Origin: Bacteroidaceae bacterium
Lineage (GTDB): Bacteria > Bacteroidota > Bacteroidia > Bacteroidales > Bacteroidaceae
DNA length: 58,697 nucleotides
Direction of reading: 5' to 3'
NCBI GenBank assembly: GCA_017448965.1
Contig: JAFSKK010000056.1
Location: 1 to 58,697 of the forward strand
Part shown: piece by piece, positions 1 to 58,697 of the stretch
Layout of the letters: every line of letters starts with the position of its first letter
Position numbering within the stretch: the first letter of the stretch is position 1
Notes under the pieces: generated by a model
Told to the model about the DNA's origin: nothing
Seen by the model: the letters and a program-made list of their open reading frames with translations, nothing else
The model's database searches: none
Made by a program: the position numbers and the translations under genes

Positions 1-136
1 AAGAAGTTAAAGGAGTTAGAGGAGTTAAAGCCGAATGTAATGCTGGCGTGAAAACTCCTCTTCACAGTTGACAGAGTATAGGCTTTAACTCCTATAACTC
101 CTTTAACTCCTGAGCGAAGCGGTAACTTCCGAAAGT
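1..136. repeat. Long hairpin repeat, copy 1 (window end)
   Basis: Arms at 5-32 and 81-108 are complementary over 28 nt with one mismatch and enclose a 48-nt loop. An outer tail carries the string GAGCGAAGCGGTAACTTCCG. The whole block recurs in inverted orientation at 58561-58695 with only two base differences, and a diverged relative lies at 7836-7968. I see no coding sequence in it. It is probably a dispersed intergenic hairpin element (REP/MITE-like). Confidence 0.85.
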
Positions 137-280
137 TGAATAATGAAATCCTTCCGCTGCCGTCGTTTCGATAGTGGGTGTAACGTAATTACGGTACTGG
201 GTATGTCGTAATTACGGCAGTGGATGTGGTGGAAAGGGGGAGGGGGAACCTTTGAAAATGTGGGAGAAAAATGAAAAAAA

Positions 281-315
281 AGGGCTTTCTTTCGGTTATC
301 TCGACGGAAAGCCCT
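281..315 (-). terminator. Hairpin with T-tract on the minus strand
   Basis: A 9-bp stem (281-289 with 307-315) is followed on the minus strand by eight T residues. No minus-strand gene is visible just upstream of it, so it may end an antisense transcript, or it may serve a plus-strand gene lying before the window with a poor T-tract. It directly abuts the promoter of the DUF1015 gene. Confidence 0.45.
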
Positions 316-322
316 AACTTTG
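315..322 (+). promoter_or_regulatory. Bacteroidetes -7 box (TAACTTTG) for DUF1015 gene
   Basis: The octamer TAACTTTG matches the phylum consensus TAnnTTTG and sits 52 bases before the start codon at 375. Confidence 0.6.
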
Positions 323-374
323 TACCATCATTCGAAATTGTAAATCGTAAATTGTCAAATTGTAAATAAACTTT

Positions 375-1643
375 ATGGCTATTGTAAAACCTTTCAAGGG
401 AGTGCGTCCACCGAAGGAACTGGTGGAGCAAGTGGAGAGCCGCCCGTATGATGTGCTGGATAGTGAAGAGGCACGCGCGGAGGCTGGCGACAACGAGAAA
501 TCATTGTATCATATCATCAAACCAGAGATAAACTTCGAGCCGGGCACGAGCGAGTATGACCCTCGCGTGTATGAGGAGGCTGCACGTCAGTTTGCCAAGT
601 TCCAGCAGAACGGATGGCTGGTGCAGGACGAGAAGGAGCAGTATTACATCTATGCCCAGACTTCCTGTTTGCCTGCCAACGGTGGCAAGGAGAAGACGCA
701 GTATGGCATCGTGGTGGGTGCTTACAGCGGCGACTACCAGACGGGTGTCATCAAGAAGCATGAACTGACCCGTGCCGACAAGGAGGAAGACCGCATGAAG
801 CACGTGCGTGTGAACGATGCCAACATTGAGCCTGTCTTCTTTGCTTATCCTGACGACGAGGTGCTGCTGCAGTTGATTGACAAGTATGCCAAGACGACTC
901 CTGAGTATGACTTCGTGGCTCCTATCGATGGCTTCGGCCATAAACTTTGGGTGGTGAGCGACGACGAGGACATCAAGACCATCACGGAGCGTTTTGCCAA
1001 GATGCCCAACCTCTACATTGCTGACGGTCACCATCGTAGTGCTGCCGCGGCTCTTGTAGGCGCTGAGAAGGCGAAGCAGAATCCGAACCATCGTGGCGAT
1101 GAGGAGTACAACTACTTCATGGCCGTTTGTTTCCCTGCCAGCCAGTTGACCATCCTCGACTACAACCGTGTCATCAAGGACTTGAACGGTTTGACTCCTG
1201 CTGAGTTCATCGAGGCATTGGAGAAGAACTTCACGGTGGAGAAAAAGGGCACGGCAGAGTATCGTGCGAAGGAGCTGCATGAGTTCTCGCTCTATCTGGA
1301 AGGGGAGTGGTATTCGCTCAAAGCCAAGCCTGGCACCTACGATGAGAACGACCCTATCGGTGTGCTGGATGTCAGCATCTCTTCCAAACTGATTCTCGAC
1401 GACATCCTCGGCATCAAGGATTTGCGTCGCGACAAGCGCATCGACTTCGTGGGTGGCTTGCGTGGTCTTGGAGAACTGAAACGTCGTGTCGATAGTGGCG
1501 AGATGAAGACAGCCCTGGCACTCTATCCTGTCACCATGAAGCAAATCATGGACATTGCCGATTCGGGCAACATCATGCCTCCGAAGGCAACATGGTTTGA
1601 ACCGAAATTGCGTTCAGGACTGGTGATACATAAGTTAAGTTGA
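375..1643 (+). CDS. DUF1015 family protein
   Basis: A 422-residue cytoplasmic protein that begins MAIVKPFKGVRPPKE, the usual N-terminus of the DUF1015 family (often found beside serC/serA in Bacteroidales). The family hallmark ADGHHRSAAA lies around residue 215 and is a conserved His-rich motif. No signal peptide or membrane segment is present. The biochemical role of the family is not settled, and proposals as a putative HTH or ATPase protein are weak. It is followed after 10 bases by yigZ on the same strand, so the two are probably co-transcribed from the promoter at 315-322. The family call is confident; the function is unknown. Confidence 0.88.
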   Translation: MAIVKPFKGVRPPKELVEQVESRPYDVLDSEEARAEAGDNEKSLYHIIKPEINFEPGTSEYDPRVYEEAARQFAKFQQNGWLVQDEKEQYYIYAQTSCLPANGGKEKTQYGIVVGAYSGDYQTGVIKKHELTRADKEEDRMKHVRVNDANIEPVFFAYPDDEVLLQLIDKYAKTTPEYDFVAPIDGFGHKLWVVSDDEDIKTITERFAKMPNLYIADGHHRSAAAALVGAEKAKQNPNHRGDEEYNYFMAVCFPASQLTILDYNRVIKDLNGLTPAEFIEALEKNFTVEKKGTAEYRAKELHEFSLYLEGEWYSLKAKPGTYDENDPIGVLDVSISSKLILDDILGIKDLRRDKRIDFVGGLRGLGELKRRVDSGEMKTALALYPVTMKQIMDIADSGNIMPPKATWFEPKLRSGLVIHKLS

Positions 1644-1653
1644 AAAGTGAAAA

Positions 1654-2244
1654 ATGGATTCCTACAGAACGATAAAAGCATTATCCGAAGGCACATATAG
1701 CGAGAAACGTAGCAAGTTTCTCGCTTTTGCCCTTCCTGTACGTTCTGTGGTCGAAGTGAAGCAAATCGTGGCAGAGTATCAGAAGAAATACTACGATGCC
1801 CGCCACGTTTGCTATGCTTATATGTTGGGAGCGGAGCGGAAGGATTTTCGTGCCAACGACAACGGAGAACCTTCTGGCACCGCTGGCAAACCCATTCTCG
1901 GACAAATCAACTCCAACGAACTCACCGACATCCTCATCATCGTGGTTCGTTATTTTGGTGGCGTGAAATTGGGCACCTCAGGCCTGATTGTCGCCTACCG
2001 TCTTGCAGCCGCTGAAGCCATTGCTTCAGCAGAGATAATTGAAAAGACGGTGGATGAGGACATCACTTTCTTGTTTGAATATCCCTTCATGAACGAAGTG
2101 ATGCGCATTGTCAAGGAGGAGAATCCCCAAATCGTTGCCCAAGGTTACGACAATGACTGCTCCATGACGCTTCGTATCCGTAAAGACTCCATGCCTCGTC
2201 TCAGAACACGTCTGGAGAAAGTCAGCACCCTACGTTTTTCCTAA
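1654..2244 (+). CDS. yigZ: YigZ/IMPACT family protein (UPF0029)
   Basis: A 196-residue protein of the YigZ/IMPACT family. The N-terminal UPF0029 domain carries the signature DNGEPSGTAGKPIL (about residues 69-82) and the segment VVRYFGGVKLGTSGLI (about 97-112), both diagnostic. The C-terminal ~75 residues fit the smaller alpha/beta domain seen in bacterial members. The family is linked to translation or ribosome-associated regulation (eukaryotic IMPACT binds GCN1), but the role of the bacterial protein is not established. It follows the DUF1015 gene by 10 bases and converges on the GH30 gene. Confidence 0.9.
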   Translation: MDSYRTIKALSEGTYSEKRSKFLAFALPVRSVVEVKQIVAEYQKKYYDARHVCYAYMLGAERKDFRANDNGEPSGTAGKPILGQINSNELTDILIIVVRYFGGVKLGTSGLIVAYRLAAAEAIASAEIIEKTVDEDITFLFEYPFMNEVMRIVKEENPQIVAQGYDNDCSMTLRIRKDSMPRLRTRLEKVSTLRFS

Positions 2245-2269
2245 TTGCTCCCTTGTAAACCACATTTGC

Positions 2270-4693
2270 TTACTTGACCACCTTGATGAACTTCCCGTTC
2301 TTGCGCACGATGTTCACGCCACGCTGGAGCGATTTCATCTTGGTGCCAGAGAGGGAGTAGATTACTTCGGGCAACTCGTCAGCATTCTTCTGAACCTCTG
2401 CGATGGAAGTGGCCTTTTCGTGAGTGGAGCCTACCCGCATGAGGAACCAGTTGCGGTGGTCGGCATCGGCAGAATTGCCATATTGCCACACACCCACGCG
2501 TGTGCCGGCATTGAGGTTCTGGTTGTCGAGATCCCATGAGCGCAACGTGGCATCGCCCGTCACGGAGATGCGGCAATGGATGTCGTCGATGAAGTCGATG
2601 GTGAAGTTCCTTGCGTTGGCAGAGGTGGAATTGGAACAACTCAGCGCATAACTTGAGGTGGCCTGCACATAGTAGCCATTGCTGTTCTTAATCCAGTAAG
2701 AGCCGTTCGACCGCTTCTCGATGCTCCAGAGTTGCGCCTTGTCGTTGAGGTCAGCAGGTTGGATGGTGAGGCCGTTGCCCGTCAGGGTCACCGCATTGTT
2801 CACGTTGCTCTGAGGAATAATCATGTAGGTGTCGCCTTCAGAGAGAAGGGGAGTGTCCTCCACCGTCATTTCAATTGGAATGACGAGTGTGGTGATGCTT
2901 GCTTCTGGAAGAACCACCTCGATGGTGTTGTCATCCACCACCGTGCAGTTGCCCGTCACTACCTTGAGGTTCTCATTCTCGCTTGTGCGCCAAGCCTTGA
3001 TGGTTCCGTCTATCCGCAACATGGGCATCGTCACCTTGTGAATGGTTTTGGAATCTGTGTTCAGCAGCACCAGCACCATCTTGTTGCGTTCGGGATTGAC
3101 AGCGGCAATGGAATGGTCGTTCAGGCTCTCCACGATGCTGTAGCCCTGCTCGATGAAACGTGAGAAATGCTGGCGCACATAGAAGTTCTTCACCTTGCTG
3201 AAAGTGGCGTTGGCAAAACTTCCGCGCACCATACACCACTGGTCGTTGTTTTCCTCCATATACTGCCAATCCACCCATGCAGAAGGAGCGATGTAGCGCA
3301 CATCATCTATCAGACGTTGTGCCATTGAGAGATTGCCGCCAAGTCCGCTGCCACCCGAACCTGTTTCGCTCATCCAGACGATTTTGCCGTTCGATCTGCC
3401 CAACGAGCCATACTGACTGCGGTTGCGGTTGTCGCCAGAGTAGGTGTGTGTGTTGCATTGTGCGATGAGATCCAGTGCATTCTGCGACTTGAACTGTCTG
3501 ATGCCCTCGCAGGCATAACCCACATTCGTCTCGTCGCTGGCGCTGATCACCGTGTTCAAACCGCTTTGGGCAAGAATGGGAGCCAGCACCTTGATGAAGT
3601 TCGCCTGACTTGTATAGCCGAAATGGCAACCTTCCTGTACGCCCGATTGGTACCAGAAGTTCGTCACCGACTCGTTGAAGGGTTCCAACGTCTTGAACTC
3701 AATGCCATACTCATCCTTGTAGTGCTTACATACATCCACCAGATAATGGGCAAAATCTTCATAATAATCAGGCTTCAGATTGTCAGAACCGCCATCAGAA
3801 GAACCGGCACAGCAACCACTCACCGTCATCCACCACGGGCAACTGTTCGAGAATGCCTCGAAGATGGCATCAGGACGCTTCTCGCGAATCTTCAGCATGA
3901 TCTTGCGTTGTGCAGCATCACGATCCCACAGATATTCGCCGCCACGTTCCATCTGGAAACCCTCCATTTCGGCACGAAGACCCTTACCGTTTCCCATGTG
4001 ATGCTCCGTGCAATTCGTCCAGTTGGGGTCATCGCCGCCACCAATGTTGTAGCGGAAAATGTTCCAGTTCAATCCCTCAGGACTCACCATCCAGTCAATC
4101 AACTGGTCAATCTTCGTGTCGCTCCACTTGCCGCACATATTTGCCCACCAGCAGAGACTGACACCCCATCCCTCCACCGTTTGGCGCTTTGCATCGGCGC
4201 TGACGGGATAGCTGACGGTCTCCACCACCTCTTCCACCACAGGCGTGTCGCTCAGCTTCCACCTATGCTTGGTGTCCGATCCATTTTTGTCCGAATAGAC
4301 GAAAGATCCTGCGTTCGTTTCATCTGTGCCCAGATACCCGTTTGTCTGTTGATTCTTCAGTTGCACATATTTGCCCGACTCCTCAATGGTGTAGTGAGCA
4401 CGGGCATCCTCCGAGTTCGTGACAAAATAAGTGCTCCATCCATTTGCCGTTCCCAAACTCAGATATAGCGTAGTGCCATTCTTGTCCAAACTGATGAGAT
4501 ACGTGCCATCCGTCTGTTTTGTCAGATGGAGTTTCGTCAGCGACGCATCATCAGGATTCAGAATTACAGCCCTGTTGTCTTGACCGATTCCCAGCACCTT
4601 TCCGCTGTTGTGAACCAGATAACACATTTGGTCTTGCGACATCATCGCCAACGACATCATCGATGCAAATACAAAGAGGAAAAATTTCTTCAT
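2270..4693 (-). CDS. Secreted GH30-family glycoside hydrolase with two lectin-like domains
   Basis: An 807-residue exported enzyme. The signal peptide covers about residues 1-20. A ricin-like beta-trefoil region spans about 22-148, a GH30 (endo-beta-1,6-galactanase-like) barrel with beta-sandwich about 158-610, and a second ricin-like carbohydrate-binding region about 620-760. The C-terminal ~35 residues resemble a type IX secretion sorting tail. The predicted acid/base is Glu341 in LEPFNES and the nucleophile Glu443 in VWMSETGSGG. From GH30 precedents the target is a beta-linked glycan, perhaps beta-1,6-galactan of plant arabinogalactan. That would suit the nearby arabinose and galactose operons, but the specificity is inference. 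It is transcribed alone from the promoter at 4717-4724. Confidence 0.85.
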   Translation of the reverse strand: MKKFFLFVFASMMSLAMMSQDQMCYLVHNSGKVLGIGQDNRAVILNPDDASLTKLHLTKQTDGTYLISLDKNGTTLYLSLGTANGWSTYFVTNSEDARAHYTIEESGKYVQLKNQQTNGYLGTDETNAGSFVYSDKNGSDTKHRWKLSDTPVVEEVVETVSYPVSADAKRQTVEGWGVSLCWWANMCGKWSDTKIDQLIDWMVSPEGLNWNIFRYNIGGGDDPNWTNCTEHHMGNGKGLRAEMEGFQMERGGEYLWDRDAAQRKIMLKIREKRPDAIFEAFSNSCPWWMTVSGCCAGSSDGGSDNLKPDYYEDFAHYLVDVCKHYKDEYGIEFKTLEPFNESVTNFWYQSGVQEGCHFGYTSQANFIKVLAPILAQSGLNTVISASDETNVGYACEGIRQFKSQNALDLIAQCNTHTYSGDNRNRSQYGSLGRSNGKIVWMSETGSGGSGLGGNLSMAQRLIDDVRYIAPSAWVDWQYMEENNDQWCMVRGSFANATFSKVKNFYVRQHFSRFIEQGYSIVESLNDHSIAAVNPERNKMVLVLLNTDSKTIHKVTMPMLRIDGTIKAWRTSENENLKVVTGNCTVVDDNTIEVVLPEASITTLVIPIEMTVEDTPLLSEGDTYMIIPQSNVNNAVTLTGNGLTIQPADLNDKAQLWSIEKRSNGSYWIKNSNGYYVQATSSYALSCSNSTSANARNFTIDFIDDIHCRISVTGDATLRSWDLDNQNLNAGTRVGVWQYGNSADADHRNWFLMRVGSTHEKATSIAEVQKNADELPEVIYSLSGTKMKSLQRGVNIVRKNGKFIKVVK

Positions 4694-4716
4694 GTCCGTT
4701 TCGTTTTATTTGCCCA

Positions 4717-4724
4717 CAAAGTTA
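4717..4724 (-). promoter_or_regulatory. -7 box of GH30 gene (TAACTTTG)
   Basis: TAACTTTG read on the minus strand, 23 bases from the GH30 start. It faces a second identical box at 4747-4754 on the plus strand, so two divergent promoters sit 22 bases apart. Confidence 0.65.
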
Positions 4725-4746
4725 CGAAATTATTTTCAAATTTATG

Positions 4747-4754
4747 TAACTTTG
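4747..4754 (+). promoter_or_regulatory. -7 box of divergent small gene (TAACTTTG)
   Basis: TAACTTTG followed by GC, 20 bases before the ATG at 4775. Confidence 0.6.
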
Positions 4755-4774
4755 CACATAAAAAGTCAAACAAT

Positions 4775-5178
4775 ATGCAATACATCAGTTTTTATAAAGA
4801 CAGACTACCCTTTAAGCCCAAGTCAAATGTGGTTATTTATTTTGATGTGATGAGCATCAATAGAAAACACAGGCCATACGATGTTATCAATGAGGTTTAT
4901 GACATGATTCTGGAAGAGTTTCAACGTGGAGGACTGGAGTTTTGCTTCCTGCCGAGAATAGCTGAAGATATGGATTTGGGAAAGACTTCTTCGTGGACGA
5001 CGACCCACGTGGATAAGACACTCCCACATGCTATGCCCTATTGCCTTTCAGTAAGACGGCGTATGACCTTTCGTTCGCAAGGCCAAGTAGGTGGAAGTCG
5101 TTTACTACCGCGCATTCCAGTTGTAGTGAATCGCATTTTCTACATTCTAAGTTTTGTTTGTTCCTGCGCTGTCTGTGA
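4775..5178 (+). pseudogene. Small unrecognised gene, probably frameshifted
   Basis: The ATG at 4775 sits behind a good promoter and opens a frame beginning MQYISFYKDRLPFKP. Up to about residue 75 it reads like an ordinary soluble protein. The frame then runs on to 5308, but that extension crosses a perfect terminator hairpin (5163-5190) and the next gene's promoter. A frame one base away, from about 5017 to a TGA at 5176-5178, reads KTAYDLSFARPSRWKSF and stops inside the hairpin, as a true gene end might. I infer a decayed or frameshifted small gene. I do not recognise the family. Confidence 0.4.
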
Positions 5179-5190
5179 TGATAGCGCAGG
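5163..5190 (+). terminator. Rho-independent terminator
   Basis: A perfect 8-bp GC-rich stem (5163-5170 with 5183-5190) is followed by TTTTCTTGTG. It closes the small transcription unit that starts at 4747. Confidence 0.7.
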
Positions 5191-5261
5191 TTTTCTTGTG
5201 AAAAATAGGGCAATTTTCATAATAAAACTTAATGTAATGCTGATAATTGAAAAAAAAGTAG

Positions 5262-5269
5262 TATCTTTG
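5262..5269 (+). promoter_or_regulatory. -7 box of MORN gene (TATCTTTG)
   Basis: TATCTTTG 42 bases before the ATG at 5312. Confidence 0.6.
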
Positions 5270-5311
5270 TGGAGTGAAATTTTAAATGACTTAAAAGAAG
5301 AAGTATAATAT

Positions 5312-6433
5312 ATGAATTTTTCAAGATGTATGATGGTGGGCGCGATGATGCTGCTTGGTGTGTCGGTGAGTGCCCAGAAAGTGACGATTGGCAACTATGT
5401 CTTCACGAAGGAGAAGGCAACATATTATGGTGAACTGGAGGGTGGAAAGCCGCATGGAAAGGGCAAGACGACCTTCCAGAATGGCGACACTTATGAGGGT
5501 GAGTATGTGAAGGGAAAGAGACAGGGTGAGGGTGTGTACACATTCACCGATGGTGAGAAGTATGAGGGCAGTTGGCACCTTGACCATCAGCATGGACATG
5601 GTACCTATTATTTTGCCAATAACAACAAGTATGATGGCCTCTGGAACAAGGACTATCAGGAGGGTTTGGGCACGATGTACTACTACAACGGTGACAAGTA
5701 TGTGGGCGAATGGTTTCAGGACAAGCGCAACGGAAAGGGTCGCTACACGTGGGCAAACGGCATCTTCTACGATGGTGGTTGGAAAGATGACAAGAAGTCG
5801 GGTCATGGTATTTTTGACTGGCGCGACGGTTCGCGTTATGATGGCATGATGGATAACGACATGCGCAACGGAAATGGCAAGTACACGTATGCCAATGGTG
5901 ATGTATATACAGGTGGCTGGAAGGATGACCTGATGCACGGTAGGGGCATCTATAAGTTCAAGAACGGTGATACGTATGATGGCGAATATCAGAACGGCGA
6001 ACGCACGGGTCAGGGTATATTCACATACGCCGACAAGCGCCGCTATGTGGGTCACTTCAAGAATGGCTATATGGACGGCTTCGGAACATTCTATTGGCCT
6101 GATGGCTCGAAGTATGAGGGCTATTGGGTGGAAGACCGTGAGCATGGTACAGGTAAGTTCATCACGGCGAAGGGTGACACGTATGACGGGCAGTGGGCTG
6201 CTGGAGAGATGAATGGTGAGGGTGTGCTGCGTCTGGCTGACGGAACGAGGTTCAGAGGCCACTTCAAGGATGGCATGAAGAACGGAAAAGGTGTGGAGGA
6301 GACTCCTGATGGTGTGCGTTTCGAGGGTTCTTTCTTCAACGACCAGAGGGATGGCTCGTTTGTGGAGAAAGACCGCAACGGCAACGTGATCCGCAAGGGA
6401 ATTTATAACCGTGGTAAGTTGATGGGAGAGTGA
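5312..6433 (+). CDS. Exported MORN-repeat protein
   Basis: A 373-residue protein with a signal peptide (about residues 1-22, ending SVSAQ). After it come about fourteen consecutive MORN repeats of about 23 residues, each of the form Y-x-G-x-W/E ... G-x-G-x(4)-x-G-D, starting near YYGELEGGKPHGKGK (about 35) and running almost to the C-terminus. MORN repeats form an elongated beta-hairpin solenoid used for protein or lipid contact. No enzymatic domain is fused. The protein is expected in the periplasm or on the surface. The role is unknown. Confidence 0.88.
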   Translation: MNFSRCMMVGAMMLLGVSVSAQKVTIGNYVFTKEKATYYGELEGGKPHGKGKTTFQNGDTYEGEYVKGKRQGEGVYTFTDGEKYEGSWHLDHQHGHGTYYFANNNKYDGLWNKDYQEGLGTMYYYNGDKYVGEWFQDKRNGKGRYTWANGIFYDGGWKDDKKSGHGIFDWRDGSRYDGMMDNDMRNGNGKYTYANGDVYTGGWKDDLMHGRGIYKFKNGDTYDGEYQNGERTGQGIFTYADKRRYVGHFKNGYMDGFGTFYWPDGSKYEGYWVEDREHGTGKFITAKGDTYDGQWAAGEMNGEGVLRLADGTRFRGHFKDGMKNGKGVEETPDGVRFEGSFFNDQRDGSFVEKDRNGNVIRKGIYNRGKLMGE

Positions 6434-6481
6434 AAATTGAAAGGTGAAAGTTGAAAATAGAAAATAGAAAGTTGAAAGGTG

Positions 6482-7282
6482 ATGAGGCTTTGGAAGGACA
6501 TATTGGAGGAGGTGAAGGCGTTGGCTGTGGAGGCTGGCGAGTTCATTGCTGAGCAGCGCGAAGGGTTTGACTGGAGCAGGGTGGAGGCGAAGCAGAGCCA
6601 CGACTATGTGAGTGATGTGGACAGGCGGTGTGAGCAGATGGTGGTGTCGCGACTGAAGGAGATTCTGCCTGAAGCGGGTTTCATCACTGAGGAGAAGACG
6701 GTGGAGCAGAGGAATGGGGATGTGGAACTGCTGTGGGTGGTTGACCCGCTGGACGGCACGACGAACTTCATTCATGATTTGGCACCTTACTGCGTGTGCA
6801 TCGCTCTGAGAAATAAAGAGACGCTCCTGTTGGGGGTGGTGTATGAGGTGACGAGAAAGGAACTCTACAGTGCTGTGAAGGGTGGGGGTGCTTATCTGAA
6901 CGGAAAGCCCATCCATGTGTCTGCCCAGACGGATTTGGATCAAGCGCTGGTGATGATAGGATATCCATATAATGCGGACGGTTGGCGGCAGTTTTGCCTG
7001 AATCTGACAGGACGGTTGTATGGACATTGTGCCAGCATCAGGAGCAACGGCAGCGCGGAGGCAGAACTCTGCTATGTGGCGGCTGGAAAGATTGATGTGT
7101 ATGTGGAGTCGTTCATTCAACCGTGGGATGTGTCGGCAGGTGCCTGCATCTTGATGGAGGCTGGTGGACGTGTGACGGACTATAGCGGTGGGGATGAATT
7201 GTGGCCGAGCGGTAGGCAGGTGTTGGCGACGAATGGTGCGTTGCATGAGAGGATGCTGGGAGAGGTGAAAGTTGAGAGGTGA
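6482..7282 (+). CDS. Inositol monophosphatase family protein
   Basis: A 266-residue enzyme of the Mg2+-dependent, Li+-sensitive phosphatase superfamily (inositol-1-phosphatase/SuhB, CysQ, or related sugar-phosphate phosphatases). The metal motifs are the Glu pair at 70-71 (ITEE), DPLDGT at 88-93 and WDVSAG at 215-220. The ATG at 6482 is preferred, although a GTG directly before it at 6479 would also be in frame. It lies 48 bases after the MORN gene, in a leader of low-complexity GAAAGTTGAAAA-type repeats. The exact substrate (inositol phosphate, 3'-phosphoadenosine 5'-phosphate or other) cannot be told from sequence alone. Confidence 0.88.
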   Translation: MRLWKDILEEVKALAVEAGEFIAEQREGFDWSRVEAKQSHDYVSDVDRRCEQMVVSRLKEILPEAGFITEEKTVEQRNGDVELLWVVDPLDGTTNFIHDLAPYCVCIALRNKETLLLGVVYEVTRKELYSAVKGGGAYLNGKPIHVSAQTDLDQALVMIGYPYNADGWRQFCLNLTGRLYGHCASIRSNGSAEAELCYVAAGKIDVYVESFIQPWDVSAGACILMEAGGRVTDYSGGDELWPSGRQVLATNGALHERMLGEVKVER

Positions 7283-7348
7283 AAGTTGAAAATCGAAAGT
7301 TGAAAGTTGAAAATTAAACTAATTATAAACCTTAAATGAATTGTAGTT

Positions 7349-7792
7349 ATGATTTTAGACACGCTCGAAAACTTTGGCAAGTATGCCAATCTGAACCCCT
7401 TGTTTCCCAAGGTGGCTGAGTATCTGCAGAACACTGACCTGATGGCGCAAGAGCCAGGTAGGGTGAACATCGATGGCAACAAACTCTTTGTCAACCACAA
7501 TGTGACAAAGGGAAAGACGGTGGATGAGGCCAAGATGGAGACTCACGATGCGATGATTGACATCCAGATTCCACTTTCATGTCCAGAGGTGATGGGATAC
7601 ATGCCTCGCCAGTATTTGTCGGAGGCAAAGTATGATGCAGCCAAGGACATCACGTTCTATCCTGACAGACCTGAGCAGTACATCAAGGTACACCCAGGAG
7701 AGTTCGTCATCTTCTTCCCACAGGATGGTCATGCACCTTGCATTTCACCAGTTCCTGAGTATAAGAAAGTGATTTTCAAAGTGAAAGCTTAG
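7349..7792 (+). CDS. YhcH/YjgK/YiaL family protein
   Basis: A 147-residue cupin-like protein of the YhcH/YjgK/YiaL (DUF386) family. The C-terminal signature is FVIFFPQDGHAPC with conserved His, followed by VIFKV. Family members are tied to sialic acid and other sugar catabolism (for example the EbgC and NanQ relatives), where some act as anomerases. It lies 66 bases after the phosphatase gene, and its sugar partner cannot be inferred here. Confidence 0.88.
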   Translation: MILDTLENFGKYANLNPLFPKVAEYLQNTDLMAQEPGRVNIDGNKLFVNHNVTKGKTVDEAKMETHDAMIDIQIPLSCPEVMGYMPRQYLSEAKYDAAKDITFYPDRPEQYIKVHPGEFVIFFPQDGHAPCISPVPEYKKVIFKVKA

Positions 7793-7835
7793 ATAATTGA
7801 TAATTCAACATTGATTCAAGTTTCGCAAGCTCAAC

Positions 7836-7968
7836 TTGTTAGAAGTTAAAGAAGTTAAAAGAAGTTGGAGACAATACTCTGTCAATAGCATAACATTCGT
7901 CTTTAACTTCTAAGCGAAGCGATAACTTCTATAACTTCTGAGCGAAGCGATAACTTCCGAAAGATAAT
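7836..7968. repeat. Diverged copy of the window-end hairpin repeat
   Basis: Arms rich in GAAGTTAAAG and its complement enclose a core matching the loop of the repeats at 1-136 and 58561-58695, but inverted relative to the flanks (TACTCTGTCAAT...ACATTCG). The tail contains two tandem copies of AAGCGAAGCGATAACTTC-like sequence and ends in CTTCCGAAAG, as in copy 1. It lies between two plus-strand genes. Confidence 0.7.
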
Positions 7969-7983
7969 AATTGACAATAGGTT

Positions 7984-10053
7984 ATGGCAACAGCAAAGAC
8001 AAAGAAGGCTGCTCCGGCAAAGAAGGAGGCGGCTCCTAAAGTGAAGCATATAGGACTGGTGAAGAACGACCCTTGGCTCGAACCTTTCGAGGGTGCCATC
8101 TGTGGCCGTCATGATCATGCGGTGTGGAAACTGAACGAATTGACGAACGGTGGCAAGCAGACACTCTCGGATTTTGCCAGCGGATATCTCTATTTCGGTC
8201 TTCACAAGGTGGCACGTGGATGGGTGTTGCGCGAATGGGCTCCCAATGCGACAGACATCTATCTGGTGGGTGACTTCAACGACTGGCAGGAACAGGATGC
8301 CTATAAGATGAAGCGTATCGACAATGGCAACTGGGAAATCAAGCTGAAGGCTTCGCAGTTGCATCATGGAGACCTATTCAAACTGAAGGTCAAGTGGAAC
8401 GGTGGAGAAGGGGAGCGTATCCCTTCGTATGCCACCCGTGTGGTGCAGGACGATGTGACGAAGATTTTCTCTGCTCAGGTGTGGGCTCCCGAGAAGCCTT
8501 ACGAGTTCAAGAAGAAGAACTTCAAGCCCGACACGAATCCGTTGCTGATTTATGAGTGCCACATCGGTATGGCACAAGATGCGGAGAAGGTGGGCAGCTA
8601 TACAGAGTTTAAGGATAACATCTTGCCTCGCATCAAGAAGGATGGTTACAATGCCATTCAGGTGATGGCGGTGGCTGAGCATCCTTACTATGGTTCGTTT
8701 GGCTATCACGTGAGCAATTTCTTCGCTCCTTCGAGCCGATTCGGCACTCCAGAGGAACTGAAGGAACTTATTGACAAGGCACACGAGATGGGCATTGCGG
8801 TGATCATGGACATCGTGCATTCTCATGCCGTGAAGAACGAGATTGAGGGTCTGGGCAACTTTGCCGGCGATGGCTGCCAATACTTCATGCAAGGTGGAAG
8901 ACGTGAGCATCCAGCATGGGATTCGCTCTGCTTCGATTATGGCAAGAACGAGGTGATTCACTACTTGCTGTCGAACTGCAAATACTGGCTCGAAGAGTTC
9001 AAGTTCGACGGTTTCCGCTTCGATGGTGTGACTTCAATGCTGTATTACAGTCATGGTCTTGGAGAGGCATTTGGCGGTTATGGTGACTACTACAACGGCC
9101 ATGAGGATGATGAGGCAATTGCTTACCTCACGTTGGCGAACCTGCTCATCCATGAGGTGAATCCGAAGGCCATCACCATTGCTGAAGAGGTGTCTGGTAT
9201 GCCTGGTTTGGCTGCACCTTTCAAGGATGGCGGCTATGGATTTGACTACCGCATGGCGATGAACATTCCTGACTATTGGATCAAGACCATCAAGGAACTG
9301 AAGGATGAGGACTGGAAGCCTTCATCGATGTTCTGGGAGACCACGAACCGCCGTGCTGATGAGAAGACCATCTCATACGCAGAGAGTCACGACCAAGCTT
9401 TGGTGGGCGACAAGACGATTGTGTTCCGTCTCATCGATGCTGATATGTACTGGCACTTCAAGAAGGGTGACGAGAACTTTATGGCCAATCGTGGCATTGC
9501 GCTCCACAAGATGATTCGCCTCTTGACGGCTTCGACCATGAATGGTGGTTACCTGAACTTCATGGGCAACGAGTTTGGACATCCAGAGTGGATTGACTTC
9601 CCACGCGAAGGTAACGGATGGGGCTACAAGTATGCCCGTCGTCAGTGGAACCTCGTCGATAACAAGGAACTCTGTTATCACTATCTGGGTGACTTCGACG
9701 AGGCGATGCTGAAGGTGATCAAGACGGTGAAGAATTTCCAGAAGACTCCTGTAGTGGAGGTTTGGCACAATGATGGTGACCAGATTCTGGCGTTCTCTCG
9801 TGGCGACTTGCTGTTCGTGTTCAACTTCTCGCCTGACAGGTCTTACACCGATTATGGATTCATCGTGCCACAGGGCAGTTATGATGTGGTGCTCAACACC
9901 GACAACAAACTCTATGGCGGCAATGACTTGGCTGACGACTCTGTGCGCCACTTCACGAATTATGACCCCATCTATGAGAAGGACGGAAAGGGCTGGCTGA
10001 AACTCTACATCCCAGCACGTTCAGCCGTCGTTCTCCGCAAGAACGCTGAATAA
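7984..10053 (+). CDS. glgB: GH13 1,4-alpha-glucan branching enzyme-like protein
   Basis: A 689-residue enzyme with a Lys/Ala-rich N-terminal extension (1-20), a CBM48-like domain about residues 65-165 (REWAPNATDIYLVGDFNDW) and a GH13 barrel about 185-580. The catalytic residues are visible: nucleophile Asp347 in FDGFRFDGV, acid/base Glu402 in TIAEEVSG, and the transition-state pair His469-Asp470 in ESHDQ. A C-terminal beta domain follows. The layout is that of the eukaryote-like branching enzymes common in Bacteroidales. The role is to form alpha-1,6 branches in glycogen or a similar storage glucan in the cytoplasm. No other glycogen gene is adjacent. The family is certain; branching rather than another GH13_8 activity is very likely. 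Confidence 0.9.
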   Translation: MATAKTKKAAPAKKEAAPKVKHIGLVKNDPWLEPFEGAICGRHDHAVWKLNELTNGGKQTLSDFASGYLYFGLHKVARGWVLREWAPNATDIYLVGDFNDWQEQDAYKMKRIDNGNWEIKLKASQLHHGDLFKLKVKWNGGEGERIPSYATRVVQDDVTKIFSAQVWAPEKPYEFKKKNFKPDTNPLLIYECHIGMAQDAEKVGSYTEFKDNILPRIKKDGYNAIQVMAVAEHPYYGSFGYHVSNFFAPSSRFGTPEELKELIDKAHEMGIAVIMDIVHSHAVKNEIEGLGNFAGDGCQYFMQGGRREHPAWDSLCFDYGKNEVIHYLLSNCKYWLEEFKFDGFRFDGVTSMLYYSHGLGEAFGGYGDYYNGHEDDEAIAYLTLANLLIHEVNPKAITIAEEVSGMPGLAAPFKDGGYGFDYRMAMNIPDYWIKTIKELKDEDWKPSSMFWETTNRRADEKTISYAESHDQALVGDKTIVFRLIDADMYWHFKKGDENFMANRGIALHKMIRLLTASTMNGGYLNFMGNEFGHPEWIDFPREGNGWGYKYARRQWNLVDNKELCYHYLGDFDEAMLKVIKTVKNFQKTPVVEVWHNDGDQILAFSRGDLLFVFNFSPDRSYTDYGFIVPQGSYDVVLNTDNKLYGGNDLADDSVRHFTNYDPIYEKDGKGWLKLYIPARSAVVLRKNAE

Positions 10054-10075
10054 GTTAATTTAGTCATTTTAGATT

Positions 10076-11293
10076 GTGAATAAATATCATACACAAGGAC
10101 AGGAGACCGCAGGAATCATTCGTTATTCCTGCGGGATTCTGTTCATGCTCTTCTCTTTCTGCTATCTCTATTTCCTGCAAGGTGATATTTTGGCGGAAGC
10201 GCAGTATGTGTTTTCGAAGGGTGTCACGACGTATAGCATCACGGGAGGTGCCATCATCATCTCGCTGATCTTGCAAGTGGTGCAATGGATTGTCGCTCTG
10301 CTCTCGAGGCTTCCAGCCCGTTGGCATGCGCTGTCGTATTTTCCTTCTGCGCTCATGTTGGCCATTCTGTCTTGTGTGGACAGGGAAACCATTGAGGTTT
10401 TCTCGTTTGGAGTATGGGTGTGGCTGGCTCCTCTTGCTTTGGTTGCTTATGTTGTGGCGGTGCTCCTGATCAGAGCATTCAGTTGGGAGACGGAGAGTGA
10501 TTTGTATAACATCAAGTCGCAGATTTATCCGAATTTCATCCTTCTGTTCCTGTTCATTTTGGGTGTGGGTGCCGTTCCGCAATCGTCGGATGTGTACCAC
10601 TATGAACTGAAGACGGAACGCCTGTTGCTGGACGGACAATATGAGGAGGCCACCAAGGTGGGTGAACGGTCGTTGTGCTCGAGTGTGAGACTGACGCAGT
10701 TGCGTATGTATGCATTGTCGGAACAGGATTTGCTGGCAGAACGGATGTTTGACTATCCGCAGTATTATGGTTCGAAGGGATTGCTGGATGTGACGGACAC
10801 GCTTTCTGTTTATCGTTTCAGCCCACAGTGCATCTGCCGTCATCTGGGTGCGTATAGCGATCCTTCCGTTCATTCGACGGAACGCTATTACCAACTGGTG
10901 CTTGGCGACTCCATCTGGAATGAGCATACGGTGGATTACTATCTGTGTAGCCTCTTGCTCGACAAGAAACTGAACCAGTTCAAGCAGGAACTGCCTCGTT
11001 ATTACAATCTGGCTGACAGCATCGAGGGTGTGTATGATGGTTTGCCACGTGCGTATCGTGAAGCATTGTTGCTGATAGGGCAGAGGAAGTATGCGTTGGA
11101 TGGCAAGGTGGTTGTGGGTGCTGATACGTTGACCACTTTCACGGATTACGACATGATTGACCGCTTTCGCGATTACAACGAACTCAAATCAAGTCTGAAG
11201 GACAAAACGGAACTCATCAACAGAACACGTCGGCAATTTGGCAATACCTATTGGTGGTATTACGATTTTGGCTATATGATCAAGGGAGAATGA
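10076..11293 (+). CDS. DUF6057-like polytopic membrane protein
   Basis: A 405-residue protein with about five N-terminal membrane segments (around residues 16-36, 53-76, 86-104, 112-136 and 152-170), then a ~230-residue soluble C-terminal region rich in Tyr and Leu that could form TPR-like helices. It resembles the DUF6057 family seen in Prevotella and Bacteroides, whose function is unknown. The start is a GTG at 10076, only 22 bases after glgB. No clear ribosome-binding site decides the start. It converges on rpiB across a bidirectional terminator. Confidence 0.75.
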   Translation: MNKYHTQGQETAGIIRYSCGILFMLFSFCYLYFLQGDILAEAQYVFSKGVTTYSITGGAIIISLILQVVQWIVALLSRLPARWHALSYFPSALMLAILSCVDRETIEVFSFGVWVWLAPLALVAYVVAVLLIRAFSWETESDLYNIKSQIYPNFILLFLFILGVGAVPQSSDVYHYELKTERLLLDGQYEEATKVGERSLCSSVRLTQLRMYALSEQDLLAERMFDYPQYYGSKGLLDVTDTLSVYRFSPQCICRHLGAYSDPSVHSTERYYQLVLGDSIWNEHTVDYYLCSLLLDKKLNQFKQELPRYYNLADSIEGVYDGLPRAYREALLLIGQRKYALDGKVVVGADTLTTFTDYDMIDRFRDYNELKSSLKDKTELINRTRRQFGNTYWWYYDFGYMIKGE

Positions 11294-11325
11294 GAAGCAA
11301 TGATGTCTCGAATATAGACATAAAA

Positions 11326-11359
11326 AAGTGCGCCTGGCAAATGAATGTCAGGCGCACTT
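11326..11359. terminator. Bidirectional terminator
   Basis: A perfect 11-bp stem (11326-11336 with 11349-11359) and 12-nt loop, with an A-run on the left and a T-rich run on the right. It serves the convergent DUF6057 gene and the arabinose operon. Confidence 0.85.
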
Positions 11360-11372
11360 CTTTTGTATGCTC

Positions 11373-11807
11373 TTATTTGCAAGGAATGTCTTCGATGCGT
11401 TGTTGATGACGTCCACCAGCAAACTCTGTATTGAAGAATTCGTCGAGGCATTGACGGCAAACTTCTTCGGAGATGAAGCGACCAGGGAAGACAATCACGT
11501 TGGCATTGTTGTGCTCACGAATGAGGTGGGCGATCTCTGGCTGCCAAACAAGACCTGCACGAATGCTCTGGTGCTTGTTGAGGGTCATGGAGATGCCTTC
11601 GCCGGAGCCGCACATGGCGATGCCACGTTCTACCTCACCTGCTTCGATGCCTTCAGCCAACTTGTGGCCATAGGTGGCATAGTTGCAGCTGTCTTCGGTG
11701 TAGGTGCCGTAGTCTTTGTATTCAATGCCCTTTTCCTCCAAGTAGCTCTTGACGAACTGCTTGAGAGGAAAAGCGGCATGATCGGATGCTAAACCAATGG
11801 GAATCAT
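11373..11807 (-). CDS. rpiB: Ribose-5-phosphate isomerase B
   Basis: A 144-residue RpiB/LacAB-family isomerase that interconverts ribose 5-phosphate and ribulose 5-phosphate. The N-terminal IGLASDHAAFPLK phosphate/sugar loop and the CGSGEGISMTLNK motif with the family's active-site Cys are present. The start codon shares one base with the transketolase stop (TAATG), so the genes are probably translationally coupled. As the last gene of the arabinose operon it feeds pentose phosphates into the non-oxidative pentose phosphate pathway. Confidence 0.95.
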   Translation of the reverse strand: MIPIGLASDHAAFPLKQFVKSYLEEKGIEYKDYGTYTEDSCNYATYGHKLAEGIEAGEVERGIAMCGSGEGISMTLNKHQSIRAGLVWQPEIAHLIREHNNANVIVFPGRFISEEVCRQCLDEFFNTEFAGGRHQQRIEDIPCK

Positions 11808-13828
11808 TAGAAGAGCTTATTTACTTGTGCGTAAACGTTTTCAGCGGTGTAGCCGAGTTTCTCGTCGAGCACCTTGTAAGGAGCAGAGAAGCCGAAGCTT
11901 TCGAGACCCCAGATGCTGCCTTCTGCCTCTGGCACGAGACCGAGGAGGTTGACTGGCAGACCTGCGGTGAGACCGAACTTCTTCACGCCCTGTGGGAGAA
12001 CGCTCTGCTGGTACTCCTTGGACTGCTGACGGAAGAGACCCTCGGATGGAACGCTGACGATGCGCACCTTCTTGCCATCCTTGCGGAGAAGTTCTGCACC
12101 AGCCACAAGGGTAGATACCTCAGAACCTGTAGCCACGAGGATGACATCGGGATTCTCGTCGGAGCCTGCTACGATGTAGCCACCCTTTGCTGCCTGACAG
12201 TAGTCGTTTCCTGCTGGGAGGTTGTTGATGTTCTGACGAGAGAGGATGAGTGCTGATGGGGTAGCCATGTTCTCCATTGCGAGTGCCCATGCAGCAGTGG
12301 TCTCCTGAGCGTCAGCTGGACGAAGAACGAGAACTGATGGCTTGCCAGAGTGGTTCTTCAGCTTCTCCATGAGACGAATCTGTGCCTCCTGCTCAACAGG
12401 TTCGTGAGTAGGACCGTCTTCACCTACACGGAATGCATCGTGTGTCCAGATGAACTTCACAGGGAGTTCCATGAGAGCAGCCATACGAACGGCTGGCTTC
12501 ATGTAGTCAGAGAATACGAAGAATGTACCACATGCTGGAATCACACCACCATGAAGTGCCATACCGATGCAGCAGCATGCCATTGTCAACTCAGCCACAC
12601 CTGCTTGGAAGAAAGCACCTGAGAAGTCACCCTTCGTGAAGGCGTGAGTCTTCTTGAGGAAGCCGTCAGTCTTGTCAGAGTTAGAGAGGTCGGCAGAAGC
12701 ACAAATCATGTTTGGAACCTGCTCTGCGAGAACAGAGAGACATGCAGCTGATGCAGAACGAGTGGCATCGTTGTCCTTCTGAACACACTTGCTCCAGTCA
12801 ATCTTTGGAGCCTTGCCGCTGAACCAGTCGGCCTGTGCAGCAGCCTTCTCTGGGTTAGCAGCAGCCCATGCTTTCTCTTCAGCATAACGCTCTGCGCAAA
12901 TGCCTTCGAGTTCCTTGGCACGGTTGGCATAGAGTTCCTTCACATCGTCGAAGATCTGGAATGGATTCTCTGGATCACCACCGAGGTTCTTGATAGTGTT
13001 GATGAAAGCGTCGCCACCAAGAGGAGCACCGTGAGTCTTGCAGTTAGCCTCGTAAGAAGAGCCGTCAGCCTTGAGGGCACCCTTACCCATGATGCACTTA
13101 CCGATGATGAGGGTTGGCTTGCCTTCCACCTTCTGTGCAGCATCGAGCGCACAACGAATCTGAGCGGCATCGTTACCAACAATCTCAATCACTTCCCAAC
13201 CAAGAGCACGATACTTAGCAGCAGTATCTTCGGTCATCACTTCCTTTGTCTCTGTAGAAAGTTGGATGTCGTTAGAGTCGTAGAACATGATGAGGTTGTC
13301 GAGACCGAGGGTGGCTGCGATACGTGCACCGCCCTGAGAAATCTCTTCCTGAACACCACCGTCAGAGATGTAAGCGTAGATTGTCTCCTTGGCGAAAGTT
13401 GGGTTGCCAGTGTGAGCAGCCAAGAATTTGGCAGCGATGGCAGCACCAATAGCGAACACATGACCCTGACCAAGAGGACCAGAAGTGTTCTCGATACCAC
13501 GAGCAATCTCAAACTCTGGGTGACCAGTAGTAGGAGAACCCCACTGACGGAGTTGTGCCAACTCTTCGAGTGAGAACTTGCCGATGAGGCAAAGTTGAGA
13601 GTAGAGCATTGGAGCCATGTGGCCAGGATCGAGGAAGAAGCGGTCGCGGCCTACCCATTCTGGGTTCTTTGGGTCATATTTCAGATATTCAGAATACAAA
13701 ACGTTGATGAAGTCGGCACCGCCCATTGCACCACCTGGGTGACCAGACTTAGCCTTCTCTACAGCTGATGCAGCGAGGATACGGATGTTGTCCGCTGCAT
13801 GATTCAAAACTTGAATAGAATTTGCCAT
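11807..13828 (-). CDS. tkt: Transketolase
   Basis: A 673-residue thiamine diphosphate enzyme of full length for the family. Features include the N-terminal SGHPGGAMGGAD loop (about residues 28-39), the ThDP-binding region around ISDGGVQEEISQGG (about 154-167), and the pyrimidine/C-terminal domains with WTHDAFRVGEDGPTHEPVEQ (about 460-480). It transfers two-carbon units between xylulose 5-phosphate and ribose 5-phosphate or erythrose 4-phosphate. Placing it and rpiB in the arabinose operon couples arabinose breakdown to the pentose phosphate pathway, as known in Bacteroides. It shares one base with rpiB. Confidence 0.96.
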   Translation of the reverse strand: MANSIQVLNHAADNIRILAASAVEKAKSGHPGGAMGGADFINVLYSEYLKYDPKNPEWVGRDRFFLDPGHMAPMLYSQLCLIGKFSLEELAQLRQWGSPTTGHPEFEIARGIENTSGPLGQGHVFAIGAAIAAKFLAAHTGNPTFAKETIYAYISDGGVQEEISQGGARIAATLGLDNLIMFYDSNDIQLSTETKEVMTEDTAAKYRALGWEVIEIVGNDAAQIRCALDAAQKVEGKPTLIIGKCIMGKGALKADGSSYEANCKTHGAPLGGDAFINTIKNLGGDPENPFQIFDDVKELYANRAKELEGICAERYAEEKAWAAANPEKAAAQADWFSGKAPKIDWSKCVQKDNDATRSASAACLSVLAEQVPNMICASADLSNSDKTDGFLKKTHAFTKGDFSGAFFQAGVAELTMACCCIGMALHGGVIPACGTFFVFSDYMKPAVRMAALMELPVKFIWTHDAFRVGEDGPTHEPVEQEAQIRLMEKLKNHSGKPSVLVLRPADAQETTAAWALAMENMATPSALILSRQNINNLPAGNDYCQAAKGGYIVAGSDENPDVILVATGSEVSTLVAGAELLRKDGKKVRIVSVPSEGLFRQQSKEYQQSVLPQGVKKFGLTAGLPVNLLGLVPEAEGSIWGLESFGFSAPYKVLDEKLGYTAENVYAQVNKLF

Positions 13829-13864
13829 AAAACTTTTATAATCAAATAATTTTTAAAATATTAA

Positions 13865-14065
13865 CTAAAATCGATAATCACTAATAGAATAAATAAAAGA
13901 AATAATTACAAGACCTGCAATAAAAAGAAAAATCAGAAAATATAATCCTGCTTTAATTTCTTCTTTAGTATCAGTCTTTACCTCTTTTTTATCTGTAGGA
14001 TAATTTTGATTTCCATATTCAAATTCAAAATCATCATAATCTAAATTATCTGTACCATATTCCAT
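13865..14065 (-). CDS. Tiny single-pass membrane protein, unrecognised
   Basis: A 66-residue ORF inside the arabinose operon, 36 bases before tkt and about 106 bases after araB. The first ~40 residues are very acidic and Tyr/Asn-rich (EYGTDNLDYDDFEFEYGN). Residues about 42-62 form one hydrophobic helix (LYFLIFLFIAGLVIISFIY). The DNA is much richer in A/T than its neighbours, suggesting a later insertion. I do not recognise the family. It may be an accessory protein for the operon or a neutral insertion. Confidence 0.5.
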   Translation of the reverse strand: MEYGTDNLDYDDFEFEYGNQNYPTDKKEVKTDTKEEIKAGLYFLIFLFIAGLVIISFIYSISDYRF

Positions 14066-14171
14066 AATATAAATTATAATAATATTGAATACTCAATGTT
14101 AGATTAGGAGTGAGGATTTGTTTGTGGAGCAAATGGTATCCATTCCTAATTCCTAATTCCTCATTATTAAA

Positions 14172-15761
14172 TTATTTCTTATTATCTACTGCTGCTTGTT
14201 CGATGGCCAAGCCTCTCTTGTAGTTCTCGATGTAGGCGTTGAAGCCTTCCACATCTTCTGGTGTTGGCTTAATCTCTTCACCTGCATTGCCTGCAAACAC
14301 CACTTGGTCGAGGTAATCTGCCAAAGACAGTTGCTTGTCATTGTTGACAGCGTATGCAGCGAGGAGCGCGATACCCCAAGCGCCACCTTCACCTGCTGTC
14401 TCCATCACGGAGATAGGGGAGTTGAGGGCTGCTGCGAGCATCTTCTGACCTACACCCTTGGTGGTGAAATAGCCACCGTGACCTGTGATGCGGTCAACTT
14501 GCACTTTTTCTTCTTTCAGCAGAATGTCGTTACCAATCTTCAACACGCCAATAGCGCCATAAAGATGGGCACGCATGAAGTTGGCAAGGTTGAACTTGTC
14601 GTTGGCAGAACGAACGAAGAGTGGACGGCCATCTGCAAGACCTGTCACAGGTTCACCAGAAACGTAGTTGTAAGAAAGTACGCCACCACAATCAGCGTCG
14701 CCCTTCACGGCAGCATTAAAGAGGTTGGTGTACAGTTGGTTCATGTCAACAGGCATGCCCATCAGTTCCTGGAACTCCTTGAAAATCTTCACCCATGCAT
14801 TGATGTCGGAGGTGCAGTTGTTGCAGTGTACCATTGCGACGAGTGAACCGTCAGGTGTGGTCACCATATCAATCATCTCGTAAGGCTTGGAGAGTTCCTT
14901 CTCCAACACGATCATTGAGAAGGATGAGGTACCTGCAGATACGTTACCTGTACGCTGCTTCACAGCATTGGTGGCCACCATACCTGTACCTGCATCGCCT
15001 TCAGGAGGACATACAGGGATGCCTGGCTTCAAGTGGCCAGACACATCGAGACGGTTGGCACCTTCAGGGGTGAGGAAGCCTGCGTTTTCGCCAGCGTTGA
15101 GTGACTTTGGAAGAATGTCGAGCAACTTCCAACTGAAGCCTTTGGGGGCAATGAGTTTGTCGAACTTCTCCACCATCGTGGCATCGTAGGTCTTCGTCTT
15201 GGGATCAACAGGAATCATACCTGAAGCATCGCCTACACCCAGCACCTTCTGGCCAGTGATCTGCCAGTGAATGTAACCGGCGAGTGTGGTCAAGAACTCG
15301 ATGTCCTTCACGTGCTCCTCGTTGTCGAGGATGGCTTCATAGAGGTGAGAGATGCTCCAACGGAGTGGGATGTTGTAGTTGAAGAGTTCAGATAGTTCAG
15401 CGGCAGCTTTACCGGTGTTGGTGTTGCGCCAAGTGCGGAAAGGAACGAGGATGTCGTTACCCTTGAAAGGCATATAGCCGTGCATCATGGCACTGATACC
15501 TATGGCTGCAAGTGTCTCAATCTCAACCTCGTACTGCTCGAGTACGTTCTTGCGGAGTTGTGCATAACAATCCTGCAAACCGTACCAGATCGCCTCTGTA
15601 CTGTATGTCCAAAGACCATCCACTAACTGGTTTTCCCAAGTGTGGCTGCCTTGTGCGATAGGCTTGTTCTCTTGGTCGATGAGAACTGCCTTGATGCGGG
15701 TAGAGCCAAACTCGATACCGAGGATGGCTTTACCTGATTCTATGGTTTGTTTTGCTGTCAT
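14172..15761 (-). CDS. araB: Ribulokinase (FGGY family)
   Basis: A 529-residue FGGY carbohydrate kinase. The N-terminal ATPase fold begins [17 protein letters not shown] (about residues 13-29), and the phosphate-2/adenosine region includes [18 protein letters not shown] (about 420-437). It phosphorylates L-ribulose to L-ribulose 5-phosphate; the substrate is assigned from its place directly behind araA (one base between the genes) rather than from residues. In Bacteroides the corresponding gene is the arabinose-operon kinase and is not closely related to E. coli AraB. A xylulokinase-like activity is the main alternative. Confidence 0.88.
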
Positions 15762-15762
15762 A

Positions 15763-17295
15763 TTACTTGAGTGCTTTGTTCAACATGTAGTACACCTCGT
15801 TCATCTGGAGGTCGTGCTTGAACTCGCTGATAGTGGTGTTCTTGTTAATCTTCACATACTCAATGCCAACCATCTCAGCGAAGTCCTCCCAATACTCTTC
15901 AGTGATGTCGTAAGAGAAGGCGCTGTGGTGTGTACCACCTGCGAGAATCCATGCACCTGCACCGATTTCGAAGCTTGGCTGTGGAACCCAGAGAGCCGAT
16001 GCAACAGGAAGGTTGGGCATTGGCTTTGGCTCGATACACTCAACTTCCTGAGAGATGAGACGGAAGCGGTTGCCAAGGTCAACAACGGTTGCCTTGATAC
16101 CACGACCCACCTTAGAGGTGAACACGAGACGGGCTGTCTGCTGTTTGCGGATACCGATGCCGAGGAAGTGAACTTCGAGCTTTGGCTTGTCAACTGCGAT
16201 GAGTGGACAAACTTCGAGCATGTGGCTCTGGAGGCAAGAAGAGCGGTCGCCAAAGTTGAGGGTGTAATCCTCGAGGAAGGAACAACCGATAGGCATGCCT
16301 TGCTGGATTACCCAAAGAGTGCGATAGAGGCAAGCTGTCTTCCAGTCACCTTCAGCGCCAAAACCATAACCTTCTTCCATCAGGCGCTGAGAAGCGAGGC
16401 CTGGAATCTGGTCGAAACCTACGAAGTTAGGATCGTTGATGTCTGCATCGCCAAGGTCGTCGAAGTTGGTCGTGAAGGCAGTTGCACCCTCATCCTTCAA
16501 TACGCGACGAAGAGCGATTTCCGCCTTAGCTGCGTTCTTCACTTTCTCCCAATATACTTCCTCACCACTTTCGTCAATCTTGATGGTGTAGAGCTTCTTG
16601 TACTCCTCAACGAGTTCATCTGCTTCAGCGTCAGTCACCTGCTTGAAGTATTCCATGAGAGAGGATACAGGGTAGTAGTCAACGTGGTAACCCAGACGCT
16701 GCTCAAACTCAACGCGGTCGCCATCAGTAACAGCAACGTTGTTCATGTTCATACCAAACATGAGGCAACGCACGTTCTTCGCATCAGCAACACCTGCTGC
16801 TACACGTGCCCAAACAGCAATCTGCTTCTGAGCGGCTTCATCCTTCCAGTAGCCACAAACCACCTTGCGAGGAACACGCATGCGGGTGCAGATGTGACCA
16901 AACTCGATGTCGCCGTGAGCTGACTGGTTCAGGTTCATGAAGTCCATATCAATTTCTCCCCATGGAATCTCTGCATTGTACTGTGTGTGGAAATGGAGGA
17001 GAGGTTTCTGAAGTGCCTGCAAGCCCTTGATCCACATCTTGGCAGGAGAGAATGTGTGCATCCAAGTGATGATACCTGCGCATTTCGCATCATTGTTGGC
17101 AGCCTTCATCACAGCTTCCACTTCCTTAGAAGAGTTGGCGGTGCCTTTATAAACCACTTTGATTGGGATGATACCGCTGTTGTTCAGTCCATCCACCATT
17201 TCCTTTGAGTGACCGTCAACAATCTTCACTGTCTCGCCACCATAAAGCAACTGTGCACCAGTCACCCACCAAAGTTCCAAATTTTCAAATGCCAT
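15763..17295 (-). CDS. araA: L-arabinose isomerase
   Basis: A 510-residue cytoplasmic isomerase that converts L-arabinose to L-ribulose. The segment beginning [17 protein letters not shown] near the N-terminus is typical of AraA, as are [17 protein letters not shown] (about residues 76-92) and the metal-site Glu/His residues within [15 protein letters not shown]. The length is normal for the family. It lies 48 bases after araD and one base before araB. Confidence 0.97.
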
Positions 17296-17343
17296 AATTC
17301 TTAGTTATTTATAGAGTTAATAATTTTTTGTTAATTGAAGTAA

Positions 17344-18054
17344 TTAGTGTTTCTGACCTTTCTGACCATAGTAGGCGTTAGGACCATGCTTGCGGTTGTA
17401 GTGCTTCTCAACAAGCAGCTGGTTCATGGTCAGATTAGGATTAACGGAAAAGGCTACGAATGCCATCTTGGCGCATTGCTCCATCACTTTGGCGTTGTAC
17501 ACCGCGTTGTCAGGAGAAGTTCCCCAAGAGAAAGGACCGTGATTCTTCACCAGGACTGCTGGTGTGTGATCAGGGTTAATCTTACGGATGTTGAGGATTT
17601 CGTCCACAATGACATTGCCAGTTTCCAGTTCGTATTGACCTTCCACTTCCTCTTTCGTCATGTCGCGAGTGCATGGGATGGCTTTGTAGAAATAGTCAGC
17701 ATGTGTGGTGCCGATGTTAGGAATGTCCTTGCCAGCCTGTGCAAAAGCAGTAGCGTAAGTGGAGTGTGTGTGAACGACTCCCTGAATGTTGGGGAATGCT
17801 TTGTAAAGAACGAGATGGGTTGGAGTGTCGGAAGAAGGATTCAGGTCGCCTTCCACCACTTTTCCGCTTTCCAAATCAACGACAACCATATCGCTTGCTT
17901 TCATCTCATCATAACTTACACCTGATGGCTTAATCACTACGAGACCTTTTTCGCGGTCGATGCCAGACACGTTGCCCCAAGTGAAGATGACCAAACCCTG
18001 CTTTACCAAGTCAAGGTTAGCCTTGAATACTTTTTCTTTCAGTTCTTCTAACAT
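17344..18054 (-). CDS. araD: L-ribulose-5-phosphate 4-epimerase
   Basis: A 236-residue class II aldolase/adducin-family protein that converts L-ribulose 5-phosphate to D-xylulose 5-phosphate. The substrate loop [11 protein letters not shown] (about residues 25-35) is present. The Zn2+ ligands are His residues in [10 protein letters not shown] (about 93-102) and His of [12 protein letters not shown] (about 163-174). It sits between araR and araA with 34- and 48-base gaps. Confidence 0.95.
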
Positions 18055-18088
18055 AGTATAACCATTTTAAGATTTATAATAATTCGTG

Positions 18089-18727
18089 TTACTTAAACTC
18101 ATATAGTGTTGCACCACGGCGTGAAGAGACTTTGTCCACCATGCCTGTGGGCTTAATATAATCTTTTTCGGAGATAGAACGGCGGAAGTTGCGCTTGTCT
18201 ATCGAGGTGCCGAGAATGCTCTCGTAGAGGGTCTGCAAGAGGCTCAGCGTGAAGTAGCGAGGCAAGAGATTGCTGCCGATGGGTTCGTTTTTGATGGTTT
18301 CGCCAATGGTGTGGCGAGCCTGCTGCACCATGTCGTTATGGTCGAAGCAGAGGGTAGGGAGGTGCTCCACATCCACCCATTTTGCATTGTGGAGTTCGGA
18401 GAGATGGGCATCGTAGTTGTCGACGTTGATGAGGGCATAGTACACGATGCTGATGACACGTTCGCCTGGGTCGCGTTCTACTTCACCATAGGTGGCCAAC
18501 TGCTGCATGTACACGTTGTCAAGTCCTGTGAACTCTTTGAGGATGCGCTTGGCGGAAGAGTCCACACTTTCGTCAGATTGAACAAAGCCTCCAATTAGTG
18601 ACAGCTCGCCTATGCCCGGTTCGTAAGGACGCTGATGTATCAGCACCTTCAGATGTCCTTCTGCAAATCCGAAGATGATACAATCGACGGACACGTAGAA
18701 TTTCGGGTATGACTTGTAAACTGTCAT
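18089..18727 (-). CDS. araR: Nudix-type transcriptional regulator AraR
   Basis: A 212-residue protein with an N-terminal Nudix fold (about residues 8-140) and a C-terminal winged-helix region (about 150-212, RRSISEKDYIKPTG). This is the architecture of the Bacteroides AraR/NrtR-like regulators of L-arabinose use. The Nudix box reads GGFVQSDESVDSSAKRILKE: the usual REUxEE catalytic core is altered, so I infer ligand binding rather than hydrolysis. It lies inside the operon it should control, between the symporter and araD. Confidence 0.9.
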   Translation of the reverse strand: MTVYKSYPKFYVSVDCIIFGFAEGHLKVLIHQRPYEPGIGELSLIGGFVQSDESVDSSAKRILKEFTGLDNVYMQQLATYGEVERDPGERVISIVYYALINVDNYDAHLSELHNAKWVDVEHLPTLCFDHNDMVQQARHTIGETIKNEPIGSNLLPRYFTLSLLQTLYESILGTSIDKRNFRRSISEKDYIKPTGMVDKVSSRRGATLYEFK

Positions 18728-18774
18728 TGATTGGAGGCTCTTATATATAAATAATGTGTAAGTCTAAATCTGGA

Positions 18775-20739
18775 TTACCAGAGCAGGATGTAGAGAATCA
18801 TCGTGATAACACAGATGCCGATGGTGCCATATGTGTAACCGCGAGTGGTGGCGAACAGTGAGAGGTCGATAGGCAATGCCTTTGGATCGGCCTTCTTGTC
18901 TTTCGAGTTGCTGTAGAGCCATACGGCATTGCAACCAACGAGCACTCCGAAGAAGATGAATGCCTGGAAGCCGATGTCGTTCAGATAAGTGGTCAGTTCT
19001 GTGGTGTTGCCCATTGCTACGACGATGATGGCTACGAGAATCATCACGATTCCTGCACCGCCAAGAATCTTCGCCCAGTTCAGCATAGCCTTCTGTTCAG
19101 CAGCGGATGGAGTTTCAACGCTGACATACTTCTTGTCGAGGTAGCTGACAAGAATGAAGAAGCTGACGAGAATGATAAAGATGTAGCCAGCACGGAACTG
19201 GAATGCCACATCGGGCAGGAACACCTTGAAGAGCACACCCATTGGGATGGTGAGGATGGCTGTCCATACTGCAGCCGTCGAAGATGCTCGTTTCCAAAGA
19301 AGACCAAGACCGAACACGGTGATGATACCAGGATAGATGAAGCCGGAGTATTCCTGAATGTACTGGAATGCTTGATCGAGACCGCCAAGAAGAGGTTTCA
19401 CAGCAACAGCAGCAATCACGAGGGCTGCAACGGCTACGACACGACCAACATTCACGAGCACCTTGTCAGATGCACCCTTGTTGATGTATTTCTTATAAAT
19501 ATCCATCGTGAAGAGGGTGGAGGTACTGTTGAACATGGAAGCCAGCGAGGAAATGATGGCTGCGGTGAGGGCTGCAAACGAAAGGCCCTTGATACCCGTT
19601 GGTGTGAAGTTGCGGATGAGCCAAGGATAAGCGTCGTCAGCCACATTGATGGAACCCTGCAGATGAGAAAACTGGTCAGCGTTTTGTGCCATGTAGTAAG
19701 CACAGATACCTGGGAGCACCACGATGAATGGAATCAAAATCTTGAGGAAACCTGCAAACACGAGACCTTTCTTTGCCTCGTCGATGCTCTTGGCTGCAAG
19801 ACCCTTCTGAATGATGTACTGGTTGAAACCCCAGTAACCCAAGTTGGTCAACCACACACCACCCACGATGGCAGCGATGCCAGGCACATTGTCGAAGGCG
19901 TTGGAACCGTCGGCATGTGGGTGTGCCATAGCGTTAGAACGCTGGATGACAAGGTGGAAGTGGGTGTCGTTGACAAAGTCGCCCGTGGTGAGATAGGTGT
20001 ACACTTTGTTGAAACCGTCGATGAACGTGCCGTCATCACCTGCCACAGAACAAAGGGCGAAGTATGCAGTCACGAGACCACCACCCACGAGGAAGGTCAC
20101 CTGCATCACGTCTGTCCATGCCACAGATGCCAAACCACCATAGATGGAGTAGATACCTGCGATGAGGAAGAGGCCGATGATGATAATCATACGCATTGAG
20201 ATGGCCATGCCACCGATGGTGACCGTCAGTCCCTGAAGACCCAGAATCTGCTCGATAGCGAGAGCACCCAGCCAAGCTACAGAGGTCAGGTTCACAAACA
20301 CGTAGAGGAAGAGCCACAGAATGGAGAATGCGAGACCCACACCGTCATTGTAACGTTCGCGGAGGAACTGTGGAATGGTGAAAATCTTGCGCTCGATCAT
20401 GGTCGGAAGCAGGAACTTACCGATGACCACCAGCGTGACTGCTGCCATCACTTCGTATGCTGCGATGGCGATACCGTCTGCATAACCAGTACCAGACATA
20501 CCGATGAACTGCTCTGCCGAGATGTTGGCGGCGATGAGCGAAGCACCTACTGCCCACCAGGTCAGCGTGTTGCCGGCAAGGAAGTAGTCACTGGCGCTTT
20601 TGCCCTTACCATCCTTGTCGCGGCTGAGGAACATGCCAAGGCTCACGAGCAGGATGATGTAAACAACCAAAATGATGAAGTCGATGGTTTCAAAGCCACT
20701 CTGACTTATCGCTTCGGTGAAACTCAATTGTGTGTCCAT
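18775..20739 (-). CDS. Sodium/sugar symporter (SGLT-type SSS family)
   Basis: A 654-residue inner-membrane protein with about 14 hydrophobic segments. SSS-family signatures include SDYFLAGNTLTWWAVGASLIAANISAEQFIG (about residues 48-78; the unwound TM1 sugar/Na+ site) and GGLASVAWTDVMQ (about 202-214). Its position between the mutarotase lipoprotein and araR makes L-arabinose the likely substrate. The length and C-terminal extra helix match SGLT-like proteins. Galactose or glucose uptake is possible but less likely given the operon. Confidence 0.92.
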   Translation of the reverse strand: MDTQLSFTEAISQSGFETIDFIILVVYIILLVSLGMFLSRDKDGKGKSASDYFLAGNTLTWWAVGASLIAANISAEQFIGMSGTGYADGIAIAAYEVMAAVTLVVIGKFLLPTMIERKIFTIPQFLRERYNDGVGLAFSILWLFLYVFVNLTSVAWLGALAIEQILGLQGLTVTIGGMAISMRMIIIIGLFLIAGIYSIYGGLASVAWTDVMQVTFLVGGGLVTAYFALCSVAGDDGTFIDGFNKVYTYLTTGDFVNDTHFHLVIQRSNAMAHPHADGSNAFDNVPGIAAIVGGVWLTNLGYWGFNQYIIQKGLAAKSIDEAKKGLVFAGFLKILIPFIVVLPGICAYYMAQNADQFSHLQGSINVADDAYPWLIRNFTPTGIKGLSFAALTAAIISSLASMFNSTSTLFTMDIYKKYINKGASDKVLVNVGRVVAVAALVIAAVAVKPLLGGLDQAFQYIQEYSGFIYPGIITVFGLGLLWKRASSTAAVWTAILTIPMGVLFKVFLPDVAFQFRAGYIFIILVSFFILVSYLDKKYVSVETPSAAEQKAMLNWAKILGGAGIVMILVAIIVVAMGNTTELTTYLNDIGFQAFIFFGVLVGCNAVWLYSNSKDKKADPKALPIDLSLFATTRGYTYGTIGICVITMILYILLW

Positions 20740-20804
20740 TGTTTTAAGTAGGAATTAGTAATTATTAATGTTGATTGTTTTTCGATTGTTCAATGGGCCG
20801 ATTC

Positions 20805-22034
20805 TCACTTTTCAACTGAGAAGACATACTTGCAGTAGGAATGGTAAGGCTTCTCTGGGGTGATGAAAGGATTGCTTAGTTCCCAACCTGGCATCATGCA
20901 CTTGTTAGGAGAATCTGGGAACTTCTGGCTCTCGAGGCAGATGGCGCAATGCTTCTGATACATGATGCCCCCCTTGCCTGGACGAGTGCCGTCCTGGAAG
21001 TTGGCTGAGTAGCACTGCACACCTGGTTCGTTGGTGTACATGTCCATCTTGATGCCTGAACGTGGGTCAGTCATGGTCACAGCGATTTCATCCTGATTGC
21101 CCTTCGTGTTGAGCACCCAGTTGTGGTCGTAACCGCCACCTACAGAAACCATCTCTGGATCGTTCTTGTCGAAGTCAGCACCAATGGCTTTTGGAGTGCG
21201 GAAATCAAACACGGTGCCTTCCACTGGCTTGATCTCGCCTGTTGGGATGAGGTGGTTGTCGCCCGGAGTGTAGTTGTCAGCATTCACCGTTAGGATAGAT
21301 TCGTCGATGGTGTTGTTTAGGTCGCCAGAAAGGTTGAAGTAAGTGTGGTTCGTCATGTTCAGCACGGTTGGAGCGTCTGTTGTGCCGTCGTAAGTGATCA
21401 CGATGGCATTGTCATCTGTCAGCTCAAACTTCACCGTAGCCACCACGTTGCCCGGGAACTTGTTGTCGCCGTCGGCAGATTCGCGCTTGATGGTGAGCGA
21501 CTGTTCAGTGGATTCCACCACATCATACACCTGATATTGCCAACCCGTGTAACCACCGTGCAGGCAAGCCACACCGTTGTTGTTCTTGTCCAGAGTCACT
21601 TTCGTGCCGTCGTAAGTGTACTCGCCGTTGTTGATGCGGTTAGCATAGCGACCTACAGAGCAGCCGAAGTCTGTCTCGAAGTTCCAAGGGAAATAGTTCT
21701 CCACCTTGTCGAAGCCACAAGCGACGTCAACAAATTCGCCGTCTTTGTTAGGCACCATAATGCTCACGATGCGACCGCCAAAATTGGTGATGCACACCTC
21801 CATGCCGTTTTTGTTCGTCAAAGTGTAAAGTTTCACAGGTTTTGCGTCAGTCGTGTCAGCCGCGAACTTGCGGGTTGCAGCATCGTAAGTCACAGCGATG
21901 CATGTGTCGTAGTCGGCTGGATTGATACCAGACTTAGTCAGCTGAACCTCAGCTGGTTGTGGTGCCGTGTTGCACGCACACAGGAATGCTACGGCCGCAG
22001 CATTCCCCATCAAAATCGTTTTAAGATTTTTCAT
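20805..22034 (-). CDS. Aldose 1-epimerase lipoprotein (mutarotase)
   Basis: A 409-residue GalM-fold enzyme that interconverts sugar anomers. It starts with a lipoprotein signal peptide ending in the lipobox LCAC (Cys19 or nearby), so it is expected in the periplasm attached to a membrane. A ~45-residue linker precedes the mutarotase domain. Catalytic-type residues are His in TNHTYFNLSG and Glu in CLESQKFPDSPN near the C-terminus. As first gene of the arabinose operon it could supply the right anomer to the symporter 65 bases downstream. It is paralogous to the cytosolic enzyme at 25886-26968. Confidence 0.9.
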   Translation of the reverse strand: MKNLKTILMGNAAAVAFLCACNTAPQPAEVQLTKSGINPADYDTCIAVTYDAATRKFAADTTDAKPVKLYTLTNKNGMEVCITNFGGRIVSIMVPNKDGEFVDVACGFDKVENYFPWNFETDFGCSVGRYANRINNGEYTYDGTKVTLDKNNNGVACLHGGYTGWQYQVYDVVESTEQSLTIKRESADGDNKFPGNVVATVKFELTDDNAIVITYDGTTDAPTVLNMTNHTYFNLSGDLNNTIDESILTVNADNYTPGDNHLIPTGEIKPVEGTVFDFRTPKAIGADFDKNDPEMVSVGGGYDHNWVLNTKGNQDEIAVTMTDPRSGIKMDMYTNEPGVQCYSANFQDGTRPGKGGIMYQKHCAICLESQKFPDSPNKCMMPGWELSNPFITPEKPYHSYCKYVFSVEK

Positions 22035-22073
22035 AATTGGGTTAGAAAATGTTTTAGTTTATAAACTTTTCGC

Positions 22074-22081
22074 CAAAGTTA
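22074..22081 (-). promoter_or_regulatory. -7 box of the arabinose operon (TAACTTTG)
   Basis: TAACTTTG on the minus strand, about 40 bases before the first gene. Upstream (about 22105-22135) lies a partly dyad-symmetric A/T-rich stretch with AAACATGTTATAAAACAT, a candidate operator. No experimental AraR site is claimed. Confidence 0.55.
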
Positions 22082-22240
22082 CTGCTTTTTCCGTTCATAA
22101 AACCTGTTAAAAACATGTTATAAAACATATAGTGTGCTTTCGACACTTTTCCTGTACTTTGATGAAACCACATGGCCAAATTTGAATCTTATTTTGCGTT
22201 TCGGCTTTTTTGTTTGTGAAGGCGTTTGTTGCTAATAAAA

Positions 22241-22277
22241 AAAGGGGGAGGTTCGTGCATGGCGAACCTCCCCCTTT
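22241..22277 (-). terminator. Terminator of the galactose operon
   Basis: A 15-bp perfect stem (22241-22255 with 22263-22277), a 7-nt loop, and a T-rich run on the minus strand just after galK. It separates galK from the arabinose-operon promoter. Confidence 0.9.
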
Positions 22278-22298
22278 GGTCGTTTCTCGGTTGTTGCT

Positions 22299-23465
22299 TT
22301 ATGCGAGTTTGCGAGAGCCATCGCCGATGACTACATCGATAACGATTGGCTTCTTGCCATACTTCTCCTGGAACTTGCTGACAGCTGTCTTCACGAAGTT
22401 GTCATAGAGTTCTTCAGCCACGAGGTTGATGGTGCAGCCGCCGAAGCCACCGCCCATGATGCGTGAACCTGTAACGGAGCATTCCTTAGCGATGTCGTTG
22501 AGGAAGTCAAGCTCTTCGCAAGACACTTCATACTCCTTGCTAAGGCCGTAGTGAGTCTCGTACATCTTCTGACCAACGGTCTCGTAGTCGCCCTTCTCGA
22601 GTGCGTCGCAGACAGCCAGCACGCGGTCTTTCTCGCCGAGCACGAAAGTGGCGCGCTTGATGTCTTCTGCAGGCACCTTGCCTTCGATTTCCTTCAACTC
22701 TTCCCAAGTAGCTTCACGGAGCGTGGTGATTTCCTTGTCTGGATGGAGTTCCTTGATGGCCTTCACGCAGTTCTCACAAGAGTTGCGGCGGTCGTTGTAA
22801 GGAGAACCCACAAGTTCATGCTTCACGCAAGAGTTGATGAGCACGAGCTTGTAGCCCTTTGGATTCCATGGGAAGTATTCGAACTCGCCTGAGCGGCAGT
22901 CGAGACGCATGAGGTTGCCCTTCTTGCCGAATACAGATGCAAACTGGTCCATGATGCCGCAGTTCACTCCGATGTACTTGTGCTCAGTTGCCTGACCCAC
23001 CTTGGCAAGCGTCATCTTGTCAATCTTGTTGTCGCCGAAGAGGTCGTTCATGGCGAAAGCATAGCAGCTCTCCAAAGCGGCAGAAGAAGACATACCTGCA
23101 CCATTAGGAACGTCACCAGCAAATGCGGTGTCGAAGCCCTGTACTGGAACGCCAAGTGCCATCATCTCACGTACCACACCAAAGATGTAGCGGAAGTGGC
23201 TGGCCTTTGGTCCCTTCTCGTCGTCGATGGAGAACTCGTCATAGTCCTTCAGGTCGATAGAGTAGGCGCGGATAGTGCGTGTGCCGTTAGGACGAATCTC
23301 TGCAATCATGCCCTGTTCAACAGCACCGGGGAATACGAAACCACCGTTGTAGTCGGTGTGCTCGCCAATGAGGTTGATACGGCCAGGTGAAGCGTAAACT
23401 GAACCTGGCTCACCGCCAAGATGCTTGATGAAACGAGTTCTTACATCATCAATTTTTAATTTCAT
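22299..23465 (-). CDS. galK: Galactokinase
   Basis: A 388-residue GHMP kinase that phosphorylates D-galactose at C1. Signatures are PGRINLIGEHTDYNGG (about residues 27-42), the ATP loop NGAGMSSSAALES (about 115-127) and the C-terminal GGGFGGCTINLV (about 339-350). It is the last gene of the galactose operon before a strong terminator. The GxxExxY gene lies between it and the transporter. Confidence 0.96.
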   Translation of the reverse strand: MKLKIDDVRTRFIKHLGGEPGSVYASPGRINLIGEHTDYNGGFVFPGAVEQGMIAEIRPNGTRTIRAYSIDLKDYDEFSIDDEKGPKASHFRYIFGVVREMMALGVPVQGFDTAFAGDVPNGAGMSSSAALESCYAFAMNDLFGDNKIDKMTLAKVGQATEHKYIGVNCGIMDQFASVFGKKGNLMRLDCRSGEFEYFPWNPKGYKLVLINSCVKHELVGSPYNDRRNSCENCVKAIKELHPDKEITTLREATWEELKEIEGKVPAEDIKRATFVLGEKDRVLAVCDALEKGDYETVGQKMYETHYGLSKEYEVSCEELDFLNDIAKECSVTGSRIMGGGFGGCTINLVAEELYDNFVKTAVSKFQEKYGKKPIVIDVVIGDGSRKLA

Positions 23466-23517
23466 AACTGTTTAGGTTTTAATAGGTTAAAAAATATGTG
23501 TTAAATTATAAGTTCTC

Positions 23518-24087
23518 TACGCTTCGCGCCTTTAGAAAAACAAAAGAAAACAAAAGAAAATAAAAAAATATTGTTATTGGAAAGATTAGAAGTAGGAAAT
23601 GGTACGAGTTTCAGGGTCGTAATAGTATTTCTCACATTCTGCCATCACTGGGGCGAAGTTGTATAGAATGCCAATTCTCTTGCCCGAACAGCGCATATAG
23701 TTCCAGAGTTGAAGACGCTCATGCACACCAATCTCTTCAATAGCTTTACATTCGAGGATGATTTTGTCTTTGCATAGAAAGTCAACAAATAATTTATGTT
23801 GCAATTCTATTCCTCTGAATTTGGGACGGAAGAAAAATTCCTTCACATGTTGGATGTTCGCTTGATCGAATGCAATCTTCAGGGAGTCTTGATAGACGTA
23901 TTCGGTCAACTCTGGACCTTGTTCCCGATGTACATCTTGGCAACAGCCAATTACATCGAAAACATAGTCCTTGAGTTTTCCCTTCAAGTCTGACTGCAAT
24001 TCTTTCTTAATGAACATGCCCATGCATGAAATATTTTCTTTTATTTTTTCTTGTTTTCTTTCGTTTTTCTAAAGGCCGCTTGCGGTA
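23518..24087. mobile_element. Inverted-repeat-bounded segment carrying the GxxExxY gene
   Basis: The left end (about 23519-23570) reads CGCCTTTAGAAAAACAAAAG and continues in A-rich sequence. The right end (about 24032-24087) is its near-perfect complement, ending GGCCGCTTGCGGT. The two ends match over roughly 40-50 bases with few differences. The same two ends occur 1.7 kb away at 25757-25856 with no gene between them. The segment splits the galactose operon. I read it as a small non-autonomous or ORF-bearing inverted-repeat element. No transposase is present. Confidence 0.6.
23586..24023 (-). CDS. GxxExxY protein
   Basis: A 145-residue protein of the GxxExxY family, with the namesake motif in QGPELTEYVYQDSL (about residues 36-49). 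The core KLFVDFLCKDKIILECKAIEEI (about 78-99) has the D...E-x-K spacing of a restriction-nuclease-like fold. The function of the family is not established. It lies on the same strand as, and between, gluP and galK, but it is bounded by inverted repeats and has no evident link to galactose metabolism. Confidence 0.88.
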   Translation of the reverse strand: MGMFIKKELQSDLKGKLKDYVFDVIGCCQDVHREQGPELTEYVYQDSLKIAFDQANIQHVKEFFFRPKFRGIELQHKLFVDFLCKDKIILECKAIEEIGVHERLQLWNYMRCSGKRIGILYNFAPVMAECEKYYYDPETRTISYF

Positions 24088-24090
24088 AAA

Positions 24091-25491
24091 TTATTTCAGT
24101 CCAATCTTTGAGCCTTTCCAGCAGAACCAGATCTCGTAGAGGTAGAAGAGGAACATGAGGCCGATAGCGATAGATACACCTGTCTGGATGTCGCCTGCAT
24201 TGGTATAATTTGTGATGATAAGTCCCATGCAGACAGTCAAGAAACCGCCACCAATTACTCCCATGTTGATTACGCCAGAACCAGCCTTGGTATACTTGCC
24301 CAACTCTTGTAATCCGAGATTGAATACAAGTGGCCACATTACGGAATGGAAGAGACCTGCTAACAGCATGGCATAAACTCCCGTCATTCCTGGCAAAACA
24401 AAGGATGCTGCGATACAAACAGCTCCAGCAATAAGGCAAAATGAGAGAATAGCACGTGGCTGGAACTTGGAAAGGATAGCAGAACCTGCAAAACGGCCGA
24501 CCATCATACCACCCCAATACCATGCAAGATAACCTGTGGCTATGGCAGAAATCCAGTGGTCGCCTACGTTAGGATAGAGACTTTGTATTTTTGCTGGAAT
24601 CATGGATGGAACACCAATTTCAAGACCCATATAGAGGCATATGGCTAAAGCGCCCAACCACACATGGGGATACTTAAAGACAGAACCTTTGTCAGGTGTA
24701 TTTGTTGGAGCAGCATCTTGCTCACCTTCTTTAATTTCTGGCAGTTTGAGAAGGGCTAATACGATACAGAGAACGGCAACGAAAATACATAATCCCAAAA
24801 ATGGAGTGGTGATTTGGGTCGGGTCAATAGTTGATGCGATACCCTGTTCTGTTGGGTTGGCATATGCTGTGTTGGGATCGTTGGCAAGAAGACCTTTTAA
24901 TGTCTCTACTTTTGCATCATCTTCAGCATTTCCACTGACGATAAGTGAGGCCACGAAGATGGGCGAAAGTACGGTGGCAACAGAGTTGATGGCCTGTGAA
25001 AGGGTCATGCGGAAAGCGCCCTTTTCTGGTGAACCAAGCACCATCACGTATGGGTTGGCAACGAGTTGTAACATCACAATACCGATAGCTACACATGCCA
25101 TACAACTAAGGAATGTGTAGAATACGCTAGTTGTGAGTGCTGTTGCTGCAGCAGCCTCGGCTGGAACGTGAATAAGTCCATCTGCCTCTGCGTATGAACC
25201 GATGCCGAAATAGCAGAAAAGGAAGCCCAATGCAACGATGCCAAGACCGCCAACCATGGTTTTCTTGTAACCGATTTTGTTCATCAACATGCCGAGAAGG
25301 ATGGAGAACACGTACATTCCATAAAATGCGGAATTAACGAGCTGGCCTTGTGTGTCGGTCAATTGAAAGGTTGATTTGCAGAATGCAATCATTGAATTGT
25401 TCATCGTGGTGACGAATCCGATGAGGAAGCATACTGCAATGACCACGATAAGTGCGAACGTGTAGTTCGGAGTTTGTTTTTGTTGTGTCAT
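24091..25491 (-). CDS. gluP: Glucose/galactose MFS transporter (GluP/FucP-like)
   Basis: A 466-residue inner-membrane permease with about 12 membrane helices, of the FHS/GluP type that imports glucose or galactose by proton symport. The helix-1 segment GFVTTMNNSMIAF and the helix 2-3 loop with GMLMNKIGYKKTM are typical of this group. I place the start at the ATG at 25491 (MTQQKQTPNYTFA), because the 14 residues upstream in the open frame overlap the preceding gene's stop and look non-coding. It is part of the operon with galM and galK. Confidence 0.9.
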   Translation of the reverse strand: MTQQKQTPNYTFALIVVIAVCFLIGFVTTMNNSMIAFCKSTFQLTDTQGQLVNSAFYGMYVFSILLGMLMNKIGYKKTMVGGLGIVALGFLFCYFGIGSYAEADGLIHVPAEAAAATALTTSVFYTFLSCMACVAIGIVMLQLVANPYVMVLGSPEKGAFRMTLSQAINSVATVLSPIFVASLIVSGNAEDDAKVETLKGLLANDPNTAYANPTEQGIASTIDPTQITTPFLGLCIFVAVLCIVLALLKLPEIKEGEQDAAPTNTPDKGSVFKYPHVWLGALAICLYMGLEIGVPSMIPAKIQSLYPNVGDHWISAIATGYLAWYWGGMMVGRFAGSAILSKFQPRAILSFCLIAGAVCIAASFVLPGMTGVYAMLLAGLFHSVMWPLVFNLGLQELGKYTKAGSGVINMGVIGGGFLTVCMGLIITNYTNAGDIQTGVSIAIGLMFLFYLYEIWFCWKGSKIGLK

Positions 25492-25495
25492 TTTT

Positions 25496-25729
25496 TTATT
25501 TTTTAATTGAGAAAAATCCCATAAAACAAGCAATTATCAACAAAATAAGACCGATTAAGTTCAAAAGACTCAATGAAGTATTAAATACTTGATAAGTATC
25601 GATACCTATTGTGTCTCCTATAAACGATTCTTTTGAAATTGTAATAAAAAGATTGATTGTTACACACAAGAATTGGCAGACAGTCATGCATAATAGGCCT
25701 ATCAGTGCTGTAGTTAATGCTGATTTCAT
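25496..25729 (-). CDS. Small two-helix membrane protein, unrecognised
   Basis: A 77-residue ORF directly before gluP (4 bases between). It has two hydrophobic helices (about residues 5-30 and 53-73) separated by a short polar loop (ISKESFIGDTIGIDTYQ), and ends in a positively charged IKK tail. I do not recognise a family. Its tight spacing suggests it is translated with the transporter and could be an accessory subunit, though this is inference. Confidence 0.55.
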   Translation of the reverse strand: MKSALTTALIGLLCMTVCQFLCVTINLFITISKESFIGDTIGIDTYQVFNTSLSLLNLIGLILLIIACFMGFFSIKK

Positions 25730-25756
25730 TTTGTTCGTAATTGCGATAATACTTTC

Positions 25757-25856
25757 TTACGCTTCGTACCTTCAGAAAAACAAAAGATAATCAAATAAAT
25801 ATTTTTTCTTATATTTTTTTATTTTCTTTTGTTTTTCTAAAGGCCGCTTGCGGTTA
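25757..25856. repeat. 100-bp palindromic element (gene-less copy of the GxxExxY ends)
   Basis: The left half reads ACGCTTCGTACCTTCAGAAA and the right half ends CTAAAGGCCGCTTGCGGT. The halves are inverted repeats of each other and match the two borders of the GxxExxY segment. Only A/T-rich filler lies between. It sits between galM and the small membrane gene of the galactose operon. Confidence 0.7.
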
Positions 25857-25885
25857 AAAATATCACACGTGGTTTTTGTTTATAC

Positions 25886-26968
25886 TTAGATGGTTCCAAA
25901 CTTGTAGACTGTCTTCTGTGTGTACTTCTCTCTGGGTTTCAGCACAGTAGTTGGGAAGTATGGACGGTTGGGTGAGTCTGGGAAGTGCTCGCTCTCGAAG
26001 CAGATGCTCGAACGGCGTGGGAAGGTGGCACCGAACTGACCAGGAATGCCTGAACCGAAGTTGTCGGTGTAAACCTGCATGCCAGGCTCTGTGGTGTAGG
26101 TCTCGAGTGTACGGCCAGAAACTGGGTCGGTGAGGCGAGCCACGAAGGAGAGTTCGCCCACTTCCTTCTTGTTGCACACAAAGCAATGGTCGTAACCGGA
26201 ACCATTCTTAATTTGCTCGTCATCGGCATCGATGTCCTTACCAATCGCCTTTGGAGTGCGGAAGTCGAATGGAGTGCCTTCCACCTTGAGAATTTCGCCT
26301 GTTGGGATGCTGGTCTCGTCGATAGGAATGTAGAAGTCGCAGTTCATCTCCAGAATCTGATTCTCGATGCCTGGTGTTGGGTTGGCTATACCTTGGATAG
26401 AGAAGAACGCATGGTGTGTCAAGTTGATGATGGTCTTCTTGTTGGTGGTTGCCAAATATTCGATAATCAGTTCGTTGTCATCTGTCCAAGTGAACTCGAC
26501 AGAAATCTTCACCTCGCCAGAGAAGCCTTCGTGTCCGTAAGGCAGGATGCAGTCGAGCGTCAGGTTCTGCTCGCCCGTCTGGTAGGCATCCCACACTTGT
26601 GCATGCAATCCGGTAGGACCGCCATGCAGGTGGTTGGGACCATTGTTGGTGGCGAGTTGATACTCCTTTCCGTTCAGCTGGAACTTACCCTTGGCGATGC
26701 GGTTGCCGAAACGACCGATGAGGGTGGAGAGGAAAGGCTCAGGAGAGTTGATCACATCGTCGATGTTGTCGTGGCCTTGAATGACATTGGCCACTTTCCC
26801 GTCCTTGTCGGGCACCATGATGGCAACGATGGCGCCTCCGTAGTTGGTGATTGATACTTCGTAGCCGTCTTTATTGACGAGCGTGTACAGGTCTGTTTTC
26901 TTGCCTTTCACTTCCTTCTGGAAATCCTCGGCCTTCAGACCACTCAGTTTGGGCTGGATAGTGCTCAT
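25886..26968 (-). CDS. galM: Aldose 1-epimerase (cytosolic galactose mutarotase)
   Basis: A 360-residue mutarotase without a signal peptide. Motifs are GGAIVAIMVPDKDG (about residues 44-57), NHLHGGPTGLHAQVW (about 112-126), LTHHAFFSIQG (about 184-194) with catalytic His, and SICFESEHFPDSPN (about 330-343) with catalytic Glu. It is the first gene of the galactose operon and would feed alpha-D-galactose to galactokinase. The paralogue at 20805-22034 is a lipoprotein with a different location. Confidence 0.93.
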   Translation of the reverse strand: MSTIQPKLSGLKAEDFQKEVKGKKTDLYTLVNKDGYEVSITNYGGAIVAIMVPDKDGKVANVIQGHDNIDDVINSPEPFLSTLIGRFGNRIAKGKFQLNGKEYQLATNNGPNHLHGGPTGLHAQVWDAYQTGEQNLTLDCILPYGHEGFSGEVKISVEFTWTDDNELIIEYLATTNKKTIINLTHHAFFSIQGIANPTPGIENQILEMNCDFYIPIDETSIPTGEILKVEGTPFDFRTPKAIGKDIDADDEQIKNGSGYDHCFVCNKKEVGELSFVARLTDPVSGRTLETYTTEPGMQVYTDNFGSGIPGQFGATFPRRSSICFESEHFPDSPNRPYFPTTVLKPREKYTQKTVYKFGTI

Positions 26969-27149
26969 AGAGTGTTTATTTTAAGTTTAAGTTTGTAAAT
27001 AGGTCGGTTTTGGATGATTTCTTCCACTGGCGTCATTGCGATTCGTGAGTGAAACTAACCCTCGTTTTTGTCCGTTTGTGGATTTCTCTTGCAAATTAAA
27101 CGAAAATATTTTTAACTACACGAACTTTCTGCTAATTATTTTTCAGTTT

Positions 27150-28472
27150 TTAGTTTTTTTGACAAATTAGAGAGCTGGAAAGTAAGTCCGCCACCACAAA
27201 ACTGCTGCCACCAACATAAATGAAGTCCTGCTTCTTTTTGGCATCCTTCAATGCGGCCTCGTATGCTTTCTCCACGGTGGGGTAGCTGTCGCCCATCAGG
27301 CCGTATTCCGACGCTTTCTTTTTGATTTCTTCGTGTGGCAACGCTCTCGCCACGCTGGCTTGGCAGAAATAATAAGTGGCATCTTTGGGCATCATTGACA
27401 GCACACCGCTGATGTCCTTGTCGTTCACCATGCCGAAGACGATGCGTAGGGTGCCCCCCACATTATTTAATATAATGGAGGCCTGTTTTAGTTGCTGCAC
27501 AATCCAGGTGAACCCGCCCACGTTGTGTCCCGTGTCGCACACCACACGTGGCCGATTGAGGAGCCTTTGCCATCGTCCCATCAATCCCGTCATCTCACAC
27601 ACGCGGGTGAATCCTCGCCTCACATGTATGTTGTTGATATGGAATCCGCGCCGTCTCAACTGGCTGACGGTGCACAGGATGGTGTTGGTGTTTTTTAGCT
27701 GACAGAAACCTCCTAATGCTCCAGAAAAGCTTCCGTATGTTTTTGTTTGATAGTTGAATCCACCTTTTTTGTTCACCTTATACTTCACTATCTCTTCTTC
27801 CTCTTCCGCAAAGTGGATGGGGGCATTCATGGCTTGTGCCTTTTCCTCAAATACGGGTCTTGTCTCGTCTGTCAATTCGCCTACCACTACGGGTATGCCC
27901 TCTTTGATGATGCCAGCCTTCTCGCTGGCAATCTTCGCCAAAGTGTTGCCCAGAAAAGCTACATGGTCAAAACTGATGTTGGTGATGACGGAGACTTCTG
28001 GCATGATAATGTTGGTGCAATCGAGCCTGCCTCCAAGTCCCACTTCCACAACGGCCACATCCACTTCCTGTTCAGCAAAATACTTGAAGGCCATCGCGGT
28101 GGTCAGTTCGAAGAATGAGGGATGCAGGGGTTCGAAGAAATCACGATGCTCCTCTACGAATCGCACTACATAGTCTTCGCTCACCATCTCTCCGTTCACA
28201 CGGATGCGCTCTCTGAAATCCACAAGATGTGGAGAAGTGAACAACCCCACTTTTAGCCCTGACGCTTGCAGAATGGCAGCCAACGTGTGGGAGCATGAAC
28301 CTTTGCCGTTTGTTCCTGCTACATGTATTGTCTTGAATTGCTTGTGTGGATGCCCGAAATGCTCATCCAGTTGGTGGGTGTTGTACAATCCTTCCTTGTA
28401 TGCTGCTCCTCCCACATGCTGGAAAAGTGGTGCGGAAGTGAACAGATAGTTGATGGTTTCCTGATAATTCAT
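27150..28472 (-). CDS. folC: Bifunctional folylpolyglutamate/dihydrofolate synthase
   Basis: A 440-residue Mur-ligase-superfamily ligase that adds glutamate to folates and may join dihydropteroate to glutamate. The ATP loop is HVAGTNGKGSCSHTL (about residues 49-63), the family DFRERIRVNG follows (about 83-92), and the C-terminal ligase domain carries VCDTGHNVGG. I start at the ATG at 28472 (MNYQETINYLF); the 30 residues upstream in the open frame overlap the promoter at 28499-28506. Normal length. Confidence 0.94.
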   Translation of the reverse strand: MNYQETINYLFTSAPLFQHVGGAAYKEGLYNTHQLDEHFGHPHKQFKTIHVAGTNGKGSCSHTLAAILQASGLKVGLFTSPHLVDFRERIRVNGEMVSEDYVVRFVEEHRDFFEPLHPSFFELTTAMAFKYFAEQEVDVAVVEVGLGGRLDCTNIIMPEVSVITNISFDHVAFLGNTLAKIASEKAGIIKEGIPVVVGELTDETRPVFEEKAQAMNAPIHFAEEEEEIVKYKVNKKGGFNYQTKTYGSFSGALGGFCQLKNTNTILCTVSQLRRRGFHINNIHVRRGFTRVCEMTGLMGRWQRLLNRPRVVCDTGHNVGGFTWIVQQLKQASIILNNVGGTLRIVFGMVNDKDISGVLSMMPKDATYYFCQASVARALPHEEIKKKASEYGLMGDSYPTVEKAYEAALKDAKKKQDFIYVGGSSFVVADLLSSSLICQKN

Positions 28473-28498
28473 GGGGTGTGATGTGTTATATTTTGTTA

Positions 28499-28506
28499 CA
28501 AAGTTA
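28499..28506 (-). promoter_or_regulatory. -7 box of folC (TAACTTTG)
   Basis: TAACTTTG on the minus strand, 26 bases from the folC start, divergent from the sensor kinase gene. Confidence 0.6.
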
Positions 28507-28576
28507 TGAATAATGCACAGAAAAGAAAGAAGAAAACAAAAATTTTGTTTTACTTTGCACACATATTATATATATA

Positions 28577-31500
28577 ATGAGCAAGAAAGTCCACATATTG
28601 CCGTCACTTTGGGTGTTGTTGGTGTTCATGTGCCTCGTGGCATGTGAGCGCGTCTCTGAAGTGGAACGTGTGCAGATTGATTCACTCAATGCGTTAGCCT
28701 ATGAGGCAAAATACAGGTCGCTGGAGGAGGCTTCGAAGTATGTGGATGAAGTGTTGACGAAGTATGCTCATTCGGGTTATCAGGACGGTTTGCAGGAGGC
28801 ATGGCTGAACAAGGGTGATGTGTATGGCATGCGGATGGCCTATGATTCGGCACAGTATTGCTACAAGAAGGTGTTGGAAGAATCGGACAATGACCTGCTC
28901 TGCAGCGTGGCTGATGTGGACATGATGTCCATCTGTCTGATGACATCGATGAGCAAGGAGTTCTACGACTATCGTAGCGATGCCCATGAACGTTTCTACA
29001 ATGTGGAGGAAGCCTTTGAGGATATGACCGAACATCAGCGGAAGGTGTGGAATTCGGTGCAGACGGAATATCATTTCGTGTCGGTCAACTATTTTAACAA
29101 GGTGCGGCAGGATGAGGGTGTTCGTGAAGAGTTTAAGTGGCTCGATGAGCATCAGGACATCTTCGTGTCTGACACGACCCAGTGGTCGGCATATCTCTTC
29201 TTGAAGGCTTTGTTGGGTTCCCAAGAGGGCGCGGCGAATGATGCGGGAGAGGAGATGCAGCGCAATCTTCTGCGTCTGTTGTCGGTGAGTCGTCAGAAGG
29301 ACTATGTGTATTTTGAGGCTTCTGCTCTGAACAGCCTTGCGAAAGTCATGGTTTCCGGGAACGAGATGAAGCCGTCCCGACAGGTGTTTTTGCGTGAGCA
29401 GTTGGGGCATGGTTATGAAGAGGGCGATTTGGCACTCTTGCTGGCACAAAGGGCTTTGAACTTGGCCTATCAGTATGGAAATAGTTTTGTGGCGACCACG
29501 GTGCTGGTCACACTCTCTGAATATTATCTCCAGCGTGGACAGGACAGTTTGGCGGTGGCGCAGATGGAACGTGCCCTAACCCTCATCAACGAGAATCACT
29601 ACCAACAACGTCGCGGCAACTCGGAGGAGAAATTATATGCTTATGCCCATATCGACGACTCGCTCTCAACGGAGATGCGTTGGATTGCCGACCAGACAGT
29701 GGTGGCAGTTCCTGAGTGGATGGCGATGGTGAGGGAGCAGTTGAGCATCGTGTATGGTGCGTTGGGCATGAAGGCAGAGTCCGACTACAATCACAACATT
29801 TACTTTGATATTCTGGATGCCACTCGTCAGGATTTGCGTGTGCAGCAAGAAGAGGAGAACCTGAAACAGGAGGAAAGTGTGCTCAACATCCTCTTGTGGT
29901 TCTTTATCGTAGCCATCGTGTTGCTGGCGTGGTTGCTCTATGAATACAACAAAAGAAGCCGTGCGCGCTATCGGCAGAAAGTGGAGAAACTGCGTCAGGT
30001 GATAGACCTTTGCAAAAAACTCCCCTCTGTGCTTTTGGATGATGTGGAGGATGAAGAAGACCTTGCAGCGGCCTTGCATACGGTGGCCGATCAGGAGGTG
30101 GAAGCATTGTTCCCTCAATTGAAGGGAGTGGATTGGACTCAAGAGGATGTGAACCAGATGAAAGGATGGGACAAGGAGATGCTGAGTGTCTTGCAAGTGT
30201 TCTATCATTGGATGAGACAGAAGGGTTTGCAATATCTTCAGATGGCGGAACGGCAACGTGTGCTGGAGAGCGAGACCTATGTGAATGAGAAGCACCTGCA
30301 TGATAATAAGCGCCAGTATATCGAGAAACTGACCTCCATGTCCATTGTGAATGGTATCACGCCTTTCCTTGACCGCGCTTTGCATGAGGTGCGTAAACAG
30401 AAAGGTGGCAGGGATGCATCGTCGGCGTTGCTGCACGACCGCTTGCAGTATTTGAGCGAGTTGATAGACAAAATCAACGAGTATAATGACGTGCTGGGCC
30501 ATTGGGTGAAAATACGTCAGGGAATGGTGACGCTCCAAGTCGAGAACTTTGCTTTGCAGCCACTGTTCGACACGCTGAAGCGGGGTACGAAGACCTTCGA
30601 GGCCAAACGGCTTGCCCTGACGGTGGAGGATACCAACAGCGTGGTGAAGGCCGACAAGGCGCTGACCCTCTTCATGATGAACACCCTCTTGGACAATGCC
30701 CGCAAGTATACGCCAGAGGGTGGAGAGGTCACACTCTTCGCAGAGGAGACCGACCGCTATGTGGAGGTGTCGGTGAAGGATACAGGACACGGCATGTCAG
30801 CTGAGGATGTGGACACGCTCAATAACTCCAAAGTGTATGACTCCTCGAAGATAGGAGCGGAAGGCGCGCATGCTTCCGACATCCGGCGCAACAAAGGTTT
30901 TGGTTTCGGGTTGATGAACTGCAAAGGCATCATCGGCAAATATAAAAAGACCAATGCGATGTTCGATGTGTGCGAGTTTGGTGTGGAGAGTGAAGTGGGG
31001 AAGGGAAGCCGCTTCTTCTTCCGACTGCCCAAGGGTGTATTGAAGGTGCTGGCGATTCTTCTGACGTTGTGGGGTGGCGTTGATGCCATGTTTGCTGCAA
31101 GTGTACCTCCAGTCACCTCGCGAGCTCACTGGATAAAAGCTCACGAGCTCTCCGACAGTATCTTCGCTGCCAATGTGTCGGGGCACTATAATCAGGCAGT
31201 CCTCTTTGCCGATTCGGCCATCTGCTGTCTGAACCGTCATGTGGCTGAAAACTATGCCGACACGCTCCATCAGATGAAATTGGGCGGTGGGGACATGGCT
31301 GAGCTGGAATGGTGGAAACGTGGTTACGACACCGATTACGAACTCATCATCAGCATTCGCAACGAGGTGGCCATTGCAGCACTTTCGCTGAATCAGAGCA
31401 ATCTCTATCACTACAACAACGAGGCGTTTACGCGCTTGTACCAACTCACCAGCACCGACCCAACGCTGGAGGAATACTGTGATGACATCCGCATGGCCAA

Positions 31501-32803
31501 TCGCAACAAGAAGACCACTATCATCATGTTGGGTGTACTGATTTTGAGTGTTCTTGCTGTTTATTTCTTCCTTCACTATCGGAACAACTTGCTCATCATC
31601 TTCAATCTTCGGCAGTTCATTCAGCTGAACAACAGCGTCTTCACTTCCTCTGAAACCGATTTGCTCAAGAAACTGCATCGAGGCTTGTCCGACATCAAAC
31701 CCGTTGCAACCGTCGGAATGATGATACCATCGAAAGAAGAGCCTGGACGTTTCCAGTTCTTCTTTACAGGCAACACCGATGAACGCAGCCTCTACGAGAA
31801 CATGATGCAGGAGGCCTGCACAAGTGGACAAGAGAAAGTGAGCAGCAATCAGCGTTTCCACGCCTATCCGCTCGATGTGGCTGGTGTGGAAGATCATCAA
31901 CCTGCTGGTGCACTTGGTGTTTCTTTCATCGATGGCAAACTTTCCGATGAAGAGACACTCATCATGCGGCTGGTGGTGCAGTTCATGAGCATCCACTCCT
32001 ATTTCTCCTACCATAAGGTGAACGAGATGAACGAGTCGCTCGAACTCAAGCAGGACGAATGCCAACGTATTGTGGGCGAATTGCAGAAGGTGCATGTGCG
32101 CAATCAGATTATGGATAACAGCCTCTCCACCTTGAAGCATGAGACCATGTACTATCCGCACCGTATCAAGCAATTGGTGGATGCCGCTCTGAGCAGTCCT
32201 GAATCCTCCATGAACGATGCGCTCATCAGCGACATCGACGAACTCCTGACCTATTACAAGGAAATCTTCACCATTCTGAGTGCATGTGCTGCAAAGCAGG
32301 TGGAGCAGGTGCTGTTCAAGCGCACACAGGTTTCGGCGGCAAAGATTGGCGATATGACCATGCGTTCCTTCAAACGGCAAGCAGGGAAGTGTGCCTCCTC
32401 CAGCAAACTGTTGGTGTCCAAAGCAGCTGGTGTGGTGGTGATGGGCGATGTGATTTTCCTCCAGACCCTTGTCGACAACATCATCTCACTCTTTTTTGAG
32501 CATCATTCAGGTGGAGATTTGCAGTTAGATTTTGCCGTTTCGGATGGTTTTGCTAAATTTGCATTCACAGACACGGCATACCGATATGCAGAAGAAGACA
32601 TCGCGCGGCTTTTCTATGCCGACCATGTGAAATATGACCCCAAGACCGACACGCTCTCCGGGGCGCAGTATCTCATTTGTCGACAGATTGTGCGTGAACA
32701 TGATGCCTACTCACCTCGCCGTGGGTGTCGCATCTATGTGGAGAATACGGCCGACGGACAAGGTTCCACCTTCGTCTTCACGTTGCCTGCCATTCAAATA
32801 TGA
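28577..32803 (+). CDS. Tandem (double) sensor histidine kinase, DUF5112/DUF5113 type
   Basis: A 1408-residue membrane kinase built of two halves. Half one has a lipoprotein-like signal (MCLVACERV), a helical TPR-like periplasmic region to about 430, a membrane helix about 435-456, a dimerisation helix with HEVRK (His near 603) and a full ATPase with DNARKYTPEGG (about 705), DTGHGM (about 735) and GFGFGLMNCKG (about 774). Half two has a membrane helix about 820-842, a second helical periplasmic region, a helix about 980-1002, then a helix with LKHETMYYP (His near 1187) and an ATPase-like domain whose glycine boxes are not recognisable. It resembles the Bacteroidales DUF5112/5113 kinases. The partner response regulator follows after 32 bases. 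The stimulus is unknown. Confidence 0.85.
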   Translation: MSKKVHILPSLWVLLVFMCLVACERVSEVERVQIDSLNALAYEAKYRSLEEASKYVDEVLTKYAHSGYQDGLQEAWLNKGDVYGMRMAYDSAQYCYKKVLEESDNDLLCSVADVDMMSICLMTSMSKEFYDYRSDAHERFYNVEEAFEDMTEHQRKVWNSVQTEYHFVSVNYFNKVRQDEGVREEFKWLDEHQDIFVSDTTQWSAYLFLKALLGSQEGAANDAGEEMQRNLLRLLSVSRQKDYVYFEASALNSLAKVMVSGNEMKPSRQVFLREQLGHGYEEGDLALLLAQRALNLAYQYGNSFVATTVLVTLSEYYLQRGQDSLAVAQMERALTLINENHYQQRRGNSEEKLYAYAHIDDSLSTEMRWIADQTVVAVPEWMAMVREQLSIVYGALGMKAESDYNHNIYFDILDATRQDLRVQQEEENLKQEESVLNILLWFFIVAIVLLAWLLYEYNKRSRARYRQKVEKLRQVIDLCKKLPSVLLDDVEDEEDLAAALHTVADQEVEALFPQLKGVDWTQEDVNQMKGWDKEMLSVLQVFYHWMRQKGLQYLQMAERQRVLESETYVNEKHLHDNKRQYIEKLTSMSIVNGITPFLDRALHEVRKQKGGRDASSALLHDRLQYLSELIDKINEYNDVLGHWVKIRQGMVTLQVENFALQPLFDTLKRGTKTFEAKRLALTVEDTNSVVKADKALTLFMMNTLLDNARKYTPEGGEVTLFAEETDRYVEVSVKDTGHGMSAEDVDTLNNSKVYDSSKIGAEGAHASDIRRNKGFGFGLMNCKGIIGKYKKTNAMFDVCEFGVESEVGKGSRFFFRLPKGVLKVLAILLTLWGGVDAMFAASVPPVTSRAHWIKAHELSDSIFAANVSGHYNQAVLFADSAICCLNRHVAENYADTLHQMKLGGGDMAELEWWKRGYDTDYELIISIRNEVAIAALSLNQSNLYHYNNEAFTRLYQLTSTDPTLEEYCDDIRMANRNKKTTIIMLGVLILSVLAVYFFLHYRNNLLIIFNLRQFIQLNNSVFTSSETDLLKKLHRGLSDIKPVATVGMMIPSKEEPGRFQFFFTGNTDERSLYENMMQEACTSGQEKVSSNQRFHAYPLDVAGVEDHQPAGALGVSFIDGKLSDEETLIMRLVVQFMSIHSYFSYHKVNEMNESLELKQDECQRIVGELQKVHVRNQIMDNSLSTLKHETMYYPHRIKQLVDAALSSPESSMNDALISDIDELLTYYKEIFTILSACAAKQVEQVLFKRTQVSAAKIGDMTMRSFKRQAGKCASSSKLLVSKAAGVVVMGDVIFLQTLVDNIISLFFEHHSGGDLQLDFAVSDGFAKFAFTDTAYRYAEEDIARLFYADHVKYDPKTDTLSGAQYLICRQIVREHDAYSPRRGCRIYVENTADGQGSTFVFTLPAIQI

Positions 32804-32835
32804 TTATCATTCAACCCTCAAATTCATACAACACC

Positions 32836-33555
32836 ATGAATCCTTTCAAAGTGATTATAGTCGAAGATGTGGCCCTCGAAATGAAGGGTACCAAAGAGAT
32901 TTTCCGTTCTGAAATTCCAGAAGCCGAGATTGTCGGAACAGCCATGAATGAGACCGATCTCTGGAAACTGATGCGCGACAATCAGCCAGACCTTGTACTG
33001 CTCGACCTCGGATTGGGTGGTTCCACCACGGCTGGAGTGGATGTGTGCAAGCAGATGCGGCGTCGCTATCCTGATGTGCATGTGCTCATCTTCACAGGTG
33101 AAATCATGAACGAGAAACTATGGGTGGATGCGCTCGATGCAGGTGCCGACGGCATCATTCTGAAGAGTGGCGAATTGCTCACCAAGGGAGATGTGCAGAG
33201 TGTGCTCGACGGTAAGCGAATGGTGTTCAATCAGCCCATCCTCGAAAAGATTCTGCAGCGTTTCCGCAAGTCAGTTCTCAACGAGTCACGTCGTCAAGAA
33301 GCCTTCCTCGACTACGATATCGATGAGTACGATGAACGTTTCCTTCGCCATCTGGCATTGGGTTACACAAAAGATATGATAGCAGCATTGAAAGGCATGC
33401 CGTTTGGCGTGAAGTCTATCGAAAAGCGGCAGAACGACCTGACCAACCGGCTCTTTGGCGAAGATCATGGCAGCATCAATGCGACCCGCCTTGTCACCAA
33501 AGCCATCGAACTGCGCATCCTCGACATCGACCATCTTGAGCCCGACGACGAATAG
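32836..33555 (+). CDS. Response regulator
   Basis: A 239-residue regulator: receiver domain (about 1-125) with acidic pair Glu10/Asp11 and phosphoacceptor Asp57 in LVLLDLGLGG, conserved Thr in LIFTGE and Lys in IILKSG. A C-terminal domain of ~100 residues follows, with a helix-turn-helix-like stretch (LRHLALGYTKDMIAALKG). I start at the ATG at 32836; the longer open frame overlaps the kinase gene. Placement right behind the double kinase makes it the cognate output protein. Confidence 0.88.
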   Translation: MNPFKVIIVEDVALEMKGTKEIFRSEIPEAEIVGTAMNETDLWKLMRDNQPDLVLLDLGLGGSTTAGVDVCKQMRRRYPDVHVLIFTGEIMNEKLWVDALDAGADGIILKSGELLTKGDVQSVLDGKRMVFNQPILEKILQRFRKSVLNESRRQEAFLDYDIDEYDERFLRHLALGYTKDMIAALKGMPFGVKSIEKRQNDLTNRLFGEDHGSINATRLVTKAIELRILDIDHLEPDDE

Positions 33556-33601
33556 CCCCCAACTCTACACTTTACACTTTAAACTTTAAACTTTAAAACT
33601 C

Positions 33602-34300
33602 ATGTCCACCTACCGCGACTACATACAAACCATCCTGCGATGCATCTTCTGGAGCATTGTCATCATGCTGGTTCTGCTGCTGTTCGCTTCGTGGGTATTG
33701 AGCATTTATGTGGAAGGAGTGCAAGGCTTGCTCACTCCACGAGGCATCCGTTGGATATGCGCCAATATCATCCCCAACTTCGCCACGGTGCATTTGGCCA
33801 AGATTTTGTTGGGACTGATGGCCATGAGTGTGTTGCGGGAGTCGGGCATCCTGAAGGCGTTGCGTTCGCCCTCTTCGCTCAAACAGCGGAGAGCCTTGCA
33901 AATCACAGGCATCTCATCCTTGGTGATTATCGGTCTCTTTTCGCTCTTGTTGCTGCTGCCCAATGCAGTCCTCCTCAGCGCCTTTGGCACGATTCATCAT
34001 TCAGCCTTCTCCAAAGGTTTGGACGGACTTGTGGCATTGTTCATCATTTTCATAGGGAATGTGTATGGTTTCACGTCGGGTCGATTCTCCACCATGCACG
34101 ATTTTGTGCGGGCACATGTGTCCATCTTCTCAGCCCTCGCCAACTACTTCTTCATGCTCTTTCTGGCCAGCCAACTGGTGGCATGTCTTGATTTCACAGG
34201 CATACTCCCGTTGTTGGGCGATGATGGCACGGCCTTCTTCCTCCTGAAGGGCTTGCTCTACAATGGTCCCCTTCTGCTTTACATCCTCTTAGTGCTTTGA
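33602..34300 (+). CDS. Polytopic membrane protein, AbgT-like N-terminal half
   Basis: A 232-residue protein with about six membrane helices. The segment VQGLLTPRGIRWICANIIPNF with a following LLGLMAMSVLRESG resembles the first part of the AbgT (p-aminobenzoyl-glutamate) transporter family, but the protein is under half of that family's length and ends normally. It may be a distinct short family. Its last 12 bases overlap the 3' end of nth on the other strand. It lies 46 bases behind the response regulator gene. Confidence 0.65.
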   Translation: MSTYRDYIQTILRCIFWSIVIMLVLLLFASWVLSIYVEGVQGLLTPRGIRWICANIIPNFATVHLAKILLGLMAMSVLRESGILKALRSPSSLKQRRALQITGISSLVIIGLFSLLLLLPNAVLLSAFGTIHHSAFSKGLDGLVALFIIFIGNVYGFTSGRFSTMHDFVRAHVSIFSALANYFFMLFLASQLVACLDFTGILPLLGDDGTAFFLLKGLLYNGPLLLYILLVL

Positions 34301-34927
34301 ACCTTCTTTACAGATTGCCTTGATGCCACAGGACTCGCAGAGAGGACGCTGGCTCTTGCACACATATCTGCCGTGCAGGATGAGCCAATGATGCGCACGA
34401 GGAATCAGTTCTTCAGGAATGTGCTTCACCAGTTCTTTTTCCACAGCGTATGGAGTCGTACACTTTTCTGATACCAACCCGATGCGATGGCTCACACGGA
34501 AAACATGTGTATCGACAGCCATTGCTGCCTGATCGAAAGCCACGCTCAGCATTACATTGGCTGTTTTCCTTCCTACGCCAGGCAATGCCACCAATGCATC
34601 GAAATCGCCAGGCACTTCACCGCCATGACGCTCCATCAGCAGTTGAGCCGTCTTCACCAAGTGCTCTGCTTTGCTGTTGGGATAGCTCACCGACTTCACA
34701 TAGTTCAGCACCTCCTCTTTCGTCGCAGCCGACAGCGCCTGAGGAGTGGGGTAGGCTTCAAACAGGGCTGGAGTCACCATGTTCACGCGCTTGTCGGTGC
34801 ATTGAGCCGACAGCATCACCGCACACAGCAACTGAAACGGATTCTCGTAGTGAAGTTCCGTGTTGGCCTCAGGCATCGCTTGCTTGCAGTAGGCCATCCA
34901 TCGCGCATATCTTTCCTTCTTCGTCAT
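34289..34927 (-). CDS. nth: Endonuclease III
   Basis: A 212-residue base-excision repair DNA glycosylase/AP lyase that removes oxidised pyrimidines. The helix-hairpin-helix LPGVGRKTANVM carries the catalytic Lys, AVDTHVFRV the catalytic Asp, and the C-terminus the [4Fe-4S] ligands in the C-x6-C-x2-C-x5-C pattern. I start at the ATG at 34927 (MTKKERYARW) rather than 34963, because the upstream residues overlap the terminator hairpin of rpmA. Confidence 0.95.
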   Translation of the reverse strand: MTKKERYARWMAYCKQAMPEANTELHYENPFQLLCAVMLSAQCTDKRVNMVTPALFEAYPTPQALSAATKEEVLNYVKSVSYPNSKAEHLVKTAQLLMERHGGEVPGDFDALVALPGVGRKTANVMLSVAFDQAAMAVDTHVFRVSHRIGLVSEKCTTPYAVEKELVKHIPEELIPRAHHWLILHGRYVCKSQRPLCESCGIKAICKEGSKH

Positions 34928-34954
34928 GTTTCCCTTTCTTGTTTGGAAAAGAAA

Positions 34955-34986
34955 GACGGGCAACAGCCTGTTGGCTATTGCCCGTC
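34955..34986 (-). terminator. Terminator of rplU-rpmA
   Basis: A 9-bp stem (34955-34963 with 34978-34986) with an extra inner stem and T-rich tracts on both sides. It lies between rpmA and nth, which are on the same strand. Confidence 0.8.
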
Positions 34987-35007
34987 ACTTTTTTCTTTCA
35001 AAAGCTG

Positions 35008-35274
35008 TTAAGCCTCAGCAGCTACTGGTTCGATAGATACTGTGCTGCGGTTCTCGCGACCACGCTTGAACACTACCACACCGTCTGTCAGTGCATACAG
35101 AGTGTCATCCTTGCCAATACCTACATTCTTACCCGGGTGGTGCTTCGTACCACGCTGACGAACGATGATGTTGCCAGCCTTTACAGTTTCGCCACCGAAG
35201 TGCTTCAAACCGAGTCGTTTAGAGTGTGACTCACGGCCGTTCTTAGAACTACCTACACCTTTTTTATGTGCCAT
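35008..35274 (-). CDS. rpmA: 50S ribosomal protein L27
   Basis: An 88-residue ribosomal protein with the typical N-terminus [20 protein letters not shown] and [19 protein letters not shown]. The N-terminal tail reaches the peptidyl transferase centre. It is encoded directly behind rplU, as in most bacteria. Confidence 0.98.
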
Positions 35275-35343
35275 GTTAAAATAACTGTCTTAGATTGTTT
35301 TACATTTGAGTTGTTTAAGAGAATCGCTAAGCGCGCAGGCTTG

Positions 35344-35661
35344 TTATGCAACAACTGACTTAACGAGTACCTGAGTGAACTGCTCACGGTGACCTCTCAG
35401 TTTGCGGTAGCCCTTACGACGACGCTTGTGGAACACGAGCACCTTGTCGCCTTTGATGAGTGGATCCACCACTTCGAGCACCACCTTAGCACCCTCTACT
35501 GTGGGAGTACCAACTGTTACTACACCGTCGTTGTCAGCCAACAACACTTTCTCAATCTCAACAGTCGCACCGGATTCTACATCCTTGATGTGGTGAACGT
35601 AGAGCTTCTTGCCCTCTTCAACCTTGAACTGCTGACCCTGAATTTCTGCAATTACGTACAT
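35344..35661 (-). CDS. rplU: 50S ribosomal protein L21
   Basis: A 105-residue ribosomal protein with [17 protein letters not shown] at the start and [15 protein letters not shown] near the end, both diagnostic. It binds 23S rRNA. First gene of the rplU-rpmA operon behind the promoter at 35749-35756, with an ~80-nt leader. Confidence 0.98.
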
Positions 35662-35748
35662 TTTGTTTTGAATTGTTTAGGGTTCCATCGGGAGGCGAGA
35701 CACCACTCTGTGCCCACTTGTTCGAGCCTTTCCGACATAAATCGGCTG

Positions 35749-35756
35749 CAAAGGTA
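35749..35756 (-). promoter_or_regulatory. -7 box of rplU-rpmA (TACCTTTG)
   Basis: TACCTTTG followed by C on the minus strand, 87 bases before rplU. Confidence 0.65.
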
Positions 35757-35826
35757 CAACTTTCTCCCCACATGACCAAAACTTTTTCCTCAAATTTCTT
35801 GATTTCCTCAAAAAAGATTGAGGAGG

Positions 35827-36453
35827 TTAGTCTTCGAGTCCGTATGGGCTTATCCCGTAGGTGGTATCCGCCAGATTGTCGTAATTGTTCGAGTTGGCTT
35901 CATCCACCGTCATAATCATTCCTCCCAGAATTTCATCATAAGCAAAGATGATGCATCCGCCAGGAATGTCGATGCAATCCACACCTTCGCAGAAGCCTGT
36001 GTGCTGTGTGTTATATTTCTGTTCGTACTCAGGAATCAGAATCTCATAAACCCTTCTGTCGCCTTCATTTCCCAGTTCCATATCCTCATAGTGCAAGTCG
36101 ATGTTCACGACATTCCACACTTTGTTGGTTTCGCTGTCATAGTAAACCCATAGCGCCTCAAACTGATTGTACATCTTAATCATCTTGTGTGCAGGGTCTT
36201 TCTCTCCCAATGCATATCCCTCGTCCTCCAAGGCCTTTCTGAATTCATCTATCGACATGTCGAGTGATATGCCCTCATACTCAGCATGATTTCCACCGTC
36301 CTGCTCAACTGGTGTTGCAAGGCTGTCAGTGGTTATGTCCGAAGGAGATTGCTTTCCTCCGCATCCCTGTAACGAAAACATTGCGACCAGCGCAATAACC
36401 AGCAATGCAGCCACCGACTTCACATTGCAAATGTTGTACTTTTTCTGTTCCAT
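35827..36453 (-). CDS. Lipoprotein, unrecognised
   Basis: A 208-residue protein with a lipoprotein signal peptide (hydrophobic ALLVIALVAMFSLQGC, Cys near 31) followed by a polar linker and a ~140-residue acidic alpha/beta region without any motif I know. It is expected to be anchored in the cell envelope. It is divergent from the gene at 36598 with its own -7 box at 36480-36487. Confidence 0.75.
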   Translation of the reverse strand: MEQKKYNICNVKSVAALLVIALVAMFSLQGCGGKQSPSDITTDSLATPVEQDGGNHAEYEGISLDMSIDEFRKALEDEGYALGEKDPAHKMIKMYNQFEALWVYYDSETNKVWNVVNIDLHYEDMELGNEGDRRVYEILIPEYEQKYNTQHTGFCEGVDCIDIPGGCIIFAYDEILGGMIMTVDEANSNNYDNLADTTYGISPYGLED

Positions 36454-36479
36454 AGTTCTGTTTTGATTAGTTCAGGCGA

Positions 36480-36487
36480 CAAAGATA
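36480..36487 (-). promoter_or_regulatory. -7 box of the lipoprotein gene (TATCTTTG)
   Basis: TATCTTTG on the minus strand, 26 bases from the start at 36453. A divergent TATCTTTG lies at 36531-36538. Confidence 0.6.
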
Positions 36488-36530
36488 TATCTTTTTTAAG
36501 AAAGATACAAGAATTGTGCGGATTTTCTGC

Positions 36531-36538
36531 TATCTTTG
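36531..36538 (+). promoter_or_regulatory. -7 box of the gene at 36598 (TATCTTTG)
   Basis: TATCTTTG followed by CGG, about 60 bases before the start. Confidence 0.6.
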
Positions 36539-36597
36539 CGGCGTAAAAGGAATGGAGAAGTACGAAAACGGAATTTTAAAAAGAGGTTCAAATTATG

Positions 36598-37332
36598 ATG
36601 TGGTTCAAGCAACAGAATGGCCAGGGCAATGGGTCTGAAGAACAGAAGGTTGCCAAAGTGAAAAAGACAGACATTTGTGCACAAATGACGTATGGCACGC
36701 GGCATTATTCCAACCTGCAGGCGGCCATCAAGGATGTGGACTGGTGGCTGGAATATAAGTTGTTCTCGATCGTGCTCTACAATGTGCAGTATCGCGATTG
36801 CCTGCGTGAGGAGGGTGTCGAAGGCCTCAAAGCGAGGCTGCTGAAGGAGGCTCCCGAACTGGCCGAAAAAAAGGATGCGCTTGAAGGGCTGGGGGAGAGG
36901 TTGCAGAAGCATTTGCCCTTGGCCGACTTCGACATCCAGTGCTACAACATCAAGGATGTGGTCACCATTCTGGGGCATGAATTCAGAGGGTGGCAGGATG
37001 TGCGTGACCATGTTGACCTGATGGGAAAGATAAGACGAGGGGAATTCGATGCTTTTAGCGTCAAGCCGAAAAGCACAGTTGGAGGCATGCACGTGGGGTG
37101 TCTCTACGCCAGCTACCCTGTTTTCGACAGTTATGATTTGAGTGATGACCGCACCTACGACAACTACCTCATTCGCAATCAACCCATCACAGAGGCAGAA
37201 CTGGCTGAACTCGCCAAAGTGAGTTACAGTGATAACTACAATCGAGTGAACGAGAGCCTTCCTCGCCATCTCCTGCCCGTCCTCTACTATAGGGGCGATG
37301 GCGACTGTATGCTGTTGGCCACAGAATCATAA
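36598..37332 (+). CDS. Soluble protein, unrecognised
   Basis: A 244-residue cytoplasmic protein without signal peptide or membrane segment. It starts with a Gln/Gly-rich stretch (MWFKQQNGQGNG), then a Trp/Tyr-containing alpha-helical region (about 40-110) and a C-terminal part rich in Tyr and Asp. The ATG at 36598 follows another ATG at 36595 and either could be used. I do not recognise the family. It is a single-gene unit with a clear promoter and a terminator at 37412-37445. Confidence 0.7.
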   Translation: MWFKQQNGQGNGSEEQKVAKVKKTDICAQMTYGTRHYSNLQAAIKDVDWWLEYKLFSIVLYNVQYRDCLREEGVEGLKARLLKEAPELAEKKDALEGLGERLQKHLPLADFDIQCYNIKDVVTILGHEFRGWQDVRDHVDLMGKIRRGEFDAFSVKPKSTVGGMHVGCLYASYPVFDSYDLSDDRTYDNYLIRNQPITEAELAELAKVSYSDNYNRVNESLPRHLLPVLYYRGDGDCMLLATES

Positions 37333-37411
37333 CGACAGTGTCGAAGTCGTTCATAAGTGATGAGTAATTGACAATTCGATAATTCTATTTTTCTATTTTT
37401 TGACAATAACA

Positions 37412-37445
37412 AGAGATGGGATAACAAAACGTTACCCCATCTCTC
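37412..37445. terminator. Hairpin between convergent genes
   Basis: AGAGATGGG and its complement form the stem, with a smaller ATAAC/GTTA pairing inside. It lies between the gene ending at 37332 (+) and the holin-like gene ending at 37464 (-). Confidence 0.6.
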
Positions 37446-37463
37446 TCATTACATACGTTGGAA

Positions 37464-37664
37464 TTACTTTTTGAACCTGCGGAGAATCCTTTCGATGCTT
37501 CCTCCCACACCCAGCAGCGTGGCTGCGAAGACGAGGAACTGTGCGATGAGTATCAGCATGTTCTCCTCGATGTCACCCTGCGGGGGGAGTAGCATCGCCC
37601 AGACGGAAAGGAGTGCCGCGATGGTCAGCGCAAAGGCTGCCTGGATTTCTTTTACAGACCACAT
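37464..37664 (-). CDS. Holin-like small membrane protein
   Basis: A 66-residue protein with two hydrophobic helices (about residues 6-24 and 34-55) and a basic C-terminus (ERILRRFKK), the general plan of Bacteroidales phage-type holins. I start at the ATG at 37664 (MWSVKEIQAAFALT); the upstream part of the open frame is the repeat at 37667-37850. It sits downstream of the HU-related genes on the same strand. The assignment rests on topology and context only. Confidence 0.55.
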   Translation of the reverse strand: MWSVKEIQAAFALTIAALLSVWAMLLPPQGDIEENMLILIAQFLVFAATLLGVGGSIERILRRFKK

Positions 37665-37666
37665 AA

Positions 37667-37850
37667 AGACCCTCTCTGCCCCTGCGGGCATCTCCCCCGT
37701 AATGGGGAGAACCATCCGGCATGTAGGGCATTTTGTTTTAGGTTAATACTTCATTTGATTTCTCATTACTCTCCCTCCCCTAAACAGGGGAGTCGGAGGG
37801 GTCTTCTCCCCTAAACAGGGGAGTCGGAGGGGTCTTCTCCCCCCCTAAAC
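37667..37850. repeat. Long direct repeat, copy 1, with tandem C-rich hairpins
   Basis: The first ~100 bases (from AGACCCTCTCTG) recur almost unchanged at 38382-38480. They are followed by tandem units of CTCCCCTAAACAGGGGAG plus TCGGAGGGGTCTT, each a hairpin with a 6-bp stem. The copy begins 2 bases from the holin-like start codon. Confidence 0.85.
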
Positions 37851-37871
37851 AGGGGAGGGCTGGGGAGGGTC

Positions 37872-38366
37872 TTATCCCTCGTCGTCTTCATCATCGCCAC
37901 CACCACCTTCTTCTGGACACGCCAACTCGGTGAGTTTCTTGTTCTCCACGAGGCTGATGTTCGCCCACTTGCCCAGGTTGGCCACCTGCTTCTTGGGAAC
38001 CCACACCAGTTTCTTGGCCGTGATGGTGTCGAGGGTGGTCTCTTCGAGCGTGTGAGCCGTCTTCGAAGTGGTGCGTGGGCAGAACGAACCCAGCGAGGGA
38101 ATCTGAACCACACGACCCTGCGCACAGAAGTAGGCGATGGCGTCGAAGATGGCTGCCTTGGCCTGACGGATGGTCGATGCCGGCACGTGGGCTGCGTTGG
38201 CGGCGTAGTTGATGAGTTCCTCGCCCTTGATGACAGGGCCACGCACGATGGTGAGTTTGTACACTTCGGGTTTGCCCTCACGGAAGGTGAGGCGCGTTTT
38301 CTTCTTGTAGTACTGCATGGAACCGCTTACGGAAAGCGTCGAGTACGATTTTGCTGCATTTGCCAT
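37872..38366 (-). CDS. HU-related DNA-binding protein (paralogue 1)
   Basis: A 164-residue protein of the Bacteroidales HU-related (TIGR01201-like) family: about 110 residues of IHF/HU-type fold with YKLTIVRGPVIKGEELINYA (about 37-56) and VVQIPSLGSFCPRTTSKTAHT (about 85-105), and a very acidic C-terminal tail (EEGGGGDDEDDEG). It probably binds DNA as a dimer in the cytoplasm. A paralogue lies 311 bases upstream on the same strand. The ~100-base direct repeat sits just before the start codon. Confidence 0.88.
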   Translation of the reverse strand: MANAAKSYSTLSVSGSMQYYKKKTRLTFREGKPEVYKLTIVRGPVIKGEELINYAANAAHVPASTIRQAKAAIFDAIAYFCAQGRVVQIPSLGSFCPRTTSKTAHTLEETTLDTITAKKLVWVPKKQVANLGKWANISLVENKKLTELACPEEGGGGDDEDDEG

Positions 38367-38381
38367 AATGATAAAGTTTTA

Positions 38382-38552
38382 AGACCCTCTCTGTCCTTTT
38401 GGACATCTCCCCCGTAATGGGGAGAGCCATCCGGCATGTAGGGCATTTTGTTTTAGGTTAATACTTCATTTAATTTCTCATTGTTCTTCCCTCCCCTAAA
38501 CAGGGGAGTCGGGGGGGGTCTTTCCCTCCCCTAAACAGGGGAGTCGGAGGTG
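38382..38552. repeat. Long direct repeat, copy 2
   Basis: Near-identical to 37667-37850 over its first ~100 bases, then two CTCCCCTAAACAGGGGAGTC units. It lies in the 5' region of HU-related paralogue 1. Confidence 0.85.
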
Positions 38553-38678
38553 TCTTTCTGTGTTTTCCGTGATTTCTGTGTGAAATGAAGTTTTTCTGCG
38601 AGAGCCCGCATGGCTCTCTTCTTATCTCACACAGAAAACACAGAACCTTTAGCTCGACGGAGTCAAATCACGGAAATT
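38553..38678. repeat. Palindromic repeat family 2, copy A
   Basis: About 120 bases containing CACAGAAAACACAGAACC and a hairpin GAGAGCCCGCATGGCTCTC. An almost identical inverted copy lies at 48736-48862. It ends at the stop of HU-related paralogue 2. Confidence 0.85.
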
Positions 38679-39109
38679 TAATCGTCGTCGTCATCGTCAC
38701 CCTCAGGCTCCTGATAGGAGTAGGGAGCATCGACGATGGTTTCTTCGGTCTGCGTGATGGTCTTGCGAAGCTCGCTGGCCGGACGGAACGCCAGACACAT
38801 GCGGGTGATGGTGTCCGTGGTGCACTCTTCGAGCGTGTGCGCCGTCTTCGAGTTCACCTTCACGTAGAAGCCGCCCACGTCGGGAACGCTCACCTGCATG
38901 CCGTTGATGGCGAAGTAGACGATGCCCTGCACGATGGCCTCGACACAGGCGGTCATGGTGGACTCGGGGATGTGTGCAGAGTTGGCTGCATACTTGATCA
39001 AGTCCTTCTCCTTGATGGGAGGGTAGGTGAGCTGACGAATCTTGTACACCTCTGGCTTGCCTTCTCGGTAGGTCAAGCGCATTTTTGCTTTACGATACTG
39101 TAGTGCCAT
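38678..39109 (-). CDS. HU-related DNA-binding protein (paralogue 2)
   Basis: A 143-residue member of the same HU-related family as its neighbour. It starts MALQYRKAKMRLTYREGKPE, has the IHF/HU core with VSVPDVGGFYVKVNSKTAHT (about 74-93) and an acidic tail ending DDDDD. The shared phrase SKTAHTLEE and identical layout show a duplication. It is transcribed from the -7 box at 39164-39171. Confidence 0.9.
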   Translation of the reverse strand: MALQYRKAKMRLTYREGKPEVYKIRQLTYPPIKEKDLIKYAANSAHIPESTMTACVEAIVQGIVYFAINGMQVSVPDVGGFYVKVNSKTAHTLEECTTDTITRMCLAFRPASELRKTITQTEETIVDAPYSYQEPEGDDDDDD

Positions 39110-39163
39110 GTTTCATTTTGTGTTTTGAAGTTAAACAATAGTTGTGTGTGTGAATTCACGTTG

Positions 39164-39171
39164 CAAAGTTA
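39164..39171 (-). promoter_or_regulatory. -7 box of HU-related gene 2 (TAACTTTG)
   Basis: TAACTTTG followed by CAA on the minus strand, 54 bases before the start at 39109. Confidence 0.65.
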
Positions 39172-39339
39172 CGACATGGGGGATGCGGTTGTCAATAGGA
39201 AGTCGATTTTTGTTTTCAAAAAAAACACTTTTCTTTTCACCTTCCATCTGCTCCTGCTTACTACATGGAAGTGACGTGCCTTATCAAGTGGAAGTCGCCC
39301 CCCTGACTGCATTTCAGTCATTAGCCGCAGAAGATGGAA

Positions 39340-39515
39340 ATCATCAAAAAATCAAAAAATCGAAAAATAGAATTATCGAATTTCGTGTGCGGAGGCACGA
39401 TGTGATATTATATATTTTATATATACTCTTTACTTACTCCCCCCTATTAATCATCCCCCAAACCAACACAAAAATGATGATTTGATTTTTAGATTTTTCT
39501 ATTTTTTGATTTTGA
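39340..39515. repeat. A/T-rich inverted repeat, MITE-like
   Basis: TCAAAAAATCGAAAAATAGA near the left end is mirrored by TTTTTCTATTTTTTGATTTT near the right, with ~100 bases between. Related strings lie at 37368-37405 and 52508-52556. No gene is seen in 39172-39547 besides this. Confidence 0.5.
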
Positions 39516-39547
39516 GGAAAGCCACTCATGAAAATCTCCCCTTCCTC

Positions 39548-39830
39548 AAATAAATTTGGTATTTCTCTCACTTAATCGTACCTTTGACTTCGTCGAAGAT
39601 ACTCACGTTCGACATAAAAAGTAAAAACTTGAGTTTTTTCTTTGTTTTGTTCTCACTTATTCGTACCGTTGACTACGTCGAAGATACTCACGCTCGACAT
39701 AAAAAGTAAAAACTTGAGTTTTTTCTTTGTTTTGTTCTCATTTAATCGTACCTTTGACTCCGTCGAAGGTACTCACGTTCGGAAATACTCAAATAAATTT
39801 GGTATTTCTCTCACTTATTCGTACCTTTGT
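39548..39830 (+). repeat. Tandem 85-bp promoter-bearing repeats before the ORF6N gene
   Basis: Units start at 39566, 39651 and 39736 (85-base period), with a partial fourth at 39809. Each carries a -7-like box (TACCTTTG at 39579, 39749 and 39822; TACCGTTG at 39664). In units 1-3 a short palindrome around CGTCGAAG follows. The array is framed by two copies of AAATAAATTTGGTATTTCTC (39548 and 39790). The last box lies 21 bases before the ORF6N start. Confidence 0.85.
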
Positions 39831-39849
39831 AGTCGAAACCTGTATAACG

Positions 39850-40554
39850 ATGGACGAACTGCAGCAGATACAAAACAAGATATACGAGATTCGGGGTCAG
39901 CGTGTGATGCTCGACTCCGACTTGGCTGCGTTATATGGCGTGGAGACAAGAGTGCTGAATCAAGCGGTAAAGCGCAATTCTAAACGTTTCGAAGGCGATG
40001 ATTTCATGTTCCGTTTGACGAAGGATGAAGCCACGTCTGTACTTTCAAAGTCACAAATTGCGACCTTGGAAACGCCTGTAAATACTGGGCTTTTGGAAGA
40101 CTCTTCACGTTCAAGATCACAAATTGTGACCTTGAACAGAGGGCGTGGAACAAATATAAAATACCTTCCATACGCCTTCACCGAATTAGGCGTTGCCATG
40201 CTCAGTAGTGTGCTGAAGTCTGAAACAGCCATTCGTGTAAACAGAGAAATCATGCGGGCTTTCGTGGAGTTCCGTCATTTGGCATCTGCCCTTCCTCCTT
40301 CCGACCCCTCTGCCGACATCGCCCAACTTCGCAAGGATTTCGAGGAGTTGAAACTGGACATTGAGGATATTCTGCACGATCAGAACGACATCAACGAGGA
40401 GACTCGTGCTCAGCTCGATGCCATCAGCACTGCGCTGGCAGAATTGCAGAACCCCAGCACTCCTGCTGCCTTTCCTGAGATAGGCTATCATGCTGTTCAG
40501 AAGCAGCGAGAGGAGTCCTCTCAAAATTACCCCCCCCCATTTAACAGAAATTAA
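39850..40554 (+). CDS. ORF6N (KilA-N-associated) domain protein
   Basis: A 234-residue protein whose first ~120 residues are the ORF6N DNA-binding domain (IYEIRGQRVMLDSDLAALYG, then AVKRNSKRFEGDDFMFRLT, and YAFTELGVAMLSSVL). The rest is helical, with a coiled-coil-like stretch (about 155-200). Within the domain there is an inserted segment with a near-repeat (KSQIATLE / RSQIVTLN). ORF6N proteins are common in phages and Bacteroidales chromosomes and are thought to regulate transcription. The C-terminus runs through a nine-C tract at 40530-40538. Confidence 0.88.
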   Translation: MDELQQIQNKIYEIRGQRVMLDSDLAALYGVETRVLNQAVKRNSKRFEGDDFMFRLTKDEATSVLSKSQIATLETPVNTGLLEDSSRSRSQIVTLNRGRGTNIKYLPYAFTELGVAMLSSVLKSETAIRVNREIMRAFVEFRHLASALPPSDPSADIAQLRKDFEELKLDIEDILHDQNDINEETRAQLDAISTALAELQNPSTPAAFPEIGYHAVQKQREESSQNYPPPFNRN

Positions 40555-40651
40555 CAATTTATTCACATTTAGGACAATACCCATTGCCCTGCACCGCTGC
40601 ATGCCCACTCGCCATCAGCGTTGCAGGGCATTTCGTTTATCACACAATCTT

Positions 40652-40876
40652 ATGAAACAGACTTTCAACACCCTTGCCGCCCTGCTCCTGGCAGGTGTGG
40701 CGCTCTGCGCATGCAGCCGCGACGATGAAGAGGAAGAGACGCGCACCACACCTCCCATCACTCAGCAGCAGCAACCACAAACCACCCTGCAAGTGGGCAT
40801 CACAGGAGACAACACCCCGACGGAGGAAACCAACATCAACTTCAATATTCCTGCGGACGATAGCACCGTGTATTGA
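40652..40876 (+). CDS. Small lipoprotein, unrecognised
   Basis: A 74-residue ORF with a lipoprotein signal (LAALLLAGVALCACS, Cys near 20), then an acidic and Gln-rich tail (EEEETRTTPPITQQQQPQ). It follows the ORF6N gene by ~100 bases on the same strand. Probably an exported, membrane-attached small protein. I do not recognise the family. Confidence 0.5.
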   Translation: MKQTFNTLAALLLAGVALCACSRDDEEEETRTTPPITQQQQPQTTLQVGITGDNTPTEETNINFNIPADDSTVY

Positions 40877-40880
40877 TACC

Positions 40881-41087
40881 ATGAAAGCCCTCTTACTTGA
40901 TATCTTCCACCTCTTAGTGGGTGGCTCACGTTGCTGCCCACAAGACAGAATTGCCATGAAGATTGCTTCACGGCAAGGGCTTGTTCATGAATACAAGACC
41001 GCACGGAGGCAGAATATGCGACCTTTGGAGGCTCTGGATGATTGGGATTTGGCGAAAGAGGAAGAAAGAATTTTATTTAGGGATTAG
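40881..41087 (+). CDS. Small ORF, unrecognised
   Basis: A 68-residue frame starting MKALLLDIFHLLVGG, 4 bases after the small lipoprotein gene. The N-terminus is hydrophobic and the remainder is charged, ending EEERILFRD. It is too short to judge the family, and the good spacing is the main support. Confidence 0.35.
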   Translation: MKALLLDIFHLLVGGSRCCPQDRIAMKIASRQGLVHEYKTARRQNMRPLEALDDWDLAKEEERILFRD

Positions 41088-41093
41088 AAAGTG

Positions 41094-41354
41094 ATGTTAA
41101 AGTGTAATGTTGTAGATACAGAAGGAAGGGTCTGGAGACGCTATGCGATTCCAGAAGGTGTTACTTTGGCAAATGGGGAGAGCAAGGAAAAAATAGATGA
41201 AGAAATACGCAAGTCCAAGCAGAGAAAGAAAGAGCAAGCTCGTAGAGAAAGAGAGAAAGCAAGGATGAAAGCGAAGACTGAACGAGAAAAAGCTCGTAAA
41301 GAATGTGAAGAAAGACCGAGAATAATATACACCCCCATGGGAAATAAAAGATAG
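41094..41354 (+). CDS. Small charged protein upstream of the restriction system
   Basis: An 86-residue ORF: a ~35-residue N-terminal part (LKCNVVDTEGRVWRRYAIPE) then an almost wholly Lys/Arg/Glu helix (about 35-75) expected to form a coiled coil. A GTG just before the ATG could also start it. It ends 8 bases before the methylase gene and may share its transcript. I do not recognise the family. Confidence 0.45.
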   Translation: MLKCNVVDTEGRVWRRYAIPEGVTLANGESKEKIDEEIRKSKQRKKEQARREREKARMKAKTEREKARKECEERPRIIYTPMGNKR

Positions 41355-41362
41355 AAAAAGAT

Positions 41363-43186
41363 ATGGCAAAGTTACCACGCATTGATATTATCGACACGAT
41401 AGGTCGAAAATATCAAGTAGAGAATATTGAAAATGGAGAATTTAGTTATCAACAAGTTATTGAGCGTCACATTGTGGGACATTATAAACTTGACATCCGA
41501 TTTTATAATGAGTCTCAAAAAGTTGCAGTTCTTGTTGAGACTAAAGACAAAAAATTCAAGCAAAGTGATGTTGAACAACTTTTTGATTACGTCAAATTAG
41601 AGCAAGAACTTTCAAGCGTTACTAAAATTATTGCTATTTTAGCAGGAACGCATGATGGTTCACTGCGAGTTTGGAAAATTCTCAATGATGAAAACGAGGA
41701 ATTGAGTGATGCTAAATTAAAATCATTTGAGGAATACAGCTCTTACTTTATCAAACGTAACGTAAATGACAAAACCAGAGTTCTAGAAAACACTGCCGCT
41801 CTAAACAGAATCCTTCATGATAATGGCATTCAGGAAGGGTTGCGCAGTCAATTTGTGGGGACATGTTTACTAGCGCTCAAGGAAGGATTAGTATATAAAA
41901 GACTTTCCACCCCACAAATTTTGGCAGGAATCAAAGTAGCTCTGGGAAATCTACTACAGGATAGTGTTGATAAAGCTAACAAAATATCCATACTCGATAC
42001 AAAAGTTTTACAAGATAAAAATGTATTAAATATTGAGTCGGAAAATTTTAGCAAGTTGTTAGACTTTATTAAAGAGAAAATTTTACCCTATATTAATGAA
42101 GCAAGCACAGAAGGTCATGATATTTTGAGCTATTTCTTTACCACATTCAATAAATATGTTCAAAAAGGAGATAAAAATCAAGCCTTTACCCCTAACCATA
42201 TTGCTCACTTTATGTGCAAAGTGGGGCACATAACTCGCAACACCGTTGTTCTTGACCCAACTTGTGGGAGCGGCACTTTTTTAGTACAGGCTATGTCACA
42301 AGCTCTTGCAAAATGCGAAACTGACACAGAACGTCGGCATGTAAAAGAGAAACAAATATACGGAATTGAAGTTGATGAGAAAGTGTATGGATTAGCAACT
42401 ACAAACATGCTAATACATGGGGATGGTAATTCCAATATTTATTGGGGGTCTTGTTTCGACGAGAAGGATACAGGAGATAAGAAAGATATATGGAAGTTGA
42501 TTAAGGACTCTCAGAACAAAGACAAAAGGAAAGGGAAAGAGGAAGATGTAAAATTTGACCTCGTTTTAATGAATCCTCCATATAATGCAAGCAAAACTCA
42601 AGTAGACAAATCTTATGCAATGACTTGGGGGAAATCTTCGACTGATCCATCAAAAGGGCTTCATTTTGTGGAACATGTGGCAAATGTGGTTAAAACGGGA
42701 AGGCTTATCACTCTTTTGCCTATGCAGGCAGCAATAGGTGATAAAGGTATTATTGCACAAATAAAAAGATCTTTATTGGAAAAGCACACTCTTGATGCGG
42801 TATTCTCCTTCCCAACAGAAATGTTCTACCCTGGTGCTAGTGCTGTTGCTTGCTGTATGGTTTTTGACTTAGGGAAACCACATAAGGATACGGATCGTGA
42901 TACTTTTTTTGGATACTATAGGAATGATGGCTTTGAAAAAAGAAAGGGTGTGGGACGTGTGGACATAAAAGATCGTTGGGAAAAAATAGAAGAACAATGG
43001 CTCAGTCTTTATGAACATCGTTCAACCCAAGCAGGTCTTTGTGTAACCCACAAAGTATCATATCAAAATGAATGGTGCGCAGAAGCTTATATGAAGACTG
43101 ATTTCAGTACTCTTTGCGATGAAGACTTTATTAATAACATGAAGGACTATGCAGCCTTTGTCGTACTAAACGAAAGAAAAAAATAA
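41363..43186 (+). CDS. BcgI-like bifunctional restriction-methylation subunit
   Basis: A 607-residue protein joining an N-terminal nuclease domain and an N6-adenine methyltransferase. The nuclease motif is Asp44 with Glu59-x-Lys61 in VLVETKD. The methylase has LDPTCGSGTFLV (297-308, AdoMet site) and NPPY (404-407, catalytic). A helical region lies between (about 140-280). The pairing with a specificity subunit that overlaps by one base (TAATG) matches BcgI-type systems, where cutting and methylation sit in one chain. The gene is clearly A/T-richer than its neighbours, which suggests transfer. A type I HsdM with an unusual N-terminal domain is the alternative. Confidence 0.82.
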   Translation: MAKLPRIDIIDTIGRKYQVENIENGEFSYQQVIERHIVGHYKLDIRFYNESQKVAVLVETKDKKFKQSDVEQLFDYVKLEQELSSVTKIIAILAGTHDGSLRVWKILNDENEELSDAKLKSFEEYSSYFIKRNVNDKTRVLENTAALNRILHDNGIQEGLRSQFVGTCLLALKEGLVYKRLSTPQILAGIKVALGNLLQDSVDKANKISILDTKVLQDKNVLNIESENFSKLLDFIKEKILPYINEASTEGHDILSYFFTTFNKYVQKGDKNQAFTPNHIAHFMCKVGHITRNTVVLDPTCGSGTFLVQAMSQALAKCETDTERRHVKEKQIYGIEVDEKVYGLATTNMLIHGDGNSNIYWGSCFDEKDTGDKKDIWKLIKDSQNKDKRKGKEEDVKFDLVLMNPPYNASKTQVDKSYAMTWGKSSTDPSKGLHFVEHVANVVKTGRLITLLPMQAAIGDKGIIAQIKRSLLEKHTLDAVFSFPTEMFYPGASAVACCMVFDLGKPHKDTDRDTFFGYYRNDGFEKRKGVGRVDIKDRWEKIEEQWLSLYEHRSTQAGLCVTHKVSYQNEWCAEAYMKTDFSTLCDEDFINNMKDYAAFVVLNERKK

Positions 43187-44232
43187 TGGATATTAGGAAC
43201 TGGAGATATTTTACGATGGAAGAGCTTTTTAGCTCGTTCGAGAGAGGTAAAGTACATTCCCAAAGCAATCTCCCTGATGGTAATGATTATCTTTATATTG
43301 GCGCCAAAAAGGAAAGATGCGGCATTATGACTAAATGTGGCTATGATAAAGGGATTATAAGTAAGGGGAATTGTATTGTTTTTATTTGCAATGGAGAAGG
43401 TTCTGTAGGCTATAGTAATTATATGGATAGAGATTTCATGGCTTCAGGCGATTTAATTCTAGCATACGCAGACTTTCTAAATCCATATACAGCTCTTTTT
43501 ATAACTACATTGTTAGATAAAGAAAGACCCAAATATTCTTTTGGAAGGAAATATGGTAAGTATGTAAAAAATACAGCAATACCATTACCAATTTCCGATG
43601 ATGGAACCTCTCCTGATTGGGAAAGGATTACGAAATATGTTAAAAAACATTTGGTCAACGAACTGCCAAAACTCGCAATGAATGTGTGGAAGAACACATA
43701 TAATAGAGCGCCAGTTAAGAATGGTAAAGTGCTATTGTCTGAGAGAGAATGGAAATCTAAGCGAATAGAAGATATTTGCGAAGAACCATATAAGGCAAAG
43801 GCCTACAATGCTATTGAATTGCAACCATGCTCGTCCAATGCGAGGGACTCTATACCGTATATAACAAGAACTGAAGAAAACAATGGATGCAAATTTTATG
43901 TTCAAAAGTCAAATGAGATAACAAGCTTTGAAAGAGGGAATGCCATAACAATAGGTGACACAACTGCCACTATTAATTATCAGGCAAAAGACTTTATTTG
44001 TGGCGATCATATGGTTATATTAAGATCCAATCATCTTAATAAATACACAGGTTTATTTATTGTTACTCTGCTTAATAAGGAACGTTTTCGTTATAATTAT
44101 GGGAGAGCATTCAGCATGGATATAATTAAGAAGACCGAGCTACCATTGCCTATTATTCCCAATACAGATAATGTAGACTGGCAGTTTGTGGAAGATTATA
44201 TGAAGAGTTTGCCATATTCAGCTAACATCTAA
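43186..44232 (+). CDS. Restriction system specificity subunit (BcgIB-like)
   Basis: A 348-residue protein with two target-recognition modules of similar plan. The first (about 5-150) contains FLNPYTALFITTLLDKERPKYSFGR..., the second (about 185-345) LNKYTGLFIVTLLNKERFRYNYGR..., so the halves are internal repeats as in HsdS and BcgIB. It should dictate the DNA sequence recognised by the fused nuclease-methylase encoded one base upstream. The target sequence cannot be predicted from here. Confidence 0.85.
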   Translation: MDIRNWRYFTMEELFSSFERGKVHSQSNLPDGNDYLYIGAKKERCGIMTKCGYDKGIISKGNCIVFICNGEGSVGYSNYMDRDFMASGDLILAYADFLNPYTALFITTLLDKERPKYSFGRKYGKYVKNTAIPLPISDDGTSPDWERITKYVKKHLVNELPKLAMNVWKNTYNRAPVKNGKVLLSEREWKSKRIEDICEEPYKAKAYNAIELQPCSSNARDSIPYITRTEENNGCKFYVQKSNEITSFERGNAITIGDTTATINYQAKDFICGDHMVILRSNHLNKYTGLFIVTLLNKERFRYNYGRAFSMDIIKKTELPLPIIPNTDNVDWQFVEDYMKSLPYSANI

Positions 44233-44249
44233 AAAGAAGAAAACATCAA

Positions 44250-44693
44250 ATGGATAATAAACAACTGAATATAGTTTTGAGTGATATTCGAGCAATCATT
44301 GATTGTTTGAATCTGATTGCTGAGAAAGAAGGAAAGCAGTTAGCTCTTTGGGTAAATCAGAAGATTTTTATGGCAGACATATATGCTACGAACATGTCAT
44401 TGGTGAAGGAGTGTAAGGAATGTTTAGAATTCATTGCCGAGTCTCTGCCAAAGTTCCAGCCTGATTACAAAGAGGTGAAGGTGTTAGGTTATAATCCACG
44501 AAAGTTCCAAAGTAAGTTAGATTTGCAAAAATACAGGAAGGAGATGAAGAAGGTACGAGATTGTATTGATTTTTACGCATGGGAGTCCAATTTAGTATTA
44601 AGGATGACTAATGCTGATACAAACTCTGCTTTAATCGATGAGTGTAGTAAGAAATTAACACAAGCTAATTCGGCATTATATAAAATCAAATAA
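44250..44693 (+). CDS. Helical protein co-encoded with the restriction system, unrecognised
   Basis: A 147-residue soluble, mostly helical protein (MDNKQLNIVLSDIRAIIDCL at the start), 17 bases after the specificity gene on the same strand and equally A/T-rich. No family was recognised. It could be a third component, an inhibitor, or an unrelated passenger of the same island. Confidence 0.55.
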   Translation: MDNKQLNIVLSDIRAIIDCLNLIAEKEGKQLALWVNQKIFMADIYATNMSLVKECKECLEFIAESLPKFQPDYKEVKVLGYNPRKFQSKLDLQKYRKEMKKVRDCIDFYAWESNLVLRMTNADTNSALIDECSKKLTQANSALYKIK

Positions 44694-44911
44694 GGACCTA
44701 TAATAGTTGTGCCCGACACGAATTAGAGGTGAAAAGTGAAAATGAAAAGTTGAACATGAAGGAAGCAGAAATAAGAATGGGGACACTATTTGTCCCCATA
44801 ATGGCCGTAGGCAGTGAGTATGTCCACATGAACAACTTTAAGAAATACAACTAAAGTATAACGCTAATGCAGGACATTAACATTGACTTATTCTGCAAAT
44901 GCTGTTAAATT

Positions 44912-45079
44912 CAAATAAAAAAGGGAGCGGGAGGCTCCACTTTCGTGGTACACCCCCCGCATGTAAGCTTGAACCCTTCCCTCCTAAGATCCAATTAGGC
45001 GCGGTATTCAAGCCCTAAAATTGAGTTTACGCCTCCGCGATGCTCGCTCCGTAGAGTTGGCTCAATCCATAATGGATTT
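44912..45079 (-). ncRNA. Structured non-coding RNA with own promoter and terminator (6S/Bacteroidales-1-like candidate)
   Basis: On the minus strand a TACCTTTG box (45084-45091) is followed by ~165 bases without a credible ORF. The 5' hairpin is AATCCA/TGGATT (45078-45064). GGAGCG and GGAGGC (45050-45045, 45036-45031) pair with CGCTCC and GCCTCC right at the 3' end (44929-44924, 44935-44930). Inside, GTAA/TTAC and GCTTGAA/TTCAAGC form the next stem, capped by a CCTAA/TTAGG hairpin. A CCAC-GAAA-GTGG hairpin precedes the T-tract (44923-44912). The 3' end can also fold into a terminator with GCGGGGGGT. The layout (paired ends, long irregular hairpin, promoter and terminator at the borders) recalls 6S RNA and the Bacteroidales-1 RNA; identity is inference. 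Confidence 0.65.
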
Positions 45080-45083
45080 GGTG

Positions 45084-45091
45084 CAAAGGTA
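45084..45091 (-). promoter_or_regulatory. -7 box of the ncRNA (TACCTTTG)
   Basis: TACCTTTG followed by CACC on the minus strand. The sequence around it closely resembles the toxin-antitoxin promoter at 45789-45796. Confidence 0.65.
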
Positions 45092-45180
45092 GTACATTAT
45101 TAAATAACAACAAAATAAAAGGAAATATTTTTATGAGACAATCTGATATTAAGGATTTTCAGAAGGTTATTTGTAGACAG

Positions 45181-45510
45181 CTAAAGGTTGCGAATAATCT
45201 GATTGATGTAGCGTTCAGAAACATTCTGTATTTCCTTCTTGTCATAGATGGTAAGCAGGTTGACACACGTGTCGGTCGCTTCAATGACCACATTGAGCGT
45301 GATGACCCTGAGACCGCCGCGCTTGCCGCCACCCTTGCTCTTGACACCAAGACGGATCTTCCGCTTGCCGCCACCAAGAGAATCGCCAATGTTGGGATTC
45401 TGCATCAAATCATGTTGCAAGTCGTCAATATCGTCAGCCAGCGAACGGTAGCGTTTTGCCAGTCGCTTTGCCTGACGCAAAAACTCTTCTGTATAGTTGA
45501 AGGTTACCAT
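45181..45510 (-). CDS. RelE/ParE-superfamily toxin
   Basis: A 109-residue protein with the RelE-like fold pattern: N-terminal FNYTEEFLRQAKRLAKRYRSL helix pair, middle KIRLGVKSKGGGKRGGLRVIT strands with many basic residues, and C-terminal LLTIYDKKEIQNVSE. Such toxins cleave mRNA at the ribosome or inhibit gyrase. It lies 6 bases behind its probable antitoxin. Whether it is RelE-, HigB- or ParE-like in mechanism cannot be told. Confidence 0.82.
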   Translation of the reverse strand: MVTFNYTEEFLRQAKRLAKRYRSLADDIDDLQHDLMQNPNIGDSLGGGKRKIRLGVKSKGGGKRGGLRVITLNVVIEATDTCVNLLTIYDKKEIQNVSERYINQIIRNL

Positions 45511-45516
45511 TGTCTG

Positions 45517-45762
45517 TTAAGCTTCGGCTTTCAACTCTTTGACCAATGCGTCAAGCGATGTGAGATTTCGGCCGGCAAATCGCCCTTCCTTAGCTTCGCT
45601 GAAGCCACGAGTAATCGTATCTGCGATAAAGGTCTTCTCACTCTCCGCCTCAGACTGGTGGGTGACTAACTTGTCAATCGTCACTCCCTTGATTGCTGCA
45701 AAGATTTGCTTCAGACTTGGGACGAGACTGGCATCTTCTATGTTCAATACTATCTGTGTCAT
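45517..45762 (-). CDS. Antitoxin of the RelE-like pair
   Basis: An 81-residue acidic protein starting MTQIVLNIEDASLVPSLKQI, with a DNA-binding-type N-terminus and a C-terminal helical region that would cover the toxin. The family label is not certain, but the arrangement (antitoxin first, 6-base gap, small basic toxin next) is classical. Promoter at 45789-45796. Confidence 0.72.
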   Translation of the reverse strand: MTQIVLNIEDASLVPSLKQIFAAIKGVTIDKLVTHQSEAESEKTFIADTITRGFSEAKEGRFAGRNLTSLDALVKELKAEA

Positions 45763-45788
45763 GACTCATTGAGTTTTGTTTCAGAATG

Positions 45789-45796
45789 CAAAGGTA
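45789..45796 (-). promoter_or_regulatory. -7 box of the toxin-antitoxin operon (TACCTTTG)
   Basis: TACCTTTG followed by CATTC on the minus strand, 27 bases before the antitoxin start. Confidence 0.65.
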
Positions 45797-45862
45797 GTGC
45801 ATAATTAAATAAAAAACCAAATATTCTATCAGAAATATTCAATAAAACCAATTTTCAATATT

Positions 45863-46063
45863 ATGGCAAGGTCCGAAGTAACTGATTTTGAGAAGTTGTT
45901 TGAGAGTTTGGAACGTTTGGGGTGGGAACCTATGGTGTGCGACACTCCTATGACGTTCTATGACAATGAGGTGCCGTGCGGTGTGCCGAACGGTGTGGGT
46001 GATGTGGTGAAGGAGGAGCAGATGGTGCCAAGAAGCTTCAGGGACAGGGAACTTGGTTCATGA
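45863..46063 (+). pseudogene. Truncated S24 peptidase (LexA/UmuD-like) remnant
   Basis: The 66-residue frame aligns with the N-terminus of the intact S24 protein at 46596: LERLGWEPMVCDTPMTFYDN against LQKAGANPQLCDTEVPYFEA, then CGVPNG against AGLPTE and VPRSF against LPRKM. It stops just where the catalytic domain should begin, so no Ser/Lys dyad is present. It is most simply a duplicated, truncated copy. Confidence 0.6.
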
Positions 46064-46197
46064 TTAAGGTCTACTTATGGTTCAGAGTTCAGGGTTAATG
46101 GTTAAACTCAAACCATAACCATAACGGAAGTTGAAAATTGAAAATTGAAAATAGGAAAAATGAAAAAATCAGCAACTGCGGAATGACGAAGTTTGCA

Positions 46198-46262
46198 TTA
46201 GATAACCCAGTCTTCGATGGTGATGCCTTCCAGGTGCTGGTGTCGAGCATGTATCCTTTCAT
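46198..46262 (-). pseudogene. Internally deleted PIN-domain toxin (VapC-like) remnant
   Basis: The ATG (46262) overlaps the antitoxin stop as ATGA. The frame opens MKGYMLDTS, the usual first strand of a PIN toxin. Soon after, a different frame reads HLEGITIEDWVI and stops at 46198, the usual last strand of such toxins. About 100 residues that should lie between are absent. Thus only the two ends of the toxin gene remain. Confidence 0.6.
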
Positions 46263-46522
46263 AGCTCGACATCAAAGTGGTTGGAGGTTCGCATGCTGCG
46301 AATGTCATTGACAATTTCTTCTGCGGAGCGGCTGTCTTTCCATGCACCACAGAAACGATCTGCCCAATGGGATGACGGGCTGGATTGTTCGCTGCGCGTC
46401 ATGGAACTGCTGAGCAAGGTGATGAGTTCCAACTTGACGCTATCGCTGAGGTCTTTCAGCTCAGACCAATACCGTGCGCTGGCAAATGATGGGGATGGCA
46501 GAACGCTTGTGTTCATATTCAT
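46259..46522 (-). CDS. Antitoxin of the lost PIN toxin
   Basis: An 87-residue protein starting MNMNTSVLPSPSFASARYWS, with a helix LKDLSDSVKLELITLLSSSM and the C-terminal WADRFCGAWKDSRSAEEIVND typical of Bacteroidales antitoxins paired with PIN toxins (the second half is the toxin-binding strand). The ATGA overlap with the toxin remnant supports the pairing. It is intact as far as visible. Promoter: TAAATTTG at 46541-46548. Confidence 0.65.
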   Translation of the reverse strand: MNMNTSVLPSPSFASARYWSELKDLSDSVKLELITLLSSSMTRSEQSSPSSHWADRFCGAWKDSRSAEEIVNDIRSMRTSNHFDVEL

Positions 46523-46540
46523 TTCTTTTTATTTTCGGTG

Positions 46541-46548
46541 CAAATTTA
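46541..46548 (-). promoter_or_regulatory. -7 box of the orphan antitoxin (TAAATTTG)
   Basis: TAAATTTG followed by C on the minus strand, 18 bases before the start. Confidence 0.5.
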
Positions 46549-46595
46549 GGTATTAATTTTGAAAAACAAGAAAAAAGAAATAAAATATTGTGATT

Positions 46596-47462
46596 ATGGA
46601 TGAGAAAGAACTGAAGGAGATTTTCCTATTCTTGCAGAAGGCTGGGGCGAACCCTCAGCTGTGTGATACGGAGGTGCCTTATTTTGAGGCATCGGTGAGA
46701 GCAGGCTTGCCTACGGAGAACTGGGCGGAGGAGGCTTTTGTGGAGATGATGTCGCTGCCGAGGAAGATGTTGGCATCGACTCCTGCGATGATATTGGATG
46801 TGAACGGGGATTCGATGGAGGATGCCAATCTGTATGATGGCGACAGGGTGCTGGTGCTGATGACGCAGCGGTTTCACGATGGTGACATCGTGGTGGTGCG
46901 GATTGACGATTGCTACACGGTGAAGTGCTTCTATGAGGACGATGAGGGCAAGCATTGGCTGGTGGCTCAGAATAAGGAGAAGGAGGATGAGTATCGTCCT
47001 ATTCTGCTGGAGGAGCAGGAGAATGTGCAGGTGTATGGTGTGGTGGCGTTTGTGATGAGGAGCGAGCTTCGTGTGCCGACTCGCAACCTCCGAAGACTGG
47101 TGAGCAGGGAGAAGGAGGAGAGAAGGAAGAATGAGGCTGTGCCTGAATGGAAGGTGAGGAGAGCTGTCAGGGAGATTGCAGAGGAGATTGAGGTGAACAG
47201 GTTGTGGTTTGCTGTATATCGAAAGATGACGGAGTTGGGTGTGGTGGATGATGGCGATGTGAAAGGCTTTTGCGATATGGTGAAGGAGGAAGTGCCGAAT
47301 CATGGGCACTTGCCTGTGGTGGATGATTTGCAAAGACTGGATGTGTTGAGCTTCACGAAAGCTGTGGTGCTGTGGGATGAGAATGATGCGCCTGTGAAGG
47401 GCAAGCGATTCAAATTGTATAAGGAAATCGCCCAAAAGACGGAATTGCTGCTATTGAAGTAA
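46596..47462 (+). CDS. S24 family peptidase (LexA/UmuD-like) with extra C-terminal domain
   Basis: A 288-residue protein. After an N-terminal segment of ~50 residues comes the S24 self-cleaving peptidase fold: nucleophile Ser in VNGDSMEDANLYDGD (about residue 72) and general-base Lys in CYTVKCFYEDD (about 108). The last ~130 residues (from about 165) are a basic helical region not typical of UmuD or LexA. No N-terminal helix-turn-helix is evident. It may sense DNA damage or control the mobile module downstream. The frame offers an earlier GTG at 46590. A truncated relative lies at 45863. Confidence 0.8.
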   Translation: MDEKELKEIFLFLQKAGANPQLCDTEVPYFEASVRAGLPTENWAEEAFVEMMSLPRKMLASTPAMILDVNGDSMEDANLYDGDRVLVLMTQRFHDGDIVVVRIDDCYTVKCFYEDDEGKHWLVAQNKEKEDEYRPILLEEQENVQVYGVVAFVMRSELRVPTRNLRRLVSREKEERRKNEAVPEWKVRRAVREIAEEIEVNRLWFAVYRKMTELGVVDDGDVKGFCDMVKEEVPNHGHLPVVDDLQRLDVLSFTKAVVLWDENDAPVKGKRFKLYKEIAQKTELLLLK

Positions 47463-47469
47463 TTGGTCA

Positions 47470-47635
47470 AAAAGGGCGAAACTTTACGGAGAAATTGGTC
47501 AAAAACCGTAAAACTTTACGGAAAAGAGGCAAAAACTTTCAGAAACTTTACGGAAAAAGGGGCAATTTCGAGAAAAACTTTCAGAAACACCTGCTGAAAG
47601 GGTAAGATTTTCAGAAAAACTTTCAGAAACTTTAC
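47470..47635 (+). repeat. Array of short AAACTTTACGG / AAACTTTCAGAAA repeats
   Basis: Directly after the S24 stop, the decamers AAACTTTACGG (four times) and AACTTTCAGAAA (three times) alternate at irregular spacing with GGTCAAAAA stretches. The array ends in the terminator at 47636. With that terminator and the promoter it fills the 325 bases between the S24 gene and the next gene. Confidence 0.7.
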
Positions 47636-47667
47636 GGCGATGGAAAAAAAATCCATCGCCTTTTTTT
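47636..47667 (+). terminator. Terminator of the S24 gene
   Basis: A 9-bp stem (47636-47644 with 47652-47660) with seven T residues following. Confidence 0.9.
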
Positions 47668-47674
47668 ATGTCTG

Positions 47675-47682
47675 TACCTTTG
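47675..47682 (+). promoter_or_regulatory. -7 box of the VirE_N/DUF3987 module (TACCTTTG)
   Basis: TACCTTTG followed by C, 8 bases after the preceding T-run and about 105 bases before the ATG at 47788. The leader contains CTTGCAAG and GGAACTTCGCTCGC. Confidence 0.65.
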
Positions 47683-47787
47683 CATCGTCAATAGTGACAC
47701 ACAACCTTTGAGTGGAGGTGTCGGAGGTCTTGCAAGACTTGGGTGGCCACCCTTTCGGAACTTCGCTCGCTAAAACTCAAAACAATT

Positions 47788-48189
47788 ATGACTAAAAAAC
47801 AGAAACAGCAGCATGGCTGCGGTGACGTGAGGATGGATGCCGAGGTGGCTTATTTCATCAACGGGAATGTGGGGATCAACCCTTGTGGTGAACCTGCTAA
47901 CTTGCCGAACGGAAGGTGCGGACAGCGAAGGGGTTGCCTGAACTTGCAGAATGATGGTACGGGGTATTTCCGGGCATATCGCGAAAACACGGGCGAGAGG
48001 TATGAGAGCCTGATGGAAACGGCGAACGGAGGACTGATGAGGACTCGTCGCCCCAATAGACCGAGCAGGGCGAAACTGGTGGCGAAGCTGTCGTTCCCGA
48101 TTGGGATGGGAAGCGCAAGGCTGGTGGAGCAGCTGGTGGAACAGGTGAACGAGATGGTGGGGTTTTTGAAAACGCGGGAAATTAGTTGA
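47788..48189 (+). CDS. Small protein of the mobile module, unrecognised
   Basis: A 133-residue soluble protein beginning MTKKQKQQHGCGDVRMDAEV. The first ~65 residues are Gly/Asn-rich with several Cys (HGCG, NPCGEP, GRCGQRRGC), and the second half is basic and helical (KLVAKLSFPIGMGSARLVEQL). The start at 47788 is chosen because the upstream residues of the open frame lie in the leader. The Cys pairs might bind metal, but no known domain was recognised. Confidence 0.5.
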   Translation: MTKKQKQQHGCGDVRMDAEVAYFINGNVGINPCGEPANLPNGRCGQRRGCLNLQNDGTGYFRAYRENTGERYESLMETANGGLMRTRRPNRPSRAKLVAKLSFPIGMGSARLVEQLVEQVNEMVGFLKTREIS

Positions 48190-48345
48190 AAATGGATTCT
48201 GCTCTCAACACCTTCGGTGTCTCGAAAAACGATAATTACCAATAATTGACAATAATTTTATCCAATAATTTTATCTGTGAAATCTGTGAAATCTGTGGTT
48301 CAGAAAAAATTAGTGATTAACAATTAAAAAAAGATTAGAAAGATT

Positions 48346-48648
48346 ATGAATATACAAGGTTTTATTAAGGAGATTGGACAGCCACGTTCGTGGCAGTCGA
48401 AGGAAGGGAACACCATGAATTCGTACCCCATCGTGGTGGAAGTGCCTTTCATCGGGAAGGACGGAAAGGAACGTGCTGACGAGTTGATTGCAGATCACGT
48501 GATTGGCAACGATGAGTATCTGGCGAAGTTGCAGGAGGCAAAACAGAACCGGCAACGGCTGGAGTTCTCGATCGGGTTCAACGTGAGGGAGTGGCAGGGG
48601 AAGAAGTTCCAGAATGCCAAGATGTTTAACGTGCAAATCATGATGTGA
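48346..48648 (+). CDS. Small protein, possibly OB-fold-like, unrecognised
   Basis: A 100-residue protein, MNIQGFIKEIGQPRSWQSKE onward, with alternating strands (YPIVVEVPFIGKDG, LEFSIGFNVREWQGKKFQN) that resemble short single-stranded-DNA-binding (DUF3127-like) proteins. The resemblance is weak. It sits before the VirE_N/DUF3987 gene on the same strand, behind a ~150-base A/T-rich gap. Confidence 0.5.
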   Translation: MNIQGFIKEIGQPRSWQSKEGNTMNSYPIVVEVPFIGKDGKERADELIADHVIGNDEYLAKLQEAKQNRQRLEFSIGFNVREWQGKKFQNAKMFNVQIMM

Positions 48649-48735
48649 GTTTTATGTCTAAGGAATTTAGGAACTAAGGAACTCGATGCACAGCATCGAC
48701 AATAAATCCCAAATTGGCTACGCCGAGCTAAAGGT

Positions 48736-48862
48736 TCTGTGATTTGACTTCGTCGAGCTAAAGGTTCTGTGTTTTCTGTGTGAGATAAGAAGAGAGCCAT
48801 GCGGGCTCTCGCAGAAAAACTTCATTTCACACAGAAATCACGGAAAACACAGAAAGACACCG
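48736..48862. repeat. Palindromic repeat family 2, copy B (inverted)
   Basis: The reverse complement of 38553-38678 with a handful of differences; the same GAGAGCCATGCGGGCTCTC hairpin lies in the middle. It sits just before the VirE_N/DUF3987 gene. Confidence 0.85.
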
Positions 48863-48934
48863 TGAGCGGTGTTGGAAAACACAGAAAAAGGGATTCAGGA
48901 ATTAGATTGATGTTACAATTGAAAATTAAAGGTT

Positions 48935-51346
48935 ATGATACTTGACGTATATAAAAACAAAAAGGCCATCAAGCCCATGACACGATTCAGGTCGTGGGCT
49001 GATGTGGTCAACTGGCTCGACTACCACAAGGAGGTGGCGGTCAACTGCGCCAAAATCAAGGAGACGGGCGACAAGTCTTTCAAAGACAACCTCCCAGCCA
49101 TCATGCCGATGGGAACGGTGGGTGACTTGACCCGAAAGAAGGAGAACTGCACTCCAACAGGATTGGTCATGGTGGATATAGACCCCCCTTGCCCCCCTGT
49201 TGAGGGGGGAAAGGACCATGCGGGGTGTGCGGAGATAGAGAAGAGCCATGCGGAGTGGATGAAGGGTGTGAGCCAGCACTTTGAGGTAAGGAAGGAGGCG
49301 ATGGAAAGGATGGGCGTTCGTCTGGTGCATGTCACGCCATCGGGCTGGGGATTGCGACTGCTGGTGTGTTGCCATGCGGAGGGCATGGAAGCGACTATCG
49401 GGCATTGTGTGGAGGCACTGGAACTGGAGAAGTTCGGTCATGTTGACCCTGCTTGCAAAGACTTGTCTCGTCTGTCCTTCATGGTGCCTCTTGATTATGT
49501 GATTTATCAGGAAGGCTTGTTCGATGAGGTTCCCGCAGTCAGCATTGAGGCGATGAAGAAGTACCAGAGTACGGGTGTGTATGCTCCATCGTCCAATCAG
49601 CAAGCAGACTTGGGAGAGGTGGATGCCAACGACATGAAGTACAAGGATTTCGAGTACAACGGTTTCCGTGTGGCTGACATCGTGGATGACTACCTCAAGG
49701 AGACAGGCGGTGAACCGCAAGAGGGCATGAGGCACACGGTGTACAACGAGATGATTGTGTTGTTCCGCAACCTCTGCAACAACGACCCAAAAATCGTTCA
49801 TGCGGTGCTGCCTACATTCAATCAGCCGACGGAGGAAACTTGGAAACAATGTGTGAGCCTCTGTTCCAACAACCGCACCACAAAGTTGGATTCTCGTCTG
49901 TACTTCTGGCTGAAGAATAAGGGGATGCTTGCCCCTCGTGTTCCTGTCACGAATGAGGAAGAACAGGCGGAGGAGCCATTGCCGCCCATGCCGAAGTTGC
50001 CGCCCATCTTCAGGCAGTATGTGAATGCGGCTCCTGATGATTTCAAGATTCCGACGGTGGTGGCATTGCTGCCCATCTTGGGAACGTTGACGAGCCATGT
50101 GAGAGCGGAGTATTTTGATGGCACGGAGCAATCGACGGAGTTCATCTCGTTGCTGTTCGCGCCGCCATCATCGGGAAAGTCGTTCATCAAGCGGCTGTCT
50201 AAATTGCTGCAGAACTTGCGAGACAGGGATGAACTCTCTAACGCAAGGGAGGAGATCTATGCGAATCGTGAGCGCAAGAAAGGGGCAAACGATAAGGGCG
50301 AAGAGATGCCGAAAGTGAGTGTCCGCATCGTGAAGCCGCTGATTTCCATTCCTGAGTTGCTGACGAAGATGCGGAACAACAAAGGGCATCACATGTACAT
50401 TGAGGCAGAAGAACTCGACACCTTCAACAAGGGCAACAAGACTGCTGGAGGCGACAAATCCGACTTGTGGCGCGTGACTTGGGATAATGGCTACTACGGT
50501 CAGTATTACAAGAGCGTGAACACGTTTAAGGGCGAGGTGCAGATGTTTCTCAACCTGCTGTTCACATCGACGCAAGACCAGATTGACCGCTTCTTCAAGA
50601 ACATAGAGGACGGCTTGGTGACCCGCTTCTCCGTCTGCCCCATCGAGAATCAGCAGTATGCGCAGTTCAAGCCTTGGAAGCCCATTCCGCTGAAGGAAAA
50701 GCTGCAAGTGCAGAACATCCTGAACAAGCTGGAGATGAAGAACTACAAGCTGCCCTTGAAGTTCGACAAGAGCGAACTGATGGACATTGAAGAGGCAGAC
50801 TTCGACAGCGTCGTTCCTTGGCAATACGAGTTCCAGCCCTTCGAGCACATCGACCTCAGTTGGCTGTACAAGCCTCTCCTTGATTGGCTCGAAAAGGAGC
50901 GCGTGAAAAGTGCTGAAACGCTCAATGAGGCTCGTGACGTGTTCCGAAGGAGAGCAGCCGTGAAGGGTTTCCGATTGGGTTTGCTGTGCTGTGCGCTGTA
51001 TAATAAAATCACGAAGACGGAACGAGAGGTGATCACGAAGTTCGTGTTGTGGTTCTGCAGCATTGACTTGCGAAACTCGCTGAACCAGTTTGGAGAACGG
51101 TATAACGAGTTGCAGCAGACTTCTCATAAGAAGGCGTTCAATTGGGAAGGCATCTTCTACAAGCTGGGAGAGACGTTCGCAAAGAATGATGTGAGTGTCG
51201 CATTGAAACGTGCCTTCATCAAATCCACTGCCACACAAGTGATCTACCTTTGGAAGAAGAATGGGCTGATTGAGAAAAATGGAGAGAATCAATTTATCAA
51301 AACCGCAAAAACCAAGCAAAGTAATGGAAAAAATCGTGTTAAATAA
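48935..51346 (+). CDS. BT4734-type VirE_N / DUF3987 protein
   Basis: An 803-residue protein of the BT4734/BF3469 family. The VirE N-terminal domain covers about residues 45-210 (GTVGDLTRKKENCTPTGLVM, VTPSGWGLRLLV, DPACKDLSRLSF). A linker follows, then the DUF3987 ATPase-like domain from about 355 with Walker A APPSSGKS at 409-416 and an acidic YIEAEELDTF. Such proteins are frequent in Bacteroidales mobile or phage-like loci and resemble primase-helicases, but their role is unproven. Residues ~82-96 (DIDPPCPPVEGGKDHAG) contain an in-frame copy of a C-rich hairpin repeat, see 49178-49212. Its 3' end overlaps the next small gene. Confidence 0.88.
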   Translation: MILDVYKNKKAIKPMTRFRSWADVVNWLDYHKEVAVNCAKIKETGDKSFKDNLPAIMPMGTVGDLTRKKENCTPTGLVMVDIDPPCPPVEGGKDHAGCAEIEKSHAEWMKGVSQHFEVRKEAMERMGVRLVHVTPSGWGLRLLVCCHAEGMEATIGHCVEALELEKFGHVDPACKDLSRLSFMVPLDYVIYQEGLFDEVPAVSIEAMKKYQSTGVYAPSSNQQADLGEVDANDMKYKDFEYNGFRVADIVDDYLKETGGEPQEGMRHTVYNEMIVLFRNLCNNDPKIVHAVLPTFNQPTEETWKQCVSLCSNNRTTKLDSRLYFWLKNKGMLAPRVPVTNEEEQAEEPLPPMPKLPPIFRQYVNAAPDDFKIPTVVALLPILGTLTSHVRAEYFDGTEQSTEFISLLFAPPSSGKSFIKRLSKLLQNLRDRDELSNAREEIYANRERKKGANDKGEEMPKVSVRIVKPLISIPELLTKMRNNKGHHMYIEAEELDTFNKGNKTAGGDKSDLWRVTWDNGYYGQYYKSVNTFKGEVQMFLNLLFTSTQDQIDRFFKNIEDGLVTRFSVCPIENQQYAQFKPWKPIPLKEKLQVQNILNKLEMKNYKLPLKFDKSELMDIEEADFDSVVPWQYEFQPFEHIDLSWLYKPLLDWLEKERVKSAETLNEARDVFRRRAAVKGFRLGLLCCALYNKITKTEREVITKFVLWFCSIDLRNSLNQFGERYNELQQTSHKKAFNWEGIFYKLGETFAKNDVSVALKRAFIKSTATQVIYLWKKNGLIEKNGENQFIKTAKTKQSNGKNRVK
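49178..49212. repeat. C-rich hairpin repeat inserted in the coding frame
   Basis: TTGCCCCCCTGTTGAGGGGG, a 6-bp hairpin related in style to the CTCCCCTAAACAGGGGAG units at 37780-37870. It lies in the VirE_N domain and adds residues PPCPPVEGGK without breaking the frame. Confidence 0.6.
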
Positions 51347-51467
51347 AGAAGAAAAGCAGGCATTGTTCTCGCTTTTGAGAGAGGTACTGAAACTGTTTGT
51401 TCAGGACATCATTGAAGTAATCAAAGAAAAGAGGGAGGAAAAGAAGAATGGCAAAAAAAGTAAATAA
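51324..51467 (+). CDS. Tiny charged protein between VirE_N gene and lysis-type gene
   Basis: A 47-residue ORF (MEKIVLNKEEKQALFSLLRE...) overlapping the VirE_N gene by 23 bases and the next gene by 20 bases. It is a single amphipathic helix followed by a Lys/Glu-rich tail. The overlap at both ends is typical of coupled genes in a compact module. I do not recognise it. Confidence 0.55.
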   Translation: MEKIVLNKEEKQALFSLLREVLKLFVQDIIEVIKEKREEKKNGKKSK

Positions 51468-51900
51468 ACTACCGAGAGGGTTGCGCAACTGCAACCCGCT
51501 CAACATCCGATACGTGAAGGGTAACACATGGCTGGGCTGCATGGGCAGCGATGGCGCTTTCTGCAAGTTCATCACCATGAAATATGGTCTCCGTGCCGCC
51601 TTCAAGCTGCTGTCCATCTATCAAACCAAGCATGGCAAACTCTCGATTGCCAGCATCATCAAGCGATGGGCACCCGAGAACGAGAATAACACCATTCACT
51701 ACATCAAGCGGGTATGTAATTACATGGGAGCTAAACCAAACGATGTGTTTCTGTTTGGCGAGGTGGTGGACAAGGAGATGTGCTGCAAGATGGTGGCAGC
51801 GATGGCGTTGGTGGAGAATGGTGAAGACAGATTGACCACTCAACAGATCCATGAAGCGTGGGATTTTACGTTTGGGGAGAAAGGAGGGCGCCATGATTGA
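51448..51900 (+). CDS. Phage structural protein P5-like / muramidase-like protein
   Basis: A 150-residue protein with the signature NCNPLNIRYVKGNTWLGCMG near the start, then FCKFITMKYGLRAAFKLL, LSIASIIKRWAPENENNTIHYIKRV and ALVENGED, the pattern of the P5/muramidase-like family that is often annotated as phage structural protein. Probably peptidoglycan-directed. No signal peptide. The stop overlaps the next start by 8 bases (ATGATTGA). Confidence 0.8.
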   Translation: MAKKVNKLPRGLRNCNPLNIRYVKGNTWLGCMGSDGAFCKFITMKYGLRAAFKLLSIYQTKHGKLSIASIIKRWAPENENNTIHYIKRVCNYMGAKPNDVFLFGEVVDKEMCCKMVAAMALVENGEDRLTTQQIHEAWDFTFGEKGGRHD

Positions 51901-52429
51901 GTTCGTGCTAACCAGAATGTTCTTCAACGACTGGGGCATTTTCGGTGAATTGAAAGAGATGACTTCGGGGTTCCGTTGTGCCACGTTTGAAAGATGCCCA
52001 CCGAAAGAATCGGACAATGCGTTCCAAAGAAGCCGGAAGGCGATGTTCTGCGGTCTTTATGAGATAGGAAATGAATACCTGCCATTGGAGAACAGAAACA
52101 CCTTCAAGGTGATGCGATTGGGCAAATACAACAAAGCCGTGTTCCAGTTGAACAAAATCCAAAACGTGGGCGACATCGTGTTGGCTCGAAGCTTTGACTG
52201 GTTCGGGCATCCATCGGACAGCAAAACCGTCATCAATGTACTTGACCGCTTCATCATGGAAAAGATGGCGATGGGAGAGTTGCCGACAAAAGCGAAAAGA
52301 GGGTACGCGGAATTGCTCATTACGGAGAGTCCTGAGTTCTGCAAAAGAAAGAGCAATGCGCCTCTCTCCAAAGAATCGTCGGATGATGGCATCGATTGGG
52401 ATATGATTGACAAGGATTTCCTTGAATGA
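51893..52429 (+). CDS. DUF5675-like protein
   Basis: A 178-residue protein. The N-terminal ~105 residues resemble the DUF5675 domain (FGELKEMTSGFRCATFERCP, YEIGNEYLPLENRNTFKVMR, VGDIVLARSFDW), a family often encoded beside phage-type lysis genes. The remainder is a charged tail. The start is fixed by an AAAGGAGG-type ribosome-binding site at about 51879-51888 and by the 8-base overlap with the gene before it. Last gene of the module. Confidence 0.65.
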   Translation: MIEFVLTRMFFNDWGIFGELKEMTSGFRCATFERCPPKESDNAFQRSRKAMFCGLYEIGNEYLPLENRNTFKVMRLGKYNKAVFQLNKIQNVGDIVLARSFDWFGHPSDSKTVINVLDRFIMEKMAMGELPTKAKRGYAELLITESPEFCKRKSNAPLSKESSDDGIDWDMIDKDFLE

Positions 52430-52614
52430 CATACTTTTTCGAATCAATTTCGTGTGTGCTCATGATTGTAGAAGGATGCCGTTGTGAAACGCCATCCTTT
52501 CTTTCTTTGTCAAAAAATAGAAAAATAGAAAAATCAAAAAATAGAATTATCGAAATCGGATGAGAAAATCGAGATTTTTGAGGGGGAAATGGTTGTTGTC
52601 TCAAATCTTTCAGT

Positions 52615-52622
52615 TATCTTTG
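52615..52622 (+). promoter_or_regulatory. -7 box of lipoprotein gene (TATCTTTG)
   Basis: TATCTTTG followed by C, 62 bases before the ATG at 52684. The preceding ~90 bases hold an A/T-rich run of AAAATAGAAAAAT repeats. Confidence 0.6.
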
Positions 52623-52683
52623 CAATTGAAAACCATTCGGAATGAATAATTATATTTACGAACCCTATAAAACCTGTATGATT

Positions 52684-53586
52684 ATGAAGAAATTAGCGAT
52701 TATTTTGCTGGGATGCTGTGTGTCCCTGATGTTGTGGAACTGCAAGGGCAAAAGCTCTGATGGTTCTTCGGATGTTGATAATGCCTTGGCTGAGAGAATG
52801 GGATTGAAGGAGGTGCCGAAGGTGGAGAAGTTTGTGGTGGTGACGGCGGATCAGACACCCGTGCTGAGGGAGCCAGCGAAGGGCAGTGCCATATTGGTGA
52901 ATTGCATGGAGGACATGGAGTCTGACATGGCGGATAGCAGGGTGCAGTGGAGCGACGAGAAGGTGCCGAGGGGGTATAGCAATAATGATTGGGATCGCTA
53001 TGCTGGCACGGTGCTGGCTGTGTTGGGCGAGGAAGGCGACTACTACAAGGTGAGTGTCAAGGATAGGGAGTGGTGCGACATCGAGTCGGGCTATGTGCTC
53101 AAATCGGATACGGAGGAGATGAAGCCTGAGGCGGTGACGGCTGAGTGGATTGAGACGTCTGCAGAACAGGCGTGGATGCCGACGGTCGTGAAAAAGGAAG
53201 GAAAGTACAAGGGGCTTGTGATACGTGTTGAGGTGAACGAATTGTGGGGAGAGGAGACGCTGTGGGTTGGTGTGCTGAAAGATGGTGTCATCTATTATCC
53301 GGATGGATTTGTCGGCCTCATTGCTGATTGTGATACAGCGGACGAACTGGTATTCCGTCCGGCTGGGTATGTGGATGATATTAATTTGCAGCTCCAGTAT
53401 CCGAAGTCGGTGTCTAAGTTGAACGAGTTTGGCGAGGTGATGAGCCTTGACCCTGCGAAATTGACCGACGAGCAGATTGAACAGATTTTGGAGGAACTGG
53501 GAAAGCGTCCTACTGAATATATAGGTTGTGAGTATTCCTTCCCGATGACGGAAGGTCAGACGGCTCTTTTCTGGCTGAAAAAGTGA
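52684..53586 (+). CDS. Lipoprotein, SH3-like region possible, unrecognised
   Basis: A 300-residue lipoprotein: signal peptide KKLAIILLGCCVSLMLWNC with the lipobox Cys near 20. A middle region of ~90 residues (VVVTADQTPVLREPAKGSAIL, YYKVSVKDREWCDIESGYVL) looks like a bacterial SH3-type domain, which often binds cell-wall peptide. The C-terminal ~130 residues are without known motif. I start at the ATG at 52684 because the 14 residues before it do not fit a signal peptide. Confidence 0.65.
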   Translation: MKKLAIILLGCCVSLMLWNCKGKSSDGSSDVDNALAERMGLKEVPKVEKFVVVTADQTPVLREPAKGSAILVNCMEDMESDMADSRVQWSDEKVPRGYSNNDWDRYAGTVLAVLGEEGDYYKVSVKDREWCDIESGYVLKSDTEEMKPEAVTAEWIETSAEQAWMPTVVKKEGKYKGLVIRVEVNELWGEETLWVGVLKDGVIYYPDGFVGLIADCDTADELVFRPAGYVDDINLQLQYPKSVSKLNEFGEVMSLDPAKLTDEQIEQILEELGKRPTEYIGCEYSFPMTEGQTALFWLKK

Positions 53587-53692
53587 GTGGAATGATGTCC
53601 GTTCACCTGCGTGAGGAAGGCTTTTTCGGGGAAACAAGTGTGCAGATGAGAAAAAATGTGTGATTTTGTTTGGCTGTTTCGCCGAATAGTCT

Positions 53693-53700
53693 TACCTTTG
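53693..53700 (+). promoter_or_regulatory. tRNA promoter (-33 TTTG, -7 TACCTTTG)
   Basis: TACCTTTG at 53693 with TTTG at 53669-53672, 20 bases upstream, close to the Bacteroidetes consensus. Confidence 0.75.
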
Positions 53701-53719
53701 TGCCCGAAAACAAGATGAT

Positions 53720-53797
53720 AGGGGCGTAGCCCAGCTGGTTTAGAGCGCTGCAGTCACATTGCAGAGGTCATCGGTTCGAACCCGATCGTCCCTACCA
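53720..53797 (+). tRNA. tRNA-Val(CAC)
   Basis: A cloverleaf can be drawn: acceptor AGGGGCG (53720-53726) with CGTCCCT (53787-53793, one G-U), anticodon stem CTGCA/TGCAG with loop GTCACAT and anticodon CAC (53755-53757), T-arm ATCGG-TTCGAAC-CCGAT (53770-53786). The CCA end is encoded (53795-53797). The D-stem has one apparent mismatch. Val (GTG codon) is read from the anticodon. Confidence 0.9.
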
Positions 53798-53798
53798 C

Positions 53799-53845
53799 AA
53801 AAAAGGTGCTGATTGATTATCTTAATCGATCAGCACCTTTTTTGT
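53799..53845. terminator. Terminator after tRNA-Val
   Basis: Stem AAAAGGTGCTGAT with ATCAGCACCTTTT and a T-run. It lies between the tRNA (+) and the convergent PL11 gene (-) and would serve both. Confidence 0.85.
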
Positions 53846-53879
53846 TTGTCGAATGGGCGTGTTTTAGGTGTGAAGCTTG

Positions 53880-55763
53880 TTAACGCTTCATGCCGTGACC
53901 CAGATAGAAGCCTGGTTCGGGTGGCTGGTTGTAACCTACGTTTTCGGTGGCCACACTGATGCGGTAGGGAATGTCGAGCATGAGGCAAGGGAAGCGGTGC
54001 TCGGTGGACAGAGTGGTGGAGTAGATGCGGAGTTCGCTGCTCTCGCGGTTGTGCACGACCACTTCTTCACGCCAGTCGCCGAAGATGTCGGCAGACAGGC
54101 AGGGGTTCATCTTGGTGCCATTGTTGAAAGCGCATCCCTCAGCCTTGAAGTCCTTGACGGTCTCAGTGATTTCTTTGTTCCAGTTCCACTTCATCACGGC
54201 GTTGCGGTCGAGCAATTCGCGCAGCAAGTCGCCATCCCACCACACAGCGCTGTTGGCGGGGATTCGTGCATTGGGCGCATGCAGTTGTCCTCTGACATCG
54301 AAGTAGCCTAACTGTGAGGATGACCACATCTCCACACCCTTGTTGGTGGGGTCGATGTCGGCTGCCATGCCTCGTCCTACATCGTCAGAACTTTTGATTT
54401 GGAAGATGACGTGCCCTGTATGTGCATCGCGGAACTCAGAGCCGTCTTTCTGATTCTCATGCACATCCCAAATTTGCAGATGGGTGTTGTCGGGATAGAA
54501 AGCCAATTGGTGAATGGCATCGCCATGTCCCATGCGGGTGGTGTAAAGTCCTGTTCCATCGTGGTCAACCGCCATGGAACCATAGGTGATTTCGTCGCAT
54601 CCGTCGCCATCCACATCGCCCACTCGCAGGTTGTGATTTCCCTGCCCTGAATAGCCTGGCTCCTTCTCGGAGTCGAACAGCCATCGCAGGGTGAGATCAG
54701 TGCCATTCCAATCGTAGGCAGCCAGATAGGATTTGGTATAGTAACCTCGGCACATCACGGCGCTGGGGTGCTTGCCGTCCAGATAGGCCACTGCTGCCAA
54801 GAAGCGGTCGCAACGGTTGCCGTAGTTGTCGCCCCAACTGGCCACATCGCCTCGTGGTGGTATGTAATCCACCGTCTTGAGCGCACGTCCTGTGAGACCC
54901 TCAAACACCGTGAGATATTCTGGCCCTTGGAGGATTCTGCCTGAGACATTGGTGGCTTTCTTGCTCACCTTCCCGTCGATGTCCTTGTTGATGGTGCCGC
55001 TCATCACCCAGTTGGCGTTGGCATCGCCAATCGCCTGTCCTGTTCCGTCCACTGTTCCGTCGGCGGTTTTCATGATGATTTCAGCACGGCCATTGCCATC
55101 GAAGTCATAGACGAGGAATTGGGTGTAGTGGGCACCTGCACGGATGTTGGGGCCAAGGTCGATTCGCCACAGAAAGGGAGAAGCGGATTCTCCATCTTTG
55201 CCAGAAATGCCAGGAATCTTGTAGCAATCGATGTACACATGACCAGTGTAACCTTCATGGCTGTTGTCGCGGCTGTTGGAGGGATCCCACTTGAGAATGA
55301 GTTCATATTCTCCATCGCCATCCACATCGCCCACGCTGGCATCGTTGGCAGAGTAGGTGTAGGGGCGCCCGTCGGGTGTCATTCCGTCGGCTGGCTTGTT
55401 GAGGGGAATGGAGAGATAGTCACGCTGGTCGGGATGATAGGTCAGTTCGTAAGAGAATTCGCGGTTGTCCCGAATGGCTGTCAAGAGGAATGTGGTCTTT
55501 TCTTTCGGTGCTAAAGTTTTGAAGAAAGTGGCATTCCATATATTCTGCTCGTTCAGTCGCTTACCCTCTTGATAGATGCTGAATGGAACTTTCTCTTCTC
55601 CTTCGAGGAAACGCCATGAGAAAGCCAAGCTGTCGCCTTCTTTCAGACACACGAAGCCGCGTCCAAGGCGCTCCTTTTGGATGTCGGAGGCATAGTTGGG
55701 TTGAGCGATAGCTGTGTTGGCAGTGAGGAGCGCGATAAGGGTGGTGAGGAGAGATGCTTTCAT
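53880..55763 (-). CDS. Rhamnogalacturonan lyase (PL11)
   Basis: A 627-residue secreted lyase (signal peptide about 1-20) of polysaccharide lyase family 11, cutting the rhamnogalacturonan-I backbone of pectin by beta-elimination. An N-terminal beta-sandwich is followed by an eight-bladed propeller with repeated Ca2+-binding stretches DVDGDGEYE, DFDGNGRAE, DVDGDGCDE. The length matches the family. It lies 23 bases after a lipoprotein gene on the same strand, with AraC further upstream, so a short operon is likely. Pectic side chains would yield arabinose and galactose, which the operons earlier in the window can use. Confidence 0.9.
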   Translation of the reverse strand: MKASLLTTLIALLTANTAIAQPNYASDIQKERLGRGFVCLKEGDSLAFSWRFLEGEEKVPFSIYQEGKRLNEQNIWNATFFKTLAPKEKTTFLLTAIRDNREFSYELTYHPDQRDYLSIPLNKPADGMTPDGRPYTYSANDASVGDVDGDGEYELILKWDPSNSRDNSHEGYTGHVYIDCYKIPGISGKDGESASPFLWRIDLGPNIRAGAHYTQFLVYDFDGNGRAEIIMKTADGTVDGTGQAIGDANANWVMSGTINKDIDGKVSKKATNVSGRILQGPEYLTVFEGLTGRALKTVDYIPPRGDVASWGDNYGNRCDRFLAAVAYLDGKHPSAVMCRGYYTKSYLAAYDWNGTDLTLRWLFDSEKEPGYSGQGNHNLRVGDVDGDGCDEITYGSMAVDHDGTGLYTTRMGHGDAIHQLAFYPDNTHLQIWDVHENQKDGSEFRDAHTGHVIFQIKSSDDVGRGMAADIDPTNKGVEMWSSSQLGYFDVRGQLHAPNARIPANSAVWWDGDLLRELLDRNAVMKWNWNKEITETVKDFKAEGCAFNNGTKMNPCLSADIFGDWREEVVVHNRESSELRIYSTTLSTEHRFPCLMLDIPYRISVATENVGYNQPPEPGFYLGHGMKR

Positions 55764-55786
55764 GTGTGTGAGAGTTGTTGATGGGG

Positions 55787-56263
55787 TTATTGAGCAAATA
55801 TTTGTACACTCTTCAAAGGTACGCCGTAGGTGTAGTTGAGCAGGGTGACGTATACCGTGAAGGGGTGAAGTTGTACTTCATCGACACTCTGGATGCCCTT
55901 TTGGGTGAAGAAATCCGTGTGAGAGTTGTAGAGCTCTGTCTTCACGGTGGCGAGGTCGAGCGATACAGGCACTTTCGTTTGGAAAGTGTTGAGGGCTTTC
56001 TGGTCGCACATATCGATGGCGAGAGCAAGCAGGTTTTTGTCGGTCGAGGCATTTTCTTTGAAGACGTAAGAAGAGATGCCATTTTCGGCTACATAAAGGG
56101 TCAGGATGGAGTCGTATTGCGCTTCGTCCTCTTCGGTGAACTTGATGCTGTCGGTTTCCACGTAGTAAGTGCATGTTGCTTCGGCGTGCGGATCTTTGGA
56201 ACAAGATGAGAATGCTGCGACCAGTAGCAGGAGGAGTGACAGCAGAAGGATGTTTCTTTTCAT
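55787..56263 (-). CDS. Lipoprotein, unrecognised
   Basis: A 158-residue lipoprotein (KRNILLLSLLLLLVAAFSSC, Cys near 21) whose remainder is an acidic alpha/beta protein (YYVETDSIKFTEEDEAQYD) without known domain. I start at the ATG at 56263 because the residues before it (29 in the open frame) precede a standard signal peptide. It lies between araC-type regulator and PL11. Confidence 0.65.
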   Translation of the reverse strand: MKRNILLLSLLLLLVAAFSSCSKDPHAEATCTYYVETDSIKFTEEDEAQYDSILTLYVAENGISSYVFKENASTDKNLLALAIDMCDQKALNTFQTKVPVSLDLATVKTELYNSHTDFFTQKGIQSVDEVQLHPFTVYVTLLNYTYGVPLKSVQIFAQ

Positions 56264-56303
56264 TGTGTTTTGTTGTTGTTTTGTTGGTATGTAATTCAAA
56301 CTA

Positions 56304-57254
56304 TTATTCATTCTCGTTTTGGAGGTGGTTGAGTCCTCGTTGGATGACATCGGTGAAGTTGGTGTCCTCTTCGGTCACCTCTGCTTTTCCCTTGCGGTAG
56401 TCGAGCGGACTGAGTGTGGTGAGGTTTTTGAACCATTTGCCGAAATAGCTCTGGTTGGGAAAATAGAGTTGGTCAGAGATTTCCTTGATGGTCATGTTGG
56501 TGTTCTTCAACATGTTGCGTGCATCGACCAATAGGGCTGTCGCAATCCACAGGCTGGGCGATTTGCCGGAACGTTCCTTGATGATGGTGCTGAAATAGCG
56601 TGTGGTGAGGAACTGACGGTCGGCATAGTAACTCACTTCGTGCTCCTTGCGGTAGTGACGGTAGAGGGTGGAGACAAACTTCTGCAACACCTCGTCCTTG
56701 CGTGAAAGGTTTTCTGGACTCTGTGCCACATTGGCATAGCATTGCAGCACTTCGAGCATGAGTGCATAACTGAGCAGTTCGGCCTGTTTACGGGCAATTT
56801 CGAGGACAGGTTTGTTGCGTTGTTCGGCTTGGTTCATGCTTTCCATCTGCTCTTTCTTTGTGACGCTCTTCAGCAACGTGATGTATTGACAGAGGGCGCT
56901 GTATTGCTGCTCGGAAACCACTTGAAGAGGGACTTGCTTGATGACAAAGAGCGCATTGAAATTGGTCACGTTATAGAGCATGGGCTGGATGGTCTCAAGA
57001 TTGGCGCCTATCACCGTGCCGCGCAAGTTGGGTGAGTGGCTGATGATGTGTAACTCGCTGTAGGAAAAGTAAACGATAAGCGAATGTTTGGAAAGAGTAT
57101 ACTCCTTTCCGTCGATGGTGAGCTTCACTTCTCCCTCTTTGCAAAGAAATAGCCCCGTCTTATTCAGTATTACACTGCCATATTCGGCGTTGAGGATGTT
57201 CACCTCACCACCTTCCAACTCCATGATGGTTACCTTTTCTTCTTTCATGTTCAT
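56304..57254 (-). CDS. AraC family transcriptional regulator
   Basis: A 316-residue regulator: N-terminal cupin-like sensor region (about 1-150; MELEGGEVNILNAEYGSVIL) and C-terminal tandem helix-turn-helix of AraC type (KEISDQLYFPNQSYFGKWFK near the end, about 260-300). It is divergent from the RND adaptor at 57461, and the intergenic palindrome (57334-57383) could be its site. ATGs at 57248, 57254 and 57269 are all possible. The ligand is unknown. Confidence 0.88.
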   Translation of the reverse strand: MNMKEEKVTIMELEGGEVNILNAEYGSVILNKTGLFLCKEGEVKLTIDGKEYTLSKHSLIVYFSYSELHIISHSPNLRGTVIGANLETIQPMLYNVTNFNALFVIKQVPLQVVSEQQYSALCQYITLLKSVTKKEQMESMNQAEQRNKPVLEIARKQAELLSYALMLEVLQCYANVAQSPENLSRKDEVLQKFVSTLYRHYRKEHEVSYYADRQFLTTRYFSTIIKERSGKSPSLWIATALLVDARNMLKNTNMTIKEISDQLYFPNQSYFGKWFKNLTTLSPLDYRKGKAEVTEEDTNFTDVIQRGLNHLQNENE

Positions 57255-57333
57255 TGTATTTAAGCACAAAATAACTACTTTTTGAACAAATGAGCAATAT
57301 GTTTGGTGTACTTTTGGGTTAAAAAGTTACAAA

Positions 57334-57383
57334 AAGGATAATTTTTGTACAACAAACGCTATGTTCATTGAAAAATTATCCTT
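57334..57383. promoter_or_regulatory. Candidate operator palindrome upstream of RND adaptor
   Basis: AAGGATAATTTTT (57334-57346) and its exact complement AAAAATTATCCTT (57371-57383) are 24 bases apart. The right arm abuts the -7 box TATCTTTG at 57384-57391, so a bound regulator would meet RNA polymerase. A hairpin in RNA is impossible in a promoter region, so protein binding is the simplest reading. Confidence 0.6.
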
Positions 57384-57391
57384 TATCTTTG
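57384..57391 (+). promoter_or_regulatory. -7 box of RND adaptor gene (TATCTTTG)
   Basis: TATCTTTG followed by C, 70 bases before the ATG at 57461. Confidence 0.65.
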
Positions 57392-57460
57392 CATCAGAAA
57401 ATGGTGTTTCATACACATTTGTGTGACAACCGGAAAACAACGAAGAAAGGAACATACTCT

Positions 57461-58534
57461 ATGAATCGATGGGTTAATTTTGTATTGAGTACAATTCTGC
57501 TGGTAGGCATTACGTCGTGTGACCAGAAGAAAACCTCGCAAGATGAAGCGGTCACGGTCAACTTGGCAGTGGCAAAAAGCATCAATGAAGTGGATGCGAC
57601 GACTTTCACGGGCAGGACGAAACCTGCCTCAGAAGTGCATTTGGCTTTTCGTGTGGCTGGTCAGATTGAACGGCTGTTGGTGAAAGAAGGTGACCACGTG
57701 AGTAAAGGGCAGGTGGTCGCCGTGATGGATGCTCGCGACTATCAGGTGCAGTTGGCTGCCACGCAGGCTGAATATGCACAGGTGAAGGCGGATGCTGAGC
57801 GTGTGATGGCACTTTATGCTGAGGGCAATACAACGGCGAGTAACAATGACAAGGCACGTTTCGGATTGCAGCAGATCACGCAGAAACTGGCCAATCATCG
57901 GAATCAATTGGCTGACACGCATTTGAGAAGCACCATTGACGGATATGTGCAGACGAAGTTCCATGAGGCTGGCGAAACGGTCGGAGCAGGCATGCCTGTG
58001 ATTAGTGTTTTTGGTAGCGGAAACACTGAGGTGGAAATTAAAATCAGTGCATCAGATTTTGCTCATATTGAGAAGTTTGTGGATTTTAATTGTAAGTTTG
58101 ATGTAACAGGTGACAAGGCTTTCCCGTTGAGTGTGGTGCGTATGAATCAGGAGGCCAATTCGTCACAACTTTACACGGTGCGCTTGAGATTCTTGGAGCC
58201 CATCGACCCCAAGAAAATCACTCCAGGGATGACCACGATTGTCTATGCTGAGGTGTCGAATGATGAGGCATCGGGCATCGTGAACGTGCCTTCTTCAGCC
58301 GTGCTGGAAAAGGATGGAAAGACTCAGGTGTTTGTCTATGATGAGAAGTCGGGCAAGGTGAATGCGCGTGTCGTAACCGTCTCGTCGGTGAATCGCGATG
58401 GAACCATGCAGGTGCGTCAGGGATTGAAGTCGGGAGAGAGAGTGGTGGCATCAGGTGTGCATCACGTGCGGGACGGACAGTCTGTGAAGGTGCTGGAGCG
58501 GCCATCTGCTTCGAATGTAGGTGGATTGTTGTAA
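57461..58534 (+). CDS. RND efflux periplasmic adaptor lipoprotein (HlyD/AcrA-like)
   Basis: A 357-residue membrane-fusion protein: lipoprotein signal (LSTILLVGITSC, Cys near 20), barrel-sandwich halves LVKEGDHVSKGQVVAVMDARDYQ and AGETVGAGMPVISVFGSG, a short helical hairpin (about 95-145) and a beta-barrel plus C-terminal domain (about 205-355). It links an inner-membrane RND pump to an outer-membrane channel. The pump gene should follow after the window. The start at 57461 has AAAGGAAC 10 bases ahead; the longer open frame begins inside the promoter. Confidence 0.92.
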   Translation: MNRWVNFVLSTILLVGITSCDQKKTSQDEAVTVNLAVAKSINEVDATTFTGRTKPASEVHLAFRVAGQIERLLVKEGDHVSKGQVVAVMDARDYQVQLAATQAEYAQVKADAERVMALYAEGNTTASNNDKARFGLQQITQKLANHRNQLADTHLRSTIDGYVQTKFHEAGETVGAGMPVISVFGSGNTEVEIKISASDFAHIEKFVDFNCKFDVTGDKAFPLSVVRMNQEANSSQLYTVRLRFLEPIDPKKITPGMTTIVYAEVSNDEASGIVNVPSSAVLEKDGKTQVFVYDEKSGKVNARVVTVSSVNRDGTMQVRQGLKSGERVVASGVHHVRDGQSVKVLERPSASNVGGLL

Positions 58535-58560
58535 TTGTCGGACACACATTATTTAATCAA

Positions 58561-58695
58561 CTTTCGGAAGTTACCGCTTCTCTCAGGAGTTAAAGGAGTT
58601 ATAGGAGTTAAAGCCTATACTCTGTCAACTGTGGAGAGGAGTTTTCACGCCAGCATTACATTCGGCTTTAACTCCTCTAACTCCTTTAACTTCTT
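58561..58695. repeat. Long hairpin repeat, copy 2 (window end, inverted)
   Basis: The reverse complement of 1-136 with two differences over the shared length. It follows the RND adaptor gene directly and runs to the end of the window. Confidence 0.85.
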
Positions 58696-58697
58696 TA

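What the first reader, a model, noticed from the sequence alone, without database searches (positions are those of the whole stretch)
44912..45091. Highly structured small RNA between the restriction island and a toxin-antitoxin operon
A consensus promoter, ~165 bases without a gene, nested compensating stems, and a terminator form a complete RNA gene. The 5' GGAGCG/GGAGGC pair with the extreme 3' end, giving a closed rod with a bulge, while the same 3' bases can form the terminator hairpin, so two exclusive folds exist. The layout recalls 6S RNA or the Bacteroidales-1 RNA, but the location in an accessory island next to a toxin-antitoxin operon is unexpected and an antisense or toxin-linked role is possible.
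Basis: partly seen in the sequence, partly recalled or inferred. Interest (0 to 1): 0.72.

Follow-up and report, generated by a model that had tools for sequence, protein, structure and literature searches.

The report
Antidote RNA to phage-carried toxins
A short RNA gene in a gut-bacterium island appears to be built from two antidote modules, each the partner of a different nuclease-like toxin domain carried on phage head proteins, so the cell may be using RNA to disarm phage toxins that it does not itself make.

Summary
The RNA gene is real, on the minus strand (about 44917-45080), with a Bacteroidota-type promoter and a terminator. It is not 6S or Bacteroidales-1 RNA (no Rfam match). It is modular: module B (44965-45015) and module A (44919-44965) recur elsewhere with compensatory base changes. 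In phages, A sits alone beside MuF head proteins with one C-terminal domain (D1; model matches a CdiA tRNase). B sits alone beside MuF proteins ending in LPD3 (weak match to CDI toxins). Two pairs of MuF proteins, 59% and 63% identical in their N-terminal part, differ in C-terminal domain, and the RNA differs with it. An antisense promoter motif follows 25 of 25 testable distinct D1/LPD3 genes but 2 of 91 other ORFs. D1 and LPD3 were not found in the window's genome (85.6% complete) nor in six of seven other genomes with module A. Best reading: an orphan immunity-RNA array against phage-carried nuclease toxins, working like a type III antitoxin but outside that family. Neutralisation is inferred, not shown.

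The parts
45084..45091 (-). -7 promoter element TACCTTTG (TAnnTTTG); TTTG 19 nt upstream at 45111-45114
   Evidence: sequence; the same motif stands 38-44 nt before module A in the single-module copies L004, L007, L010, L012, L017
45016..45080 (-). 5' part of the transcript: hairpin AATCCATTATGGATT and an unassigned segment, possibly a third module
   Evidence: no shared 14-mer in other loci then held; folding z -0.7
44965..45015 (-). module B, LPD3-type RNA: outer stem, internal loop UACCGCG / AGGGAAGGG, inner 5-bp stem with 7-nt loop UUGGAUC
   Evidence: model R1, built without the window, finds it at 63.5 bits, E 4.1e-15; 11 of 13 pairs with compensatory changes on 8 rows
44919..44965 (-). 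module A, D1-type RNA: long G-rich stem, internal loop, GAAA-capped stem
   Evidence: model R2, built without the window, finds it at 78 bits, E 1.8e-21; pair counts
44917..44938 (-). alternative hairpin GGAGC-CTCCC-GCTCC followed by TTTTTT: likely intrinsic terminator, exclusive with the long stem of module A
   Evidence: sequence

Best explanation
The RNA of about 165 nt is an orphan immunity-RNA array: a chromosomal transcript that joins at least two antidote modules of the kind found in phage toxin-immunity loci. In phages and prophages of Bacteroidota, nuclease-like domains are fused to the C-terminus of MuF head proteins, and a small RNA with its own promoter beside the gene neutralises each one. 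Module A is the antidote to domain D1, module B to LPD3. The RNA probably binds the nuclease as a substrate-like decoy, so that a lysogen, or here a host without the toxin genes, survives toxin made inside it or delivered with the phage. Shown here: the modules, their covariation, promoter and terminator motifs, linkage of RNA type to domain type, joint exchange in two pairs of MuF genes, and failure to find D1 and LPD3 in the window's genome. Inferred: that the domains are toxic, that the RNA is made, binds and neutralises them, that the array protects the host.
For: (1) The window carries both modules: R1 E 4.1e-15, R2 E 1.8e-21, models built without it. (2) Covariation. B, 8 rows: 11 of 13 pairs changed on both sides; 0 of 500 shuffles on four of five measures, 26 of 500 on the fifth. 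LPD3-RNA inner stem, 16 rows: 80 of 80 cells paired, 5 of 5 pairs with compensatory change; 0 of 500 on three measures, 1 and 16 of 500 on the others. A, 11 distinct rows: 99.3% paired, 3 of 13 pairs; 0 of 500 on three measures, 3 and 68 of 500 on the others. (3) MuF-linked copies found by the models: A beside D1 in 5 of 5 distinct loci (L007, L010, L012, L013, L017), B beside LPD3 in 4 of 4 (L015, L018, L031, L033); over 49 loci R1 has no hit beside D1 and R2 none beside LPD3. (4) Joint exchange: P0002/P0005 59% identical over 314 N-terminal aa, P0003/P0006 63% over 356; C-terminal domain and RNA both differ. (5) Antisense TAnnTTTG within 130 nt of the stop: 25 of 25 testable distinct D1/LPD3 genes, 2 of 91 other open frames of 200 codons or more, Fisher p 2e-23. 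(6) D1 model: 4g6v CdiA-CT, E 1.2e-4, prob 1.00, the only hit at 1e-3 or better; a tRNA-Ala nuclease according to PMC9086364 (passages). LPD3 model: CDI toxins 7m5f (E 0.059, prob 0.90) and 6cp8 (E 0.21), weak. (7) Orphan state: no LPD3 and no D1 (best E 0.18) in the own genome; among seven other genomes with module A, D1 in one (that of L007), LPD3 in none.
Against: No expression, binding or toxicity data. Physical linkage alone could make C-terminal domain and RNA move together. In nearly all phage loci seen the RNA runs antisense to the end of the MuF gene, so a cis-antisense or terminator role is possible (against it: L010, where the RNA lies on the MuF strand, and the orphan copies). LPD3 has no structural hit at 1e-3 or better, and its five best by E are designed proteins. 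The own assembly is 85.6% complete, so a toxin could be in the missing part; completeness of the seven other genomes was not told. The more distant D1 relatives (L023, L026, L027/L028, L029, L052) have RNAs that R2 does not find. The A loci were found by an A pattern, so 5 of 5 carries ascertainment. Not all MuF relatives have such an RNA: 2 of 4 with other C-termini. The 5' third of the window RNA is unassigned. Module A also stands behind a tRNA-His (L005), an ORF (L003) and a HigBA-like pair (L016), where it might serve as a terminator.
Confidence: 0.64

Rival explanations
1. Cis regulator: in phages the RNA is an antisense transcript or two-way terminator that tunes the end of the MuF gene; orphan copies are leftovers of lost prophages.
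For: In nearly all phage loci seen the RNA is convergent and its 3' end overlaps the end of the MuF gene.
Against: In L010 the RNA lies on the MuF strand with its own promoter. Window, L009 and L011 keep both module types in tandem with compensatory changes and no such MuF domain seen nearby. Other convergent frames in the same loci rarely have the promoter (2 of 91).
Confidence: 0.14
2. A phage structural or packaging RNA (like phi29 pRNA, recalled) encoded among head genes, with host copies as remnants.
For: Position beside MuF, portal and terminase genes.
Against: RNA type follows the C-terminal domain, not the head part of MuF; MuF relatives L098 and L099 have no RNA promoter at that distance.
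Confidence: 0.06
3. A host regulatory sRNA in which module A is just a mobile terminator and module B a regulatory hairpin, unrelated to toxins.
For: A ends many unlike transcripts: after a tRNA-His (L005), an ORF (L003), other hairpins (L006, L008).
Against: Conserved internal loops beyond what a terminator needs; recurrent D1 and LPD3 partners; only one copy in the own genome.
Confidence: 0.1
4. The RNA serves the neighbouring RelE-like pair (45181-45762), as an extra RNA antitoxin or antisense RNA.
For: Adjacent and on the same strand in the window; L016 has module A behind a HigBA-like pair.
Against: Own promoter; the pair has an antitoxin ORF; I saw no such pair among the ORFs listed next to the other A or B copies (and ORFs, read by eye; not searched by profile).
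Confidence: 0.06

Closest known systems
Type III toxin-antitoxin systems (ToxIN, CptIN, TenpIN)
   Same: A protein nuclease toxin paired with a small structured RNA that would neutralise it directly.
   Different: Here single hairpins rather than processed repeats; the RNA has its own promoter and lies beside the 3' end of the toxin gene; the toxin is a domain of a phage head protein; RNA modules of two types are joined in orphan arrays.
MuF polymorphic toxins of temperate phages (PMC5576092; Bxa, PMC11699363)
   Same: MuF head protein with an exchangeable C-terminal domain and an adjacent candidate immunity gene. P0003 and P0006 match the Bxa profile phrog_16625 (2e-106, 1.7e-117), P0001 and P0004 more weakly.
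   Different: The immunity described there is a protein (small ORF; Bsi and BAH for Bxa). Here an RNA gene takes that place.
CdiA-CT tRNase toxins with CdiI immunity proteins (e.g. 4G6V, 6CP8)
   Same: The D1 model matches 4g6v; the LPD3 model weakly matches CDI toxins including 6cp8.
   Different: Delivered by contact-dependent secretion and neutralised by proteins.
Orphan immunity gene clusters (acquired interbacterial defence of gut Bacteroidales; recalled)
   Same: Immunity genes without their toxins gathered in an island, protecting a bystander.
   Different: Those are proteins against secreted effectors; these would be RNA modules within one transcript.

Membership tests
Type III toxin-antitoxin | RNA antitoxin of tandem repeats upstream of the toxin gene, with a terminator between (recalled) | tested here: not met
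   single hairpins with their own promoter motif at the 3' end of the toxin-domain gene, nearly all convergent
Type III toxin-antitoxin | Toxin of the ToxN/CptN/TenpN families | tested here: not met
   no such Pfam match among P0001-P0006 up to E 0.1; P0005 and P0006 are LPD3, D1 has no Pfam family
Type III toxin-antitoxin | RNA binds and inhibits the toxin protein | not testable with these tools
   needs binding and rescue assays
MuF polymorphic toxin-immunity system | MuF head domain with a variable C-terminal domain | tested here: met
   PHROG head-morphogenesis matches in all six proteins, weakest P0005 at 8e-4; N-termini 59% and 63% identical with different C-termini. Pfam MuF itself only below cut-off
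MuF polymorphic toxin-immunity system | Adjacent gene that gives immunity | tested here: inconclusive
   a likely RNA gene is adjacent; immunity not shown
6S RNA / Bacteroidales-1 RNA | Match to the Rfam covariance model | tested here: not met
   no match up to E 10 at 44780-45200; gathering scan of the window gives only a tRNA
Orphan immunity array | Immunity modules without the cognate toxin in the genome | tested here: inconclusive
   LPD3 not found, D1 best E 0.18, but the assembly is 85.6% complete; same outcome in six of seven other genomes with module A

The most novel reading that the evidence does not exclude
A new mode of immunity: Bacteroidota phages arm a head protein with tRNA-cleaving domains and pair each with a tRNA-mimicking decoy RNA. 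LPD3 RNAs show a 5-bp stem and a 7-nt loop, mostly UUG[UC]AGU, like an anticodon arm and one letter from the host's tRNA-His loop UUGUGGU. A RNAs show a G-rich stem with an invariant G-U pair, like the acceptor stem of tRNA-Ala (recalled), the substrate listed for the D1 model's best structural match. Bacteria collect these decoys into tandem RNA arrays that disarm several phage toxins at once.
Probability: 0.33. Interest if true: 0.93.

Novelty: new variant of a known kind. Interest (0 to 1): 0.82.

Why it matters
If true, polymorphic toxins, described so far with protein immunity in the papers seen, also have RNA immunity, and hosts can gather RNA antidotes as compact modules. It would give a function to LPD3, explain small structured RNAs beside phage head genes, and offer a test bed for RNA decoys of nucleases. 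The predicted specificity (A for D1, B for LPD3) is directly testable.

Tried and rejected
Rfam naming: at the locus only a plus-strand STnc40 match at E 7.2 and nothing at gathering threshold; eight related loci gave a tRNA and a below-threshold RybB match in L008; 20 more loci gave one unrelated RT-3 RNA in L054. Repeated element (REP-like): rejected, a single copy in the own genome. Known phage or plasmid element: no blastn match (E up to 0.1) of the 180 bases in 50,697 phage and 72,556 plasmid records. The closed rod: not conserved.

Pair counting on A12 with a bracket string shifted by two columns gave 45.8% paired and is set aside; the inner stem counted on A7 gave 100%. tRNA mimicry stays a hypothesis: the place of the module A G-U pair looks like A-U in the related RNA of L023 (by eye, sequence), no tRNA-Ala was among the tRNAs read from the own assembly (40 of 48 tRNA loci), and the loop of the window's module B (UUGGAUC) is further from the tRNA-His loop. 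Model R3 (gut-type LPD3 RNA) hit 3 of 149 order genomes: one beside an LPD3 MuF gene (L108), one orphan (L107), one (L109, weakest) without promoter or strong hairpin and taken as chance. Of the ten loci of the last MuF scan, four (L102-L105) end inside the gene and were not examined.

Full report
What is there. The minus strand from about 45080 to 44917 looks like a small-RNA gene. A TAnnTTTG element (45091-45084) with TTTG 19 nt upstream fits the Bacteroidota promoter (consensus recalled), and the transcript would end in GGAGC-CTCCC-GCTCC followed by six T. No listed ORF of 60 aa or more overlaps it. Energy alone is unimpressive: z -1.65, 16 of 200 shuffles as good; z -2.18, 21 of 1000, for 162 nt. 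Rfam gives nothing up to E 10 except a plus-strand STnc40 match at E 7.2.

It is modular. An exact 20-mer from the 3' part occurs in 7 stretches of the genome collection and 4 of the viral collection, most from rumen Bacteroidales by their titles. Comparison showed two separate blocks: module A (44919-44965) and module B (44965-45015). In L004, L007, L010, L012 and L017 A stands 38-44 nt after a promoter motif. In L015 and L018 B stands without A. Window, L009 (two B) and L011 carry B followed by A; L006 and L008 carry other hairpins followed by A.

Both modules are conserved as RNA. On eight distinct B rows (window included) 11 of 13 pairs show changes on both sides and 89.4% of cells pair; none of 500 shuffles reaches the observed value on four of five measures, 26 of 500 on the fifth. 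The inner stem over 16 LPD3-type rows pairs in 80 of 80 cells with compensatory change at 5 of 5 pairs. For A, 13 rows (11 distinct, window excluded), 99.3% of cells pair and 3 of 13 pairs change on both sides; A varies little, so its covariation is modest. Models built without the window find it at E 4.1e-15 (B, the only match up to E 5) and 1.8e-21 (A, next match E 0.62).

The partners. In phage-like loci the modules lie directly beside the 3' end of a MuF-type head gene. MuF genes next to A share one C-terminal domain, called D1 here (four sequences, 50-71% identical to the first); those next to B alone end in Pfam LPD3 (1.7e-16 and 1.1e-11). P0002 (A) and P0005 (B) are 59% identical over 314 N-terminal residues, P0003 (A) and P0006 (B) 63% over 356, with no meaningful alignment of the C-terminal domains. 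So the head part stays while the toxin-like domain and the RNA differ together, twice.

Starting from the proteins instead. A scan of viral contigs with D1 gave 9 loci (L029 is distant), with LPD3 22 loci; phage records added 1 and 2. Beside the stop codon an RNA gene is again visible. Of distinct genes with 130 nt after the stop, 25 of 25 have an antisense TAnnTTTG there, against 2 of 91 other open frames of 200 codons or more in the same loci (frames are mechanical, some may be spurious; L022, L024 and L043 were not testable, repeats were dropped). Of 24 LPD3 loci 23 were testable (L043 ends 57 nt after the stop); 19 of 23 (16 of 18 distinct) have a 5-bp stem with a UUGNA-type 7-nt loop, the four others (L038/L039, L050/L051) a variant; 41 of 3320 random 135-nt windows of the loci have it. 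Over 49 loci R1 has no hit beside D1 and R2 none beside LPD3. R2 does not find the RNAs of the more distant D1 relatives. In L010 the RNA lies on the MuF strand (the D1 domain of that contig is in L024, at its other end), so antisense overlap is not essential.

What the domains may be. The AlphaFold model of D1 (pLDDT 87.2) matches CdiA-CT of PDB 4g6v at E 1.2e-4, the only hit at 1e-3 or better; a review lists that toxin as a PD-(D/E)XK nuclease of tRNA-Ala (PMC9086364, passages). The LPD3 model (pLDDT 91.2) has no hit at 1e-3 or better; its five best by E are designed proteins, and its better biological matches are the CDI toxins 7m5f (E 0.059, prob 0.90) and 6cp8 and the 3hi2 toxin-antitoxin complex. 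6cp8 is a BECR-fold tRNase by the same review. LPD1-40 were described as of elusive function (PMC5512222, passages). Active-site residues were not compared.

Orphans. LPD3 was not found in the window's genome and D1 only at E 0.18, at 85.6% completeness. Of seven other genomes with module A, D1 was found in one, that of L007, where the RNA is MuF-linked, and LPD3 in none. A six-frame profile search of the window and of L003-L006, L008, L009, L011 and L016 finds neither. L107 is an orphan LPD3-type RNA in a genome where LPD3 was not found. Module A or B patterns occur in 1 of 393 order genomes each, the own one; 1 of 60 relatives has A (G019, apparently the same record as L005). It is a rare, mobile thing.

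Interpretation. A structured RNA whose type follows the toxin-like domain next to it, which changes with that domain, and which is also kept without it in tandem with another type, behaves like an immunity gene. MuF toxins are described with protein immunity: 89.4% of 191 are followed by a small ORF (PMC5576092, passages), and Bxa has two immunity proteins (PMC11699363, abstract and section 7). I found no RNA immunity in print: 'RNA antitoxin' with 'MuF' gave 3 papers, none on this topic by title and abstract; 'immunity RNA' with 'polymorphic toxin' none; the listings show none. The library lacks most subscription papers and all bioRxiv preprints.

A bolder step. The commonest LPD3-RNA loops, UUGUAGU (8) and UUGCAGU (6 of 17 counted), closed by A-U in most, are like an anticodon loop; UUGUAGU differs by one letter from the host's tRNA-His loop UUGUGGU, also closed by A-U. 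A has an invariant G-U pair in a G-C stem (11 of 11 distinct rows), as in the acceptor stem of tRNA-Ala (recalled). This would make the RNAs substrate mimics. It was noticed after the fact, and L023 appears to have A-U at that place, so it stays a hypothesis.

More of the kind. A last scan with the MuF N-terminus gave 10 loci: one LPD3, one D1, four cut off, four with new C-termini. Of these four, L100 and L101 also have an antisense promoter motif and a foldable RNA, L098 and L099 do not at RNA distance; none of the four C-termini has a Pfam match up to E 0.01.

Noticed in passing
L100:1105-1767 (+) and L101:4530-5015 (+): MuF proteins with two further C-terminal domains, no Pfam match, each followed by an antisense promoter motif (128 and 67 nt from the stop) and a foldable RNA: perhaps more toxin-RNA pairs.
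   Followed up: partly
L008 about 5212-5450 (-) and L006 about 6120-6253 (+): Longer RNAs without a D1 or LPD3 gene in the locus that share a first hairpin (GCGGAATGAG...CATTCTGC) and a GGGGGTGT block before module A: likely arrays with further module types.
   Followed up: partly
L038 / L039, L042, L044: Two LPD3-type RNA hairpins after one LPD3 MuF gene: with separate promoter motifs in L038/L039 (the nearer one has a stem mismatch), in one predicted transcript in L042 and L044.
   Followed up: no
L016:3430-4162 (-): Module A directly behind a Gp49/HigB-like toxin and HTH antitoxin pair, without a promoter motif of its own; the window array also lies beside a RelE-like pair.
   Followed up: no
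window 45181-45762 (-): RelE-like toxin (Pfam RelE E 1e-3, below cut-off) and an 81-aa antitoxin-like ORF without a Pfam match, with a TAnnTTTG motif near 45790.
   Followed up: partly
window 41363-53797: Accessory stretch: type I methylase and specificity genes, S24 peptidase, DUF3987/BT4734 protein, then a tRNA-Val at 53720.
   Followed up: no
L054:3874-4021 (+): RT-3 RNA (Rfam RF03068, 153.8 bits) some 500 nt after an LPD3 MuF gene in a human faecal phage record.
   Followed up: no
L107 around 1490-1560: LPD3-type RNA with a promoter motif between an ABC-F-like gene and a transporter-like gene, in a genome where LPD3 was not found.
   Followed up: yes
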